From the NCBI GenBank assembly GCA_036172665.1, contig CM069876.1:434001-498000 (forward strand): DNA of 64,000 nt, given 5' to 3'. The DNA comes from Prosopocoilus inquinatus (lineage: Eukaryota; Arthropoda; Insecta; Coleoptera; Lucanidae). How positions within the stretch are numbered: position 1 is the first letter of the stretch; every line of letters starts with the position of its first letter. Made by a program: the position numbers and the translations under genes. The notes beneath the pieces are model-generated. The model searched no databases. It saw nothing but the letters and a program-made list of their open reading frames with translations, and was not told the origin of the DNA. Below are positions 1 through 64,000 of the stretch, in pieces.

Positions 1-335
1 TCCTTGTAGTTCTGAAAATATTCAATGACCTTCCGCAGAGTTCTAACCATAAACCTAAGTAGATTATTATTTAGCAATTTTAAACTCCGCCAAAATTCGA
101 ATTATACACTTAATAAGCGAGACGCTGCCAAAAACACGACAGTTCTGTGAGCTTTATAATTTTTCCCTTGTAGTTCGGAACACATTCAACGACTTTCTGC
201 AGAGTTCCAGCCACAAGCCTCATTAAATTGTTTTTTGAGCAAGTTTAAATCTTGCGAAATTCGAGTTATACAGGTTATAACTGAGACGCTGTCAAATATA
301 CGTCAGTTCTGTAAGCTCTATAATTTTTTCCTTGT
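1..335. repeat. 164-bp tandem repeat, at least two units
   Basis: The segment beginning CCTTGTAGTT at position 2 recurs at 166 and its start again at 330, giving a period of 164 bp. Each unit carries a GAGACGCTG box (118, 282) and an AGTTCTGTRAGCT box. The array probably continues left of the window. It looks non-coding. It could be a satellite or the subterminal part of a foldback element, because the GAGACGCTG box also forms hairpins just downstream. Confidence 0.75.
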
Positions 336-340
336 ACTTA

Positions 341-370
341 GAGACGCTGTCGAATATACGACAGCGTCTC
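341..370. other. Perfect 12-bp hairpin (GAGACGCTGTCG stem)
   Basis: GAGACGCTGTCG at 341-352 is followed by the 6-nt loop AATATA and its exact reverse complement at 359-370. The same GAGACGCTG word lies in the upstream 164-bp repeats and again near 523, where it faces GGCGTCTCA about 15 nt further on. This fits the terminus of an inverted-repeat element rather than a gene signal. Confidence 0.75.
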
Positions 371-554
371 ATCTGTATCTGCGCAACTAATCATATTGTG
401 TTATTAGAGTTTTTTAATAAGAAATAGAAATGTTTTTCTCTAGAACTCTTTCTAGAACCCATGCAGAACTATAGATCTTTTAATTTCCTATAAGAATTGG
501 CCGTTAATTTTGCGTAGGACAAAGTGAGACGCTGCGTGAACCTGGCGTCTCAGT

Positions 555-2501
555 TTGCACTTTGGCTTTTTTTCACTTTAATGAGTAGAACTATCGATTT
601 TATCTATCAGGAACTATAGAACTATTAGAAATAAAGCCAGAACTCACTGAAACTTATGAGTTTCCATGAAATGATATGCCAGCTTCACAGACACGGATAC
701 TTATCATGGTCTATAATGCTAAGGTTATAGAAAATTAAATAATTCATACCATTTATTAGTAGTAGGAGCTCTGATCTTCAAAAAAAATAATCACGAAATT
801 CTAATCCAATTTTTTGGATAAACAAAATTTAAGTACACCAAGAAAAATGTCACCCGAACTCTGAATGCCAAAAGTTCGTGAATACTTACAAAGTTAAAAA
901 TAAAAATTGATTTTTTACTTGCAAATTAAAAGACCTTATAAGGATTTCCAGAGTAATACATTTTATGTAAATGAAAACTCTAAAAAAATGGATATAAGTT
1001 TACTAATTGAAAGTAGGTACTTTTAGTTTTAAATTTCGCTGTGGAGAATACTCTGAATTAGGCTTGGACAAGTTAGGGAAACATGATGGGATAGATCTGC
1101 TTTCTCCACAATGTTACCTGTACCCTTAATCTCAACAGTTAACAGTTACAAAAAACTTTTGTGCGACATTGATTTACAGGCGAAATCTTTATTCATGTTC
1201 ATTTCCTAGTCGACTCGTTATTACGTACATACATTTATATTGATGCCTAATTATCAAATAGTGGGTTGCTAAGATTAACAATGAAGTAAATGAAATAAGT
1301 AGATAATTTTATAATTTGGACTGCGGCCCAGTTATAGACTTGATTCCTTAATTGATCAGTCGTGATCATACTTCGCAAAAATGAAATCAAGCCTGTAATT
1401 AATTAACAAATTAATTTATTGTAAAACTGCAAGCACTATTATTTAACTTACAGTTTCATTAAGGGGATATCAAAATATGAAATATCTGTTATAAATTTTG
1501 TACTATCCATGAGGTATTTTCGAAATTAGCGAACATATGAATTAAATTTCATATTTTCCCTGTTACTGCAGGCTAAATTTCAGTGTCAGTTTTATATTGA
1601 TTTTAAACAGCGCAAATAGGTCACAGATCTTAATGCCCTTTTCGTTTTATTAGACCCTGCCATTAAAATTAAAATCAACAATTAAAATTTGTAGTCACAG
1701 ATTAAGAGAACCGTGAAAAAAATGAATATGTTGGAAGGAAACTCTAAATTCCAATCTAATTTGCGACATAATTTTATTTTTATAACGTGCATAGATAATC
1801 GTGTATTTCTTTAACCAATTTTTCGTTCTGAAATAATTTTTATTCGTTCTTTACACCTGGTTTAATTTCCAGTCAGTGGCAGTGTAATAAAATAATAATT
1901 TCCTGAAGTTCTTATTGTACGTTCACGTTCACGCAGATTGAATATTTAGTTCACAGTGAAATTCGAGAGAATTGTGTCGTGACTCATCGATATGCATTAA
2001 TATTTTTACGTATAGATAATAAATATAAGGGCTCTGACTGAAACTGTTAACAACTGCCGCTTCACATGTATTCCTAAACTCGAGTGGTGCGGCTTTAAGT
2101 CAAAAATAGACTGGTATAACGTTTCTTTTTTATAACGTCATGTAAATTTCAGCGACGACTCCGAAAAGAGTTGCTGAAAAAAGCATCGATTACAAACGAT
2201 ACAAATCCACTCTGCTTAGTAAAACTATTAAGAACATATTTTGTATCAAAAAAGGTGGAAAAATTTGTTCAAAATCAAAGAGAAAAACAAAAATATAATT
2301 TTTTGTTTGCTAGTTTTTTTTTTGTTGTGTAAGTCGTATTATTATGAATAATAATAAACCTTATTTTCCACAACAGAACAACAACGTGTATACGGTTGAA
2401 TTACATAGTAATATAATGTTATGGAAAATCCATTGGTGAAGTACCGATTACGGTACCGTTATACCTCTGCTTTTTACTTAACAAATAAGCCTTAAAAAAT
2501 A
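555..2501. other. AT-rich non-coding DNA
   Basis: I see no long open frame, splice-bounded exon or repeat partner here, only AT-rich sequence with homopolymer runs. Confidence 0.5.
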
Positions 2502-2503
2502 TA

Positions 2504-2973
2504 CAGGGTCATTCAAAATCAGTGTCCGACTCGTCAAGCACAGGTACTACACAGAAAAAGAAAACAAAAAGTCTATATGCATAGGGAGTCTAATATCCGT
2601 AGTTTTAGAGATAAAATGCATTAAATATTCAGATATAAATTGGTTGATGGACACTAATGCAGCTGTATTGCCTCACGAGAGCAATGAACTCACGTGAAAT
2701 AGAACGAAACACTAACGTTTACCTTGAAATGAAACTCTAAAACGTTTTTATTTATGGCTTTCTGCGGAAAAAAATGTATAATAGGAAATTCTTTCATTCG
2801 AATTTCGGACTTGGGTATGTATACGTAAGAAATGAACCGTAATTTCCATTTTGAATTCAAAGAAGGTTTATTTCTGAAATGCCTCTGATAGAATTATTTC
2901 TTGCAATTTCACACTTGCATGACTTTAGTGAATACGCTCCTAACGGGTCGGACGCTTATTCTGAATCACCCTG
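2504..2973. mobile_element. 470-bp MITE with CAGGGT tips
   Basis: The left end CAGGGTCATTCAAAATCAGT is matched by the right end, which reads on the opposite strand CAGGGTGATTCAGAATAAGC; similarity continues through GTCCGACYCGT. The element is flanked by TA on both sides (2502-2503 and 2974-2975). This is the structure of a non-autonomous Tc1/mariner-type element. There is no coding capacity. It belongs to a CAGGGTG-tipped set found throughout the window. Confidence 0.75.
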
Positions 2974-2975
2974 TA

Positions 2976-3600
2976 AATGTATTTGTATGTAACGGCGATA
3001 ACAGAGAACAAATTTTCTTATTAAATACAATTCGTGAAATTACGAGCACTAAAAATAATAAATAAACAAACAGAATTCGTAGTTCCACAGGCGTGCTAGT
3101 GATTATTATAAAACTTTTATTTAGCGTTCGTGAAGATCAGACTTTTTCAATTTTTCTAATATTATACGTTTAAATGAATGAACAGGCTATAAGGTTACAC
3201 GTTTTAAGAATATTATAAGAAAAACTTCTTTCGAAAAAACTGAAATTAATTAACAAGCAAGAGTTTATTTGATATGTAAAAAAGTTGTAGTTTGTAAAAT
3301 AAATTTATTCTTCATGAAAGCTCCTGGATGTTTCCAAACTTAAGATGCACATATCATAGTTTGTATACCTCCTGTCATATACCGAGGAAATCTAAATATT
3401 TGAAATCGACATAAGAGTAAAGTACTTTTATTTTCCACGCTACGCGGAAATTTTATTTGGGAAAGTTACTAAAAATTATTAAGAGATCTCAAATATAAGA
3501 TTATGGCTTTCTACGGTGAAAGTACACGGTGACAATAAAATGTGTTTTCATAAAGGGTCGTAGAAAAAAAAAAACTTTATTTTGATCTTCTACAGCTACC
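2976..3600. other. AT-rich non-coding DNA
   Basis: No gene or clear repeat is visible. Near 3560-3640 lies a fragment ending GAGACACCCAGTA that shares sequence with 18062-18145 (same orientation) and with 38523-38600 (inverted), so its right edge is a dispersed-repeat tip. Confidence 0.4.
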
Positions 3601-3639
3601 CTCTCAATGTCTTTCGTACGTTTTGAGACACCCAGTATT

Positions 3640-4060
3640 TACATATATTTTAGTTCTTCTAGTAAGAATTTTGTTTTTTAAAAGCTTTTTGTTAATGTAA
3701 AATGCTCTATTTTCTGCCATAAATTTCTCTTTTATTTCTGTTTCCCTATTACAATCGCTAGATATCATTATTCTTAAATATTTAAATTTGTCCACACATT
3801 CAAATTTATATTCTCCAATTTTGATGTAATTATTACCAGATTACTTTTTTCTCGAATTTCATCATTTTTGATTTATTTTCATTTAATTTTAAGTCCAACG
3901 GATTCCCTCCAGTTACAATTTCCTCCTCTTTATTAATATTTGTTTTCTATTTTGTTATAATATCAACCGCGTACGCTAAGATTTGTTCACCTTTCGGTGG
4001 GTTGTTTAAAGTCAATAACTAGCAATTCTATGTCCATCATATGTTGGTGAGATTTTTCCA
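3640..4060 (-). pseudogene. RTE-like LINE reverse transcriptase fragment
   Basis: On the minus strand a broken frame reads QILAYAVDII, a mutated form of the RT catalytic YADD box with the first Asp replaced by Val. After a frame break it continues FKYLRIMISSDCNRETEIKE and then NRAFYINKKLLKNKILTRRT. These words are typical of the RT palm/thumb region of RTE-like and related endonuclease LINEs. The protein is interrupted by a stop near the lysine-rich stretch and lacks endonuclease, RT fingers and tail. It is a dead fragment; the clade is only a likely guess. Confidence 0.65.
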
Positions 4061-4077
4061 TTATTTTCTTAAGATTA

Positions 4078-4392
4078 CACTGATAAAAATCTGGAGTTAA
4101 TTCTAACACTTTTTGGACGCCAGGGAACACTTTTTCAGTGTTCCCTCGCGCCTATCCGTTTGCGGAGTTACGAAAAAGGGAGTTAGGATGTTTACCATTT
4201 AAACGTATGTAATAGAGCAGAGTTAAGCTTATCCTTGTTGGAATAAACACTCACTTTTAGATACAATTTAGTCGGAAAAAGAGAACAATAACGCCAAATT
4301 CGATGAAGATTAACTACTTTTCAGATAAAACTTTATCCATATTTAATACCGAATGGGCAGATTACAATTAATCCCAAAAAAATTTATGTGTG
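4078..4392. mobile_element. MITE family C, copy 1
   Basis: The left tip CACTGATAAAAATCTGG and the right tip, read on the opposite strand CACACATAAATTTTTTTGGG, form an imperfect terminal inverted repeat of about 30 bp. TA dinucleotides flank both ends. A second copy in the same orientation is at 29552-29852, sharing the internal block GTGTTCCCTCGCG. It is non-autonomous, probably mobilised by a Tc1/mariner transposase. Confidence 0.75.
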
Positions 4393-4436
4393 TATACTGG
4401 ATAGCATTCTTGTCAGTGAATCCACACTGATATTCA

Positions 4437-4669
4437 GGGCTATTCTGTAACATTGATATGGTCTTCAATAACTGAAGAGAATTTGTTACGATTTCATAAT
4501 AATTCACGTCGATTGCCGACCGCAAATTGAAGAGAGATGCATATTATCTCGATATCATACTCCAAACGGATTGCAAGTTGTTAGGAAACTATTTACAGAA
4601 TATCAATTTTGCAAGGTCACTTGAAACATAGCAATATGAAGTCCATATCAATGTTACAGAATAGACCCC
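4437..4669. mobile_element. MITE family D, copy 1
   Basis: The left end GGGCTATTCTGTAACATTGA is matched on the opposite strand by the right end GGGGTCTATTCTGTAACATT, giving a terminal inverted repeat of about 25 bp. A related copy with the same internal words (GTCGATTGCCGACCGC, GATGCATATTA) is at 35985-36245. No coding capacity. Confidence 0.75.
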
Positions 4670-4674
4670 ATTAT

Positions 4675-7290
4675 CCTATAATGCTCTGTGTTGTTACAAT
4701 TCTTCTTTGAATTATTTTGGACATGTCTTTATAAGTAGTACACTTCTGCTATAAAGTTTTCGGAGTACGAGACATGCCACTGGCAGTAAGAAATTTTATG
4801 CTTTGCAATTATGAACCTTATAGCTGTTACAACCGTACCTGCTACCCCGATAATAAAACCGGTCATCGCAAACACAGCGATTTAACACAGATGCGAACTT
4901 ATTCAACCAACTTTAATAATCTGCTAAAAAGACTTTCATTGTAGTTGGATGGATAAGAAATTTAACAAAATTTATTTTCTAAATATTATAACATGTGTAG
5001 TAAATAATGTGTGCATTATGAAATTAAAATTTCTGAAACTTTGGCAATTGAAATTAAATAAGTCAATAAAATAAAATCTGTTATTTTTCGTTAATTAAAT
5101 TTAACTTTCTAGTTGCATTAAATACACATATGTTTTGCAACTAATTAATAGCTTTGTTGAGCAGAACTTCTTAGCATTTATATTATTATAATAAGAAACA
5201 AATTTAAATAATCTAGCTCATTCTATATATTTTTTCAAATACTCAAAAATCATTCACATATTTTCACAAAATAAATGTTATACGATTTAATCATTTTCTC
5301 TTAACTTCTAGATTAATGAAAACTTGCCAAACTTTGTGGATGAACTTTTTAACTTATTTTACTGATGTCAGATTTGAGAAGAAACTAAAAAGGAGAATAT
5401 TATTTTTTCCTCTGTGGCGTAGAATGAAATATGTATATTATTTTTAACGCAAGTATTGCATTTTTTAACTATTACACATATCATTCTATATTCTAGGAGT
5501 TTAATAGTTTAATAAGTTTCCTAAATTTGTATGATTCTGAATAATTTTAATGAGTTAATTATTCGGTCAATAAGTATCATCAGTAAAAGGGTATCATAAA
5601 ACAGAGGTTCGCTAAAATGAAACATAATTTTTCTTGATGTCGAAAATATTTTACGTGAATAGGTTTCTTGACATGTGAATAAGACGTGTATGATAAAATT
5701 GAATTGAAAATATCAATATATTAACATTTATAAAATAAAGATGACGTGAAAAAATGTAAAATATAGCGGAAATGCTTAAATAGCATAATAGAAACCGCTT
5801 AAATAGCGACATCCTGCGATCGCTTCTGCTGACGAAGCCCCAAATAGGACTGAAACAGCTGTACAGAGGAACGGGACAAAATAACTAGAAACAAAATTGT
5901 GAGGTCTTCTATTTACTTAAAAATAAATAAAATCGAACATATGTCCTAATTGTTATTATTTTCTTAAAATTATGTGAGCTTTCCGTATGGCAAAGCTTGT
6001 CGGTGAGCTAATAAATCACCCTGTATTTCATATTTACTAAAAATCTATTTATGTATTTCTCGTAATGATAATTTTAGAATCCACAGAAAAACATACACAA
6101 ACTACAAACGAATAAAATTTTTGTGAAGTCAAACAAACCAGAAGTGTATAAAGGCAGAAATTTGGTATAATTATAATTTTTCAGATTAATTAACATCGTC
6201 GATCCTTTATAGCAATTTAACATTTATATGTCTTTATAATATGATCTGAAATCCTGTTATTTAACAATATAAAATATTCTAATAAAAAAAAAACATTTTT
6301 TGTTCAATTTTTAAGTTAAAGCAAAAAAGAACAAACAAATTCGCCACCGCGTCCGCGTTCGCAACCGCGCGTCGCCTCAATAAATATTCGGAACCAAATA
6401 CTGGCAACGAAATTCAACAAACCATAAACATTTGCACCGGCCGGGGTTTAATAGGACCTAAATAAACAACCCTCCTATCGGGGTGCGGAGAAAGTGTCTC
6501 TGTTCCTTAAGGTTCGAAATATATTACACATGTCTTTATAAGTAGTACATACCAACGTGATTCCTTGGTAGTTTGAGATTCCTATTGGCTTCCTTTCTTA
6601 TGTATTGTTATTATTTATCCTGTTTCCCATTCCTTCGACATAACTTCTTTATAAAATCGTAAAGAAGTTATGTCAAAGGAACTTTTCGGACTTTGCCATA
6701 TTTTATGAAAAACTGAACAATATTTTCAGTTTTTCTCAGCGAGTAGTCGGAATTTATTATTTTCGATAAAATCTCTGGAGGTTTTAGGACAAGCACAAAC
6801 TTTTATAATCACTTTTTTTCGAAAACTCAAAAATAAAAAAGTTTTTTCCTTGTGAACCCAATCCACGTATACAGTGTATTTATCTGTTAACAAAAATTTT
6901 ACTTTTTTCGTTTTTTAGAGCAAGCGTCTCTGTCATCCTGGCATGGGGTTGCTCTAGAATCCCCACTGCTACGCCACTGAATTAAATGCAGATAAATTCA
7001 CGGAGAGATAAACAATAAAATGCAAATATTTACGCAGTGGAACCTGTTATCGAGCGTGAATCACATCAAATGCACAGGTATGGAGGTATGGTCCTGATAG
7101 TGTCCTGATAAGGATTATTTACTCAACGTGTGGCCACATTTAATTCACATACATGAGAACCAAATTTACAACATTTGGCACCTGTTCGTGAGTCTGCAGT
7201 GTTTGCACCCTTCAAGTAAATAAGCAAACACATTAACAAGTTTGAATACATATTAATACTTGCGGTACCTATCGAAAAAAATAATAATAA
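4675..7290. other. Non-coding DNA with one hAT-like terminus
   Basis: No gene is recognised. A more GC-rich patch lies at 6340-6500 and is unidentified. Around 6938-6979 the sequence ends GCTACGCCACTG, the inverted form of a CAGTGGCGTAGC hAT-type tip, but I cannot find its partner or an 8-bp target duplication, so only one end is supported. Confidence 0.35.
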
Positions 7291-7499
7291 TTTAAACTTT
7301 TGTTGCAAATCGTTTTTGTTTACAGTGTTAGGTCAAAAAGCGATCTTGGGATGTCGCTGTTTAAGCTATTCAATAATATAAACATATTTGCAAAAAAAAA
7401 AAAACAATGCACATGCGAGCGCAAAAATATCTGTAGAAATTCCAGGACGAGGTCTGTTTTAATTTTAATTACGATACTATATACGTCTCACTTCAACTG

Positions 7500-8560
7500 A
7501 CGCGCTTACCTGTAAGTCGAAACGCAGGTGAATTTCTAAAAGCTGGCGGGCGGTAATCGTTCTCGGGGCAGGACTCGGCACTAACCACTGGAATATTGCA
7601 CTGCACTAATTATAGAATAGGAACTAGGAAGTTTCCTAACGAAAATAACATAACAAAAATGAAAAGGAAAATAAAAGTCCTAAAGCGAGGTAAATCGTAT
7701 TCACCTGACACAAAATGGAAACGAACTGAAGCAAGTGCCGCGGTAGGAGTTCGAGATGACCAGAGTTTGCGCAGTTTCCACGTTTCACCTGTATGCTATG
7801 CTATGCACGGTGACTCTGAAAACGAAGAACTTGCGCTGCGCCTGTTTGGCAGCCAATAAAATAAGTCGTTTCCGTTTCCATTATTGCTCAATACAAATTC
7901 GCTGATCATCACTTCCTTATTCCATTCGAATTAGAAATCATAAACATTTCCGTACAATTTACTTATTTTAGATTCACATATTAACTATTCAGATATCGTT
8001 TTTTTGCGGCCTGTGTTATAAATATGGGTCGGCGAAATATATTTTGCGCGGTTCAAATTCTAGTGAAGCGGGCAATAAAAAATTTTAGACCGTAGCGTGC
8101 AAACAAGGGCACGGAGGGCTACGGAGACAATTAACGCCGCTACAGCAATGGTGTTACTCAGTATAACAAAAAAGCAGAGCAATATTGCCGCAATAAAAAA
8201 TTACAGTTATGCAATCAACTTTTCTTGTTTAAATGTGTAAAGATTTTCAGAGTAAGTAGTTGACCAATTGTACCTCGACCTCCGCCACATTGCATCAGAG
8301 TGTAAGAACGCCGTAAATTATTTTCACCGTCCCATTACACAATGTGCCTGTTCGCTACATTTTTACGGCGCTACTGAAACGATGGCGTGTACTTATTCAA
8401 ATCCTATCCTTAGTTATAAAAAATGTTTCGCAGCTAAACCCTACCCCTTGCACAAAATTTGGTGCAATTTCTGCAATAATTATTTAGATAGCGTTTAGGA
8501 ACAGGATATATTCCATTTATTCAAACAATTTTTTATTCAGTTTAAATTTGGTACAGTTTA
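7500..8560. other. Unrecognised, locally GC-richer segment
   Basis: This stretch is richer in G+C than its surroundings (7540-7860 and 8080-8160). It has a plus-strand open frame of 87 codons at 7596-7859 and one of 76 codons at 8268-8498. Neither resembles a known protein, has repeat-independent support, or sits between convincing splice sites. It could be a promoter or first-exon region of a gene lying outside the window, or an old insertion. No function is assigned. Confidence 0.25.
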
Positions 8561-8574
8561 CCATGTAAGACTTA

Positions 8575-8744
8575 AGGCTGAGTTGCTCACTGAAGGCTTA
8601 AACTATGTTTAATGGTAACTAGAGGTTTATTATTTTCTTGGTTGTTCATAGAGTGATTAACATGTAAAACGTAGTTTAACTATGTAAGAATGAACTAGCA
8701 GGTAATAAATTGGTGGTTTAATCGAACACTGAGCAACTCAGCCT
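8575..8744. mobile_element. 170-bp hairpin MITE
   Basis: The left end AAGGCTGAGTTGCTCACTG and the inverted right end AAGGCTGAGTTGCTCAGTG form a near-perfect terminal inverted repeat, with TA flanks at 8573-8574 and 8745-8746. The tip wording TTGCTCA recurs in the small hairpin element at 32761-32877. Non-coding. Confidence 0.8.
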
Positions 8745-8778
8745 TAGTTAGGGTTGCAATCTAAAATCTTTCAATATA

Positions 8779-9697
8779 CAGGGTGTTCTTTTGGTGTGTG
8801 CAAATATTTAAACCTGCAATATATCGCCATGAATGGCAACGATTGAACTCATATGTTCTTAACATAAATGTAATAGTTTTCGAGAAAAATGCAGTGGCAG
8901 ATTTTCACTAAACCGTTTGAGAACTGCTGACATAGCTAAAAGTGGAACGTGGGCGTCTCTTCAATTACGACCCGCAGCCCAAATAGACTAAGGTCAGTGC
9001 CTTCCTGGATCTCAAGTAGGAACGACGTAACTCAGCGCCGCTTCGATTCAGCTGGTCCGTCAAAGCGTTAACAATTTAAATTAACTTCACTGCAAGTAAT
9101 TACAAGTTTAAGTATTAAATTAGTGCAATTCAAGAAGCTGCGGTTCGTAATTGCCGAACAAATTAAAAGCGAGGTACAAACAAATTGTGATTTCTCATTC
9201 CATATTATTTTCAAAAGACTTCTAAAAATTTTGCATTTACTTTGTTTCCAAGGACCGTAAGTAGTAATACTTTCATTGCTAGTACCGAGATTGCAGCAAA
9301 AGTTGATTTACGTGAAAGGGTGAAGGAAGAACATTTTTAACACGCTTTCCCAATTGGTGCATAAATTTTCGGATTTATTCGTCGATAGTTGATATCGTAA
9401 AACATATTACTTCACTCAGTGAATTATAATTTTAAATAAAATAATTAATAAACGATGTCAGTATTTATTATTACGAAACTCTGCGTTGAAGATCGAGTGC
9501 GGTATCGGTGGGCGTGTCCATACCGAGAGGAAGGCGAACTTGACCTTCCTATCTTTCTCGCACATTTCAACAGTTCCAAACAAGTGGTCCAGTTTTTTGG
9601 CTATGATACGGTAACCACAAAAAGAAACCCGCAGGAGGTAGTATTTCGCGTACTTATACTGAGGCTTTTTATTTTCACACAGTAAAAGAACACCCTG
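8779..9697. mobile_element. 919-bp MITE with CAGGGTGTTCTTTT tips
   Basis: CAGGGTGTTCTTTTGGTGTG on the left is matched by CAGGGTGTTCTTTTACTGTG read from the right end, and TA lies outside each tip. The inside carries overlapping open frames on both strands (9455-9685 plus, 9458-9775 minus) without recognisable protein similarity; I treat them as chance. It could also be a deletion derivative of a Tc1/mariner-type element. Confidence 0.7.
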
Positions 9698-9699
9698 TA

Positions 9700-10360
9700 T
9701 ATGAAATAGACAAAAATAATATATGAGACTGAAAAATATTATATGAAATAGAAATAGAACATTTTGTTTTGTCAACGAACAAAAAACAAATAAGTTACAA
9801 GCCAGTTTCGATTGTAGTGGATCTCTACAATCCCACGGATAGCTGTTGCGCCCTCAGCAAAGGGTTAGCTCGATAACTCCATTGCAATTAAACTGACACC
9901 TACCCGAATTTTCTAAAAATCGAATGTACATGTTGACAACAGTTTAGGTTGCTTCATCGCGGCACCCAGTGATCGAAACACCTAATATAGTTGTGCAAAA
10001 TTCAGTGCATAAAAGTTTTTTGATTTTAACGATTTGAAAACTAGTTTGTAAATAAAATAATCCATTTTCACTATCACATTCGGTTTTCCTCATCGCAGAT
10101 GGGCTCAAAGAAAAAAAATCTAGTTATTTGAGTAACTAAGGATAGGGCTTTTAAATGCAGATCTAAAAAGCAATAAACGAAATTCCTAGCCTAAAAATGT
10201 GTTATTTTTAAGATTTTGTTGCAATTTCTGTTTTCCAAAGCTTTCCTCTACAGGTAATATGAACATTGAAGATATGATGATGATTCTTCTTTTAAATCAA
10301 CTGGCACGCTGTTGAAGTCTATTACACAGTAACCATGACATTTTCGAGTTTACAAAATCA
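9700..10360. other. Non-coding DNA
   Basis: I see no gene, RNA or repeat that I can support in this stretch. Confidence 0.4.
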
Positions 10361-10363
10361 TGA

Positions 10364-10435
10364 ATGACGTCACAGTTCCAGATTATGACGTGACAGTTCA
10401 AGATTATGACGTCACAATTGAAGATTATGACTTCA
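10364..10435. repeat. 21-bp tandem repeat of CRE-like octamers
   Basis: Three and a half units of 21 bp place TGACGTCA at 10365 and 10407, TGACGTGA at 10386 and TGACTTCA at 10428. TGACGTCA is the palindromic site bound by CREB/ATF bZIP factors. Even 21-bp spacing puts all sites on one helical face. No promoter or gene is recognised nearby, so regulatory use is inference. Confidence 0.6.
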
Positions 10436-10439
10436 CAAG

Positions 10440-11453
10440 AAAAATGAAAAACGCCAGTTTGTGGCAAAGAAGTAGCCATTTAACTTTTATTTAAAACATT
10501 TTTTTGTAAAATCTATAATAGCGGCTCTATTATCGCATCAATCTTCCTTACTTTTTATTCACACTGTATATTTGTTTGCAATTTCTTGCACATACTTTCT
10601 TATTAACTAAATACAAATATTTGTTGTGGTTGTACGTAAATACATTTCAACTTGAATATCAGTGGATATGAAAGATTACTACATAATAAACTTGAACGGC
10701 GTGTTAGTTGACATAAAAGGTTCATTCAAATTTAAAATAATGGCTATTCAATGTTCATATTACCTCTAGGAGAATTATCCACAGTTCTGGAAAACACAAG
10801 TCCCAATAGAATCTTAAAAATAAGACGCAAACTTTAAGGCTTAAGGAAAAACGAACATGAGCGTTTCGTTTACTTTTTGTGTATTTGGGTTTGAAAGTCC
10901 CGCTCTAAAGTTACTTAAATAACTACATATTTTATGATGTCGTTTTAGTAACTACCAAAGTATATTACATAAAAAAAACATGAACTTTTTTAAGTCGGTA
11001 CCGTTTACTTTTATATTTTTGCACGGCTAGATTAAGCATTTCGACCATTGTGCGGCATGGCGCATAGGTAAGAAATTAGTTGCTTTTAGGTATTTCTGAC
11101 TATAAATAGTCTTCTGTCTGAATGTGACCATTATCATAACGACTTATGTCAGCAGCATTCATTAGCTGCATAGCTCATAGTCAGTAGTTTCATAGCGGAC
11201 TGTATTCAGATATGTCGATCACATTCTATCGTATTGTCATTTCTAAAATTTAGCAACTCATTAATTATATAACATTGTGATTTTAGAAAAAAGAATAAAA
11301 TAAATTGCAACGATATAGGTATAGAGATTTTCTCATGTATTTATAATTTGTTTTAATATATGAGATGTTGTTTAAATATACATATGTATCTCATATTAAA
11401 TATATGAGACCTGGCAACCCTAGCCTTAGTGCTATTTTATTTGTACAGGGTGT
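10440..11453. other. AT-rich non-coding DNA
   Basis: No feature is supported here. Confidence 0.4.
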
Positions 11454-11455
11454 CC

Positions 11456-11923
11456 CAAACCTCTGGAAGAGTCCAAAAATGCTTCTTAAAATCATTTTAT
11501 AAGAAAATGTCTTCACAAATGTTGTGTAGGCTTTCATTTCGCATGATTTAAAATTATTTTCAAGTATACAGATTGTTTATTTAATAAGTTACAAACCTAG
11601 CTTACCATTTTTTAAATGGAACACTATATATTTTATTGCAGTTTCGGTTAGACCTTGAAGAGACGATAAAAATGATTTAACATAACATTATACTTACTTA
11701 TTTTTAGTATTTACCCAGTTATTTTAATTTTATGCAAAAAGCTGGTCACGTTTGCCAAATTGTCAATTTTAATGATACGACAATCAATCTTAGACCAAAA
11801 TATTTCTAAATCACTTTACTTTTACAATTTTCATCATTTTTAAAAACCTAGCGACTATCAACAACACTACGATTCAGTAAGCGTATTGTAAAATTAGTTA
11901 TTTTTTTCAAATGGAACAGCCTG
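11456..11923. mobile_element. 468-bp MITE with CAGGGTGTCCC tip
   Basis: The left tip CAGGGTGTCCCAAACCTC and the inverted right tip CAGGCTGTTCCATTTGAAAA are diverged but both lie next to TA. The right end carries the TTCCATTT word seen next to several other CAGGGTG tips in the window. Boundaries are less certain than for the 2.5-kb and 8.8-kb elements. Confidence 0.5.
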
Positions 11924-11925
11924 TA

Positions 11926-13985
11926 GATTACTGTATTTTTAGATAGTGCTTTCTACGAGTTTTCCAACCGTACCATATTCTATGGTCTTAAGATTTATGA
12001 CTTGTTAGTTATTATCACTTCTGTATAATCAACTTAAGGAATGTGCTGTAAAATATTTTCATTCGTCTCAGAATCATTTAAGATATTCATCCATACAATT
12101 TATCGTACTTTTAGTGATTGAAATAAAAATAAATAAATAAATTCAGGAATTGAACGATTTTAATGCCATTGTTAATTACTGATTTGTTATTTAGTTATAA
12201 TACATATTTTCTTGAGGTTACACTTAATGTTTGAAAATGTTCTTATTTATATTATTATTTCACTATTATATGTTTCGTTGTTCAAAATTGGGCATTCTTA
12301 ATGTTTCGATTTTAAGCGCTCGTGTAAATTTTGCTTTATAATTTTGAAAATGCTCTGATTTTATTCATCAGTCAAAGACGTTTCAAATCATAATACTTAT
12401 TATTACATCACTGTTAAATTTCAAGTTAAAATACTGTAACAAGTAGCTACTTAATTATATTTTAGTTCATCTAACCTGATAAGCAGTTATCATAAAAACA
12501 GGAAAGTATCACCACATAATGGATCAGATGAATAAAACGAAGAACAAAACGCTTTGTTTTAAAATCTGTAAAGTAAACTATCAAATGTGTGGAGAAGTAT
12601 TCTAAATAATTGCGTTCGAAGTAAGAATTTTTATTTATTCATGGAGAATTATTTCTTGTACATCTAGACCACAACTGTATTTTTAATCATAATGTTTATG
12701 TAAATCTGTATGTCATGGCATAGTAATTTTATCATCACTCATACGCCCTCAAAACTGGAAATTGATACTAGGCGTCGTGAGTATTAGTAACCTTTAGATC
12801 GGAATGTTGAAACACTGAACTAATATCTAATATCATTTCAAAAACGAGTCGAATTTTCATTAAATAAAAGCAGTTAAATTTATGTAAGTCAAACTGATTT
12901 ATTAATATTTTCTACATTACATATTCAGAAAGTATTTAAACAATAAAATAGATTTTTGTTATTCGGAAAAGTATTTCGTAAATGCCGACGAATACTACAA
13001 ATAGCGAAGGTTGCCGATTTAGCACTATAGCTGTGAATCATTACAACATGCCCAACAAAATTTGCTTGCATTTCCATTTAAGATCGTGTTGAAGTTTACT
13101 GTTCTTCCAGAACACCGGCAACAAATTCTTCGAATTGTAAATGCCTACTACGTGACTAACCGTTTTACCTGAGAGATACTTTTAAATTAGTCTTAGCTCA
13201 ATGCTTACAATAAATAAAACAACATCCAGACACTCAACAATTTAGTTATGAAAGTGTCAGACAAATTTTGGTTTAAAATGTATCGTGTTTAATTTTACGA
13301 ATTTAATTCAAATCATTTTTAACATAAATAAGTACGTTTCACATTCACGGTAAAAGGGAATGTATTATGTTTGGTATTAAATCATTATTTGTTACAAAAT
13401 TTTTATTAAAAAAAAAATATATTGCATGTTTGCATCCACGACACATTTGTAGACTTAAATTTAGCTAGAGTTTAAAGGTGAACAAAATACAGTGGAGTAC
13501 AATTTTTATTAAACTCTATTAATTTCGGCTTAATCTATTTTCAGGAGTGAAAGTTGCAAAATGTACTGATTAGAATTTTTTACAAAGAAGATTTTTCCTT
13601 AACTTACCGAAAATATAAGAAACATGTATGTTACGCGAAGACTAATACAAGAACGTATCGAAATTTTTACATTAAAATATTTAAGGATAGCAATTTTAGC
13701 GCCGGAGGTCTGAAATCGGTTAAAGCAGGTAAAATATACTTAGTTGGGTATACTTGTGATGACTTTAAACTGAGAGACCTAAAATTGTTGTTGAATATTT
13801 ATGCATGTTTCTAAATTTCCCAAAATATTCAAGCCTGTGATAAATTTCTTACAATTTCGTACTGTCCTTCGTTAGTACCCCTCTATGAACTTGGATCAGC
13901 CATTTATTTTAAATCATTCTATATACAGGGTTACAACTAATTAAAGGGCCAGTACGGGGAACTCGTAAACTATAAGAGATACAAA
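11926..13985. other. AT-rich non-coding DNA
   Basis: No gene is recognised. An isolated plus-strand frame of 86 codons at 13554-13814 has no family resemblance. A single CAGGGTT tip sits at about 13926, just upstream of the Tc1 relic. Confidence 0.35.
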
Positions 13986-13989
13986 GACG

Positions 13990-16211
13990 GTTAAATTACA
14001 GGAAAGTTGCGCTATCTTGAGGTCTAAACAAATATTCAAAATAATCTTCTATTTTCAGTCGTAACTGAAATATCTTCAGAAAACTGAAAATTCTCATTTT
14101 CGATTTAAATTACTTTTGGTGTCGGCTCGGTAATGCGCTGGGGAGAGTTTTGCTTCAAACGTCCCACACAGATAGTCTGTACATATGTGAGGTTTATGAA
14201 TGCTGGAACAGATTGTAGTTGATAATGTAGTGCCATTCGCTCTCTTTATTGGATCGGATTTCCTGTTTATGTAAGATAATGCTCAACCCCATGTAGCTAT
14301 ACAGGTTCTTCAATACTTGAGTGCAGTGTTACGGGCCCAGATTGCTTCAGCTGCATGACACTGGTAGCGTTATGTCACCTAAACTCGTCCATTTCCCTCC
14401 TAGTTTTTTTGTTGCTAGATTCGACCAGAATTGTTGCTCTTTGGAAACCTATCGCTCTTTGATTACTTAAATTGGCTTCTAACTTATTTTCTGCTTCTAC
14501 TGAGCGAGTTACACTCTCCATTTTACCCGCGTCATCGAGTTTTCGACCAAAACGTCTCTGCAATTTTTTTTTGTTTAACGCGTGGCCATATTTCATCTTC
14601 AGTTTGGCCACCAATTTTCAACTCTGTTACGGTCGAAGTCGCTTGTTTTTATGGTAAATATTTCTGTTAGACAAATGTCAGCCCTGACTTCCCCTCGACT
14701 CCGCACATTCATTCATTTAGCCCTCGTTTGAGTGTAAAACTTTCTCTGGTAAGGGGAACACGTCCATTAGAGTTTGCTCGTGCAGAAGCTAACAGGTGTT
14801 ACCCTATTTTGATTGACGTAACCTTTTTTTCCCCAAGGGCGAATCGTTTTCTTCGTTTGAGAAACAATTTTTTGGTGTCAAGGTCAGTCGTTTATTACTG
14901 ATTCCGACTGACTTGGTGATTTAATTCTCTTTTTTTTTTTAATTTTACTTAAAATTTTTGTTGTCCTTGTAGAGAAGCCGTATCCCGTTTCCGATTACGA
15001 CAGGACTATTACACTTCCTAATCCGATAAATCACTGGGTATCAAACGGTCGTCCCGATAAGGAAATTTATCTATTCGAGGCGGAGTCTCGAACACCGTTC
15101 ACGCCTCGTTGTTCTTCCGAAAAATACTCTCGAAGGAGCTTCGGGATTGAATCGTCGACTACCACGTAGGTTCTGTCGTATAAGGTAACCGTTTACACCT
15201 TTTTTCGTCACTTCGGTTAGTCGTAACATATATCCAGACTCGTCTTGCAGGATAACTTTTTGGTCCTTTCAATTTACGTGCAACTTTGGTTGCCTAATTT
15301 ATGTCTCACTCTTGCGTCAGACAATTTAATTCAATCAATACAATTTTTTTTTTATTAAAGTCACTAATTAATTTTTCCTCGATAACAATTGTCAATGGTA
15401 ACTTTATTCCTTTGGTTAACGTTTGAGTCAATTCAGTTACTAGATTTTTTTGTTACATGGGTTATTGTGAGACGACAGGAAATTTCCGAACGTACAAATC
15501 ATTTTGTATTTTGAAATATTGAAGATAAATTGGTGAAACACTTTGAACCAACTTTAACGTTAACGTGTTACTTAATGCTATTTGCCGTAAATTGTTCTTA
15601 TTCTGTCACTGAATTGTTGTCTTGGACACATTCCGCCTTTTTAAAACTGGAGTTAAGTTTGGTTTGGAATTATAGTTGATACCGTGGTCTGTATCCTCCA
15701 GTTGGCGACTCTCGATTAATTATTGTTAAATATACTGTTTTTTTTTGGGGGATTTCCTCCTTTACTCCACGTCCTCTCCGACTATAAAAAGCTGCCGATG
15801 GTATCACGCTGTGTCCCTTGCTGACGACACTAATGAACTATTGGAAATCCCGTGTACGCAGGTAAGAACTACCCTGCCTCGTTTTACGTGCACATGTTAC
15901 GGTTGTTTATTTATTTGATGCAACAAGTTGAATCGCAACGTGTAACATTTTTTGGCACCCAACGTAACAGCTGTTAATATTCCATTGATGGAAGGGCCAG
16001 CAAATAGTCCGGATCTAAATTCTATTAGCATTTATGGGTCTCCCTAAAAAGAAAGGTCCAAAGTCGTACATCTGCACCTGTCACTTCTGACCCACTGATA
16101 AATGCAATTCTAGAAGAATGGAAGAATGTTCCTCAGGGTTTAATTGAAAATTTACTCTCAAGCTTGCCAAGGCGTATGGAGGCAGTAATTAGGAGCAGAG
16201 TTAATTGTTAA
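13990..16211 (+). pseudogene. Tc1-like transposase relic, split by a solo LTR
   Basis: Left of the LTR (to 14326), broken frames read FGVGSVMRWGE, a degraded block matching the Tc1 catalytic-core region, and then an HVAIQVLQYL block that follows the second catalytic Asp region. Right of it (from 15970) the frame resumes with NIPLMEGPANSPDLNSI, the Tc1 hallmark before the third acidic residue, and continues through NAILEEWKNVPQGLIENLLSSLPRRMEAVI to a stop at 16209-16211 (read across frame breaks). The two halves join smoothly when the LTR is removed. Several stops and frameshifts make it non-functional. The N-terminal DNA-binding part is not recognisable. Confidence 0.75.
14327..15969 (+). mobile_element. 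Solo LTR, 1.64 kb (family L1, copy 1)
   Basis: The sequence starts TGTTACGGGCCC and ends CCCAACGTAACA, the TG...CA ends of an LTR with a short inverted repeat (TGTTACG/CGTAACA). It is homologous along its length to 43787-45412 in the same orientation. A TATA-like CTATAAAAAGC lies near 15783. The flanking 4-mers GCAG and GCTG differ at one base and could be an aged 4-bp target duplication. It interrupts a Tc1 transposase relic. No internal retroelement genes are present, so it arose by LTR-LTR recombination. Confidence 0.8.
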
Positions 16212-18757
16212 CATCGCGTTGAATACTCAAATTTCAGTTTTTACAATTTTTTCCGTTCTTACAATTTGAGCATTTTGAATCAAAAAGAAATTGAAATCAA
16301 AAAACAAAGATTTGAAGTTAAGAATGTCTGGAATTGATTTTTTTGTTCTTAATTTCTATATTGAAATTAAGTACGTTTAATAAATTGATGCGTTAATTGA
16401 GTTTATTAATAAAAAAAAGTATATTTGATAAAGATACACTATATTTATTCATTTTTTGTTCTGCCGTGAAAGGATGGTGCTAGCACCTGACGTAGTTCTA
16501 CAGGAACGTGAAATTTTCTGCTCTGTTGCATGAGAAGAAGTGTTTATAATCTTGCTACAAAATGTATGCCTAAGCGTGAATCCGGTTAAAATTCCGGACT
16601 GCGGGCTGCATGGGAACAAGAACGATTTAGATTCTCTTTGCTATTTATTACATTTAATTAATTTTCAACAATCAGACTCTAAATGATAATGTACGATAAT
16701 GCTCTATAAAATACAAGTTACACCCCAGTTTTGTTTTGTATATTGTATTTCTTCTTCTAATCTTAGTTAAGAAATCTTAGTTTATTTAAAATTTAGTTTC
16801 CGTTATAGTACGAAAAATAGTATATTACAATGTTTCTAATTATGACATAACTTTCTATCTAATAAGTAAATGGAACTCGTATACCTATTTTAAATAAGTT
16901 GGCTGTAAACGAAAGAAAATAACCTGTCGCACATGTGTGGAATGATAAAATCTGTTAATGTGATAACAAGATGATATTTTTCACTTTAATATACCTCAGT
17001 TACATTTCAAAGTCAATTATCGGGATCGCTTAATTTTTAAAAATAACTACAAGTATAACTTGAAATACATATGTGACCTTAAATACGTTGGAGAAGATAA
17101 GAAAAGCGTAAAAATAAATATCGATACTTATCAAGTAGTAGCGGTTTTGGTGTACGCATTTTGCACGTAAGTAAGATAAAGTTCTCATTCCTTAATACTC
17201 ACTAATATGTCATTTTTATAAAATTTTGTTGCAAATTGTTTTTGATTTTTTTTTTTGTCTGTTCGTCATTTTTATAGTTATGGATCGTTTGCTCTTTTGA
17301 AAGTTAAATAATATTAAGCATATGTATAAGGTTTGGTTAATTATTATTATTATTACTATATTTTTGTCCTTCAAAAAGGCATGTAAACATTTTTCGCATA
17401 TAAGCGATATACAGGCGGTGCCACTTAAGGCGGATTCTTTCATACCTCTCTAGGTATTAATTTTACGAAAAAATGTTTTAAATGAAAGTTTCACCGGATC
17501 TTGTGGAGCATATTCTAGAATTAGTTTGACGTATACAGAATGTTTCGTTCAGCCTGGGCGTTAGGTTACTTCGTTGTTTTAAATGGAACACCCTATATAA
17601 TTTACATTTTCGAATTCTGGAAGGAATTCTAATGTGACTTTGTGTACCATACATAGTTCTCGCGTTCTTCAACTTTTTATAAATATTATCGCTCTTGCAG
17701 TACCTCAAACAAATGTAAATATCTTCCGAACAAATGACATTAGAGACTTGTGGTTTCTTGCAAAAATTTCGTTTTGAAACACTTTTTCAGTTACACATAA
17801 GTTTAAAAAACTTGAGAATATTCAAACTATGATAACAAATTTCTTTTTAAAGGACTTATATAACTTGTACCATTATTAGATGCGCCATTTAATTCTCTTT
17901 TGAACGATATAGGGTTGTTAATAGTTTTTTCAGTATTTAGATTTTTCTTTACGATTTTTAAAAATACACGAAATATGGAGACATTTGTTAGTTGCTATGG
18001 TTACAGAGCAAGCAAACTGTTTATCTTACCCTAAATTATTAAGTATTATGCGAAAAATTCAAAAAGTTAAAATTAATCTTTAAGAAGTTCTCTTACGTAA
18101 GAAGACTACCCTTTTAATCTCCTCCGTAAGCTATGAGACACCCAGTATAACTTATATCTGATGTAACACATAATGAATCATATATACTCACCGTTGCAAC
18201 GACATTTTTTTCGTTCTAACGATTTCCTCCTGATAGCAGTTCGTATTCCAGTGCAAAACTCTTGAAATGTTATGCTTCCCACGTTTCTAGGATCAAGTTG
18301 TTGAAATATGGCATTTATTTCCTATAAAGTAAAAAATAACGTTAGTCAAGAGTGCAAATACAGTTCTCATTTTGAATATCGTTTAATAGTAATGGATAAC
18401 AGTTATTTTGCGGCTGGAGAACTGTTTAAGGGCACTTTCACGTTGCTGTGAATATAATATTCGTTCCCTTAACAAGATACCAGATATTAAAAAACAAACA
18501 TTTCCGTTTCCATTTGTGACTATAAGTTGGATGGTAAATAAAGTATCAAATAACAAATTACTATTTAACCAAGGCGTAATTTACTTTATTTTGTACAGGA
18601 AGTAAAATTTTATTTTTATTTTGGATTCAAGAAAGTCTTGTATCGATGTTCGATATTACGAATGTCGATTCTTTTTAAAGTATCGATACTACAGGATGTT
18701 CAGTTACCCTCTTTACAAATTAAAGTAGATAGAAAAACATCTTGTCAACTTAGGTTC
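16212..18757. other. AT-rich non-coding DNA with repeat tips
   Basis: No gene recognised. Two dispersed-repeat tips are present: GGAACACCCTATATA at about 17584 and GAGACACCCAGTATA at about 18134, the second homologous to 3560-3650 and 38523-38600. The Tc1 3' terminus probably lies within the first few hundred bases but I cannot place it. Confidence 0.4.
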
Positions 18758-18767
18758 GAATCGCTTT

Positions 18768-21700
18768 CAGTGGCGGATCGTCGGGGCGGGCAAGGTGGGC
18801 TGTGCCCACCCTGTCCTATGAAGTTGCACGTTCCGGTTCCTCCTCCGGGCAACCCCGAAAAACTAATTTGTTTGGAAACTGCACCCACTTTCCCTTTTGC
18901 AGTTATTGTTAAATCGTCCATTGTTTTTTGGTGAAAAGCGTTGGAAAGACGAGAAAATTCTCTGTAAAGCCCCCGCTTAAATTGAATTAAAAAATTACAA
19001 GCGCGATCGTTAGGGGAGGGAGAGAGGTTCATTTAACTGACCAACTAAAAGTACGTCGCTTTTGAATTTTGTTTGATTGTAATCCAAGAATGCGTTCTTC
19101 GATTATTTTTTGGTAAAAGGCGTTGGAAAACTGAGAAAAATCTCAGTAAACCCTGCACCTAAATTGAATTCAAAAATTATAAGCTCGATCGCGAGAGAGA
19201 TCACAAGTGCAATCGTGAGGGGAGGGAGAGACGTTCAGTTAATTGGGCAAATAAGAAACGCGTTGCTTTCGAATCTTGATTGTAATTCAAGAACGCCGAT
19301 TTTTTTTTGCTAAACGGCGTTTTAAAGCTGAGGAAAAGCTCTGTAAATGCCCCATTTAAATAGAATTCAAAAATTACCAGCGCATTCGGGACGGGAGGGA
19401 GAGACGTTCGTTTCGTTTTTTGAATATTTATTGTAACCCAAGAATGCGTTCGTCGATTGTTTTTTTGGTAAAAAACGTTGGAAAGCTAAGAAAAAAACTC
19501 AGTTAATTCCGTGCTTGGTTAAATTGAATTCGAAAATTATAAGTGTAATCGCGACGGGAGAGAGAGACGTTCGTTTAATTGAACAAACAAAAAAAACGTC
19601 GCTTTTGAATTGTTATTTGTTATTGATTCGAAAATTACAAGTGCAATCGCGAGGGTAAGGAGAGACGTTCAGTCAATTGAGCAAATACGCGTTGCATTTG
19701 AATTCTTTTTTTATCTCGAGAACGCGTTCGTCGATTGTTTTTTAGTGAAAAGCCTTGGAAAGCTGAGAAAAGGCTCTGTAAATCCTCTGCTTAAATTGAA
19801 TTCAAAAATTATAAGCGCGATCGCAAGGGGAGGGAGAGACGTTCAGTCAATTGAGCAAATACGCGTTGCTTTTGAATTTTTTTTATATCTCGAGAACGCG
19901 TTCATCGATTGTTTTTTAGTGAAAAGCCTTGGAAAGCTGAGAAAAGGCTCTGTAAATTCTCTGTTTAAATTTAATTCAAAAATTACAAGAGCGATCGCGA
20001 GGGGAGGGAGAGACGTTCAGTTAATTGACCAAATAAAAAACGCGTCGCTTTTGAATTGTGTTTGATTGTAATCCAACAATGCGTTCGTCGATTTTTTTTT
20101 GGTAAAAGACGTTGGAAAGCTGTGAAAAATTTCAGTAAATCTCGCGCCTAAATTGAATTCAAAAAGCATAAGCGCGATCGCAAGGGGAGGGAGAGACGTT
20201 CAGTCAATTGAGCAAATCCGCGTTGCTTTTGATTTTTTTTTGTATCTCGAGAACGCGTTCATCGATTGTTTTTTAGTGAAAAGCATTGGAAAGCTGAGAA
20301 AAGGCTCTGTAAATCCTCTGCTTAAATTTAATTCAAAAATTACAAGCGCGATCGCGAGGGGAGGGAGAGACGTTCAGTTAATTGACCAAATAAAAAACGC
20401 GTCGCTTTTGAATTTTGTTTGATTGTAATCCAAGAATGCGTTCGTCGATTTTTTTTTTTTGGTAAAAGACGTTGGAAAGCTGTGAGAAATTTCAGTAAAT
20501 CTCGCGCCTAAATTGAATTCAGAAATTACAAGCGCGATCGCGAGGGGAGGGAGAGAGGTTCGTTTAATTGAGCAAATAAAAAACGCGTCGCTTTTGAATT
20601 TTTATTGTAACCCAAGAATGCGGTCGTCGATTGTTTTTTGGTAAAAGACGTTGGAAAGCTGATAAAAAGCTCAGTAAATTCCGTGCTTAAATTGGATTCG
20701 AAAATTACAAGTGCAATCGCGAGGGGAAGGAGAGACATTCAGTCAATTGAGCAAATACGCGTTGCTTTTGAATTTTTTTTGTATCTCGAGAACGCGTTCA
20801 TTGATTGTTTTTTGGTGAAAAGCGTTGGAAAGCTGAGAAAAGGCTCTGTAAATCCTCTGCTTAAATTTAATTCAAAAATTACAAGCGCGATCGCGAGGGG
20901 AGGGAGAGAGGTTCGTTTAATTGAGCAAATAAAAAACGCGTCGCTTTTGAATTTTGTTTGATTGTAATCCAAGAATGCGTTGGTCGATTTTTTTTTGGTA
21001 AAAGACGTTGGAAAGCTGTGAAAAATTTCAGTAAATCTCGCGCCTAAATTGAATTCAAAAATTACAAGCGCGATCGCGAGGGGAGGGAGAGACGTTCGTT
21101 TAATTGAGCAAACAAAAAACACGTCGCTTTTGAATTTTTATTGTAACCCAAGAATGCGTTCGTCAATGGTTTTTTGGTAAAAGACGTTGGAAAGCTGAGA
21201 AAAAGCTCAGTAAATTCCGTGCTTAAATTGGATTCGAAAATAACAAGTGCAATCGCGAGGGGAAGGAGAGACGTTCAGTCAATTGAGCAAATACGCGTTG
21301 CTTTTGAATTCTTTTTGTATCTCGAGAACGCGTTCATCGATTGTTTTTTGGTGGAAAGCGTTGGAAAGCTGAGAAAAGGCTCTGTAAATCCTCTGCTTAA
21401 ATTTAATTCAAAAATTACAAGCGCGATCGCGAGGGGAGGGAGAGACGTTCAGTTAATTGACCAAATAAAAAACGCGTCGCTTTTGAATTTTTATTGTAAC
21501 CCAAGAATGCGTTCGTCAATGGTTTTTTGGTAAAAGACGTTGGAAAGCTGATAAAAAGCTCAGTAAATTCCGTGCTTAAATTGGATTCGAAAATTACAAG
21601 TACAATCGCGAGGGGAAGGAGAGACGTTCAGTCAATTGAGCAAATACGCGTTGCTTTTGAATTTTTTTTGTATCTCGAGAACGCGTTCATCGATTGTTTT

Positions 21701-22711
21701 TTAGTGAAAAGCCTTGGAAAGCTGAGAAAAGGCTCTGTAAATCTTCTGTTTAAATTTAATTCAAAAATTACAAGCGCGATCGCGAGGGGAGGGAGAGACG
21801 TTCAGTTAATTGACCAAATAAAAAACGCGTCGCTTTTGAATTTTGTTTGATTGTAATCCAAGAATGCGTTGGTCGATTTTTTTTGGTAAAAGACGTTGGA
21901 AAGCTGTGAAAAATTTCAGTAAATCTCGCGCCTAAATTGAATTCAAAAATTACAAGCGCGATCGCGAGGGGAGGGAGAGACGTTCGTTTAATTGAGCAAA
22001 CAAAAAACTCGTCGCTTTTGAATTTTTATTGTAACCCAAGAATGCGTTCGTCAATGGTTTTTTGGTAAAAGACGTTGGAAAGCTGAGAAAAAGCTCAGTA
22101 AATTCCGTGCTTAAATTGGATTCGAAAATTACAAGTACAATCGCGAGGGGAAGGAGAGACGTTCAGTCAATTGAGCAAATACGGGTTGCTTCTGAATTTT
22201 GATTGTATCTCAAGAACGCGTTCGTCGTTTGTTTTTTGGTAAACGGCGCGGCGTTCGAAAGCTGAAACAAAGCCCTGTAAATCACTCACTTATATCAAAT
22301 TCCAAAATTACAAGTGCAATCGTGAGGGGAGGGAAAGACGTTCAGTTAATTGACCAAATAAAAACGCGTCGCTTTTGAATTTTGTTTGATTGTAATCCAA
22401 GAATGCGTTCGTCGATTTTTTTTGGTAAAAGACGTTGGAAAGCTGTGAAAAATTTCAGTAAATCTCGCGCCTAAATTGAATTCAAAATTTAAAAGCGCGA
22501 TTGCGAAAGGAGGGAGAGACTTTCAGTTAATTGGGCAAATAAGAAATGCGTTGCTTTCGAATCTTGATTCAAGAACGCCTTCGCCGATTGTTTTTTGGTA
22601 AACGGCGTTGGAAAGCTGAGAAAAAGCTCTGTAAATCCCCCACTTAAATGCATTCACTTTCCCTTTTTCAGTTGTTGCCCACCCGCAGTAAATCAACACT
22701 AGCCGCTCCTG
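18768..22711. mobile_element. Non-autonomous hAT-like element filled with a satellite array
   Basis: The left end starts CAGTGGCGGATC and the right end, read inverted, CAGGAGCGGCTA. Both tips lead into a GGGCRRG.TGGGC block, as in hAT terminal repeats. An identical 8-bp sequence, ATCGCTTT, flanks the element at 18760-18767 and 22712-22719. Eight bp is the target duplication length of the hAT superfamily. The 3944-bp element has no transposase; its interior is about 21 tandem copies of a ~180-bp unit. Long open frames on both strands across the array are a by-product of the near-multiple-of-three period, and I do not regard them as genes. Confidence 0.8.
18990..22640. repeat. ~180-bp tandem array, about 21 monomers, with higher-order structure
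   Basis: Each monomer has the ordered words GTAAAAGRCGTTGGAAAGC, TCAGTAAATCYC, GCGATCGCGAGGGGAGGGAG, RCGTTCAGT and GCGTYGCTTTTGAAT. Monomer spacing is about 172-184 bp. Subtypes alternate: the AACCCAAGAATGCG subtype occurs at 20611, 21147, 21500 and 22035, spacings 536, 353 and 535 bp, that is three-mer, two-mer and three-mer higher-order units. The left monomers are more diverged than the central ones, as expected if the array grew by unequal exchange in the middle. Confidence 0.85.
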
Positions 22712-22719
22712 ATCGCTTT

Positions 22720-23432
22720 TGTTTACGAGTCATAGTAATTTTACTTTTTCATTTACTAAAAATTATTTAATAACAAAAATTATGTATCGTAATGCTATAT
22801 GTGCACATGTAAATAAACATTACAAAACTCAAATTATGAAATTATAACAGATGTTAAAAAATGAACCCTCTCGACTGTTGCCGGATAAATAAATTTAAAA
22901 AAATAAATAGAAATAAAAATAAATGCACCGAGGAAGGCAGTTGGTACGTACAATGCTTAAATAACAATTTCCAAATAAAAACATCTAATTAATTCTTAGA
23001 TATTTAAATTTGAATGTGTTTCAAGATTCCGTTACCTTGATAATTATATTATATAAATAAGTATACTGAAGAGAACATTTGGTTGCCTGCATGTGTGTAA
23101 CGTAGCATACTGAGTATAATATAAGAATACCGAAACTAACTTGTACGCGTGAAAACGAATTTACTTGTTGTGGCAATACGCAGCAATTTATTACTTAAAT
23201 AATGATATTAAAGTGTTAATGATCAATTAGAGATTGGTGCTATATAGTCATATTAATTAATAATGATCAGATAAATAAATAATGGACACTTAAAACTTGA
23301 TAAAAATAGTAAAGTTTGTGAACATTTTATGCCATAAAAGAACAATTAGTTATAAAAATCTTCTTGTAGCACATTCTGCATACTTTTACCTAAAAAGTAC
23401 AAAATTCGAACCAGAAATAAAATTATTAGAGA
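22720..23432. other. AT-rich non-coding DNA
   Basis: No feature is supported here. Confidence 0.4.
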
Positions 23433-23723
23433 AATTAAACAGTGCTATTTTGAACGTAATTTAGGGTTGTGAGGACTTGATATCTGTGTCTTCAGGAAAA
23501 ACCACAATAGGCTCCGCCTTCGTCCCTTGAGTTTGAGGGTCGCCTAAATGCCCGAGTAATTTCGGTATAAAATACATTATTCCATATTGGAAATTGGTTT
23601 CATAATGATTTATATCCTTATCTAACCGAATTACTTTTTTAAAATATGTAAGAATGTATTTGAACACCTCAAATATTTTATTTTAAAAATATGTAAAATT
23701 GGAAACCACAGTTTATGTAATAT

Positions 23724-24060
23724 TGTTACAGCTGCGACGCGCAAATAAATCTATTTTTAATACGAATCACCGCGTCTTACGTCACAAACGTTATCAAAAT
23801 TTCATGTGATTCCAGTACGTTAGAGATTACAGGGATCTACTATAAAAGCCCGTATAGGCGCGCCAGTTAGTCAGTTATAAGTTAACAGGCGAAGCGTTTA
23901 TACCACGAATAGTAGAAAGTACATTCTGTAGAATTGTTATTTGTTAGACAAGTCTTGCAGCTCATTACTATTGTGTTTTTAATTGTGTAAAGCAACAATT
24001 TGTAATTAAAGTGTTCTGAAATTTAACGACTATAATTTGTGAATTCCCAAATTCGTAACA
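23724..24060 (+). mobile_element. Solo LTR, 337 bp (family L2, copy 1)
   Basis: It starts TGTTACAGCTGCGACG and ends AAATTCGTAACA, with the 4-bp flank ATAT on both sides. A TATA box is seen as CTATAAAAGCCCG near 23851. The orthologous insertion is in segment B copy 2 (32050-32381). Four-bp duplication and size suit a Ty3/gypsy LTR. Confidence 0.75.
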
Positions 24061-24115
24061 ATATTTATGTTTACTTAATGAATTTAGAGTAATTTAAGAT
24101 TTTGTTGAAACTGTA

Positions 24116-25063
24116 CAGGGTGACTACGCGAGAATACCCCCTTTAACACCTTTATTTTTGATTTCAGGAAAAAATGTTTAATACAAAACTTATAGGAACT
24201 AATTCAAAGTTTCTCCGTGTGCTCACGGGAAAACAATTGATGGTCGGATAAAGTAAAGTTAAATTTTTTTAAATGGAACACCCTGTATATTATTACGATT
24301 TTCAATTCTAAATTAAATTATACAGGGACTACGTATATAATAAAACCAATTATGTAGAAGGTGTCTATAAAATAATTCCTATTTAATTTATTTTATTTTT
24401 GAATTTTAGAAATAGAAAACTGGAATAATGATTCTTTTATACTAAGAGATGTGAATCAAAACATGTCAAAAAGATTTACACTTCCTTTGAATATGTTTTA
24501 CATTAAATTTTTAGTCATTTTTTAAAATACAATTTTTCCGAAATATTTTTCGTTTCTAGTTAAAAAGTTTATTTTTAGAAAACATGTAAATCGATTTAAT
24601 TATGTTAATGGTAAAATTTTATTTAATGTTATTTTATTTAAAACCAAAACTTCGTTTTTTTTAGGTATCCGCCGCTCACTTGTTTGTTGTGAATATCTGT
24701 AGCAGTACTGAAATGAATTCTACAATTTTTTTATCCTTTTTTCTTTCTAAAATAAAAAATAAAAAAATAAAGCAGGAATTATTTTATAGACACCTTCTAC
24801 ATTATTAGTTTTATTGTACATGTAGTCCCATTAGAATTTTATTTCGAATCGAAAAACGTAATAAAATACAGGATGTTTCATTAAAAAAAAAAAAAAAAAA
24901 CTTAAATTTAGTTTATATCTCTTTTATCCGACCTTCAATTGTTTTTCTGTGACCACACAGAGAAACTTTCAATTAGTCCCTTTAAATTTGGTATTAAGTA
25001 TTTTTTCCTAAAATCAAAAATCAAAGAGTTAAAGAGGGTAGGAATTCTAGCGTAGTCACCTTG
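24116..25063. mobile_element. 948-bp composite foldback element with known empty site
   Basis: Left end CAGGGTGACTACG and inverted right end CAAGGTGACTACG flank long inverted arms. The outer ~170 bp of each arm is a small CAGGGTG-type element: its inner end is GGAACACCCTG at 24285, mirrored at 24869. Inside these are further inverted arms around AGAAGGTGTCTATAAAAT. The duplicate segment at 32432-32440 reads ACTGTACATACC with no insertion, so the element went in at the GTAC site; a TA target duplication is the simplest reading, though GTAC cannot be excluded. No coding capacity. Confidence 0.85.
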
Positions 25064-25639
25064 TACATACCTATCTAATAAGTATTTAACAAGAGTAGAA
25101 AATCAGAAAGACATCAAGAAAAAATTATTAATTTAGGATGTAGTGATCAAGTGATCTAAAAATGAGACACGCAAAATTCAGGTGAAAAATGAGACATCAA
25201 ATAAAATTGGTAAAATAATATAATCCGATACTACCGATAGTTTTCTTATTATAAATACTTTATTATTTATTTATTAGCTTGCAGTTAATAAATGTTTCTA
25301 TCCAAGACAGCATCATTTTACTTATCTATGTGTTAATTTGTTGTAGGTATTTTTCTATTAAATATTTTTTTTTATAAATTTTACTAGAGGTCGCCCATAC
25401 TGTTCGGTCAGATTTCTCAGTCACAGTTTCACTTTAATCTTCAGTTTTTTTTACATAGGAACAGATGGAAGGTAACTGAAGATTAACGTTAAACAGTGAC
25501 AACCGGCCCTTAATACATGTATTTGCAGAAAATATTAGCGAGATTAATTGCAGGTGTCCCGTTTTTAACATCTTGTAGAAACATTTTCAAAGACTAAAAA
25601 ATTTTAACGCTTACTTCGATTTACATTCTTGAAATTTGT

Positions 25640-26020
25640 TCTTATATAGATCAAAACATGTCAAAATTTATGCAATGCAATTCTATACATAATCACAATA
25701 CCAGGCACAATCTAAATTTCTATTTACCCACACCACGAACAGATATTACCAAGAATTCTATGACCTTCACTGGCTTAAAATTTCTTAACAAATTGCCTGA
25801 ACATATAAAAAATCGCACTTCATTTATCAGTTTTAAATCGACTCTCAAATCCTACCTAATCAATTACTCCTTATAAAATTTAGATGAATTTTTCTCCCTG
25901 TGACAACAATGTGTTCATTGTCTTATTTATAGTGTCTAATCAATAATGTAATACATATGTACCTGACACACTCTATACATGTTCTTTGTCTTTGGAGGAT
26001 TTAATAAACCAAACTAAACT
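25640..26020 (+). pseudogene. 5'-truncated LINE, 3' end of ORF2
   Basis: The frame at 25658-25876 encodes about 72 residues including HNHNTRHNLNFYLPTPRT, KFLNKLPEHIKN and a final FKSTLKSYLINYSL. This is the conserved carboxy end of jockey/CR1-type LINE ORF2 proteins, after the RT domain. It is followed by a short 3' UTR ending AATAAACCAAACTAAACTAA, a typical LINE tail. Only the last few hundred bases were copied, as usual for 5'-truncated insertions. Coding integrity of the remnant suggests a fairly recent insertion. Confidence 0.75.
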
Positions 26021-26358
26021 AAATTTTATGTTATTTATTTATTTTTAGACTTTTTCGGGGTTAAATATAAAACTCAGTTTTTACTTATTTTCACCTTTTT
26101 GAAGGTATTTTTGTATATTTTTAAATGGTCAATAGTTTTTCATCATCATTTACCTCTTAAAAAAATTTCATCAATTCCGTTAAACATCTCTAACACATTA
26201 AAAAATTGAAAGTGTCTAAAAAGTGTCTCGTTTTTACACCACTTGACCCTACTCCGAAAGTGTTAAGTAATTTAAGATATTTCATATATGTATGTGTCCC
26301 ACCAAAGTTGAGTTTTATTTGAAAATATGTTTGCTGTTATGTGGAACATACCAGACTA

Positions 26359-27718
26359 AGGCCCGGCTTTTCAATTGATTGGTAAAGTGATGGTTACTTA
26401 CCACTGGGATAAATTTAACCTCTTTTGTAAGGTGCTTGTTAAACAAAATCTCCATTATCAATTATAAATCAAATTTCAAAGAAGTAGAGCCGTGCAGTTG
26501 CTCATACACGTTTATACTGGGTGTAATCAAATTAGTTTCACATATTAATACTGCAAGTTCCTCGTCATGCAAGAGAATTAATGCCGCAATTATCAAAGGT
26601 GTAACTCAAAAATAAAAAAATGACCTACTAAAGGAGCGGTGGTACATTTGTTTGAGAACTTCTGGTCGATCGTGCGTAAAGACATCATAAAATAAAACTC
26701 CAGCAAAAGTCAAGGTCAAGTGCTTGATAGCATTTTTAAAAGCTGTGATGTTTTATGTAAACACAATATCAAATTCGTAGTGTCCCGGTGGTTGCCCACG
26801 TGTGCAATTTGATTAAAGACCATTTTAAATCTACTTTCACTGATTATAGAATTAAATTTGTTTCATTAGATAATCGACAATAATTAAATCTTAGTATAAA
26901 TCACATAAATATAAACTTTATTCTTTATTGAATAACTAAAGAGTATTAAATAACGACAAGACTAAATAAATAAATAAATACGTAAAATGAACAAGTATTC
27001 GACAATAATTTAAGTAAAAGATAAGTTCTTTGTCAGATACTCCTCGATGACATTTATTTGTACAGTGTAAGCAAAACAAAACATTCAAACCATAAATGAA
27101 GGGACGATGAATACCCACGTGCGTTGTTTACGATAATTTTTAGAATGTTACTTTAAATGTTTTTATTTCCTAACTTTTACTTATTGTTATACTTTTGTCA
27201 GCAGAAAATAAACTTAATTAATCCAGTAAGTAATGCCACGATCGTGATGGATGTTTGTTTTCTTTTGTTATGGAATTGCTGAGCGAAGAATTTATTGGCC
27301 CAGTGCCCTTCATTTCGATGACGCTTTATTGCTTTATGTTTTGTTTATAATGTAATGTTTTGCTTAGAAAAATCCACACACCATCGGTCAGAGGTTCTCA
27401 AACAAAAAGACTCCGGGCTCTTGTGGGGCTTTAATTTATTTCATTTTTCACCAAAAAAATTAAGATATGCAGAATTCGTTTTCTTAAGTCATGAAGAACT
27501 TACAGTTTTCATATGTGAACCTTATTTGATGACACCCTGTATATCCTCTCCACATGTTTACCGCTAGCAAACAAATTTACTGGCTGTTAGTTTACCTCCT
27601 TGTTAAAAGGAATTTATGTCATTGTTAAGACTACCAATACTTTGATAAACTCATTTTCTGTGCTAACAATCAGATAAAACTAACAGTCATTTTACCAATA
27701 GATTGAAAAACCGGGCTT
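26359..27718. mobile_element. MITE family G, interrupted by an A element
   Basis: The left end AGGCCCGGCTTTTCAATTGA and the inverted right end AAGCCCGGTTTTTCAATCTA form a terminal inverted repeat continuing through TTGGTAAA. TA flanks both ends. Removing the nested A element leaves about 340 bp. This is a non-autonomous element that served as target for a second one. Confidence 0.75.
26517..27539 (+). mobile_element. Element A, copy 1 (1023 bp)
   Basis: Tips CTGGGTGTAATCAAATTAG (left) and CAGGGTGTCATCAAATAAGG (right, inverted) with TA on both sides. A homologous copy lies inverted at 31055-31751, lacking the outermost part of one end. The central part has weak open frames of up to 70 codons without recognisable similarity. 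It probably belongs to the same Tc1/mariner-type tip class as the other CAGGGTG elements. Confidence 0.75.
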
Positions 27719-27740
27719 TAGGGACCTATTCTGTATCAAA

Positions 27741-28325
27741 AGCTCGTCCCACAAACTTCCAACTCGCTCGTAAAGATTAATTTACAAAGCTCGACATGTA
27801 AATAACTAGTAAAGGGCCTCTAAATTTGAATAGTCCGTTAATAAGTTTCAGAATCTACACCCTATTGAGTTTTGGTTGAATATCAGCGTACGTTATAAAT
27901 GCATCGATATACATAAATCAGAAAAGGTATTTGATGTTTCAAATCGGAAGGGAAAAGCCCAAAATTTGAAAAATATACACTTAAATTCATATACTTTTTG
28001 AATACAGTGCTTCTCCTGTCCGTTTTCAAGCAGTAATTGCATTTTATATTTTATAACGATTGTATTTTAACATAACGAAGTGTTTGCGCAAACTCTATAA
28101 TATTGTCGATGCCTAATACTGCAGTCGTTAATTGTAATTTTCTGAATTATGTTTAATTAATATGTGTGGTCCCTTTCTTTTTGTTGATATTGTTAAGTTC
28201 TTGTTCTTGTTCAGTTTTTCCTATTATTCTTTTCTGATAGACGGGTGAAACGGAAGTACGAGAAAGAGCACGTTTTTGCAAGCGAGCGAGTGGAAACCAT
28301 TTCGAAAATCAAACATAATTAAAAA
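27741..28325. other. AT-rich non-coding DNA
   Basis: No gene or repeat partner is recognised. Confidence 0.4.
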
Positions 28326-28329
28326 TCTG

Positions 28330-29085
28330 GACTATAATAATAATAATAATAATATATTTTCGTTCTGTAATACATAAAAGTGTAGAACATGTCAAATGTA
28401 TAAATAATATATAACATTTAAGAAACAAAGTATGACAATTACAATTACAAAAAAAGCATCACAAAACAATGGCGGTTTTGAAAAAGTCATTCAGAGAATA
28501 AAACGCATGTCGATATAGATGTCGTTCAATTATTTTTCTAAATTGGTTGTAAGGTAAATCTCTAATTTCCCGAGAAATAAAGTTATATATTTTTATTAAC
28601 TGAAATACAACATTTCTTTGTATTTTGGCAAGATGGGTTTGGGGTGCATTAAGGTAAGTATTTGCTACGCCGCGAGTATTGTGGCAGTGATCCAATTTAT
28701 ATTTTTCCAGAAATTGTTCATAATATGTCTTTGCAAAAAGAGAACATTCGAGAATGTAGAGTCCGTGTAACGTATGTATTTTTCTAGTTTTGAAAGTATC
28801 ACAACAAGATTGTCTTGCACTTAATTTAAAAATACTCCTAACACATCGTTTTTGTAATATAAAAATTCTCTTCTTTTCTGTTGTGTTCCCCCAGAATATT
28901 ATTCCATATTTTAACCTGGAGTTAACGTACGCATGATAAGCACAGAGAGCAGCCGATTCATTCACAGATGTTGCTAACATACGCAATGCATAATTTAATG
29001 AACTTATTTTTGAAGCTAAATAGTCTACATGTGGTTTCCAATTCAAGTTCGAGTCCAACTTCAACCCAAGGAATAGGAATAATAT
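28330..29085 (-). pseudogene. 5'-truncated LINE, 3' part of RT ORF
   Basis: An intact minus-strand frame (28459-29064, 201 codons) starts in LGLKLDSNLNWKPHVDYLAS and continues through NSRLKYGIIFWGN and LQKRCVRSIF to the stop. These are the conserved blocks just after the RT catalytic core of jockey/CR1-type LINEs. The 3' end is an (ATA)n microsatellite at about 28335-28355, the usual tail of such elements. Endonuclease and the catalytic RT boxes are absent, so the insertion is truncated. The open frame suggests it is young. Confidence 0.8.
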
Positions 29086-29492
29086 AAAGTTATTGAATTT
29101 TATTTATTAGTCTACTTCCTGTCTGATAAAAACGACATTGAAATCCATATCTACGTCCAGTGTTCACTATTAATGAAAGTAAAAAACTTTTACTAAAACT
29201 TAATACCTCATTCGAAAGGCAGTAAATCAAAGAAGTTCTTTGGAACCTGATTGTATTATCAAATTTTGGAGATAAATCAGAATGATTGTTGGATTTTGTT
29301 TAGGGAAGAATCTTTTCAGTCATTGTCTGTCAAACTTATTAAAGTTTTTAAGTTAACTTAAATATCTCAAAAATTATTGGATTTTGTATAATGCATATTA
29401 GAGTCAAATTAATTGCAAATGATCCCTATTAACACGAGTTCAAAGGAATACGTCGACTTACCGGTCACCTTGCATATTTCTTGAGTGTAATA

Positions 29493-29906
29493 CAGTCGTG
29501 CGCAACTAAACTGCACCTCTTGCAAGCAAACTTCACCCTTAACACCATGTACACTAATAAAAATCTGGAGTTAATTCTAACACTTTTGGACGCCAGGAAA
29601 CACTTTTTTGGTGTTCCCTCGCGTCCATCCGCTTGTGGCTTAAAACAAACGGAGTTAACATGTTCACCATGTAAAAGTAGGAGTAGAGCTTTTCCTTGTT
29701 GGAGTAAATACTCACATTTAGACACAATTTAGTCGGAAAAAGACAACAATAACGCCAAATTAGATAAGAATTTTTACTTTTCAGGCAAAACTTTATCCCA
29801 ATTTAATACCGATTAGGCAGATTACAATTAATCCCAAAAATTTTTATGTGTGTACTACAGGGCTCACAGAAATGTCAAATTGTAGCACTTTAGTTGCACA
29901 CGACTG
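29493..29906. mobile_element. MITE family H, containing a nested C element
   Basis: Left tip CAGTCGTGCGCAACTAAACTG and inverted right tip CAGTCGTGTGCAACTAAAGTG, flanked by TA. Excluding the nested family C element (29552-29852) only about 110 bp remain, so the host element is essentially two terminal repeats. The tips resemble those of Tc1-type transposons. Confidence 0.75.
29552..29852. mobile_element. MITE family C, copy 2 (nested)
   Basis: Homologous to 4078-4392 in the same orientation, flanked by TA at 29550-29551 and 29853-29854. It lies inside a family H element. Confidence 0.75.
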
Positions 29907-29909
29907 TAC

Positions 29910-30840
29910 CTATATCCAATTTGTTCGTACCAGTGTCTAATATCATATTTTATTAAATATATAAAGATTCCAGTAATTTACTACACCGGAACATATTGAC
30001 GAACGGACGGATGTTATTTGCATGCAAATAGCTAGTATATGTATATTCAGGGTACATGGCGTAATTGCGGTAATAAATATAGACATAGATGTACAGTTAC
30101 GCAGGACTTTGCGGACATGGTAACAAGTGAAAGTCTACTACTAATCCCATAAAATTTTAGTAATAATTACAAAATCGCGTATTAGTAAACTAGTTATTTA
30201 ACAATTGATTGAATTCAACTATTTTTGCAGTTATTTTATTCGTCTTTTATAAAACTATTAGGAGGGTGAATTCCTGGCTTCCGGTTGGAACCGTGTCTCT
30301 CTTCGGATTTCTTCTATTGCCGATGTTTCGTTCTCCGCTGCATTAATAAAATAACTCAAAAATGCATGCAGATTTTTTTGGCGTGCATAGTATGTGCAGC
30401 ACCGTTACTTTAACTAATTTAAAATATAGGTTTTACTAAACCAGGTGTAAATTTCATTCTTTCGTAAGAAACTTCTAACTCGGCCACTTGTTCGTGCATA
30501 CACAATACAATTTCGAACTTTTTGAACACAGCAGTGACTTCCTAAATCGTGAAAACAAATGCTTCTCTAGGTTTGTTTAATTCACTAAAAGAGGAATTCA
30601 CAAAATTTACTTATTTTAACTTAAAATTTACGTAAAAGAGCCTGTGAAGTAGTAGTTTTTTATTATTTTTAATTAATATCAAAATCACACTAGCACTTTT
30701 TAAAGTATTGTCTTCTTTTACAAATTAAATATGAATTGTTTAAATTATTTCAATTTTAGCTTTGCGTAAAAGTTTTTTTTTAAATTTCTGTAAAGGCCTA
30801 TGTAATTTTGTTTAAACATAATAACTGAGGTTATGTGATA
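29910..30840. other. AT-rich non-coding DNA
   Basis: No gene or repeat is supported here. Confidence 0.4.
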
Positions 30841-30844
30841 ATTC

Positions 30845-30945
30845 GCCCCCACCGTTTAGCCTCCAGTGTTCGGCCCCCGCTGTATCGCCCCGGAATGCTA
30901 CGCCCTCCTACCGTTTCACCCTCGATCGTTTCGCCTCCGAAAACA
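30845..30945. repeat. ~14-bp GC-rich minisatellite (TTTCGCCTCC type)
   Basis: Six to seven degenerate units of the form NTTTCGCCYCCNNCG run through this stretch, strikingly GC-rich against AT-rich flanks. A related array in inverted orientation lies at 34385-34495. Inverted arrays of this sort are seen at the subterminal parts of some DNA transposons, but I cannot define element ends. Confidence 0.6.
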
Positions 30946-31054
30946 GAGCATTTTGAAAAGAGGATTTATTAAATAACACATATTACAAAATATTTTAAAA
31001 TTCAAAATTATGGGCAATAACAAATAATCCATAGTATCTATCTTATTATTATAA

Positions 31055-31751
31055 CTGTAAGTTCTTATGACTTAAGAAAACGAATTCTGCATATCTTAAT
31101 TTTTTTGGTGAAAAATGAAAAAAATTAAAGCCCTACAAGAGCCCGGAGTCTTTTTGTTTGAGAACCTCAGACTGATCGTGTATGGATTTTTCTAAGCAAA
31201 ACATTACATTATAAAGAAAACATAAAGCAATAAAGCGTCATCGAAATTAAGGGCACTAGGTCAATAAAATCTTCGCTCAGCTATTCCATACCAAAGAAAA
31301 TAAACATCCATCGCGTTTGTGGCATTACTTACTGGATTAATTAAGTTAATTTTCTGCTGACAAAAGTGTAACAATAAGTAATAGTTAGGAAATAAATACA
31401 TTTAAGGAAACATTCTAAAAATTATCGCAAACAACGCACGTCGGTATTCATCGTCCCTTCATTTAAGGTTTGATTATTTTGTCTTGCTTACACTTTACAA
31501 ATAAATGTCATCGAGGAGTATCTGACAAAGAACCTATCTTTTACTTAAATTATTGTCGAATGCTTGTTCATTTTACGTATTTATTTATTTATTTAGTCTT
31601 GTCGTTTGAATTGAAGACTCTTTAGTTATTCAATAAAGAATAAAGTTTATGTTTATGTGATTCATACTAAGATCTATTATTGTCGATTATCTAATAAAAC
31701 AACAACAAAACTTGCAGTATTATTACTTGAAATTAATTTGATTACACCCGG
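31055..31751 (-). mobile_element. Element A, copy 2 (inverted, truncated)
   Basis: Homologous on the opposite strand to 26517-27539. The right end preserves the ATTACACCCGG tip next to TA; the left end stops at about 31055, some 40 bp short of the expected tip. It also has internal deletions relative to copy 1. Confidence 0.75.
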
Positions 31752-31850
31752 TATGCTATGCATGTATATTATCAAAAAATTATCGGATACTATCATACTG
31801 CTAGCATTATCGCGTATGTACAGGCTGTTTTTTTTTTATATTTTATTTTA
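31716..31850. repeat. Direct repeat flanking segment B copy 2 (left)
   Basis: AGTATTATTACTTGAAATTA and the following ~115 bases, which include the element A tip and a TACAGGCTGTTTT tip, are repeated at 32890-33020 immediately right of segment B. This indicates a duplication at the site where segment B lies. Confidence 0.7.
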
Positions 31851-32049
31851 ATTAAACAGTGCTGTTTTGAACGTAATTTAGGGTAGTGTGGACCTGATAT
31901 CTGTGTCTTCAGGAAAAACCACAACAGGCTCCGCCTTCGTCCCTTGAGTTTGAGGGTCGCCTAAATGCCCGAGTAATTTCGATATAAAATATCATATTAT
32001 TCCATATTGGAAATTGGTTTCATAATGATATATATCGTTTATGTAATAT

Positions 32050-32381
32050 TGTTACAGCTGCGACGCGCAAATAAATCTATTTTTAGTACGAGTTACCCCG
32101 TTTTACGTCAAAAACGTTATCAAAATTTCTCGTTGCTTCACGATGATACCAGTACGTTCGAGATTACAGGGATCTACTATAAAAGCCCGTACGGGTGCGC
32201 CGGTTAGTCAGTTATAAGTTAAAAAGCGAAGCGTATATACCACGAATAGTAGAAGTGTTATTTGTTAGACAAGTGTTGCAGCTCATTACTTTTGTGTTTT
32301 TAATTGTGTAAAGCAACCGTTTGTAATTAAAGTGTTCTGAAATTTAACGACTATAATTTGTGAATCCCCAAATTCGTAACA
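32050..32381 (+). mobile_element. Solo LTR, 332 bp (family L2, copy 2)
   Basis: Same ends (TGTTACAGC ... TTCGTAACA), same ATAT flanks and same TATA box as the LTR at 23724-24060. It was duplicated as part of segment B rather than inserted independently. Confidence 0.75.
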
Positions 32382-32760
32382 ATATTTATGTTTACTTAAT
32401 GAATTTAGAGTAATTTAATATTTTTGTTGAAACTGTACATACCTATCTAATGAATATTTAAACAAGAGTAGAAAATCAGAAAGACATCAAAAAAAAATTA
32501 TTAATTTAGGGTCAAGTAGTGTAAAAATGAGACACGCAAAATTCAGGTGAAAAATGAGACATCAAATAAAATTGGTAAAATAATATAATTCGATACTACC
32601 GATAGTTTTCTTATTTTAAATACTTATTTATTTATTAGCTTGCAGTTACTAAATGTTTCTATCCAAGACGTTTATACATCATTTTACTTATTTATGTGTT
32701 AATCTGTTGTAGGTATTTTTCTGTTAAATAAATTTTACTAGAGGTCGCCCATGACTGTTA

Positions 32761-32877
32761 GGCCGGGTTTCTCAGTCACAGTTTCACTTTAATCTTCAGT
32801 TTTTTTTTTTTTTTACATAGGAACAGATGGAAGGTAACTGAAGATTAACGTTAAACAGTGATTGAGCAACCGGCCCC
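32761..32877. mobile_element. 117-bp hairpin MITE at the end of segment B
   Basis: GGCCGGGTTTCTCAGTCAC and the inverted right end GGGGCCGGTTGCTCAATCAC form arms of about 45 bp ending at TCTTCAGTT, separated by a poly-T loop. TA flanks both tips. A diverged copy is at about 25411-25512 in segment B copy 1. Confidence 0.7.
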
Positions 32878-32993
32878 TAATATTATTTAGTATTATTACT
32901 TGAAATTAATTTGATTACACCCGGTATGCTATGCATGTATATTATCAAAAAATTATCGGATACTATCATACTGCTAGCATTATCGCGTATGTA

Positions 32994-33790
32994 CAGGTTG
33001 TTTTTTTTTTATATTTTGCACCATATCTAGAGGGTTTCTTTTTTTGGGGAGTAGAGAAAAATTTTAAATGCAAAAGTTGTAAGGTTTTATGTGTATTATC
33101 TTTTAGAGTTATCATAAGAAACAAAAGCGAATCGAGACTTGGAGAAAAGTATAATAAAAAGTAAATATAATTTTTGGTTTCTTAAACGGAACACCCAGCA
33201 TATTGTTTGCTGGGATGAAAGATCATATTTTTCTGTTTTAAAAAATATATAATATGTTGATATTTAGAAGAGCCGTATATGAGATATTTGAGGTTAGAAT
33301 ATCAATGAATTAATGTTTAAAATATTAAGGTGGGCTGGAATTGTGTTGTTTATTATTAATCCATTGTGTAAGGTTTCCAGTAATCGAATTTCTATTGTTT
33401 TATTGCTAACTAAAACAGCAATTTAGAACTTCTGTAAGCACCTTTCCAGGCGGTCTTGATTTTTTAAACGGCGGATATTTCAAACTTAATTATATCACGA
33501 CCCCTCCAAATAACAACATATTATATATTTTCGAAATCACGAAAATATGATCTTTCATCCTAGGAAAAATATACAGGGCATTCCAATAAAAAAAAAAAAA
33601 AAACAAAAACTATATTTTTCTTTCCAATTTGCGATGCTCTTTTGTTTCTTCTGATAACTCTGAAAGATAATAGGCATAAAACCCTACAACTTTTGCGTTT
33701 AAAGTTTTATTTCTAGCTCCAAAAATAAAACATTTAGATAGGCTGCAAAATTAAAAAAAAAACCGGACATCGTACAATTGTTTTTATAGT
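32994..33790. mobile_element. Composite foldback element
   Basis: The outer ~200 bp (CAGGTTGTTTTTTTTTTATA to ACACCCAGCATA) is repeated inverted at about 33572-33790. Between them lie further inverted arms around GATGAAAGATCATATTTT. The design, two inverted small elements around a hairpin, is the same as in 24116-25063. Non-coding; the right outer tip is degraded. Confidence 0.65.
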
Positions 33791-33810
33791 ATAAATCCGA
33801 TAATTATTGT

Positions 33811-34345
33811 ACAGGATTTTTTTTATTTTGCACCTTATCTAAATGTTTTATTTTAGGCGCTAGAAAAACAAAACTTTAAATGCAACTATTATCTTTTAGA
33901 TTTATTATTAGTAAAGAAAAGCACGGCAATTAGAAGAAAAAAAAAAACCTTTTCAAAAATATATAATATGTCGTAATTTGGAAAAGCCGTTCGTGATGTA
34001 ATTAAATTTAAACTTTAGATAGATATCGGTATATTTACGTTTAAAAAATCAATATGGCCTGGAAAGATATGCTTAAAAAAGTTTTAAATAGTTAGCAAAA
34101 GACAATATGAAATCAAATTTGGAAACCTTACATGATGAAGTAATAATAAAAAAAAATCCTTTATATTTTAGGAGTATAAATTTACTTATTGTTATTCTAG
34201 CTTCAAACATCTCATAAACGGCCTTTCTATATTTTAACATATATATATTTTTGAAATCAGGAAAAAATGATCTTTTGTCTAAGTAAACAATATACAGGCT
34301 GTTCTAATTAAAAAACAAAAGTTGTATTTTTTTTTGATCCACTGA
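33811..34345. mobile_element. Second, diverged composite foldback element
   Basis: Begins TACAGGATTTTTTTTATTTTG and shares the TTTTGCACCTTATCT and TTTAAATGCAA words of the preceding foldback. Its right arm at 34200-34345 (ACGGCCTTTCTATATTTTAA, AAATGATCTTTTG) mirrors AAAGCCGTTCGTGATGT and related words at 33985. It lies directly next to 32994-33790 as a tandem, older copy. Confidence 0.55.
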
Positions 34346-34384
34346 AGAGGACTGTCTAATTTCTAAAATTAGCACATGTTAACT

Positions 34385-34495
34385 TAGGGGCGGAACAGGT
34401 TGGAGGCGAATCGGGACCAGAGGCGAAACGACGGAGGCGAAACGGTGGAGGCGAAATGGTGGGGGTGAAACGGCGGGGTGAAACGTCCCCATCCC
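34385..34495. repeat. ~14-bp GC-rich minisatellite (inverted partner)
   Basis: Degenerate GGAGGCGAAACGGT units, the inverted form of the 30845-30945 array. It begins 70 bp downstream of the EF-hand exon's splice donor, within the presumed intron of that gene. Confidence 0.6.
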
Positions 34496-34565
34496 ATAAT
34501 TGAATTGGAAGGAAAAAAAAACTTTTTTCCTTTAATTTTTTTTTAATTGAAAACAAGTACATCAC

Positions 34566-34778
34566 CTGATTTTCTTCTCCAACATAAGCTTCGGCCAACT
34601 TCTGCAAATCCCGAATTCTTATTCGTCCCGTTCCTGCGGGATCACAGTAGCGAAATACCTCAATCAGGTCCCTCATCGGAATTTCCTCGCGATCATTCTT
34701 AAACATCGTACTCGCCGAGTTATTTAAGGAAGAAGCGACACAATTATTAATAACGGGACAACATTTTTCTCCGCACAC
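34566..34778 (-). CDS. First coding exon of an EF-hand-like protein (partial gene)
   Basis: A minus-strand frame begins with ATG at 34778 and runs 71 codons to a consensus splice donor, CAG then GTGATG, with the donor GT at 34564-34565. The predicted peptide has a cysteine-rich start (MCGEKCCPV) and then an EF-hand-like helix-loop-helix: LIEVFRYCDPAGTGRIRIRDLQKLAEA at residues 39-65. The loop keeps Asp at position 1, Gly at 6, Ile at 8 and Asp at 12, but has Ala and Thr at positions 3 and 5, so calcium binding is doubtful. Past the donor the frame runs into poly-T and GC-rich repeat sequence, supporting an intron. No further exon is found to the left in the window, so the first intron exceeds 34 kb or later exons are unrecognised. 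Rab11-FIP3/4 (nuclear fallout)-type proteins are one candidate; I cannot confirm it. The ATG has no in-frame alternative upstream that I noted. Confidence 0.5.
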
Positions 34779-36470
34779 AGAAAACTGAATTTATTTATTT
34801 GACACTTTACATTCATTCAATCAGCTTTTTATTAATTCAAACATTTTTTGCTTGAATAGAATACATAATAGTTTTTCGTTTAAATAAATGAATGCCATTG
34901 GTCGTATCCAAACAAAAATTATGTTGATTTAACATTTAACATTGTTCTTTTCTTTGTGCGTGCACACTTTAATAAAAAGTTAAAACTTTGAGAAACAAAA
35001 TCACTCACACGAAGTACCTATACATCCTGTTATTTTCATCTGTTTAAATGAATTCTTTTAAAGTTTGTTAATAATATAATTATTTTAGAAGCTGCGTGTA
35101 TTTCGTTTTTTTTATTTAAACTTAAATTTAAATTCAATCACAAACACGAACACAAAGTTTTAGATGTATGTTTCATTCAAATATGATTATGCATCTTAAT
35201 TCTATTAATAGTTAATTACTATAAGATGCTGGTATTAATAAGTAAAACGTTTATTGCAAAAATTATGTTATTTTAAGCTATAAGTTGTTTTTTTTTTTAA
35301 ATTATACCGTTTCATATTCGCACTAAACACAATCGACTACCGTTTTTTCTCGCTTATAGAAAATAACGAACACACACAACATTGGACGCTCAACTAACTC
35401 TCTAACCTGCGGCACTTCCGCACTAATTACTTCATGCTCGCCACGCATTGCAACTCGATGATGGAAGAAACAAAAAACAACTATTTGTTTACTTTTAAGG
35501 CCTGGATTTGAATGTTAAATTTAGAAACTTCACGCTCCTCTCGGTTTATGGGAGATTGTAAAAAGGCGTCGGACGCCATGCGGCCTGAAGTGTTACGAAA
35601 ATAAATCGGTGCATAAGCGAATAATTACCGGCTTCTGGGTGAATTATTATATTTCCTTGATGAACGATTCGGTTGTTAATGTTAACAACAGATTAATTAC
35701 TCACTGGAAAGCGAGAATTAATTACGCCTTATTGACGGTCTCAAATTGGTACCTTCCGTGTGTGCGATGTGTCATAAATTTGCATAGTAATTCGCGGGTG
35801 AATATAAAATGTTACTTGATACGATTTGGGTTAGTAAATATTCTCACACTATCATAATTAATGATTAAATAAGTAACCTATTTTTCAGATTTCATTGTTT
35901 GCTATTACATGAAAATTATTAGCAAAATGTTTAGCAGGCCACTCACGATTCACCATTGCAGCAGAACAGAGTTGGATGACAATCAGGGCTATTCTGTAAC
36001 ATTGATATGTATAGCAATTGATACGGACTTCAAAATTGAAGAGAACTTCATGCGATTTCATAACACTTCAAGTCGATTGCCGACCGCCAATTGAAAAGAG
36101 ATGCATATTAAACTCGATATCAAACTTGATACGGGTTGCAAGTTGTTAAGAAACTGTTTACAGAATGCCCATTTTGCAAGGTCACTTTATTCATAGTAAT
36201 AATGGTAACGTTTCAAATCCATATCAATGCTATAGAATAGAATCCAATATCGAACGATTTAGAGTTGTTTAACTTAAAATTTCGGAGTATATTCAGAAAG
36301 AAATTGTCAATGTAAAAAATAAATGAATTGAGAAAAATAATATAATGTAATTAAAATAACAGAATCATTACTTTGGCAGTAAAATTTAGCAATAACAAAG
36401 CCCAACTTACACTTAAAAGTTGCGTGAATAACAATTCATTAAATTACATTCAATTGACCCTATTACAATG
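34779..36470. promoter_or_regulatory. Divergent intergenic region between the EF-hand exon and the Mpv17-like gene
   Basis: The two genes are transcribed away from each other. The stretch 35340-35600 is less AT-rich and CpG-containing and could hold the promoter and 5' leader of the minus-strand gene. A plus-strand 82-codon frame at 35609-35857 shows no family resemblance. A family D MITE occupies 35985-36245. No TATA box was assigned for either gene. Confidence 0.35.
35985..36245. mobile_element. MITE family D, copy 2
   Basis: Starts GGGCTATTCTGTAACATTGA and ends, inverted, with a diverged TTCTATTCTATAGCATTGAT. Shares the internal words of 4437-4669. It is within the upstream region of the Mpv17-like gene. 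Confidence 0.7.
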
Positions 36471-36479
36471 TAGTGGCCC

Positions 36480-36549
36480 CACAGAAGTCGAAAGGCATTC
36501 GTATTCGCGTAGTCGACCGTATTGGTTTTAGTTTGGTGTTTCAAAGAAG
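36480..36549 (+). other. Probable 5' UTR exon of the Mpv17-like gene
   Basis: A short, CpG-containing stretch ends in AAG followed by GTAAATATT, a good splice donor at 36550. The matching acceptor is the pyrimidine-rich TTTTTGTTTTTCAG ending at 36956, two bases before the start codon. The 5' limit of this exon is a guess. Confidence 0.5.
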
Positions 36550-36957
36550 GTAAATATTAAAGTCGTTGTGAAACGTTCATTTTCCGCAAATTTAATTGTC
36601 CCGGTTTGAAATTTTAGAAACTTAAATTTATTTACCTTAGTTTATGTGCTGTTTCAAGGCAAAGTACATTTGCGTTACAAAGTATTTATAGAATGCATGT
36701 GTAACTCTTCGAATGAAACTTCGCTTTTGTTAACTTTTTAATACAGTTAGTACTTTTCATATTTATTTACTCAGAAGTATTTCAGTTTATCACTAATTTA
36801 TCTACCTGCATACTGTGTATTCCAATTTTTAATATTTTATTGTGTTAAATTAGCCTCATTATTTTTTACTTACTTTTCACAACTAAAAATTACGCGGATA
36901 ATTTTATATTTATCTCTTTTTTATTGTTTCTTTTAGAATTCTTTTTTGTTTTTCAGA

Positions 36958-39900
36958 ATGTCTCGTTTGTTCGGAATCATTAAATATGGATTAACAAATT
37001 ATCCCATACTTACGAATGCCACCATCTACGGGTCTATGTTCGTAGGGGCCGAATGCATAAACCAAACATTATCGAAGAGGATCTTTGTAAGCCATATTTA
37101 ACTTACAATCAGTACGAAATTATTTACCTTTCCAATTTGTGTGTGCGATATTAGGTTGCTCGGAAAAAAAATGTCGTTTTTTTTCTTTATCAACTAATTC
37201 ATATTTCGAAGGTAGCGAGTTATAAATTTTTATTTGCAAATTGAAGAGCATACTTCTCTAAACATAATACTACGCAAATGTTAACCCGTACTTAATTGTG
37301 TTCTTACGAAGAATAACCAAAAAACGAAGAATTCTTGAAACTTATTATACGAGTTTAAGAAGGAAAGCGGCTGCACAAGTGGCTTAGAATATCTGTGAGA
37401 AGAAGACAAAGAGTATCTTAATGTGAAGACATGCCCAACATGAATTTATAAAATTTAGAAATGGCGATTTTACTCTTCGAAGGAGTCGTACGTTGGCTTG
37501 CCCTTTAAAGATAAACCAATTTTTTCTTTTTGAAATTTATTAAAGAAAATACGGTTACTACAACATATGGATTGTCAGAGGAGTTGGGTGCATTCAATTC
37601 AACCATTTGGTTTCACTTAAGAAGTCGTAATATGATTATTAAACGTTCTACAAAAAAATCACGTAACTTAAATGAATCTCAACCCTAAACACCTTAAATA
37701 TTTGTACAAAATTATTCCCAACTCCCTGCCACAACATTTTTCTGTGACAAATCAAGATTTATGAAGAAATATGAATTCTCTAAAGAATCCCTACTGGTAT
37801 AAAGAGTGGCCTAATCTTCGACAAGTGTCTTTTTTAGTCGTTAACAAAGATCGTTTTGGAAGATAAGTAATGTTCGGTGTTTGGTGGAATATCTTTGGCG
37901 TGATCCATTTTCAACTTGTTTCAAATGTCCGTTCAGTTAATGCTGCAGTCTGTTATTTACCAAAGTACACGAAATTTTACGATTAGGGTACCCTGCATTA
38001 GTAAATACAAATCACGTGATCCATCACCAGGATAATGAAAAACCGCATAGTACAATTAGGTCTCAATAAAAACTGATGGAGTTTGGATGCACTTTTCTTC
38101 CTCTTTCTGCATAAAGTCCTGACATTGCTCCTTCGGTTTACCACATGTTTTGTTCGCGTGAAACGTGCCCTTAAAGACAAAAATTTAAATGAATATTGCG
38201 AAGCCGATACGGCATATCGAGAATTTCTTGACTCTAGAGAACTTGTCTGGTATCATCGAGGAATACAAATGCTGTCAGAATAAAGGATAACTAATGAAAA
38301 TGACAATTGCATAGTTTAATCAAAATTAATATATTTCGTTTAATACAAGCATTCTAAATTAGAAAAAAAAACGACATTTTTTTCGAAGAACCTAATAATT
38401 ACGTTATAAGTTAAAGGCAAATTCATTAACAACTGGTTGGATCTATTCTAAATAAACAAAATTCAAATAAGGTGCAATCAAGTTTTATAATGTCATGATA
38501 TCGAACATTTTAATATGTATAATAATTAATACCGGGTGTCTCATAACGTATGGAGGAGATTGAAAGGACAGCTACAGGAGATCAAAATAAAACCTTTTTT
38601 TTAATTCGTTTTTGACCAAAACCCAATAATAAGAAAGCTACAGCAGTTTAAGTTTGTAGTGAAACTATGTATAAAAACCCTAGTTACATTTAGGTAACGT
38701 ACAAATGCGTACAGCTTAATGACGAAAAAATAAAAAAGACAAAATTATCAACAGTGGTAATTTATCCAGCTTTCCGATGGGTTATATATTTGTATAATTA
38801 AAATAAATAATTTTAATATAACTACAAGTGGTGACCCCGACGTGATCATCCCCGTTTGGTAACATTGACAAAAACAACGGTCGCTGCACGACTTTGACCG
38901 GCACAAACATTCAACCACACATGAAGTCCACTGATGAGACACACCCACCGGTATCAAAAGCCTATAAATACGAGATACCAACGTCCGTTCGAAGCTTCGT
39001 CACCGCTAAAGCCATTTGCCCAACAATCCACGTCACTTCGTCCCTGAGAAACCGAAAATTTACCCGGAGGAGAGAGAAACAAAAACAAATATACCTCTAC
39101 TTTCATTATGCCCCTTTTCCCCAAACTGCTCCCGCTCAAACGGGGCCATTTCTTCGGCACACACAACCACCACGTGCCAGAATTGCTTTTTGCCCCCCAC
39201 GAAGCAGTCGATATCACGCTGAAGTATGCTCTAAGTATCTGAAGCTCTCCTTTGAACGGAATATTTACTCTTGACACCCTTTAACGAAAAACTCCTGGCA
39301 GATTTGGGCAAGACAAGTATTTCAATGAAAAAGAGTAGTGAGGCATTCACAAATCATAGTAGCACACTTCACCTTACCACCCTGCTGGACAAATAAGATA
39401 GAACTTTGGTTCGGTAGTGGTGGAAGCCAAATTTAATTTAGTAACACCAAAATTACCCGGGAAAAAACAAAAAGATCAGCCATATACTGTCAGTTTTGCC
39501 ACAGGAGATTGCAAGTGAGGTGCCAGATGTCATTGTTAAGCTTTCCTAACAGAAACAGAGACTGAAGCAACTACTTTTCGGACAAGAATTAGGATCATAG
39601 TTGTTAAGGTATATGCGAGGGCTGGTAAGCATAACTCAATACGTCAATGAGCAAATTCTGCAAGAATTGTTTCTGCAGCAAATGCCTTCACCAATCCAAC
39701 CAATTCTTCTGTCATTGACCAAAGTTAGGGTTAGAGAAGATGGCAGAAGTTGCAGACAAAATTATGGAATCACCCGCAGCTTCTATTGCAAGTAGTTCAG
39801 CAAAATCTATAGAACGTGTGGTCACTGGTACTGCAGAATTTACACCAACGGATGGAATCATGCGAAGAAGTCTTGAGGATTTTACGTGCAACACCCGCCC

Positions 39901-42612
39901 AAAGGGCTCGATTACACGGCCACCTATGGCGTCGGGATTGAGATACGCGCAACCAACGCGCCCGCATGTTTTGATCAATATGCGGACTCCCAGAATGGAT
40001 TGGGTTGCAAGCCCCGCACCCCCTCTGGTATAGGCGAGAGACTATCCACTCTCTACTAGCTCTGCAGGGTAGTGCCCGAGCTAAAAAACATAGCTCACCC
40101 GCCGAGGTGGGGAAACCACCCCTAGCCCAGCATGTGGGCTGTCAATCACTGCCACTACGAGTCCAACCCAATCGACCGGACGGGAGCAGACCAGCAAGCC
40201 AGTCCACCCCCGGGGCTCAACCGGTCCCCATAGTACCAGCTTACGTCACTGGTGGGACGTTTCGGGCCGAAACCCTTCAGATGGGTCCCTTGCAAGCCCC
40301 GGCTCTGATCCAACTCGGGTAGGTGGGGTCGTCATGTCCAAAGGTCCCTTTCTGATTTCCAATCGGGTCACGGAAGGACACCTATGCCGAGGGACAGGGT
40401 CCCACACGATCCCAGCTTTCCATCAGCAGAAAACCTGCGAAGAATAGAAAACATGTCACTGGAGATAAAGAAAATGAGAAATCAAAGAAGTTGTTCTCGT
40501 GACGCAAAAGGATTTTACAAAAGGCACAGCCAGATCGTAATCATAGCCAAAACATTCAGAATTCCAGTAACGGAGGTTGGTAACACAGAATTTTTGGCAA
40601 TCCAGCTATGAAATGCAGTATGCCCTGTGAATATCCAAAAAACGAACGTGAAGGGCAGGAGTGAATGCAACTTCTGCCCCACGAACATTGAATGGCAGAC
40701 TATTCGCAGTAGATAAGAGATCAAAGATTCACTTCTTATTAGAAACTGGAACAGACCTCACTGTACTTCCATGAAAGTTCAATAACAATTTACAACATTA
40801 CAAATCTCGTTTTAGCTTGCAGTCTGCTTGTTTTAGGTTTAAGGCGTAACTTTCAGTGAACATTTTTAGTGGCAGGGGTTACTGACGCTACTTTAGGAGC
40901 GGGCTTTTTAAATGGTTATAAAGTAATTGTAGATATTCATGGACAACTAATTTTAGATCCCTTAGTGTCCTGCGAAAATTGCAAAAGAAGTTGGCATTCA
41001 AGCAGTGTTTGAAGACATAAACAATCAAATTCAAGAGCTATTGCAGAAATACGCAAATGTTTTAAGACCATCAAACAAGTTGCACAAGATCCGAAACATA
41101 ATGTTGTACATCACATTGAAACGAAAGGCACCACGTTTACCATAAGCCCCCCCAGACTGACACCTGACAAATTCAAAATTGCCAAGAAAGAATTTCAAGT
41201 ACTTCAAGACGCAGGTATCATAAAAGCTTTATCCTCACCTTGGCCGAGTCCCTTGCATTTGGTACAAGAAAAGGGATAAAACATGGAGACCATTTGGAGA
41301 CTTCTAAAGTTTCAATAGCAACACAATTCCAGGCAGGTACCCAATTCCACACATTCAATATTTTAGTCATCAACTGCACGGCAGAGCAATTTTTTCAACT
41401 ATTGAAGGTATTAGGTATCAAGGCCGTGTTGAGAGTTTGGTATAAATTGAATTTCGTTTCTGATCTTTTTTAAATATCTTGAAACTGAGCGAATGAAAAA
41501 TTCTCAACCTTCACATACAGATTCATCTTGAAGAGTGCTTTAAAAAACCTAAATCGAATTTTGCCGTAAAATAACCAGGGAAGCCAATATTCGCGCACCT
41601 TTAAATTAACATGGGATTTCCTATGTTGCGTTTCAAAATGCACCACCCTGTATAAGTGAATATGGGCGCGCAATTTGAACAGTTGAAATTTGGCGAGCGA
41701 TTAGTGCGAATATTGTGAAGTAGTAAACGGTGTACTTGTTGTATTATAGATGAGTACTTGTTGTTTAAAACGATTGTGTTTTAATTAGTGTTTTAAAAAT
41801 TAAACGACGATTAAAATTTTGATTATTTGCGGACCTTGAAATGGTAACAATATTTACCTACGTTTTTTGGACACGTCCTGTTTTGCTAGAATTAACGCTC
41901 CTTATTTCTTCTGCATATTACATTGCTTCTAATACTTCTGCATATTACAAACAACGGAAAATCCAAAATGTTTCCAACGTTTTCCGTTAATATATTTTTT
42001 TTTATTTCTCCAGACAGAAAACAAACAGCCCTACGATGTTGAAAACATCAAGAGATGCGGAGTATTTGGCACGTGTGTACAAGGGCCGTTCATGACAGTA
42101 TGGTATTTTTTAATAGTTTTCATTTACTAATACTTCTCGCATTTTAAAGTAACCCTCAAGTTTCAACGTTTTTTACTTTTAGGTACAGATGGCTAGATTC
42201 AAAATATGTCGGCACAACGGTTCAAATAGTGACAAAAAAAGTTTTGATGGATCAGTTCCTTTTTACGCCAGTTTTGTACACTGTCTTTTACGTGGGTATG
42301 TATGTGCAATCAAGATTTTAAAACACATCGAAAACACTTTCAAAGAAATGCTTACTATCTTTCTTAGCTTAAAAGGAATGCTAATAGCTAGTTTTGTTTT
42401 CAGTCATGAGTGCCATGGAACGGAAGTCGGATGTTTTTGAAGAATTAAAGGCCAAATTTCCCAAGACGTTTGCTACGAGCTGTGTGTTTTGGTTACCGGT
42501 TCAATCCTTAAATTTTGCGGTAATTCCTCCGATATATAGAGTAACTTATATGGGGTTCGCCGCCTTCGCTTGGGTCACCATACTGTGTTGGATTAAAAGT
42601 GAAAAATATTAG
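36958..42612 (+). CDS. Mpv17/PMP22-family membrane protein (4 coding exons)
   Basis: Coding exons: 36958-37086, 42014-42102, 42183-42295 and 42404-42612. They join in frame to 179 residues, matching the ~176-residue family length. All introns are GT-AG; the second donor was set at 42103 because it restores the family words GPFMTVW and YRWLD across the junction. Further family signatures are KKVLMDQFLFTPVLYTVFYVG (exon 3), and FPKTFATSCVFWLPVQSLNF then VIPPIYRVTYMGF in exon 4. The product should be a four-helix protein of the mitochondrial inner or peroxisomal membrane; family members are proposed to form channels, and human MPV17 loss causes mitochondrial DNA depletion. Which paralogue (Mpv17, Mpv17-like, PXMP2) is unresolved. 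The first coding intron (4.9 kb) contains a mariner and a gypsy relic. Polyadenylation signal AATAAA is at 42641. Confidence 0.88.
37151..38395 (+). mobile_element. Decayed full-length mariner element in the Mpv17-like intron
   Basis: Terminal repeats TTAGGTTGCTCGGAAAAAAA (left) and TTAGGTTCTTCGAAAAAAAT (right, inverted), continuing through ATGTCGTTTTTTTT, are flanked by TA. The 1245-bp length is typical of mariner. Inside, broken plus-strand frames include KFRNGDFTLRRSRT, the helix-turn-helix region, and near the end REFLDSRELVWYHRGIQML, the mariner carboxy terminus. Many stops and frameshifts, so inactive. Confidence 0.8.
38523..41330 (+). pseudogene. Decayed Ty3/gypsy element in the Mpv17-like intron
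   Basis: A primer-binding-site-like TGGTGACCCCGACGTGAT lies at 38829. Broken frames downstream read as gag (IQPILLSL, LAEVADKIMESPAASIA with one frame break, then RRIENMSLEIKKMRNQRS), protease (KIHFLLETGTDLTVLP near 40720, with Glu in place of the catalytic Asp) and pre-RT/RT entry (VVHHIETKGTTFTISPPRLT and KALSSPWPSPLHLV at 41090-41270). The rest of RT, RNase H and integrase is missing. The start of the sequence, ACCGGGTGTCTCATAAC, is a dispersed tip also seen at 3640 and 18140, so the left limit is approximate. Same orientation as the host gene. Confidence 0.75.
39850..40420. other. GC-rich insert within the gypsy relic
   Basis: The gag reading of the gypsy relic stops making sense at about 39850 and resumes at about 40430. 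The sequence between is far richer in G and C than anything nearby, has CpGs, and resembles no gag or pol protein. It could be a SINE or the 5' UTR of an R1- or I-type LINE. No terminal repeats or target duplication were found. Confidence 0.45.
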
Positions 42613-42640
42613 GAATGTACTCCTCGAAGATTCTATTTCG

Positions 42641-42646
42641 AATAAA
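42641..42646 (+). terminator. Polyadenylation signal of the Mpv17-like gene
   Basis: AATAAA lies 29 bp after the stop codon, followed by a T-rich stretch suited to cleavage and polyadenylation. Confidence 0.7.
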
Positions 42647-42863
42647 CATTTTAATTTTTTTTAATTTTTAAGCCTATACATTTTTTTGATATAATTTTTT
42701 TTTAATAATACTGGGTGGCCCAGATATAGTGTGACAAACTTAAACGGGTAACTTGGCTTGAGTAAAGGAATGAAAAAGTCTACACTTTACACTGTTAGTT
42801 TAAAAAAATGTAAATATTAATTATGCTAAAAATGTTTGGGTAACACTGACTAATGCCGAGACA

Positions 42864-43743
42864 TATGGCCGGTTTCTGAAACAACAGCCAATAACTTTCT
42901 GTAAGAAATAAATTTTACTGATGACCGATGCCTCCTGATAAATTTATCTGCCAGGTATTATCCTTGGAAACCATTGTATCGTCACGCGTCGGTCGCTCCA
43001 GCAGGTTACGAACTGTCGGCGTCCAGACGCGGGGGTTGCGTAGCATGGGGTGAAAAAGGAGTAACAGGGAAAGTGCAAACTAACTCATTAAAACAGCAAG
43101 GATTACCTTTATTGTTTAAAGGTCAGAAATACAGATAAGTGTATCCCACGACGACGATCAGATTAACTGATATCTTTTACAAATTACGTACATTTTTTAT
43201 ATTGCCAATGTACGCGACGTCATGACCAAATTCCGCAAAACTTTAATTGAACCCGTACTTTGCTCGGTTGCTGAAAAGGTGATGTCAGGATTTTCACGTT
43301 GTGTCCAATCGTCATTTATATTAAATCGTGAATTACTTGATTGTGTTTAAAGACATACATTGCTCTAGTTATCTGCGTATTTGCAACTTTGCGGGTTCAC
43401 GCTACAAGTTCATCGCCTCATCGAGTCGTTGCACCAGCAAACCGCTTATCAGCAAATAACTCGTATTGCATTGAAAAAAATACATTTTAATTTAATTAAA
43501 TACGATTTTCAAATTTTTCGTAATCGTGACAATAGTTTTCGAGGATAATACCTGGTAGATAAATTTATTCGTGGGTGAAGAAATCAGGCCTGAGAGATAA
43601 TTTTATGAAAAGTATAAACTATTGACGTTGCTGCGATGTTTATCTACAGATAAAGTTTTGAGAAACGGTTTTTAAAGGTATAGCTAGTTTATCTTTAGTG
43701 TATCTCTAAATAAAGTTATTAATTGTTTCAGAAATCGAACATG
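42864..43743. mobile_element. 880-bp foldback element
   Basis: GGTTTCTGAAACAA...AATAACTTTCTG on the left is mirrored by GTTTCAGAAATC and AAAGTTATTAATTG on the right. Inner arms around ATAAATTTATCTGCCAGGTA and TACCTGGTAGATAAATTTAT pair as well. The middle is unrelated non-coding sequence. Just upstream (42709) is another TACTGGGTGGCCC tip. The exact ends and target duplication are not clear. Confidence 0.6.
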
Positions 43744-43786
43744 GGATAGCTAGAAACTAATATTTTTGTGATAAAGTTGAAAGATG

Positions 43787-45412
43787 TGCTACGGGTCCAG
43801 ATTGCTTCAGCTGCACGACATTGGTCGTGCTGTGTCACCTAAACCCGTCCATTTCTCTCCTAATTATTTTTTTTTGCTGCTACATTCGACCAGAATTTTT
43901 TGCTTTTTGGAAACCTTTCTCTCTCTGATTACTTAGGTTGGCTTCTAACTTATTTTCTGTTTCTACTGAGCGAGTTACGCTCTCCTTTTTACCCCGTCAT
44001 CGAGTTGTCGACCAAAACGTCTCTGTAATTTTTTTTTTATTTAACGCATAGCCATGTTTCATCTTCAGCTTTGCCGCCAATTTTCAATTCTGTTACGGTC
44101 GAAGTCGCTTGTATTTGTCAGACAAATGACAGCCCTGACTTCCTCTCGACTCCGCACGTTCATTTAGCCTTCTTTTGAGTGTTAAACTTGCTCTGATATG
44201 GGGCACATGTCCGTTAGAGTTTGCTCGTGCAGAATCTAACAGGTGTTAATCTATTTTGATTGACGTAACATTCTTTCTCCAAGGAAAATTGTTTTCTTCG
44301 CTTGAGAAACACTTCTTTGGTGTCAAAGTCAGTCGTTTATTACTGATTCGGGCTGACTTGGTGAGTTCATTCTCTTTTTTTTTTGGAAATTTGACTTAAA
44401 ATTTTTGATGTCCTTGTAGACAAGTCATATCCTGTTTCCAATTACGACAGTACTATTATACTTTTTGATCTGATAAATCACTGGGTATCAAACGGTCGTC
44501 CTGACAAGGAAGTTTTCTGCTCGAAGCGGAATATCGAACACCATTCACGCCTCGTGTTTCCTCTGAAAGGCTGGTGTCGTACTCCAAAGAGGACTCGCGA
44601 AGGAGCTTCGGGATTGAAGCGTCGACTACCACCGTAGGTTCTACTATATAAGGTAATCGTTTACACCTTTTTCTTCGTCACTTCGGTTGATTGTCGCAAC
44701 GTACATCTGGACTCGTCTTGCAGGATACCTTTTTTTGTCCTTTCAACTTACGTGCAACTTTGGTTACCTAGTCTATGTCTCACCCTTAGGTTAGGCAATT
44801 TAATTCAATTAATACAATTCTTTTCAAGTCATTAATTACTTTTTAATTGTCAATGATAACTTTACTGCTTTTGTTAACGTTTGAGTCAGTTCAGTTACTA
44901 GATTTTTTTTGTTACGTGGGTTATTGTAAGACGATAGGAAATTTCCGAATGTACAAATCATTTTGAAATATTTAAGATCAATTTATGAAATACTTTGAAC
45001 CAAACTTTAATGTTAACGTTTTATTTGTTGCTATTTGTCGTAAATTGTTTTTATTCTGTCATTGAATTGTTGTCTTGGACACACTCCGCCTTTTTAAAAC
45101 TGGAGTTAATTTTGGGTTGGAATTATAGTAGACACCGTATTCTCCAGTTGGCGCCTCCCGGTTAATTATTGTTAAATATACTGCTTTTTTGTGGATTTCC
45201 TCTTTTACTCCACACCCTCTCCGACTATACAAAGCTGCCGTTGGAATCACGCTGTGTCCCTTGGTGACGACAACTAATCAACTACTGGAAATCCCGCGTA
45301 CGCAGGTAAGAAGTACCCTGCCTCGTTCTATGTACACATGTTACGGTTGTTTATTTATCTGATGCAACAAGTTGAATCCCAACCTGTAACAATTTTGGCA
45401 CCCAACGTAACA
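43787..45412 (+). mobile_element. Solo LTR, 1.63 kb (family L1, copy 2)
   Basis: Starts TGCTACGGGTCC and ends CCCAACGTAACA, flanked on both sides by GATG (43783-43786 and 45413-45416), a clean 4-bp target duplication of Ty3/gypsy type. Homologous to 14327-15969. A CTATACAAAGC stands where copy 1 has CTATAAAAAGC. Recombination between the two LTRs of a full element is the usual origin. Confidence 0.85.
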
Positions 45413-45416
45413 GATG

Positions 45417-46960
45417 ATTTCTTAGCATTCAGCGGCTCTCATCATTTTTCAATCTTAAGTTTTTTAGAAGTTGGATCCAAAATTGGACCTACTTTTCTAC
45501 TCATTTTGACGATGTAGTGCACTATATTGAGCTCATACCGTATATTCACAAGCAAGCTCATCATCGTAAAATGAGAAATTCATTTTTCGAGAACACCACT
45601 TTAAATTTCAGATAATTTCAGTAAGAGTTTGTTTACGAAAAGCTATTTGTAAGGAACTGAGACAAAATTTGTATTTTTTTCCTCGATTCGAAAAATACAT
45701 ATAATTCACCAATGAAATTGATAGTTTCAATAGAATCATGCAAAATATTTCTTCAAAATTAATGGCCTCAGCCAGCAAATGTTTCACATTTACAAAGTTA
45801 ACCATGCAAAATTTATAATAACATGTTGGAAATTGTGTAATGCATTTTTACTGCATGTTGGAAGTGACCGTGAAGTTTAATCGTAGCATAAATATGCTAT
45901 TTATTAAGTCAAACCTAATATTCCGTAAAATTTCTGTTCCAAAACATTTCTAATAGTCCGATAATTGTTAATTTCAGTAAAGATTTGATTTCAAATTAGT
46001 AAAGGAAACGCTAAGGTATAATATAAAACGTAATAGGTACTAACTGTTTAAACTTGCATTTGCTTTAATTTTAATTTCATAAAAAAAGTGATAGAATCTA
46101 CATATAATATACTTAAAAATCAAAAAGCAGCTTTTAGATTACTGAATCTACATTTTAAAAGTAGCTGTAATAAATATTAGTTTTTGTTGATAATATTTAA
46201 TATTTACATAAATTAAGATCATAGTTTATACGACATGAAATGAATATGAATATCTGAAGCAAATATAATCTGAAGTTATTTACAATCTTGATCAATATAC
46301 CAATAAAGAAAAAGAAATCATAGAGAGAATGCGGCGCTTAAACTGAAATGATTCAGTTTATCGAAATGCAATATTTTTCGTGTCAAATAATGTAAAGAAT
46401 ATTTTTTGTTATGAAATACGTAAAAAATAGAAAGTTTGGCATAAAATACTGAAAGTTATATGCCCCCTCAAAATACCCCTTAAAAAGAGAGGGAGAATCT
46501 GACAAATACGTTGTTAATGCGAAATCAGATACCTGACTAAAATATTTAAAAAGTTGACCTTGTTTTTTGATGTTCCACACACCCTGGAAACACAGGGAGA
46601 TAAGACGTAAGGTACATCAAAAATAAAACAAATTACAAAGAAATTTTTCAAATAAAAATGTAGGGTTTCAAGAAGGATATGGAATAGCGATATTGGCACG
46701 ATCTTGAGATAATACGTACCCACTTTTTAACCGTTATTTTTTTTGATACCTACATTTATGTCCCCCATGACAAATTCAATGACTATAAAGTCAAAGTGAA
46801 CTGAACGTTCTAGGTGGCAAGTCTGCGCTGCTATATCCATCGGCTATAGCTCCAAGAATCTCAGTGGAAGAAGGCGGGCGAAATTTCATAAAATCCTGAT
46901 CGAAACCCCAAAAAATAGTCGCTTAAATCAGTTCCGCCATTTTTTTCGTAAGCGTCGATA
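45417..46960. other. AT-rich non-coding DNA
   Basis: Several short minus-strand frames of 60-70 codons are present, but none resembles a protein family and their composition follows the AT-rich background. Confidence 0.4.
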
Positions 46961-46965
46961 TTCCG

Positions 46966-47262
46966 TTACCGATTATTACTGGTCTTACGAAAACGTAAGC
47001 TATTGATTGACAGCTTCGTCCTGCCGAAGCTATCAATAGATAGTGAAACGTTGAGTGCTTCATGACAGTATGCCAGTCTAGCCTGAAACTCTTGCAGAAT
47101 ATTGCTAATAGTTTCCTGACTTTCCCACCGATACATTGCGGTATCAGCAGAATGAAGTACTGCCACATTATGCAAGATCCGTGCGAGAATTCTTAAATAA
47201 TGTGTTTCCCAATAGGTGGATTGGAAGACTAGGTGTATATTGCCAAGAAGTTGGTGGCACAC
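46966..47262 (-). other. Unidentified possible exon or transposon remnant
   Basis: A minus-strand frame of 98 codons has a more gene-like composition than its surroundings and reads CHQLLGNIHLVFQSTYWETH, then LRILARILHNVAVLHSADTA and YRWESQETISNILQEFQARL. It could be an exon: a TTTTATATTAG acceptor lies just upstream (right) and a CGTTTTC-GTAAGA donor near its end (left, about 46987). I do not recognise the protein. It may equally be a piece of a retroelement polyprotein. No function is proposed. Confidence 0.3.
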
Positions 47263-47639
47263 ACTTTGAACAACTAATATAAAACAATTTTATTCATTTA
47301 CGATGTTTTATATTCTAAGTTTGCTTATTTTTTAATTCAAATGTTTTTTTGAAATCGTTTTTGATTGCCGTGAAAACCTCGAGCAGCCTGTGTACAGTTG
47401 TTTCAGCCCTATTTGTGGTTTCTTCAACAGAAACGTAGCTCGAAATTTCCACTGTAAACTAAAAACGACTTGACCAAGCTTGCAAGAATGGCCGTCATAC
47501 ATGGGGTGACTTATTATGTAGCAAACTCGTTAACGTCAAAAAGCGATCTTAGTATGTCGCTGTTTTGTATATTCGTAAAGATGAAGAATCTGCGTTTCAG
47601 TTTACATTATTAATTTTCTCAAATTTTTCTTATGAAAGA

Positions 47640-48850
47640 GGGCAAAATTTAGGTCATTTTTAAGACGTTCAGCTTTTACAAAATCATGGTAGACTATGAA
47701 TATATCGTCAACGTATATTAGAACAAAAATCTCCTCCTTGTCGACAGTATAGACACAAGGGTCTGCTTCTGATGATTTCTATCCCATATTCCAAAGAGCT
47801 TTGACTAGTCGACCAGCTTGTTTCCGTCCTTAAATAGACTTTTTAAGTCAGCAAACATAACCTCATAACATTTTACGTGTTTTCTTTCCCAATTCATTCT
47901 TACCTTCTTCACACTCCAGCCTTATCAACATTTCTTCCAAAAGTTCAGGTTTCACCATGAAAACATCCATGAAACCATTAAGAAATGCTATTGTAATATC
48001 TAGATGAATGATTTTCATCTTTAATAGTTCTGAAAGAGTTCATTCTTGCCATTGGAGCAAAAGTCTCTTGAAAATCCAATCCAGGACGCTGTAAAAGACC
48101 TTTTGCAACTATTCGTGCCTTCTTCCTTTCTATCGTACCATCCGAATTATGTTTCGTGCATAAAAGAGTACGACAACCGACAACTTGACCAGGAGGCCTT
48201 GAAACAAGATCCGAAGTGTCTTTTAAGATAAGACTCTTGGTCTCCTAGTAGATTGCATGTCTCTTATTATTACCTTCTGGACCATTTACAGTTTTAGTAA
48301 AAAGAATTTCACTAGCGAACAATGCTAATGATTCTTCATGTCCTTCATTTTTTTATTGCTGTGTTTCTTTTCCTTCTCTAGTACGTCCAGGACCTCTAAT
48401 AGATTGAAGTTCTGTAGTAGGATTCTGTTTCAACTCTGAAATAAGATTCTATGCCTTATTTTATTTATTCCTTCCAATTTCAGTAAAATCTGGATCTGTT
48501 TCTTCCGGAAATGAACCTAAATCAGAAAATCGGCAAGATTTTGTATTCTTAGTAACAATATCTTCAGATTCTTGATATGCGCCGAACTCGTTGAAAAATT
48601 TCACATCCCTAAACACGTGGATTCTTCTCTGTTTGGACATTCAAACTCAATATCCTTTAGCATTGTCAGGGTAACCCACGAAAACTCCATCCAATGTTCT
48701 GGAATCAAACTTTCCTTTGTTTGGAGATATCTTGAGGATTCGTGCTTTACAACCAAAGGTTCTGAAGTAACTGAAGTAATAAACACAGAAAATTCTAAGG
48801 GAACACACAGATGCAGAGTAACTAAAAGAGGAGGTGGGAGTTGCAATATA
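47640..48850 (-). pseudogene. Ty1/copia pol relic (integrase end and RT)
   Basis: On the minus strand, broken frames read in order: TLDGVFVGYPDNAKGY, the copia integrase carboxy-terminal signature (48660-48720); KKARIVAKGLLQRPGLDF followed by QETFAPMARM, the start of the copia RT (48040-48120); and IFVLIYVDDIFIV, the copia RT catalytic YVDD box (47700-47735). Frameshifts and stops separate them. Gag, protease, the integrase core and RNase H are not seen. No LTRs found. Confidence 0.8.
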
Positions 48851-49200
48851 CGTGAACAATAAAATAAACAGCAAGGACGGTCACTTAACTAAAAACCATA
48901 CAATAGACGCAGCAATTATGTAATTGCAAGATCTCGCAAGAGCAAACATCAAACTAATGGGAATTTATAGACCACCGGATGACCCACTGTCAAACCTACT
49001 CGAATATTTAGTAGTAAATAATAGAAAAGGACAGCAAATACTTCATAATTGGAGATTTCAACATAAATCTAGTAGAAGATAATATTAATTCTAAAATGTA
49101 CATAAACATGACAGAATTAATGGAACTAAAAGTACTGAATAAAATAGATCGGCCAAGCACAACAAGGAAGAAAAACAACACTAAACCGATCATAGAGTTC
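48825..49200 (+). pseudogene. LINE endonuclease relic
   Basis: A plus-strand frame with one stop reads VGVAIYVNNKINSKDGH and IKLMGIYRPPDDPLSNLLEY. After a frameshift it continues YFIIGDFNINLVEDN. YRPP and GDFN are conserved blocks of the APE-type endonuclease of jockey/CR1-like LINEs. It is older than, and different from, the LINE that begins at 49206. Confidence 0.7.
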
Positions 49201-49205
49201 AGAGT

Positions 49206-50204
49206 ATGGCTTCACACGAGTCGGTTGTCAAACAAAGCACTAATAACAAAACCTGTAGAAGGTGCAAGCAGACGGCCTTGTCAGGCCTTAAGTGTATTTG
49301 TTGTGGCTCCATATCGCATAACAGTTGTGTTGAACTTCTAAAAAAGGAAAAAAATATCACTGTTATTGATTCTATATCTATAAATTGTTGTGAAAGTGTG
49401 GAAAACAAAACTAGTGAAGTGCACATGCGCAATGAGCTAAGTAAGAAACAGCACCACCAGGACTCAAATGACGCCCAGGCCGTTGAAATTCTGTATCTTA
49501 AGGAGCTATTGAAACAAAAAGACTTGGTAATTTGTAACCAACAAGATTCTATTAATTGTCTCAAGCAACAAATTACCTTACTGTGCAACATTCACGATTA
49601 TGTGATTCCATGTGATAATCAGGATATAAATCAACCTATCTCCATTGAAAAAGTCCAAAGTTCCAAAACAAAGATAGATAAGCCATCATACGCAAATTCA
49701 TTAAAAGCGACGAAAACCCGTTCCGTGCTCGAAGCACAGCCTATCAACAATAACAAAAACAAGTCCTTGGCAAAAAATATAAACACGTGTATTTCGCCGG
49801 ACCTGCAAGTAAAAAGAGTAAATACGAAAGAAGCATCTGCCAACGCACCCACTATTAAGAATGCTAAATCGAGAATAAAACCAGTAATTGGATCCAATAA
49901 AACGGTGACGGCTGCAGCAGCGCTTCCGAAAAAAGGGTATTTGCATGTTTACCGAATGCAACCTGACACCACCGTGGACTCATTGCAAAATTTCCTGAAA
50001 ACTTCCGCGCCCTCCATCAATTTTGTATGTGAACAGCTGAAAAATACGGAAATCTCTTCATCTTTCAAAGTTGAGTTCCCCATCGAGCAGTTGCAGCAAG
50101 CGTATGACCCAGAAATTTGGCCAGCTGGAGCTGCAATCAAAAGGTATTTCTTCCAGAAGCCAAAAAATTTTCAGAAAACGCCTCAAGCCTCGTCGGCGCG
50201 GTAG
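49206..50204 (+). CDS. LINE ORF1 protein with PHD-like zinc finger
   Basis: An intact frame of 332 codons. Residues 16-45 hold paired Cys motifs and a His (CRRC, CICC, SHNSC) with the spacing of the PHD/RING-like finger seen in ORF1 of several CR1- and jockey-type LINEs. Residues ~90-130 (LYLKELLKQKDLVICNQQDS onwards) look like a coiled coil for multimerisation. The remainder is lysine-rich and then ends in a small folded part. The expected role is an RNA-binding chaperone packaging the LINE transcript. It overlaps the following endonuclease ORF by 88 bp in another frame. The ATG at 49206 follows an older LINE relic directly, so this element's 5' end is near 49200. Confidence 0.75.
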   Translation: MASHESVVKQSTNNKTCRRCKQTALSGLKCICCGSISHNSCVELLKKEKNITVIDSISINCCESVENKTSEVHMRNELSKKQHHQDSNDAQAVEILYLKELLKQKDLVICNQQDSINCLKQQITLLCNIHDYVIPCDNQDINQPISIEKVQSSKTKIDKPSYANSLKATKTRSVLEAQPINNNKNKSLAKNINTCISPDLQVKRVNTKEASANAPTIKNAKSRIKPVIGSNKTVTAAAALPKKGYLHVYRMQPDTTVDSLQNFLKTSAPSINFVCEQLKNTEISSSFKVEFPIEQLQQAYDPEIWPAGAAIKRYFFQKPKNFQKTPQASSAR

Positions 50205-51124
50205 GATCTGCGAAGACAACTTTTCAACTAATTCAACTCAACGCTCAATCGCTGTTTAATAAAATGGACCACCTTGACTTGTTGATAAAAGATTACAACC
50301 CAGATGTAATCTGCATCCAAGAGCATTGGTGCAGCAGTGAAACGATAAGCCTAATGAATCTCCCTGATTATGAAATTAAAGTCCATTTTTGTCGCAAAGA
50401 GCACAAATGTGGCGGAGTGCTGATATTCATTAAATCGGAAATCAATTCTTTTCCGATAGATCTTGACATTTATTGTATCGAGTTACATTTTGAAATTTGT
50501 GCCATCAAAATATCTGTGGATGAATTACAACTGTGCATCATTAATATATATAGACCCCCCAGTGGTAATCTCCTGACTTTTTTTGATAACTTTTCCTCAG
50601 TCTTAACTAAATGTAATTCTTTTGCATCCAACTTGTTTGTTTGCGGAGACCTTAACATAGACTATTTAAGCAACTCCACAGCTCGTCAGCTACTAAGTGA
50701 TCTGATTGATAGCTTTGGCTTAAGCATTACAAATAGCCAACCAACAAGAGTATGTACTAATATAAATAACAAAACTTGTTCGTCCAAAATCGACTATATA
50801 ATTACAAAGGCCCACCATCTAAAAGCATGTACTTCAGTTGTAATTCACCCCAACTTAGGTGATCATAACGCATTACTTTTAAGCCTCAATACAACCTCTG
50901 TACCTCCCAAAACTGTGAATAAGCCCGTACCTGTATATTGTCGTACCGTTAACAGCGCATCCCTAGATTTACTGCGGAAGCTTTTAGCCGAGCTTAACTT
51001 CAATTATTGTTACACAATTCGTAGCCCTGAAAATGTCGATGAAGTTTTTAACACTTTCATGAGCGAACTACGTCGCGTAATTGACGCATCACTGTTCATT
51101 AAAAAAACATTAAAAAAACCATAC
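50117..51124 (+). pseudogene. LINE ORF2, endonuclease domain, cut off by an LTR retroelement
   Basis: The frame encodes an APE-like endonuclease: FQLIQLNAQSLFNK (Asn block), DVICIQEHWC (catalytic Glu), NIYRPPSGN, LFVCGDLNID (Asp/Asn pair), SKIDYIITK and LGDHNALLLS (terminal Asp-His). All expected catalytic blocks are present. The expected RT domain is missing because the minus-strand LTR retroelement begins at 51125; the open frame runs on into LTR sequence and stops at 51271, so the last ~48 codons are not LINE protein. The rest of ORF2 should lie beyond the right edge, after the element's other LTR. The LINE looks young because both ORFs are open up to the insertion. Clade: jockey/CR1 group by ORF1 type and endonuclease blocks. 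Confidence 0.8.
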
Positions 51125-52022
51125 TGTAGACCGGGCTGCCCTTCTTTACTGGACATTAGTTTTTGGTTGGGGGATATTAACTCGCATTGCAGCACAGTCT
51201 ACTGTAGGGGGGCCGATTTATTACAGGTGAATTTAAGGTATTTTCGCTGCCACCAAGTGTCTTTGAATTAGGACACTGAATAAAATCATTACAAGGCCAG
51301 AGGCGTATGAGTTCTTCCAGGCTTAAAGAACTGTATACAGTTATTTCTTTGTCTTTTTTTGTAGTTACACGTAATTAAAGTCAGTGCTACAGATTAAAGT
51401 ATATTGAAGGAAATGAAAACGTACAAGGGAATATCAAATGTTATCCACTTATTACATCATTACGACAGTACCTGATATTTGAAGGAAAGACTCCCCTCTC
51501 CGTTTGAGGACTCCGCAGCAGGATTTTTCTTGGAGTTACTCTCAGGTCGGGTTCTTCCGTTCTTTTTGGATTCACTCAACCATCACTTTCAATTAGTTAC
51601 AGGAAAAATAAATGAATAAAAACCACAAGAGTCAAAAAGGGCTAGCGAATCATGTGTATACTTGAAGAGTAAGCAACGAACATTGACTGTTTTCTTTCTC
51701 CGAGGGGGTCATACAGCCTGCATCTTATCTCAAAATTACGTCAAAATTCACCCAGTGACTGCTGTCACCTGACGTATCCCGTCTGAACTACTCTTTTTGC
51801 GTGGGTCGAATTACATTCCACTGGGTTTAATTCCCAGGCCACAGCAAGAGAAAAAAAAATGTTATCACACTAATGTTTAGTCTCGGGCACGGCAAGTCCC
51901 TGATAAAAAGAATTTAGACATTCGCAATTTAGATTATTTTACGAGCCATTAAAAAGGAATACGTCAGACTTATTTAGTAATTAAGAAATTATACATTAAG
52001 AGTAAAATTCCGGCTGTTTACA
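51125..52022 (-). repeat. 3' LTR, 898 bp
   Basis: In element orientation it begins TGTAAACAGCCGG next to the polypurine tract and ends CCCGGTCTACA. TG...CA ends are canonical. An AATAAA polyadenylation signal in sense orientation lies at 51217-51222, near the 3' end. Its last 283 bp match 63718-64000 apart from one base. Confidence 0.9.
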
Positions 52023-52035
52023 TCCCTTCCCCCTT
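52023..52035 (-). other. Polypurine tract
   Basis: In sense orientation AAGGGGGAAGGGA directly abuts the TG of the 3' LTR. This is the expected primer for plus-strand DNA synthesis. Confidence 0.9.
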
Positions 52036-53003
52036 AGAAAAAGTATTGACCCGTGGTCAATAGCTTTTAAAGATCCAAAATTTGCCTGCTACGGTTTCCC
52101 TTACAACAAAAAAGTATATACGCTTATAACTAAATTTCAAGATAGGTTTTCAATATGGTGACATGGGACGATTTTATATCAGTTTAACGTATAACCTATA
52201 AAGTTACTTTTCTGGGCACATGATAGATTGTTATACTTTCAAAAGTTTCGGCACTCTTGGGCGGAGTAAACTTTTCCATCCGGATACAGTGTTTCTTTTT
52301 CCACGGTTTTGAGTGTTGAACGTTACTTCGTACGGCTACCATCAGGGTTGATCGATGGTAACGCTGAATCCGCCATATCAGATATTGATCCAACAGTGAA
52401 CCCGCTCTCGGATCTCATCCTCAGGATTGCCCGATCATGGGTGGTTGGTTCAACAGTGTTTCAACGGTGCCATGTCCCAGGTCATTCCCATGTCAAGTTT
52501 ACATATAAAAGAAAAACCAGTATCAGGTTCTCATAACATCTGATAGCAATCTCATAACATAAGGGTATATGCAAAAAGAAAGTATATTATTTAAAATTAT
52601 AGAAAACTTAACATATATACGAGCGTAAAGAAAGGATGGGTGCTAAACAATGACACAAAGTTATTTAGCAAAATATACCAATAAACCGTTCCCTACACAT
52701 ACTTAAAAGTGAGGTTGCTACGTTTACATAAAGTGATCCCATTCTTCCTTTGCCTCTTACCTAATTATTAACGGGTACATTTAAAAACAAACAAAAAAAA
52801 ATAAAAAAAAAAATCTAAGCATGCTGATTACATTTCTTTAAGCCCTCTTTTTTGACATTTTAAACATTGTTAACAAACTTAACATTCTTCCCTATCTAAA
52901 AAAAAAACAAATCAACTTTCGATTTTAAATCGATCTTATCTTACTTTTCATAGTCCTAACACTTGCAATAAATCGTCCTTATGTCCGTGCGCTGCTACAC
53001 AGT
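52036..53003 (-). other. Retroelement region between env and the polypurine tract
   Basis: About 970 bp without a clear gene. One 65-codon sense frame (52196-52393) has no recognisable similarity. The segment is long for a Ty3/gypsy 3' untranslated region and might hold RNA export, packaging or insulator-type signals, but no motif was identified. Confidence 0.4.
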
Positions 53004-55034
53004 TCAGTTATCATCCTTTCGTCGCCAATCTCTTTCGGCATCACTCTTCTCTAACGTGGGATACAACTGTTTTGATGCATCACGTTTCGTCTCTTCTTCC
53101 ATTCTCCCGGTTGAGTTAACGTTTCTGTTGTGTTTGCCCGCATTTTCCATCTCAATTTCTGCACTTTCAGTACTTAATTGCTGTTTTTGGTCTTTGGGTT
53201 CTTTTGTATGGTGTCGGTGTACCCAAAACATTGTAACGCTGTCCAGTATTGCTCCTATGAGTCTGAAACTCCAACCAAAAATTTCGTATATCATCACTCC
53301 ATGAATTAGGGTGTCTATTAGGAATTTAATTGCTTTCCCGATGACGTATAATCCCATCAAGCCAGATGTGATAGTTCCTAAAGTAGTGATCCATGAGTAC
53401 AGTGTACCCCATGCTTTTGTCAACCAGGACTTTACTGTTTCTTCATCGATGAGTTGATCGAATGTTGTCCCTTGTTTATCTGTTGATATCCCCATCATTC
53501 CTCTCGTAATGATACCCTCCACAGCTTGTCTTTCAGACGGTAGTATCAAATGTTGTTGAAGCCTTTCCATATCCTCTTGAGAGTATAACCCTCCACTAAA
53601 TAGGTTATTCGGATTGACATAGGTCCATTGATGGTCACTCGTGGGCTCCAATATTTGTGGAATAGGAATCTCATGAACGCCTTGTATATATTTATACCAC
53701 TTTTCATTCAATTTGTAGGCAGAATATAGGAATGGGTTACATCCGGTCTCGGTTCCAAATTTCTGTAACACATGATTTCTGGGCGTCATAAACATGGTTT
53801 TATTATCATATATCACAGGCAGTTCTTTGTAACATCTGTCAGTACGTCTCACCGAAACTTCTACAGGTAGACACTGGATGATGTGAACTATTTCTCCGTA
53901 GTTAACAGCTGTGTACCCTGGTACTTGCATCTTTGCGAAAGCGAATGCCTCCGGTGCTATTATGGCTAGGGTCTGTAAATTCCTTAAGACTTGTTGTTCA
54001 AGAGCACACTTGTGAGCGATAACATCGGCGTATAAGGCAGAAACTTGGCCTTGTATGTGCCTCTCAACAAATACTACTTTCGCGTTAGTATATGCTGTTG
54101 GATCCATGGTTAAGACGTTAAGAGTTGTTCTTTTGAAGTAAAACTTCCCATTCTCAGAGGGTTTGACGACGAAAAACTTTGGGTGATCGGTTTCGTAGGC
54201 TGATTGTCCACAAATCATTGTTGGTCTAGAAACAGGCATAGCAAATACCGTTTGTCCTCGATCAACCGAGTAAATGACAGTTCCTTGCCCTGATACCTCT
54301 CCACTGGGTATTAATTTATCCGCCGGTCCTTCATATAATACTGTATATTTCCTCTCTGAACACTGACTGTCGTCAACATGCTCCCAGTAGGTTTCACCAA
54401 ATACGGAATCAATGCAAGCTTTCCCCTTGTATGGGCATTGAATTCCTCCCGGAAGGTGGATTTCATTTTCCCCTATCTTCGCAGGCGAATAGCGTTGGTA
54501 CAAGGAAATTTCCAATGCAGCTTGTACGATCACATCGTCCCAACGTCCTTTATGGTCCTCATACGAGCTTCCTAGGCAACTGCTTTCTCCCGTCATCCTT
54601 CCTGCCATTAGGACTGTCGCTTGAGTAGTTCCATTGATAATTAGCTGATCGATATTCTTACCATAAAAACTCAGAAGACTTCGGGTTAAATGCATTTCCT
54701 GGCATCTTGCTCGACCTATTGGGTGTATATAGGTAGCAAGTCCATTAAGGGTAGCAGACATATGTGAATGCATACCACAATGGGATATCAATCGGGTTAC
54801 GTGAATCTTACACTGGATAACAGGCAACATCTCTAATTCATTCACCTGGAGTAGTTGGATCTCTTCTCGATTGGATTTGATCTGAGATGGCGGGTCCTTA
54901 CATCTGCCGATATCGATTAGACTGAAACTAGTCAAATTCATCCTCTGATTTTGACAATCGTAAGCTATGATGGAGAGAACTGGTTCGAACAAAAGGATAA
55001 CTGTCAGAAGCACTATTAGGTTTGATTTCACCAT
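53004..55034 (-). CDS. Envelope-like glycoprotein, chuvirus-like type
   Basis: 676 residues. A signal peptide spans about residues 1-22 (hydrophobic LIVLLTVILLF, then VLS). The ectodomain is rich in Cys (27, 45, 75, 86, 111, 153, 200, 207 and others) with N-glycosylation sequons near 33, 134 and 411. Near the start are AYDC, SLIDIGRC and, at 86-91, CGMHSH, words I associate with glycoproteins of jingchuviruses and of insect retroelements that captured such genes. Hydrophobic segments at ~546-575 and ~580-603 form the membrane anchor, followed by a ~70-residue charged cytoplasmic tail. The only Arg-x-x-Arg word noted lies at 396-400, not before a fusion-peptide-like stretch, so the baculovirus-F-type env of classical gypsy errantiviruses seems unlikely. 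The ORF is intact. It is presumably made from a spliced RNA. Assignment to the chuvirus group rests on motif memory only. Confidence 0.6.
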   Translation of the reverse strand: MVKSNLIVLLTVILLFEPVLSIIAYDCQNQRMNLTSFSLIDIGRCKDPPSQIKSNREEIQLLQVNELEMLPVIQCKIHVTRLISHCGMHSHMSATLNGLATYIHPIGRARCQEMHLTRSLLSFYGKNIDQLIINGTTQATVLMAGRMTGESSCLGSSYEDHKGRWDDVIVQAALEISLYQRYSPAKIGENEIHLPGGIQCPYKGKACIDSVFGETYWEHVDDSQCSERKYTVLYEGPADKLIPSGEVSGQGTVIYSVDRGQTVFAMPVSRPTMICGQSAYETDHPKFFVVKPSENGKFYFKRTTLNVLTMDPTAYTNAKVVFVERHIQGQVSALYADVIAHKCALEQQVLRNLQTLAIIAPEAFAFAKMQVPGYTAVNYGEIVHIIQCLPVEVSVRRTDRCYKELPVIYDNKTMFMTPRNHVLQKFGTETGCNPFLYSAYKLNEKWYKYIQGVHEIPIPQILEPTSDHQWTYVNPNNLFSGGLYSQEDMERLQQHLILPSERQAVEGIITRGMMGISTDKQGTTFDQLIDEETVKSWLTKAWGTLYSWITTLGTITSGLMGLYVIGKAIKFLIDTLIHGVMIYEIFGWSFRLIGAILDSVTMFWVHRHHTKEPKDQKQQLSTESAEIEMENAGKHNRNVNSTGRMEEETKRDASKQLYPTLEKSDAERDWRRKDDN

Positions 55035-55429
55035 TTTAACTCACTTTTTAGTTCTTTAGTTTATTATTATTTTTTTTTTTTTTTTTTTTTTCACTTAAAT
55101 GTATCTCACAGGGTTCTTACTAATATAAGTCTTTACTATACTGTCCCTATATTATATTATTCAAAGAAAAGGAAGAATGTTATTTGCAGAGCTTAGTAAC
55201 TTGACAAATGCAATCGCACAATCGCAGAAATAATAGCATTAAGAAAACCTGTAACTCAAGAAAATAGTAACCTGACCCATAAATACATATAACTCTATAC
55301 TTTGTTTTATAACATAAAAATCCCATGATTAATAAAATAAATATATTTAAAAAAGAAAAATAGGTAAACAACAAAACAATCCATTTCTAAATTTTGAAAT
55401 AATCATTGACCTTGCTAAAAGGGTGGAGA

Positions 55430-58400
55430 TTAAAAGGATTGGATTATGATAATGAAAACAAATATACAAGTTATGTATATTATATTCATGGGGTTAAAAC
55501 TTTTACTTTTCCTTTCAGGTTTCACAGATTCCTTTCTGTCACGGTACTCATCCTCAACGATATCCAAAAACTCATCCTCAACTCTGTCTAGGTACTCATC
55601 CTCAACAACGAGTGTTTTTGGCATGACCCACGGTTGGGTTTCTACAGGGCCTTTACTCCTTGTCCCGTAGCGGTGTTCGTTGTCAGTGGATGGTTCGGGT
55701 GGTTTGCTATTTTCATTATCTCCTTGGATCTGCTCCCTTTCTTGCTGATCTGCTGTTGGTTCTATCGGTTCTTCTTCATCCGTCCCGACATCATCAGCAC
55801 TACTATTACTCACCAAATCTGGCGGTTCTTCGTCTTGTAGCTGATGGTCTTCGGGAATTTCATCCAAAGCATTTGGGTTAAAAATTACCACTCGTTGCCT
55901 GACCGGTTCTTCGTTTAATGATACCGGGGTTCCTATCCATGGTTCTATTTCTTCTGTTGGAGGGTTCATGACATTTTCCTGCGGGAATTGTGGTGGCTCT
56001 CCACCGAAATACACTCGTTCCAATTCTTCTAGGTTTCCAGGAATTCTAGTGTCTTCTTCCGACTCTATTTCTGACTCTGGGCCGCTCGAGTCCTCTGATG
56101 GTGGGGCATCCTCCTTGTCTTTTTGGTTTGGAGGTGCCGATTGAACGTCTTCACTATCTTCATACCACTTTAACCGGTTAACATGAACTATTTGTTCTTC
56201 ATTTCTGCCTATTTTGGAGATTTTGTATGTTACTGGACCTATCCTTTCCATTATTCTATACGGTCCTTCCCACTTCTTACTCAACTTTCTTGTCAAACCT
56301 GGTTTTACGGCTGGGTTGTACAGGTAGACCTTATCTCCTAGTTGAAATTCAGTAGGTCTCGTCTTCTTATTGTACTGTCTTTCCCTTTGTCCTGCTGATT
56401 TCTTCAGTTTTTGGCGAACGACTTCGAAGGTAGAATTCAGTCTTGCGACTAGTTCTGATGCATAATTTTCGCTGTAGTCATATCGCTGTCTTGTAGAAGT
56501 GAGCTCGTCATCGTTAGGCAACCTCATATCTCTTCCGTGGAGCAGAAAATAGGGTGTCTCTCCGATGGATGAGTGGATGCTGGCTCGGTAGGCCATTAAC
56601 ATGTATGGAATCCACTTGTCCCAATCTCGTTGTGACTTTGAAACATAATGAGACAACATATCTTTAAGTACACGGTGTGTTCTTTCTATCATTCCGTTGC
56701 TCTGGGGATGGTAAGGAGTTGTTTGAATTTTCTTAATGCCCAAAATTTTGCAGACATTTTTCATTAGTTCCGATACGAAGTTGGTTCCTTGGTCTGTCAA
56801 CAACTTTCTTGGCACTCCGTGTCTAGCGACGATATTCTCTACAAATGCTCGAGCTACAGTGTCCGCTTTCTGGTCCGGCAAAGGTATTGCTTCCGGATAC
56901 TTCGTAAAGTAGTCTTGGAATGTTAATACGTATTTGTTACCTTGATCTGTAGTAACTAGCGGTCCCACTATATCCATAGCTGTTAATTCGAACGGGTACG
57001 TCACTTCGCAAAACGGTTGCAATGGGGCTGGTCTCCTGTTGGTAGGTGTTTTTCGTGCATTACAGGAATGACATTTTTGGACATAATCCTTGACGTCATC
57101 TTCCATGTTTTTCCAGTACATCCGCTCTTGTAGGAGTCTTAAGGTCTTTGGTACGCCTTGATGTCCTGCGTATGGTAGGTCATGATAATCGTGAATGCAC
57201 TGTTTTACCAATTTCTTTGGAATGACAATTCTGTCATTTCTTTCCCCACCTCGTCTAACTCGGAATATAACTCCGTCCTCGTCGATGTAATACGGATCCT
57301 CCATTTGCTGTTCTTGTATTTGACCACGTAGTTTCTGCAACACTGTATCTTGCCGTTGTTCTTTTCCTATGGCTTCTTTGTTCAGGTATGGTATGGGTGT
57401 TTCTTCAACATCAACTCGACTCCTTTTCAGAATTGGATGCGTTTCAACTTCTTGTTGTACTATTTCCTGAGGCTGGCTTATTCTGATCGGTTTTTTTCTT
57501 CGATCTTGTTCTCTGGTTTTTCGTGCCCATTCTTGATATTCTTTATATCCTTCCGTCTTTTCTCGACCCAATTGCGAGAAGGTTCTCTCGTATTTACGAC
57601 CTCCTGGTTCACTATCGCTGAGATCTTCGTCGTGTTTCTTGATTTTGACTTGAACATCAATTGGAACTGTTACGTTTCTAGCTTCCCATTTAGGGTTCAC
57701 ACTTCCCTTACTTTTCTTCAGGATTTTCTTTTGATCATTATTAACTTCTCTCTTCCCAAGTTCTTTAGGCGAAGTTACTATAGCTTTCCTTCTTTCTTCG
57801 TATACAACCTCGGTGATTTCATCCACCACTTCTATTTCTCGTCGTACCTTTCGATCTTGCTCCTTTTTTAAGGCATCATTTAATATATGGAGGTTTGTCA
57901 TTCGTCTTTTCTTCTCTGGTCTTACTTCATGATCCTCATTTCCTTGAAATTCCTGTTTTTGTTGTTGCTCTCCAACCTTTGGCAACCGACTCATGGCATC
58001 AGCGTTGTTGTTTTTCGTTCCTGGCTTGTACTCTATAGTAAAGTTGTATTCCGACAAGAGCAAAGCCCATCGGGCTAATCTCGATGTTGGGTCTTTTAAT
58101 GAGAACAACCATTTTAACGGTCTGTGATCCGTGTAGATGGTAAATTTCGTCCCGTAGAGGTAACATCTGAAATGTTTAATAGCCCAAACAACTGCTAAGC
58201 ACTCCTGTTGAGTCACGTCGTAATTTCGTTCGGCTTTGTTGAGTTGTCGGCTGGCATAAGCTATAGGTCTTTCATATTTACCTTCCTTTTGACTTAGCAC
58301 AGCGCCGATAGCTGTTCCAGAAGCATCAGTAGCCAGTATGAACGGTTCCTCAAAATTAGGGTATTTCAGGACTGGTGGACTGCAAAGCCTTTCTTTTAGG

Positions 58401-61081
58401 TATTCAAACGCGTCCTCTTGTTCCTGTGTCCATACTAACTCAACATCCTTCTTCGTGAGCGATGTTAAGGGGATTGCCTTGTGTGAAAACTCTGGGATAA
58501 ATTTCCTATAAAATCCCACTAATCCTAGGAACGCTCTTACGTCCTTCACATTTCTAGGTCTCGGGTAATTTTTTACGACACTCAATTTTTCAGGGTCAGG
58601 TTTCACTCCTTCTTCGGATATTACATGTCCCAAATATTTAGCTTCTCTTGCTAAAAACTTACACTTTGACGGCTTCAACTTTAAATTGGCTTTCCTGAGC
58701 CTTTCAAACACCTCGGTCAACCTTTCCAAATGTTCGTTTAGTGTTTTGCTAAACACGATGATATCGTCGAGGTATACCAAACATTTGTCCCCTGTCAGTC
58801 CCGACATCACTGAATACATTAGTCTTTGAAAGGTGCTTGGCGCATTTGCCAATCCAAACGGCATTCTTAGGCATTCATAGTGACCATCGGGAGTTGAAAA
58901 TCCTGTTTTCTCCCTATCCTTCGGGTCTACCTCTACTTGCCAATATCCGCTTGCCAGATCCAACGTGGAAAAGAACTTTGCATTCCCTAGTTGATCGATA
59001 GTCTCCTGGAGGTTCGGTAATGGGAAGTAGTCTCGCTTGGTGATGGAATTTAGTGCCCTGTAGTCTATACAGACGCGAATTTTATTCTCACCTTCTGCGG
59101 CTTTCTTCTTTACCATAATTACCGGCGCACTCCAAGGAGAGGAGGACTCTTTAATCACTCCCTGCTCTATCATTTCTCCGATCTGGTTTTGGAGCTCCTT
59201 CCGCTGACTGTATGGCACTCTGTACGGCGCTTTGGTTATAGGCGGCACTTCTTCTGTGATAATCTTGTGCTTCACCTCGTGCGTGCATCCCAATTTCACA
59301 TCTTTTCCCATAAATATGTCGCCGTACGTTTGCACTAAATTGAGCAGCTTGTCTTTTTCTTCTCTTCTTAGGTGTTCAAGTTCTAGCTTTTCTAAAATCC
59401 CAGCTTTCTTCAAATCTATCTTGTTTATAGTGACTCGTCTTTTCTTTCTTTCTTCTAAACGTTGGTTCACTTCAATTTCTTCACTGTAGGCAACTATCGT
59501 GTTCTTAGGTATCCTCACCTTCTCGTTGGTGATATTCATGACGCAGACTGGCACTTCACGTCCGGCTTTTGAAACTGTTCGTGCCACTATAAGTCCGTGG
59601 ATTAGCATATGAGCGGGTTCTAGCATTATATCTTGCTCAGAGGGGTACCTCCTCTGCACAGCCACACATACCATTTGACATCTTGGAGGAATATCTGTCG
59701 TGTTCTTAATTCGGACTTGGCAGCGACCAACTACCTTATCCGGATTATCAATCGTCATTGGTCGTGACGAGCGTAATCTGTGATCTTCTCCTAGAGTCTC
59801 CTTTTTTATATCTTTCCTAACTTTTCTTCCGCTTTTACGTTCATTTTCCACTTCTTTACACATAGGCAACATTATATTCCTTTCGGTTTGTCTTTCCAAT
59901 ACGTCACTTGCATTTTCCTTTCCTTGCCTATTGTCTTTGAACACATAGACTACGATGTTTATTTTTGTTCCCACGAACACATTTTCTATCATTTTGCTAA
60001 CCACTTTCCAGTTTAATCCATCTAGTCCGCACCCTATCCTAGGCATCGCTAACTTCCGGACTCTGTTCTGTAGACAGTGATCCCGTAGACAAACTAATGC
60101 CTGTTCTAAGGACTCGTAAGTGGGTTTTTCGTGACTTCGATTCTTGGTTACAAGATAATACTTAAACCTGTACTTTCCATTTGCCAAGTGGTCTTGCAAT
60201 ACTGCTATCTCTCCGACTAGAGCATTTTGCCTTCTCAAAACTCCAACCTGTCCAAATCTTTGTTTGAACTCTAGTGCGATACCCTTATTCATGTGGAGAT
60301 CTCTTGCTACACACTGGACTAAGGAGTATTCCTTCGGAGCTGAGAATAAATCACCATAAACTTCCTTTATTTTAACCCGTTTTTGCTCAAACTTTTTATC
60401 GTTTTCACGAACTTTCCTTTCGCACTGTTCCGGTTCTAATTTTACTTTTGCCGTCGATTTTTCCTTTCCCTGTTTCACAACATCACTATAGCTGGGCTTT
60501 CCCCTTTCCTTTCCTATTTCAGAAAATCCCTTTTTTCTATTGTTTATCCTTTCCTGTTCTTGCTTTCTTAGCTCTTGAACTTCTCTGTTGCCTGGCTGCA
60601 TTCTTCGATCCCGGTGTTGAGATTCTGTAGATCTCTCAGATTCTGTAGATCTGTGGTGCGGTCTTCGAAGATTAGCCTTCTTTCTTCTAGACATGGTTTT
60701 CCAGCCTTCTTCTTGGCGTAGGGCGTAAGTGTCGTCGTATCCCTGATTGCTTAAATCGTTATGACTTAATAGCTCTATTTTTTCTCTTCCTAGCCTGAGG
60801 ACATTTTCCCCATAGTCGACTGATGCGCTGTTGGCTTGAAGAAAGTCTCTACCAAGGAGGCCATCCACTTTCAGGTTAACGGAATCCGAACATATCATGC
60901 ATTTGGTATCGTAAGTCCGATTCCCTACTCGGAATGGTAATACGATGGATCCCAAACATGGCTCTTCATCTCCTGAAATTCCTCGGAAAACCACTTGCGG
61001 TTCTGGTTTAGTTCGGGCCCCGATTCGCCGAATAAACTCTTCTTTTAGTATGGTCAAAGAGGCGCCTGTATCCACTAGCAT
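55430..61081 (-). CDS. pol: Pol polyprotein with protease, macrodomain, RT, RNase H and integrase
   Basis: 1883 codons are open from the first Met. The frame continues upstream without a stop into the gag 3' end (about to 61210), so Pol is expected as a Gag-Pol product by -1 shifting. Domains (residues from that Met): aspartic protease with DTG at 4-6 and GLLGRDF at 74-80; basic linker; macrodomain at 238-392; a beta-rich pre-RT part at ~440-535; RT at ~608-800 with MPFGLANAP and YLDDIIVF (770-777); RNase H at ~915-1030 with Asp919, Glu960 and Asp985; a charged ~200-residue spacer; integrase zinc finger (His1300, His1307, Cys1337, Cys1340); integrase core Asp1370, Asp1430, Glu1466; GPY/F module with WEGPYRI at 1604-1610; acidic Pro/Glu-rich tail with three VEDEYLDR-like repeats; and a final hydrophobic stretch. 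All catalytic residues seen are intact. No chromodomain. Confidence 0.93.
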   Translation of the reverse strand: MLVDTGASLTILKEEFIRRIGARTKPEPQVVFRGISGDEEPCLGSIVLPFRVGNRTYDTKCMICSDSVNLKVDGLLGRDFLQANSASVDYGENVLRLGREKIELLSHNDLSNQGYDDTYALRQEEGWKTMSRRKKANLRRPHHRSTESERSTESQHRDRRMQPGNREVQELRKQEQERINNRKKGFSEIGKERGKPSYSDVVKQGKEKSTAKVKLEPEQCERKVRENDKKFEQKRVKIKEVYGDLFSAPKEYSLVQCVARDLHMNKGIALEFKQRFGQVGVLRRQNALVGEIAVLQDHLANGKYRFKYYLVTKNRSHEKPTYESLEQALVCLRDHCLQNRVRKLAMPRIGCGLDGLNWKVVSKMIENVFVGTKINIVVYVFKDNRQGKENASDVLERQTERNIMLPMCKEVENERKSGRKVRKDIKKETLGEDHRLRSSRPMTIDNPDKVVGRCQVRIKNTTDIPPRCQMVCVAVQRRYPSEQDIMLEPAHMLIHGLIVARTVSKAGREVPVCVMNITNEKVRIPKNTIVAYSEEIEVNQRLEERKKRRVTINKIDLKKAGILEKLELEHLRREEKDKLLNLVQTYGDIFMGKDVKLGCTHEVKHKIITEEVPPITKAPYRVPYSQRKELQNQIGEMIEQGVIKESSSPWSAPVIMVKKKAAEGENKIRVCIDYRALNSITKRDYFPLPNLQETIDQLGNAKFFSTLDLASGYWQVEVDPKDREKTGFSTPDGHYECLRMPFGLANAPSTFQRLMYSVMSGLTGDKCLVYLDDIIVFSKTLNEHLERLTEVFERLRKANLKLKPSKCKFLAREAKYLGHVISEEGVKPDPEKLSVVKNYPRPRNVKDVRAFLGLVGFYRKFIPEFSHKAIPLTSLTKKDVELVWTQEQEDAFEYLKERLCSPPVLKYPNFEEPFILATDASGTAIGAVLSQKEGKYERPIAYASRQLNKAERNYDVTQQECLAVVWAIKHFRCYLYGTKFTIYTDHRPLKWLFSLKDPTSRLARWALLLSEYNFTIEYKPGTKNNNADAMSRLPKVGEQQQKQEFQGNEDHEVRPEKKRRMTNLHILNDALKKEQDRKVRREIEVVDEITEVVYEERRKAIVTSPKELGKREVNNDQKKILKKSKGSVNPKWEARNVTVPIDVQVKIKKHDEDLSDSEPGGRKYERTFSQLGREKTEGYKEYQEWARKTREQDRRKKPIRISQPQEIVQQEVETHPILKRSRVDVEETPIPYLNKEAIGKEQRQDTVLQKLRGQIQEQQMEDPYYIDEDGVIFRVRRGGERNDRIVIPKKLVKQCIHDYHDLPYAGHQGVPKTLRLLQERMYWKNMEDDVKDYVQKCHSCNARKTPTNRRPAPLQPFCEVTYPFELTAMDIVGPLVTTDQGNKYVLTFQDYFTKYPEAIPLPDQKADTVARAFVENIVARHGVPRKLLTDQGTNFVSELMKNVCKILGIKKIQTTPYHPQSNGMIERTHRVLKDMLSHYVSKSQRDWDKWIPYMLMAYRASIHSSIGETPYFLLHGRDMRLPNDDELTSTRQRYDYSENYASELVARLNSTFEVVRQKLKKSAGQRERQYNKKTRPTEFQLGDKVYLYNPAVKPGLTRKLSKKWEGPYRIMERIGPVTYKISKIGRNEEQIVHVNRLKWYEDSEDVQSAPPNQKDKEDAPPSEDSSGPESEIESEEDTRIPGNLEELERVYFGGEPPQFPQENVMNPPTEEIEPWIGTPVSLNEEPVRQRVVIFNPNALDEIPEDHQLQDEEPPDLVSNSSADDVGTDEEEPIEPTADQQEREQIQGDNENSKPPEPSTDNEHRYGTRSKGPVETQPWVMPKTLVVEDEYLDRVEDEFLDIVEDEYRDRKESVKPERKSKSFNPMNIIYITCIFVFIIIIQSF
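59906..60370 (-). other. TARG1/OARD1-like macrodomain inside Pol
   Basis: Residues ~238-392 of Pol. Visible blocks: GDLF, SLVQCVARDLHMNKGIALEF (ADP-ribose loop 1), GEIAVL, YYLVTKNRSHEKPTYESL, AMPRIGCGLDGLNWKVV and INIVVYVF. This order and wording match the ALC1/TARG1 class of macrodomains (terminal ADP-ribose protein glycohydrolase, human OARD1) much better than MacroD, viral or histone types. The family's catalytic Lys is present (VTK, Lys313, codon at 60143-60145) and so is its catalytic Asp (GLD, Asp354, codon at 60020-60022). The expected activity is hydrolysis of ADP-ribose from acidic residues, of O-acetyl-ADP-ribose, or of ADP-ribosylated nucleic acid. Position between protease and RT suggests release by the element's protease. 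Confidence 0.85.
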
Positions 61082-61167
61082 TGCAGCTACGTGACCTCGT
61101 ACTTCCGGTAGGACAATACACTGATTTCCTTCCTCTTCGACCGTATACGTGTGTGGGAGCGTAATTT

Positions 61168-62553
61168 TTAATTTTTGCGATTGGGTCCTTTGACCTCGGG
61201 GTTCAGCAAAGGACCTCTGAAGTTTAAAGAATTCTTGAAATTCGGTCGTGCACTCCCTTGATAAGATGTTCTTGGTGGATTTACTCTTTCTCTACACTCA
61301 GGAGCATAGTGTCCCATTCTCGAACACTTGAAACACTTTACTTGTTTCTTAAATTCTTGCTGTCTTCTTTCGTCATATCTCGGGTAATAATTAGGTTTCC
61401 TTTCTTGGTAATTATTATTTCCGTAATTCCTCCCGTAGTTCCTTGCGTATTGCTTTTGACGGTTTGTGTTTACTTGAGAAGAAACTTGTCGGCCTGGGGC
61501 TCCATTTGAGTGTTCACCTTGGTATGTCACTCTCCTTGAATGCTCGTTCCTATTCGCTTCTGTCTGTGGTTCTTCCCTTCTAACCGTTGTTCCTCTTGCT
61601 CTTTCATTATATTGCATGCCTTCTTCGTCCGCGAACTTTTCTCCTTCGGGAAATCTATTGTTCCTAATAGGAAATCTGTTGTTCCTGCCTTCTGGGAGAT
61701 AGTTGGTTGCTTCGGCATATCGAGTTCTTTTTAAATATTCGGGTCGGTAATCCCTTCGACTACTTGTGTTTTCCTCATAATAAAATATTTCCTCCGGGTT
61801 TTCTTCTTCTAAATTTTCTGTTTCCTGATTTGTAATGTAGAGGTCGTTCAGCCTCCTCATTTGCTTCAGCATTCTCCCGCTCGTTTCGGCTTGTTGGGCG
61901 AGTTCGATTATTTCTTGGAGAGCCATCTGGGGATTTCTGTTTAGATCCAAAATAATCATCTTCATTAATTCTTGGTCTAAACCTCTTTTCAACTGTTCCG
62001 CCAAATCTCGCTGATGGCGTTTGATAACAGCTTCTCTTTCCGCCTGTTGGTTTGGTTCAACGAGAGCCAGGTTTTCTTCTAGGAGCTTTTTTCCTGCTCT
62101 CTTAACACGGATTGAGAAATTCTCTACCCCTTCACGAGGTGCTTGTGTACATCGTTGGAGCATTAAATATGCTTCGCCTGGTAGTATCTTCCGATCATAA
62201 CGCTTCGTCAAGGCTGCTTTAAAATCAGCGTATCTTAGGTCAGACGATAGCAGATGAGATTCCAGCTCAATATATCGAAAGGCTTCTCCTTTTAATTGGT
62301 ATCTTGCCACTGCCAGGGTTTGTTGCTCAGTCCAAGCGTCGATATCCGCTCTTTGGCGTAGCTTCAGAAAGAATTCTCGTATGTTTTCCCCAGGTTTTCC
62401 CGAAAACTCTGGTAGGCCCACAAGGGTCTGCCCAATAGTCCTAAGACCAGTTAAGTCCATTGCCGGTGGTTGTTGCATATTATTAATGCCATCCACAGGG
62501 AGAATAACTGCTTCATGTGTAATGTTATCCGCCGCACTTGCTTCTTCAGCCAT
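61168..62553 (-). CDS. gag: Gag protein with one zinc knuckle
   Basis: 461 residues, start ATG at 62553. Residues ~35-235 form a retrotransposon Gag capsid-like region (GLPEFSGKPGENIREFFLKL, then AFRYIELESHLL and FKAALTKRYD). After a low-complexity Arg/Asn/Tyr/Gly-rich stretch (265-400) comes a CX2CX4HX4C zinc knuckle, CFKCSRMGHYAPEC at 407-420, for genomic RNA binding. The stop at 61168-61170 is preceded by CGC AAA AAT TAA; the pol frame is -1 relative to gag, and C-AAA-AAT just before the stop is a plausible though non-canonical slip site. Gag forms the particle core and would supply Gag-Pol by frameshifting. Confidence 0.9.
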   Translation of the reverse strand: MAEEASAADNITHEAVILPVDGINNMQQPPAMDLTGLRTIGQTLVGLPEFSGKPGENIREFFLKLRQRADIDAWTEQQTLAVARYQLKGEAFRYIELESHLLSSDLRYADFKAALTKRYDRKILPGEAYLMLQRCTQAPREGVENFSIRVKRAGKKLLEENLALVEPNQQAEREAVIKRHQRDLAEQLKRGLDQELMKMIILDLNRNPQMALQEIIELAQQAETSGRMLKQMRRLNDLYITNQETENLEEENPEEIFYYEENTSSRRDYRPEYLKRTRYAEATNYLPEGRNNRFPIRNNRFPEGEKFADEEGMQYNERARGTTVRREEPQTEANRNEHSRRVTYQGEHSNGAPGRQVSSQVNTNRQKQYARNYGRNYGNNNYQERKPNYYPRYDERRQQEFKKQVKCFKCSRMGHYAPECRERVNPPRTSYQGSARPNFKNSLNFRGPLLNPEVKGPNRKN

Positions 62554-63696
62554 TTTAAAATTTATTTAATATACACTTTAAATACTACACGAAACAAAAT
62601 AAAACAAAAATCACTGAAATTCAATTAATCACAACACAAACTTTTCGCTTAAATTCATTGATGGCTTCGATTAGATTTCAATTTACACTATGAATCCTCA
62701 CAAAAAAAAAATATAAAACTTGATTAATCACTTAACGAACACTTAACTGAATAATTGCTATTTAGGAAAAATAAAATTTTGAACGGGAACGTAATAAAAC
62801 AAAAACAAAGAATGAGAAATCATTAATGCGTAAGACGTTTTAAAATGAATTATAAAAAAAAACAATTAATTGATACAATGTTTATTTATGATTACTGTAA
62901 AAGGGTAAGTTTCCATAAAACAAACAAAAAAAATGAAATAAAATTTAAAATAAAAGGAGTATCGTTTGTGTGTAAAACTATCAATTTAAAAAAAAATTGT
63001 AATAAAAAAAAAAAAAATAAAGATATCAAAAAAAAGAAATTATTCCAAACAAAATTTTTACCGCAATAACTGAATTAATAAATTTACTGAGACTGCGGAA
63101 GAAAAGAAAAGAGAAAATAAAATGAAGTTAAACGTTTCCTTTTTAATAACAGAACAAAATATTTGGGTGTGCATTACTTTATGACCGTCCCCTGTAGATA
63201 GTACTCGAATTAATTCTGGTTCCGCGGCGCATAACTTATTCGCTGTACCTTGTAGATATTTCATTCGGGCGTCGCATACAAATACGTGAAGCGTCGCGCT
63301 GCAACGGCTGCAATTTACAAATGGCGCTGATTGAACTCTCGCAGTTCGCTCGTCCGCAATTTGCTTCGACACTTCAAAATTATAGGCAATAAAACAAAAC
63401 AAAATATTTATGTACTTTAAAGTGATTGCAATTTTGTTTTTGAACGTTATTAAAATTTATTAGCAAAGTTGTCATACGGACGCACCTGTCAATTAACACA
63501 TTAACAACAAATAAACCAATAGCAAGACAACAGAAAATATTACTGTATACGCATTCTAAGCCCATGTCCTTTTTTTAACAAATAATTTATTTTGACAACA
63601 ATTTCTTGAAAATAAAACGTGAATAACCAGTAAATAAAACATTTCCTAGGACAAATCCCACACGTACTGCAAACAATTTGTAATCCAATAATTAAT
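62554..63696 (-). other. 5' leader of the retroelement
   Basis: About 1.14 kb between PBS and gag, very A-rich in + orientation near 62840-63060. Small frames are present but none is convincing. It should contain packaging signals and the splice donor for env RNA; none was assigned. Confidence 0.5.
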
Positions 63697-63714
63697 CCCA
63701 CACCGCTGGCACCA
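63697..63714 (-). other. Primer-binding site
   Basis: In sense orientation TGGTGCCAGCGGTGTGGG starts three bases after the LTR end. TGG pairs with a tRNA CCA end and the following bases should pair with the acceptor stem of the primer tRNA. The sequence looks leucine-tRNA-like from memory; the identity is not certain. Confidence 0.8.
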
Positions 63715-63717
63715 ATT

Positions 63718-64000
63718 TGTGGACCGGGCTGCCCTTCTTTACTGGACATTAGTTTTTGGTTGGGGGATATTAACTCGCATTGCAGCACAGTCTACTGTAG
63801 GGGGGCCGATTTATTACAGGTGAATTTAAGGTATTTTCGCTGCCACCAAGTGTCTTTGAATTAGGACACTGAATAAAATCATTACAAGGCCAGAGGCGTA
63901 TGAGTTCTTCCAGGCTTAAAGAACTGTATACAGTTATTTCTTTGTCTTTTTTTGTAGTTACACGTAATTAAAGTCAGTGCTACAGATTAAAGTATATTGA
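63718..64000 (-). repeat. 5' LTR, 3' part (runs off the window)
   Basis: The 283 visible bases match 51125-51407 except for one substitution near the inner end (63721 vs 51128). By homology the LTR should continue to about 64615. Confidence 0.92.

What the first reader, a model, noticed from the sequence alone, without database searches (positions are those of the whole stretch)
59906..60370. TARG1-like macrodomain captured in a retroelement Pol, with catalytic residues kept
Seen: a complete macrodomain lies in frame between protease and RT of an otherwise standard Ty3/gypsy Pol. Its blocks KPTYESL, PRIGCGLDGLNW and the paired Lys313/Asp354 match the TARG1/OARD1 hydrolases. Known: macrodomains of this class remove ADP-ribose from Glu/Asp side chains and from DNA ends; macrodomains of some RNA viruses counter host ADP-ribosylation. 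Inference: the element gained a host (or host-like) hydrolase that helps it evade PARP-based restriction or processes ADP-ribosylated reverse-transcription or integration intermediates. It is not a standard Ty3/gypsy module to my knowledge, though related copies may exist in databases under host-gene names.
Basis: partly seen in the sequence, partly recalled or inferred. Interest (0 to 1): 0.93.

Follow-up and report, generated by a model that had tools for sequence, protein, structure and literature searches.

The report
Retroelement Pol with ADP-ribose eraser domain
An insect retrovirus-like mobile element carries, inside its replication polyprotein, a conserved copy of an enzyme domain that removes ADP-ribose tags, and related elements carry it at three different places, suggesting that ADP-ribose tagging matters in the contest between hosts and mobile DNA.

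Summary
Confirmed: window 59942-60373 (-) encodes a complete TARG1/OARD1-type macrodomain in frame between protease and RT of an intact Ty3/gypsy Pol (human TARG1 4.6e-39; AlphaFold2 pLDDT 91.5, top PDB match TARG1). Lys313/Asp354 align with the TARG1 catalytic pair. It is not peculiar to one copy: this genome gives 150 matches (150 of 1305 candidates scored). In 47 distinct loci read with flanks it lies after protease, mostly before RT, or after integrase; a third place, RNase H-macro-integrase, occurs in other sources. Lys and Asp are both kept in 85 of 86 loci covering them. Between families macrodomain dN/dS is 0.18-0.31 (7 non-independent pairs). Against strict need for catalysis: the nearest outside relative lost the Asp loop, and 6 of 41 clear outside domains lack one or both residues. 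Best reading: a Pol-borne mono-ADP-ribosyl hydrolase acting on element nucleoprotein/cDNA ends or host ADP-ribosylation; activity and target are inferred. I saw no description for Ty3/gypsy in ten searches of openly licensed papers; macro-domain ORFs in fish retroviruses are known (PMC4977317).

The parts
59942..60373 (-). TARG1/OARD1-type macrodomain in Pol (between protease and RT)
   Evidence: PDB human TARG1 4.6e-39; Pfam Macro 2.4e-6; AlphaFold2 pLDDT 91.5; Foldseek top 4j5s E 1.9e-18, TM 0.77/0.96
60143..60145 (-). codon of Lys313 (aligned with human TARG1 Lys84)
   Evidence: alignment; Lys in 87 of 87 own-genome loci and 38 of 41 clear macrodomains of other Pols
60020..60022 (-). codon of Asp354 (aligned with human TARG1 Asp125)
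   Evidence: alignment; Asp in 85 of the 86 own-genome loci that cover it and 36 of 41 clear macrodomains of other Pols
55430..61291 (-). Pol frame (first ATG at 61081; -1 frame relative to gag)
   Evidence: frame reported as 1953 aa open
60842..61081 (-). aspartic protease domain, part matched by Pfam; its start probably lies upstream of the ATG at 61081
   Evidence: Pfam Asp_protease_2 8.2e-10, profile positions 12-90 of 90
58619..59110 (-). reverse transcriptase
   Evidence: Pfam RVT_1 1.6e-38
58136..58432 (-). RNase H
   Evidence: Pfam RT_RNaseH_2 4.3e-41
56705..57223 (-). integrase: H2C2 zinc finger and catalytic core
   Evidence: Pfam Integrase_H2C2 4.3e-21, rve 4.4e-14
61168..62553 (-). 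Gag with CCHC zinc knuckle
   Evidence: ORF; zf-CCHC 3.2e-4
53004..55034 (-). envelope-like glycoprotein of chuvirus type
   Evidence: Pfam Monjiviricetes_fusion 2.1e-205, profile positions 5-652 of 653
51125..52022 (-). 3' LTR; outer edge from TG..CA ends, inner edge inferred from a purine tract followed by TG, both read by eye
   Evidence: identity with the other LTR from 51129 on, 0 mismatches in 279 positions; one mismatch, at 51128, if the edge is put at 51125 (read)
63718..64000 (-). 5' LTR, cut off by the window end

Best explanation
The window holds a young Ty3/gypsy element whose Pol includes a TARG1-type macrodomain under purifying selection, with the Lys/Asp hydrolase pair intact. 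Shown: domain, residues, recurrence in several families at three Pol positions, constraint. Inferred: it works as a mono-ADP-ribosyl hydrolase carried as part of Pol with the reverse-transcription and integration machinery, and removes ADP-ribose from acidic residues of element or host proteins and/or from phosphate ends of element nucleic acid, undoing a host ADP-ribosylation response to retroelement cDNA or integration breaks. The domain descends from an animal TARG1/OARD1 gene by old capture. Whether there was one capture followed by moves between Pol positions, or several captures, is open.
For: Sequence and fold match TARG1 far better than any other macrodomain class. In this genome 85 of 86 loci covering both sites keep Lys and Asp (mean majority per column there 63%); among 41 clear macrodomains in Pols from other sources 35 keep both, Lys in 38 and Asp in 36, against a mean majority of 47% per column. 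dN/dS of the macrodomain: 0.18, 0.19, 0.18 and 0.22 for four pairs of window family against F2 (first pair: bootstrap 0.06-0.29), and 0.21, 0.31, 0.21 for the three pairs of L049, L050 and L051; for comparison protease 0.10-0.12, RT 0.03, protease-macro linker 0.46-0.51, macro-RT linker 0.26. Within five of six groups of outside Pols, macrodomain identity equals or exceeds that of the protease (e.g. 52 vs 52, 51 vs 49, 50 vs 33%) while RT is 59-80%. The same domain sits at three Pol places, which argues for its activity rather than for its position. TARG1 is reported to remove ADP-ribose from Glu/Asp and from DNA- and RNA-end phosphates (PMC6582358, abstract and passages).
Against: No activity was tested. 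The nearest outside relative, P0139 (RT 73% identical), keeps Lys but has Asn in place of Asp and has lost the GCGLD loop. Six of 41 clear outside macrodomains lack one or both residues, and none of the 5 weak ones shows both; one group of decayed domains is less conserved than its protease (33 vs 37%). So some lineages do without catalysis. The window's youngest subgroup (L009-L013) has Gln where hosts have His (58 of 58 host rows covering it). 74 of the 120 listed relatives show no TARG1-profile match, so the domain is not essential to Ty3/gypsy replication. The dN/dS pairs are not independent (essentially two family contrasts), dS above about 1 is poorly estimated, L049-L051 lie in short open frames and may be partly decayed, and young copies within families give ratios from 0 to 2.7 on very few changes.
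Confidence: 0.6

Rival explanations
1. ADP-ribose reader: the domain binds mono- or poly-ADP-ribose and tethers Pol/integrase to PARP-marked chromatin or DNA breaks, guiding integration, much as the chromodomain at the integrase C-terminus of chromoviruses is thought to (recalled). Catalysis would be secondary.
For: In the C-terminal class the domain lies beyond integrase (17 of 41 clear outside domains; 9 of 47 distinct own-genome loci). [quoted passage not shown] P0139, P0254 and decayed RNase H-macro-integrase copies keep a macrodomain without the full pair.
Against: In the window class it lies before RT, far from integrase. Lys and Asp are among the most conserved columns and both are kept in 85 of 86 own-genome loci, more than a mere reader would need.
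Confidence: 0.22
2. Structural or regulatory insert in Pol (spacer, dimerisation, timing of cleavage) with enzyme residues kept by inertia or fold stability.
For: Decayed macrodomains without the pair exist in RNase H-macro-integrase elements (P0221, P0241, P0247, P0255), comparable to a domain kept after loss of activity.
Against: Three different positions, and selective retention of Lys/Asp over other columns.
Confidence: 0.13
3. Passive passenger: a host gene segment caught by chance and not selected.
For: None found beyond its absence from many Ty3/gypsy relatives (74 of 120 listed).
Against: Open frame in diverged lineages, dN/dS 0.18-0.31, intact pair in 85 of 86 loci.
Confidence: 0.02

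Closest known systems
Human TARG1/OARD1 (C6orf130), terminal ADP-ribose protein glycohydrolase
   Same: Fold (TM 0.77/0.96 for the top entry), 49-51% identity in Foldseek rows, Lys and Asp pair, GCGLD and KPTY blocks.
   Different: TARG1 is a small stand-alone host enzyme; here it is an intronless internal domain of a retroelement polyprotein.
Macro-domain ORFs of teleost epsilon-like endogenous retroviruses (Basta et al. 2009)
   Same: Retroelement that gained a macro domain (one passage in PMC4977317).
   Different: Described there as additional ORFs in fish retroviruses; here inside Pol of insect Ty3/gypsy elements. Basta et al. itself is not held, so macrodomain class and site were not compared.
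Viral macrodomains of alphaviruses and coronaviruses
   Same: Virus-borne ADP-ribosyl hydrolase fold.
   Different: MacroD-like (PMC6582358 abstract calls those of VEEV and SARS so) rather than TARG1-like; the best alphavirus row ranks 36th in Foldseek at 14% identity.
TARG1-like domains in insect viruses (Kadipiro virus VP8; thrips-associated flavi-, negev- and virga-like viruses; iridescent viruses)
   Same: Predicted-structure match, 51% identity for Kadipiro VP8.
   Different: RNA or large DNA viruses, not reverse-transcribing; other gene contexts. Only listed, not examined.
dUTPase of non-primate lentiviruses and AlkB-type m6A demethylase of orchid Ty3/gypsy elements
   Same: Enzyme of nucleotide or nucleic-acid upkeep captured by a retroelement; the AlkB case has activity shown in vitro (PMC9289625, abstract); dUTPase between RNase H and integrase is recalled.
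   Different: Different chemistry; orchid AlkB is an additional ORF.

Membership tests
TARG1/OARD1-type macrodomain | Macro fold closest to TARG1 | tested here: met
   the top 8 PDB rows are human C6orf130/TARG1 entries
TARG1/OARD1-type macrodomain | Catalytic Lys (human 84) and Asp (human 125) | tested here: met
   residue numbers and roles recalled, not found in the papers opened (68 not held)
TARG1/OARD1-type macrodomain | Host-conserved His in the SLAHC block | tested here: inconclusive
   Gln in the window (L009) and L010-L013; His in the other loci listed that cover the site
TARG1/OARD1-type macrodomain | Hydrolysis of ADP-ribose from Glu/Asp or nucleic-acid ends | not testable with these tools
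   -
Ty3/gypsy (Metaviridae-type) LTR element | Gag; Pol in order protease, RT, RNase H, integrase | tested here: met
Ty3/gypsy (Metaviridae-type) LTR element | Paired LTRs | tested here: met
   the 5' LTR is cut by the window end
Ty3/gypsy (Metaviridae-type) LTR element | tRNA primer site and polypurine tract | tested here: inconclusive
   Candidates read by eye only
MacroD-type viral macrodomain (alphavirus, coronavirus) | Closest similarity to MacroD-like viral domains | tested here: not met
   best alphavirus row at rank 36, 14% identity; no coronavirus row among the 50 shown
Macro-domain ORF of fish endogenous retroviruses | Shared ancestry with those ORFs | not tested
   Paper not held; sequences not fetched

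The most novel reading that the evidence does not exclude
ADP-ribosylation is a general restriction layer against LTR retroelements in arthropods, and Ty3/gypsy lineages answered it by installing a TARG1-type eraser in Pol, either several times or by moving it between three Pol sites; insect RNA and DNA viruses with TARG1-like domains reflect the same pressure.
Probability: 0.35. Interest if true: 0.92.

Novelty: new variant of a known kind. Interest (0 to 1): 0.8.

Why it matters
Virus macrodomains are a main argument that ADP-ribosylation is antiviral in vertebrates. A selected, catalysis-ready ADP-ribose eraser inside the Pol of insect retroelements, in many copies and at three sites, points to ADP-ribosylation acting on reverse-transcribing elements too, in animals that (recalled) have few PARPs. 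It makes the question testable with a small recombinant domain. It also warns that some insect genes annotated OARD1-like may be pieces of mobile elements; this was not tested here.

Tried and rejected
Looked for relatives in viral contigs with the macrodomain and with RT: nothing confirmed. The macrodomain alone found 231 proteins at E 1e-5 or better, 120 listed, all short by the tool's length limit, so fused Pols could not appear. A search limited to proteins of about 550-1750 aa found 14; none lists an RT domain in its Pfam column, and the 10 of 14 that I opened looked like host or other fusions. A first catalytic table took the KPTY lysine for human Lys84; the alignment shows it is the 'TK' lysine before it, and the table was redone. 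P0175 was first filed as C-terminal by a script slip; it is RNase H-macro-integrase. Recent capture from this host not supported. Neutral passenger not supported. A single origin of all Pol macrodomains could not be rejected (p-AU 0.253 and 0.333) nor shown; window and P0139 as one clade p 0.548; all protease-macro-RT rows as one clade p 0.074; all C-terminal rows including L039 p 0.099. In the trees and 90/92 I left out 10 and 12 named rows (long branches, duplicates) and thinned the hosts (every third OARD1-like row plus fused ones, then every second). The RT tree holds 116 of the 120 relatives plus the window. Literature: ten searches of openly licensed PubMed Central full text; I saw listings (one search showed 30 of 5,165 papers, 40 of 44, 15 of 16), and passages of PMC4977317, PMC5982333, PMC8195603, PMC11642819, PMC8003356, PMC7139919 and PMC6582358, a find in PMC5928194 with no occurrence, and abstracts with outlines of PMC9289625 and PMC10084718. 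No description of a macrodomain in Ty3/gypsy Pol was seen; subscription papers, preprints and Repbase were not searchable.
Full report
What is there. The finding lies in a Ty3/gypsy-type element on the minus strand, from an LTR at about 51125-52022 to a second LTR that starts at about 63718 and runs off the window; the LTRs are identical over 279 compared positions, so the insertion is young. It encodes Gag (61168-62553), a Pol frame open from 61291 to 55430 in the -1 frame relative to Gag, and a chuvirus-type glycoprotein (53004-55034). Pol contains protease, RT, RNase H and integrase by Pfam, and between protease and RT a macrodomain at 59942-60373.

What kind of macrodomain. The best sequence matches in the PDB are five human TARG1/OARD1 (C6orf130) sequences at about 5e-39; other macrodomains follow at 5.4e-9 or weaker. 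A model from an alignment with 44 OARD1-like proteins has mean pLDDT 91.5, and its eight best Foldseek matches are TARG1 entries, first 4j5s at E 1.9e-18 and TM-score 0.77/0.96. Lys313 and Asp354 of Pol align with chain residues 78 and 119 of 4j5q, which I take (numbering recalled) as the catalytic Lys84 and Asp125. Of 59 host rows 58 keep both.

Relatives outside this genome. A search with a Pol piece (residues 200-1000 scored, so the macrodomain itself raised scores and the share is not a frequency) listed 120 of 4620 proteins. A TARG1-family profile finds a clear macrodomain (E below 1e-12) in 41 of 120 and a weak one (up to 1e-3) in 5 more. The clear ones sit in three places: protease-macro-RT (2, P0139 and P0187, like the window), RNase H-macro-integrase (22) and integrase-macro at the C-terminus (17). 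On an RT-RNase H tree of the window and 116 of the 120, the window pairs with P0139 (SH-aLRT 99); 15 of the 17 C-terminal ones form one clade (98) and the other two a separate pair (97); macro-bearing and macro-less elements are interspersed elsewhere. Of the 41 clear domains 35 keep both Lys and Asp; Lys 38, Asp 36; the mean majority share per column is 47%. Against the hydrolase reading, P0139, nearest to the window (RT 73%, macrodomain 40%, protease 34% identical), has lost the Asp loop, and several RNase H-macro-integrase elements have lost one or both residues.

Copies in the same genome. The genome search answered only after many busy replies. The genome has 649.6 Mb. P0001 finds 150 matches, the number scored out of 1305 candidates, all at E 1.4e-34 or better. 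Twelve rows are 87-100% identical (window family, 7 of them in open frames of 1947-1953 aa); 17 rows are 59-65% identical (family F2, 9 in frames of 1914-1916 aa). The rest are more distant; a further family with 1764-aa frames appeared. Of 47 distinct loci read with flanks (L009-L058 less three repeats), 33 show protease-macro-RT, 9 integrase-macro, 2 protease-macro-RNase H without an RT match (L017, L032), 2 protease-macro with no RT match in the stretch (L037, L048) and 1 macro-RT without a protease match (L036). Three loci of the 1764-aa family show protease-macro-RT (L102-L104). The other rows were not read for context. I tested Lys and Asp in 87 loci: 84 of the 150 rows plus 3. Lys is kept in 87 of 87; Asp in 85 of the 86 that cover it; the exception, L038, is a copy with a stop. 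Most of these are near-copies within families, so they are not independent.

Selection. Between window family and F2 the macrodomain has dN 0.224, dS 1.27, ratio 0.18 (bootstrap 0.06-0.29; uncorrected pN/pS 0.32, 0.23-0.42); three further such pairs give 0.19, 0.18, 0.22. Protease 0.10-0.12, protease-macro linker 0.46-0.51, macro-RT linker 0.26, RT 0.03 where it differs. In L049, L050 and L051, copies in short open frames, the macrodomain ratios are 0.21, 0.31 and 0.21; RT for one pair 0.02 with dS 3.04, near saturation. For L041 against L054 the ratio is 0.16 but dS 2.68; uncorrected pN/pS 0.46 (0.36-0.56), against RT 0.18. For L009 against L049 dS is saturated; uncorrected 0.43, against RT 0.11. 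So the macrodomain is constrained, less than RT. Young copies within a family differ too little to judge: macrodomain ratios from 0 to 2.7. At protein level macrodomain identity equals or exceeds that of the protease in five of six outside groups.

Origin. The host has an OARD1-like gene region with intron-split macrodomain exons and no match to the retroelement domain profiles in 5.5 kb (C5:3750200-3755700, L105). One exon is 65-68% identical to two beetle proteins and 49-54% to cockroach, termite and fly ones, so the host is probably a beetle. The window domain is 43-48% identical to these exons, no more than to OARD1-like proteins of other insects (46-59%) or a fish (55%). The capture is therefore old, or took place in another host. 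Macrodomain trees show well-supported C-terminal (100/99) and mainly RNase H-macro-integrase (97/91; it also holds L041, L054 and P0187, which are protease-macro-RT) groups, with the window/F2 group (99/97) unresolved near insect host genes; one origin for all Pol macrodomains is not rejected (p-AU 0.253, 0.333).

How it most likely works. TARG1 and kin remove ADP-ribose from Glu/Asp and from phosphates at DNA breaks and RNA ends (PMC6582358, abstract and passages). As part of Pol the domain would be present where cDNA is made and integrated. The simplest reading is a mono-ADP-ribosyl hydrolase that clears ADP-ribose from element proteins or ends, or from host factors. Its recurrence at three sites argues for an activity rather than for a position. 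None of this was tested by experiment.

Known or new. Macro-domain ORFs in fish endogenous retroviruses are mentioned in PMC4977317 (one passage, citing Basta et al. 2009, not held); captured AlkB in orchid Ty3/gypsy has activity shown in vitro (PMC9289625, abstract). TARG1-like folds occur in several insect viruses in BFVD. Ten literature searches showed no report of a macrodomain in Ty3/gypsy Pol, within openly licensed PubMed Central papers only. I call it a new variant of a known kind.

Noticed in passing
L009 vs L022 (C8:492379-495900; C1:39144076-39147558): Window family and F2 have identical RT DNA over 192 codons (dS 0) but a macrodomain with dS 1.27; identity jumps from 66% to 100% at the start of RT (L009 oriented, about 2600), a sign of recombination or module exchange between families.
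   Followed up: partly
window 53004-55034 (-): Chuvirus-type fusion glycoprotein over nearly the whole profile (Monjiviricetes_fusion 2.1e-205) as envelope-like gene; the abstract of PMC10084718 reports Jingchuvirales glycoproteins with LTR-Gypsy fragments in insects.
   Followed up: partly
P0128, P0133, P0135: TARG1-type macrodomain in proteins that also carry DNA ligase domains (PF01068, PF04679), from unnamed sources.
   Followed up: no
P0221, P0241, P0247, P0255: Macrodomains between RNase H and integrase that lack one or both of Lys/Asp; P0247 and P0255 match much better with a Pol-derived profile, and a trace in P0228 was listed only with it.
   Followed up: partly
BFVD matches of model m2f569f494a87: TARG1-like folds in Kadipiro virus VP8, thrips-associated flavi-, negev- and virga-like viruses and iridescent viruses.
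   Followed up: no
window 49206-51124 (+): LINE-like ORFs; the second, with an endonuclease domain (Exo_endo_phos 1.9e-14), runs into the LTR edge at 51125: the element appears to have inserted into a LINE copy.
   Followed up: partly
window 19622-22656: Tandem array of about 174/353-bp units, 80-83% matches.
   Followed up: no
G000:C5:47386723, 47398205, 47409687: Three macro-bearing copies of the 1764-aa family at exact 11482-base spacing, perhaps a tandem array of elements.
   Followed up: no
P0122, P0124, P0125, P0126, P0131: Several insect OARD1-like host proteins are long, with low-complexity N-termini and further macro-like or other sequence after the macrodomain (Athalia, Asbolus, Periplaneta, Cryptotermes, Callosobruchus); judged by eye.
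   Followed up: no
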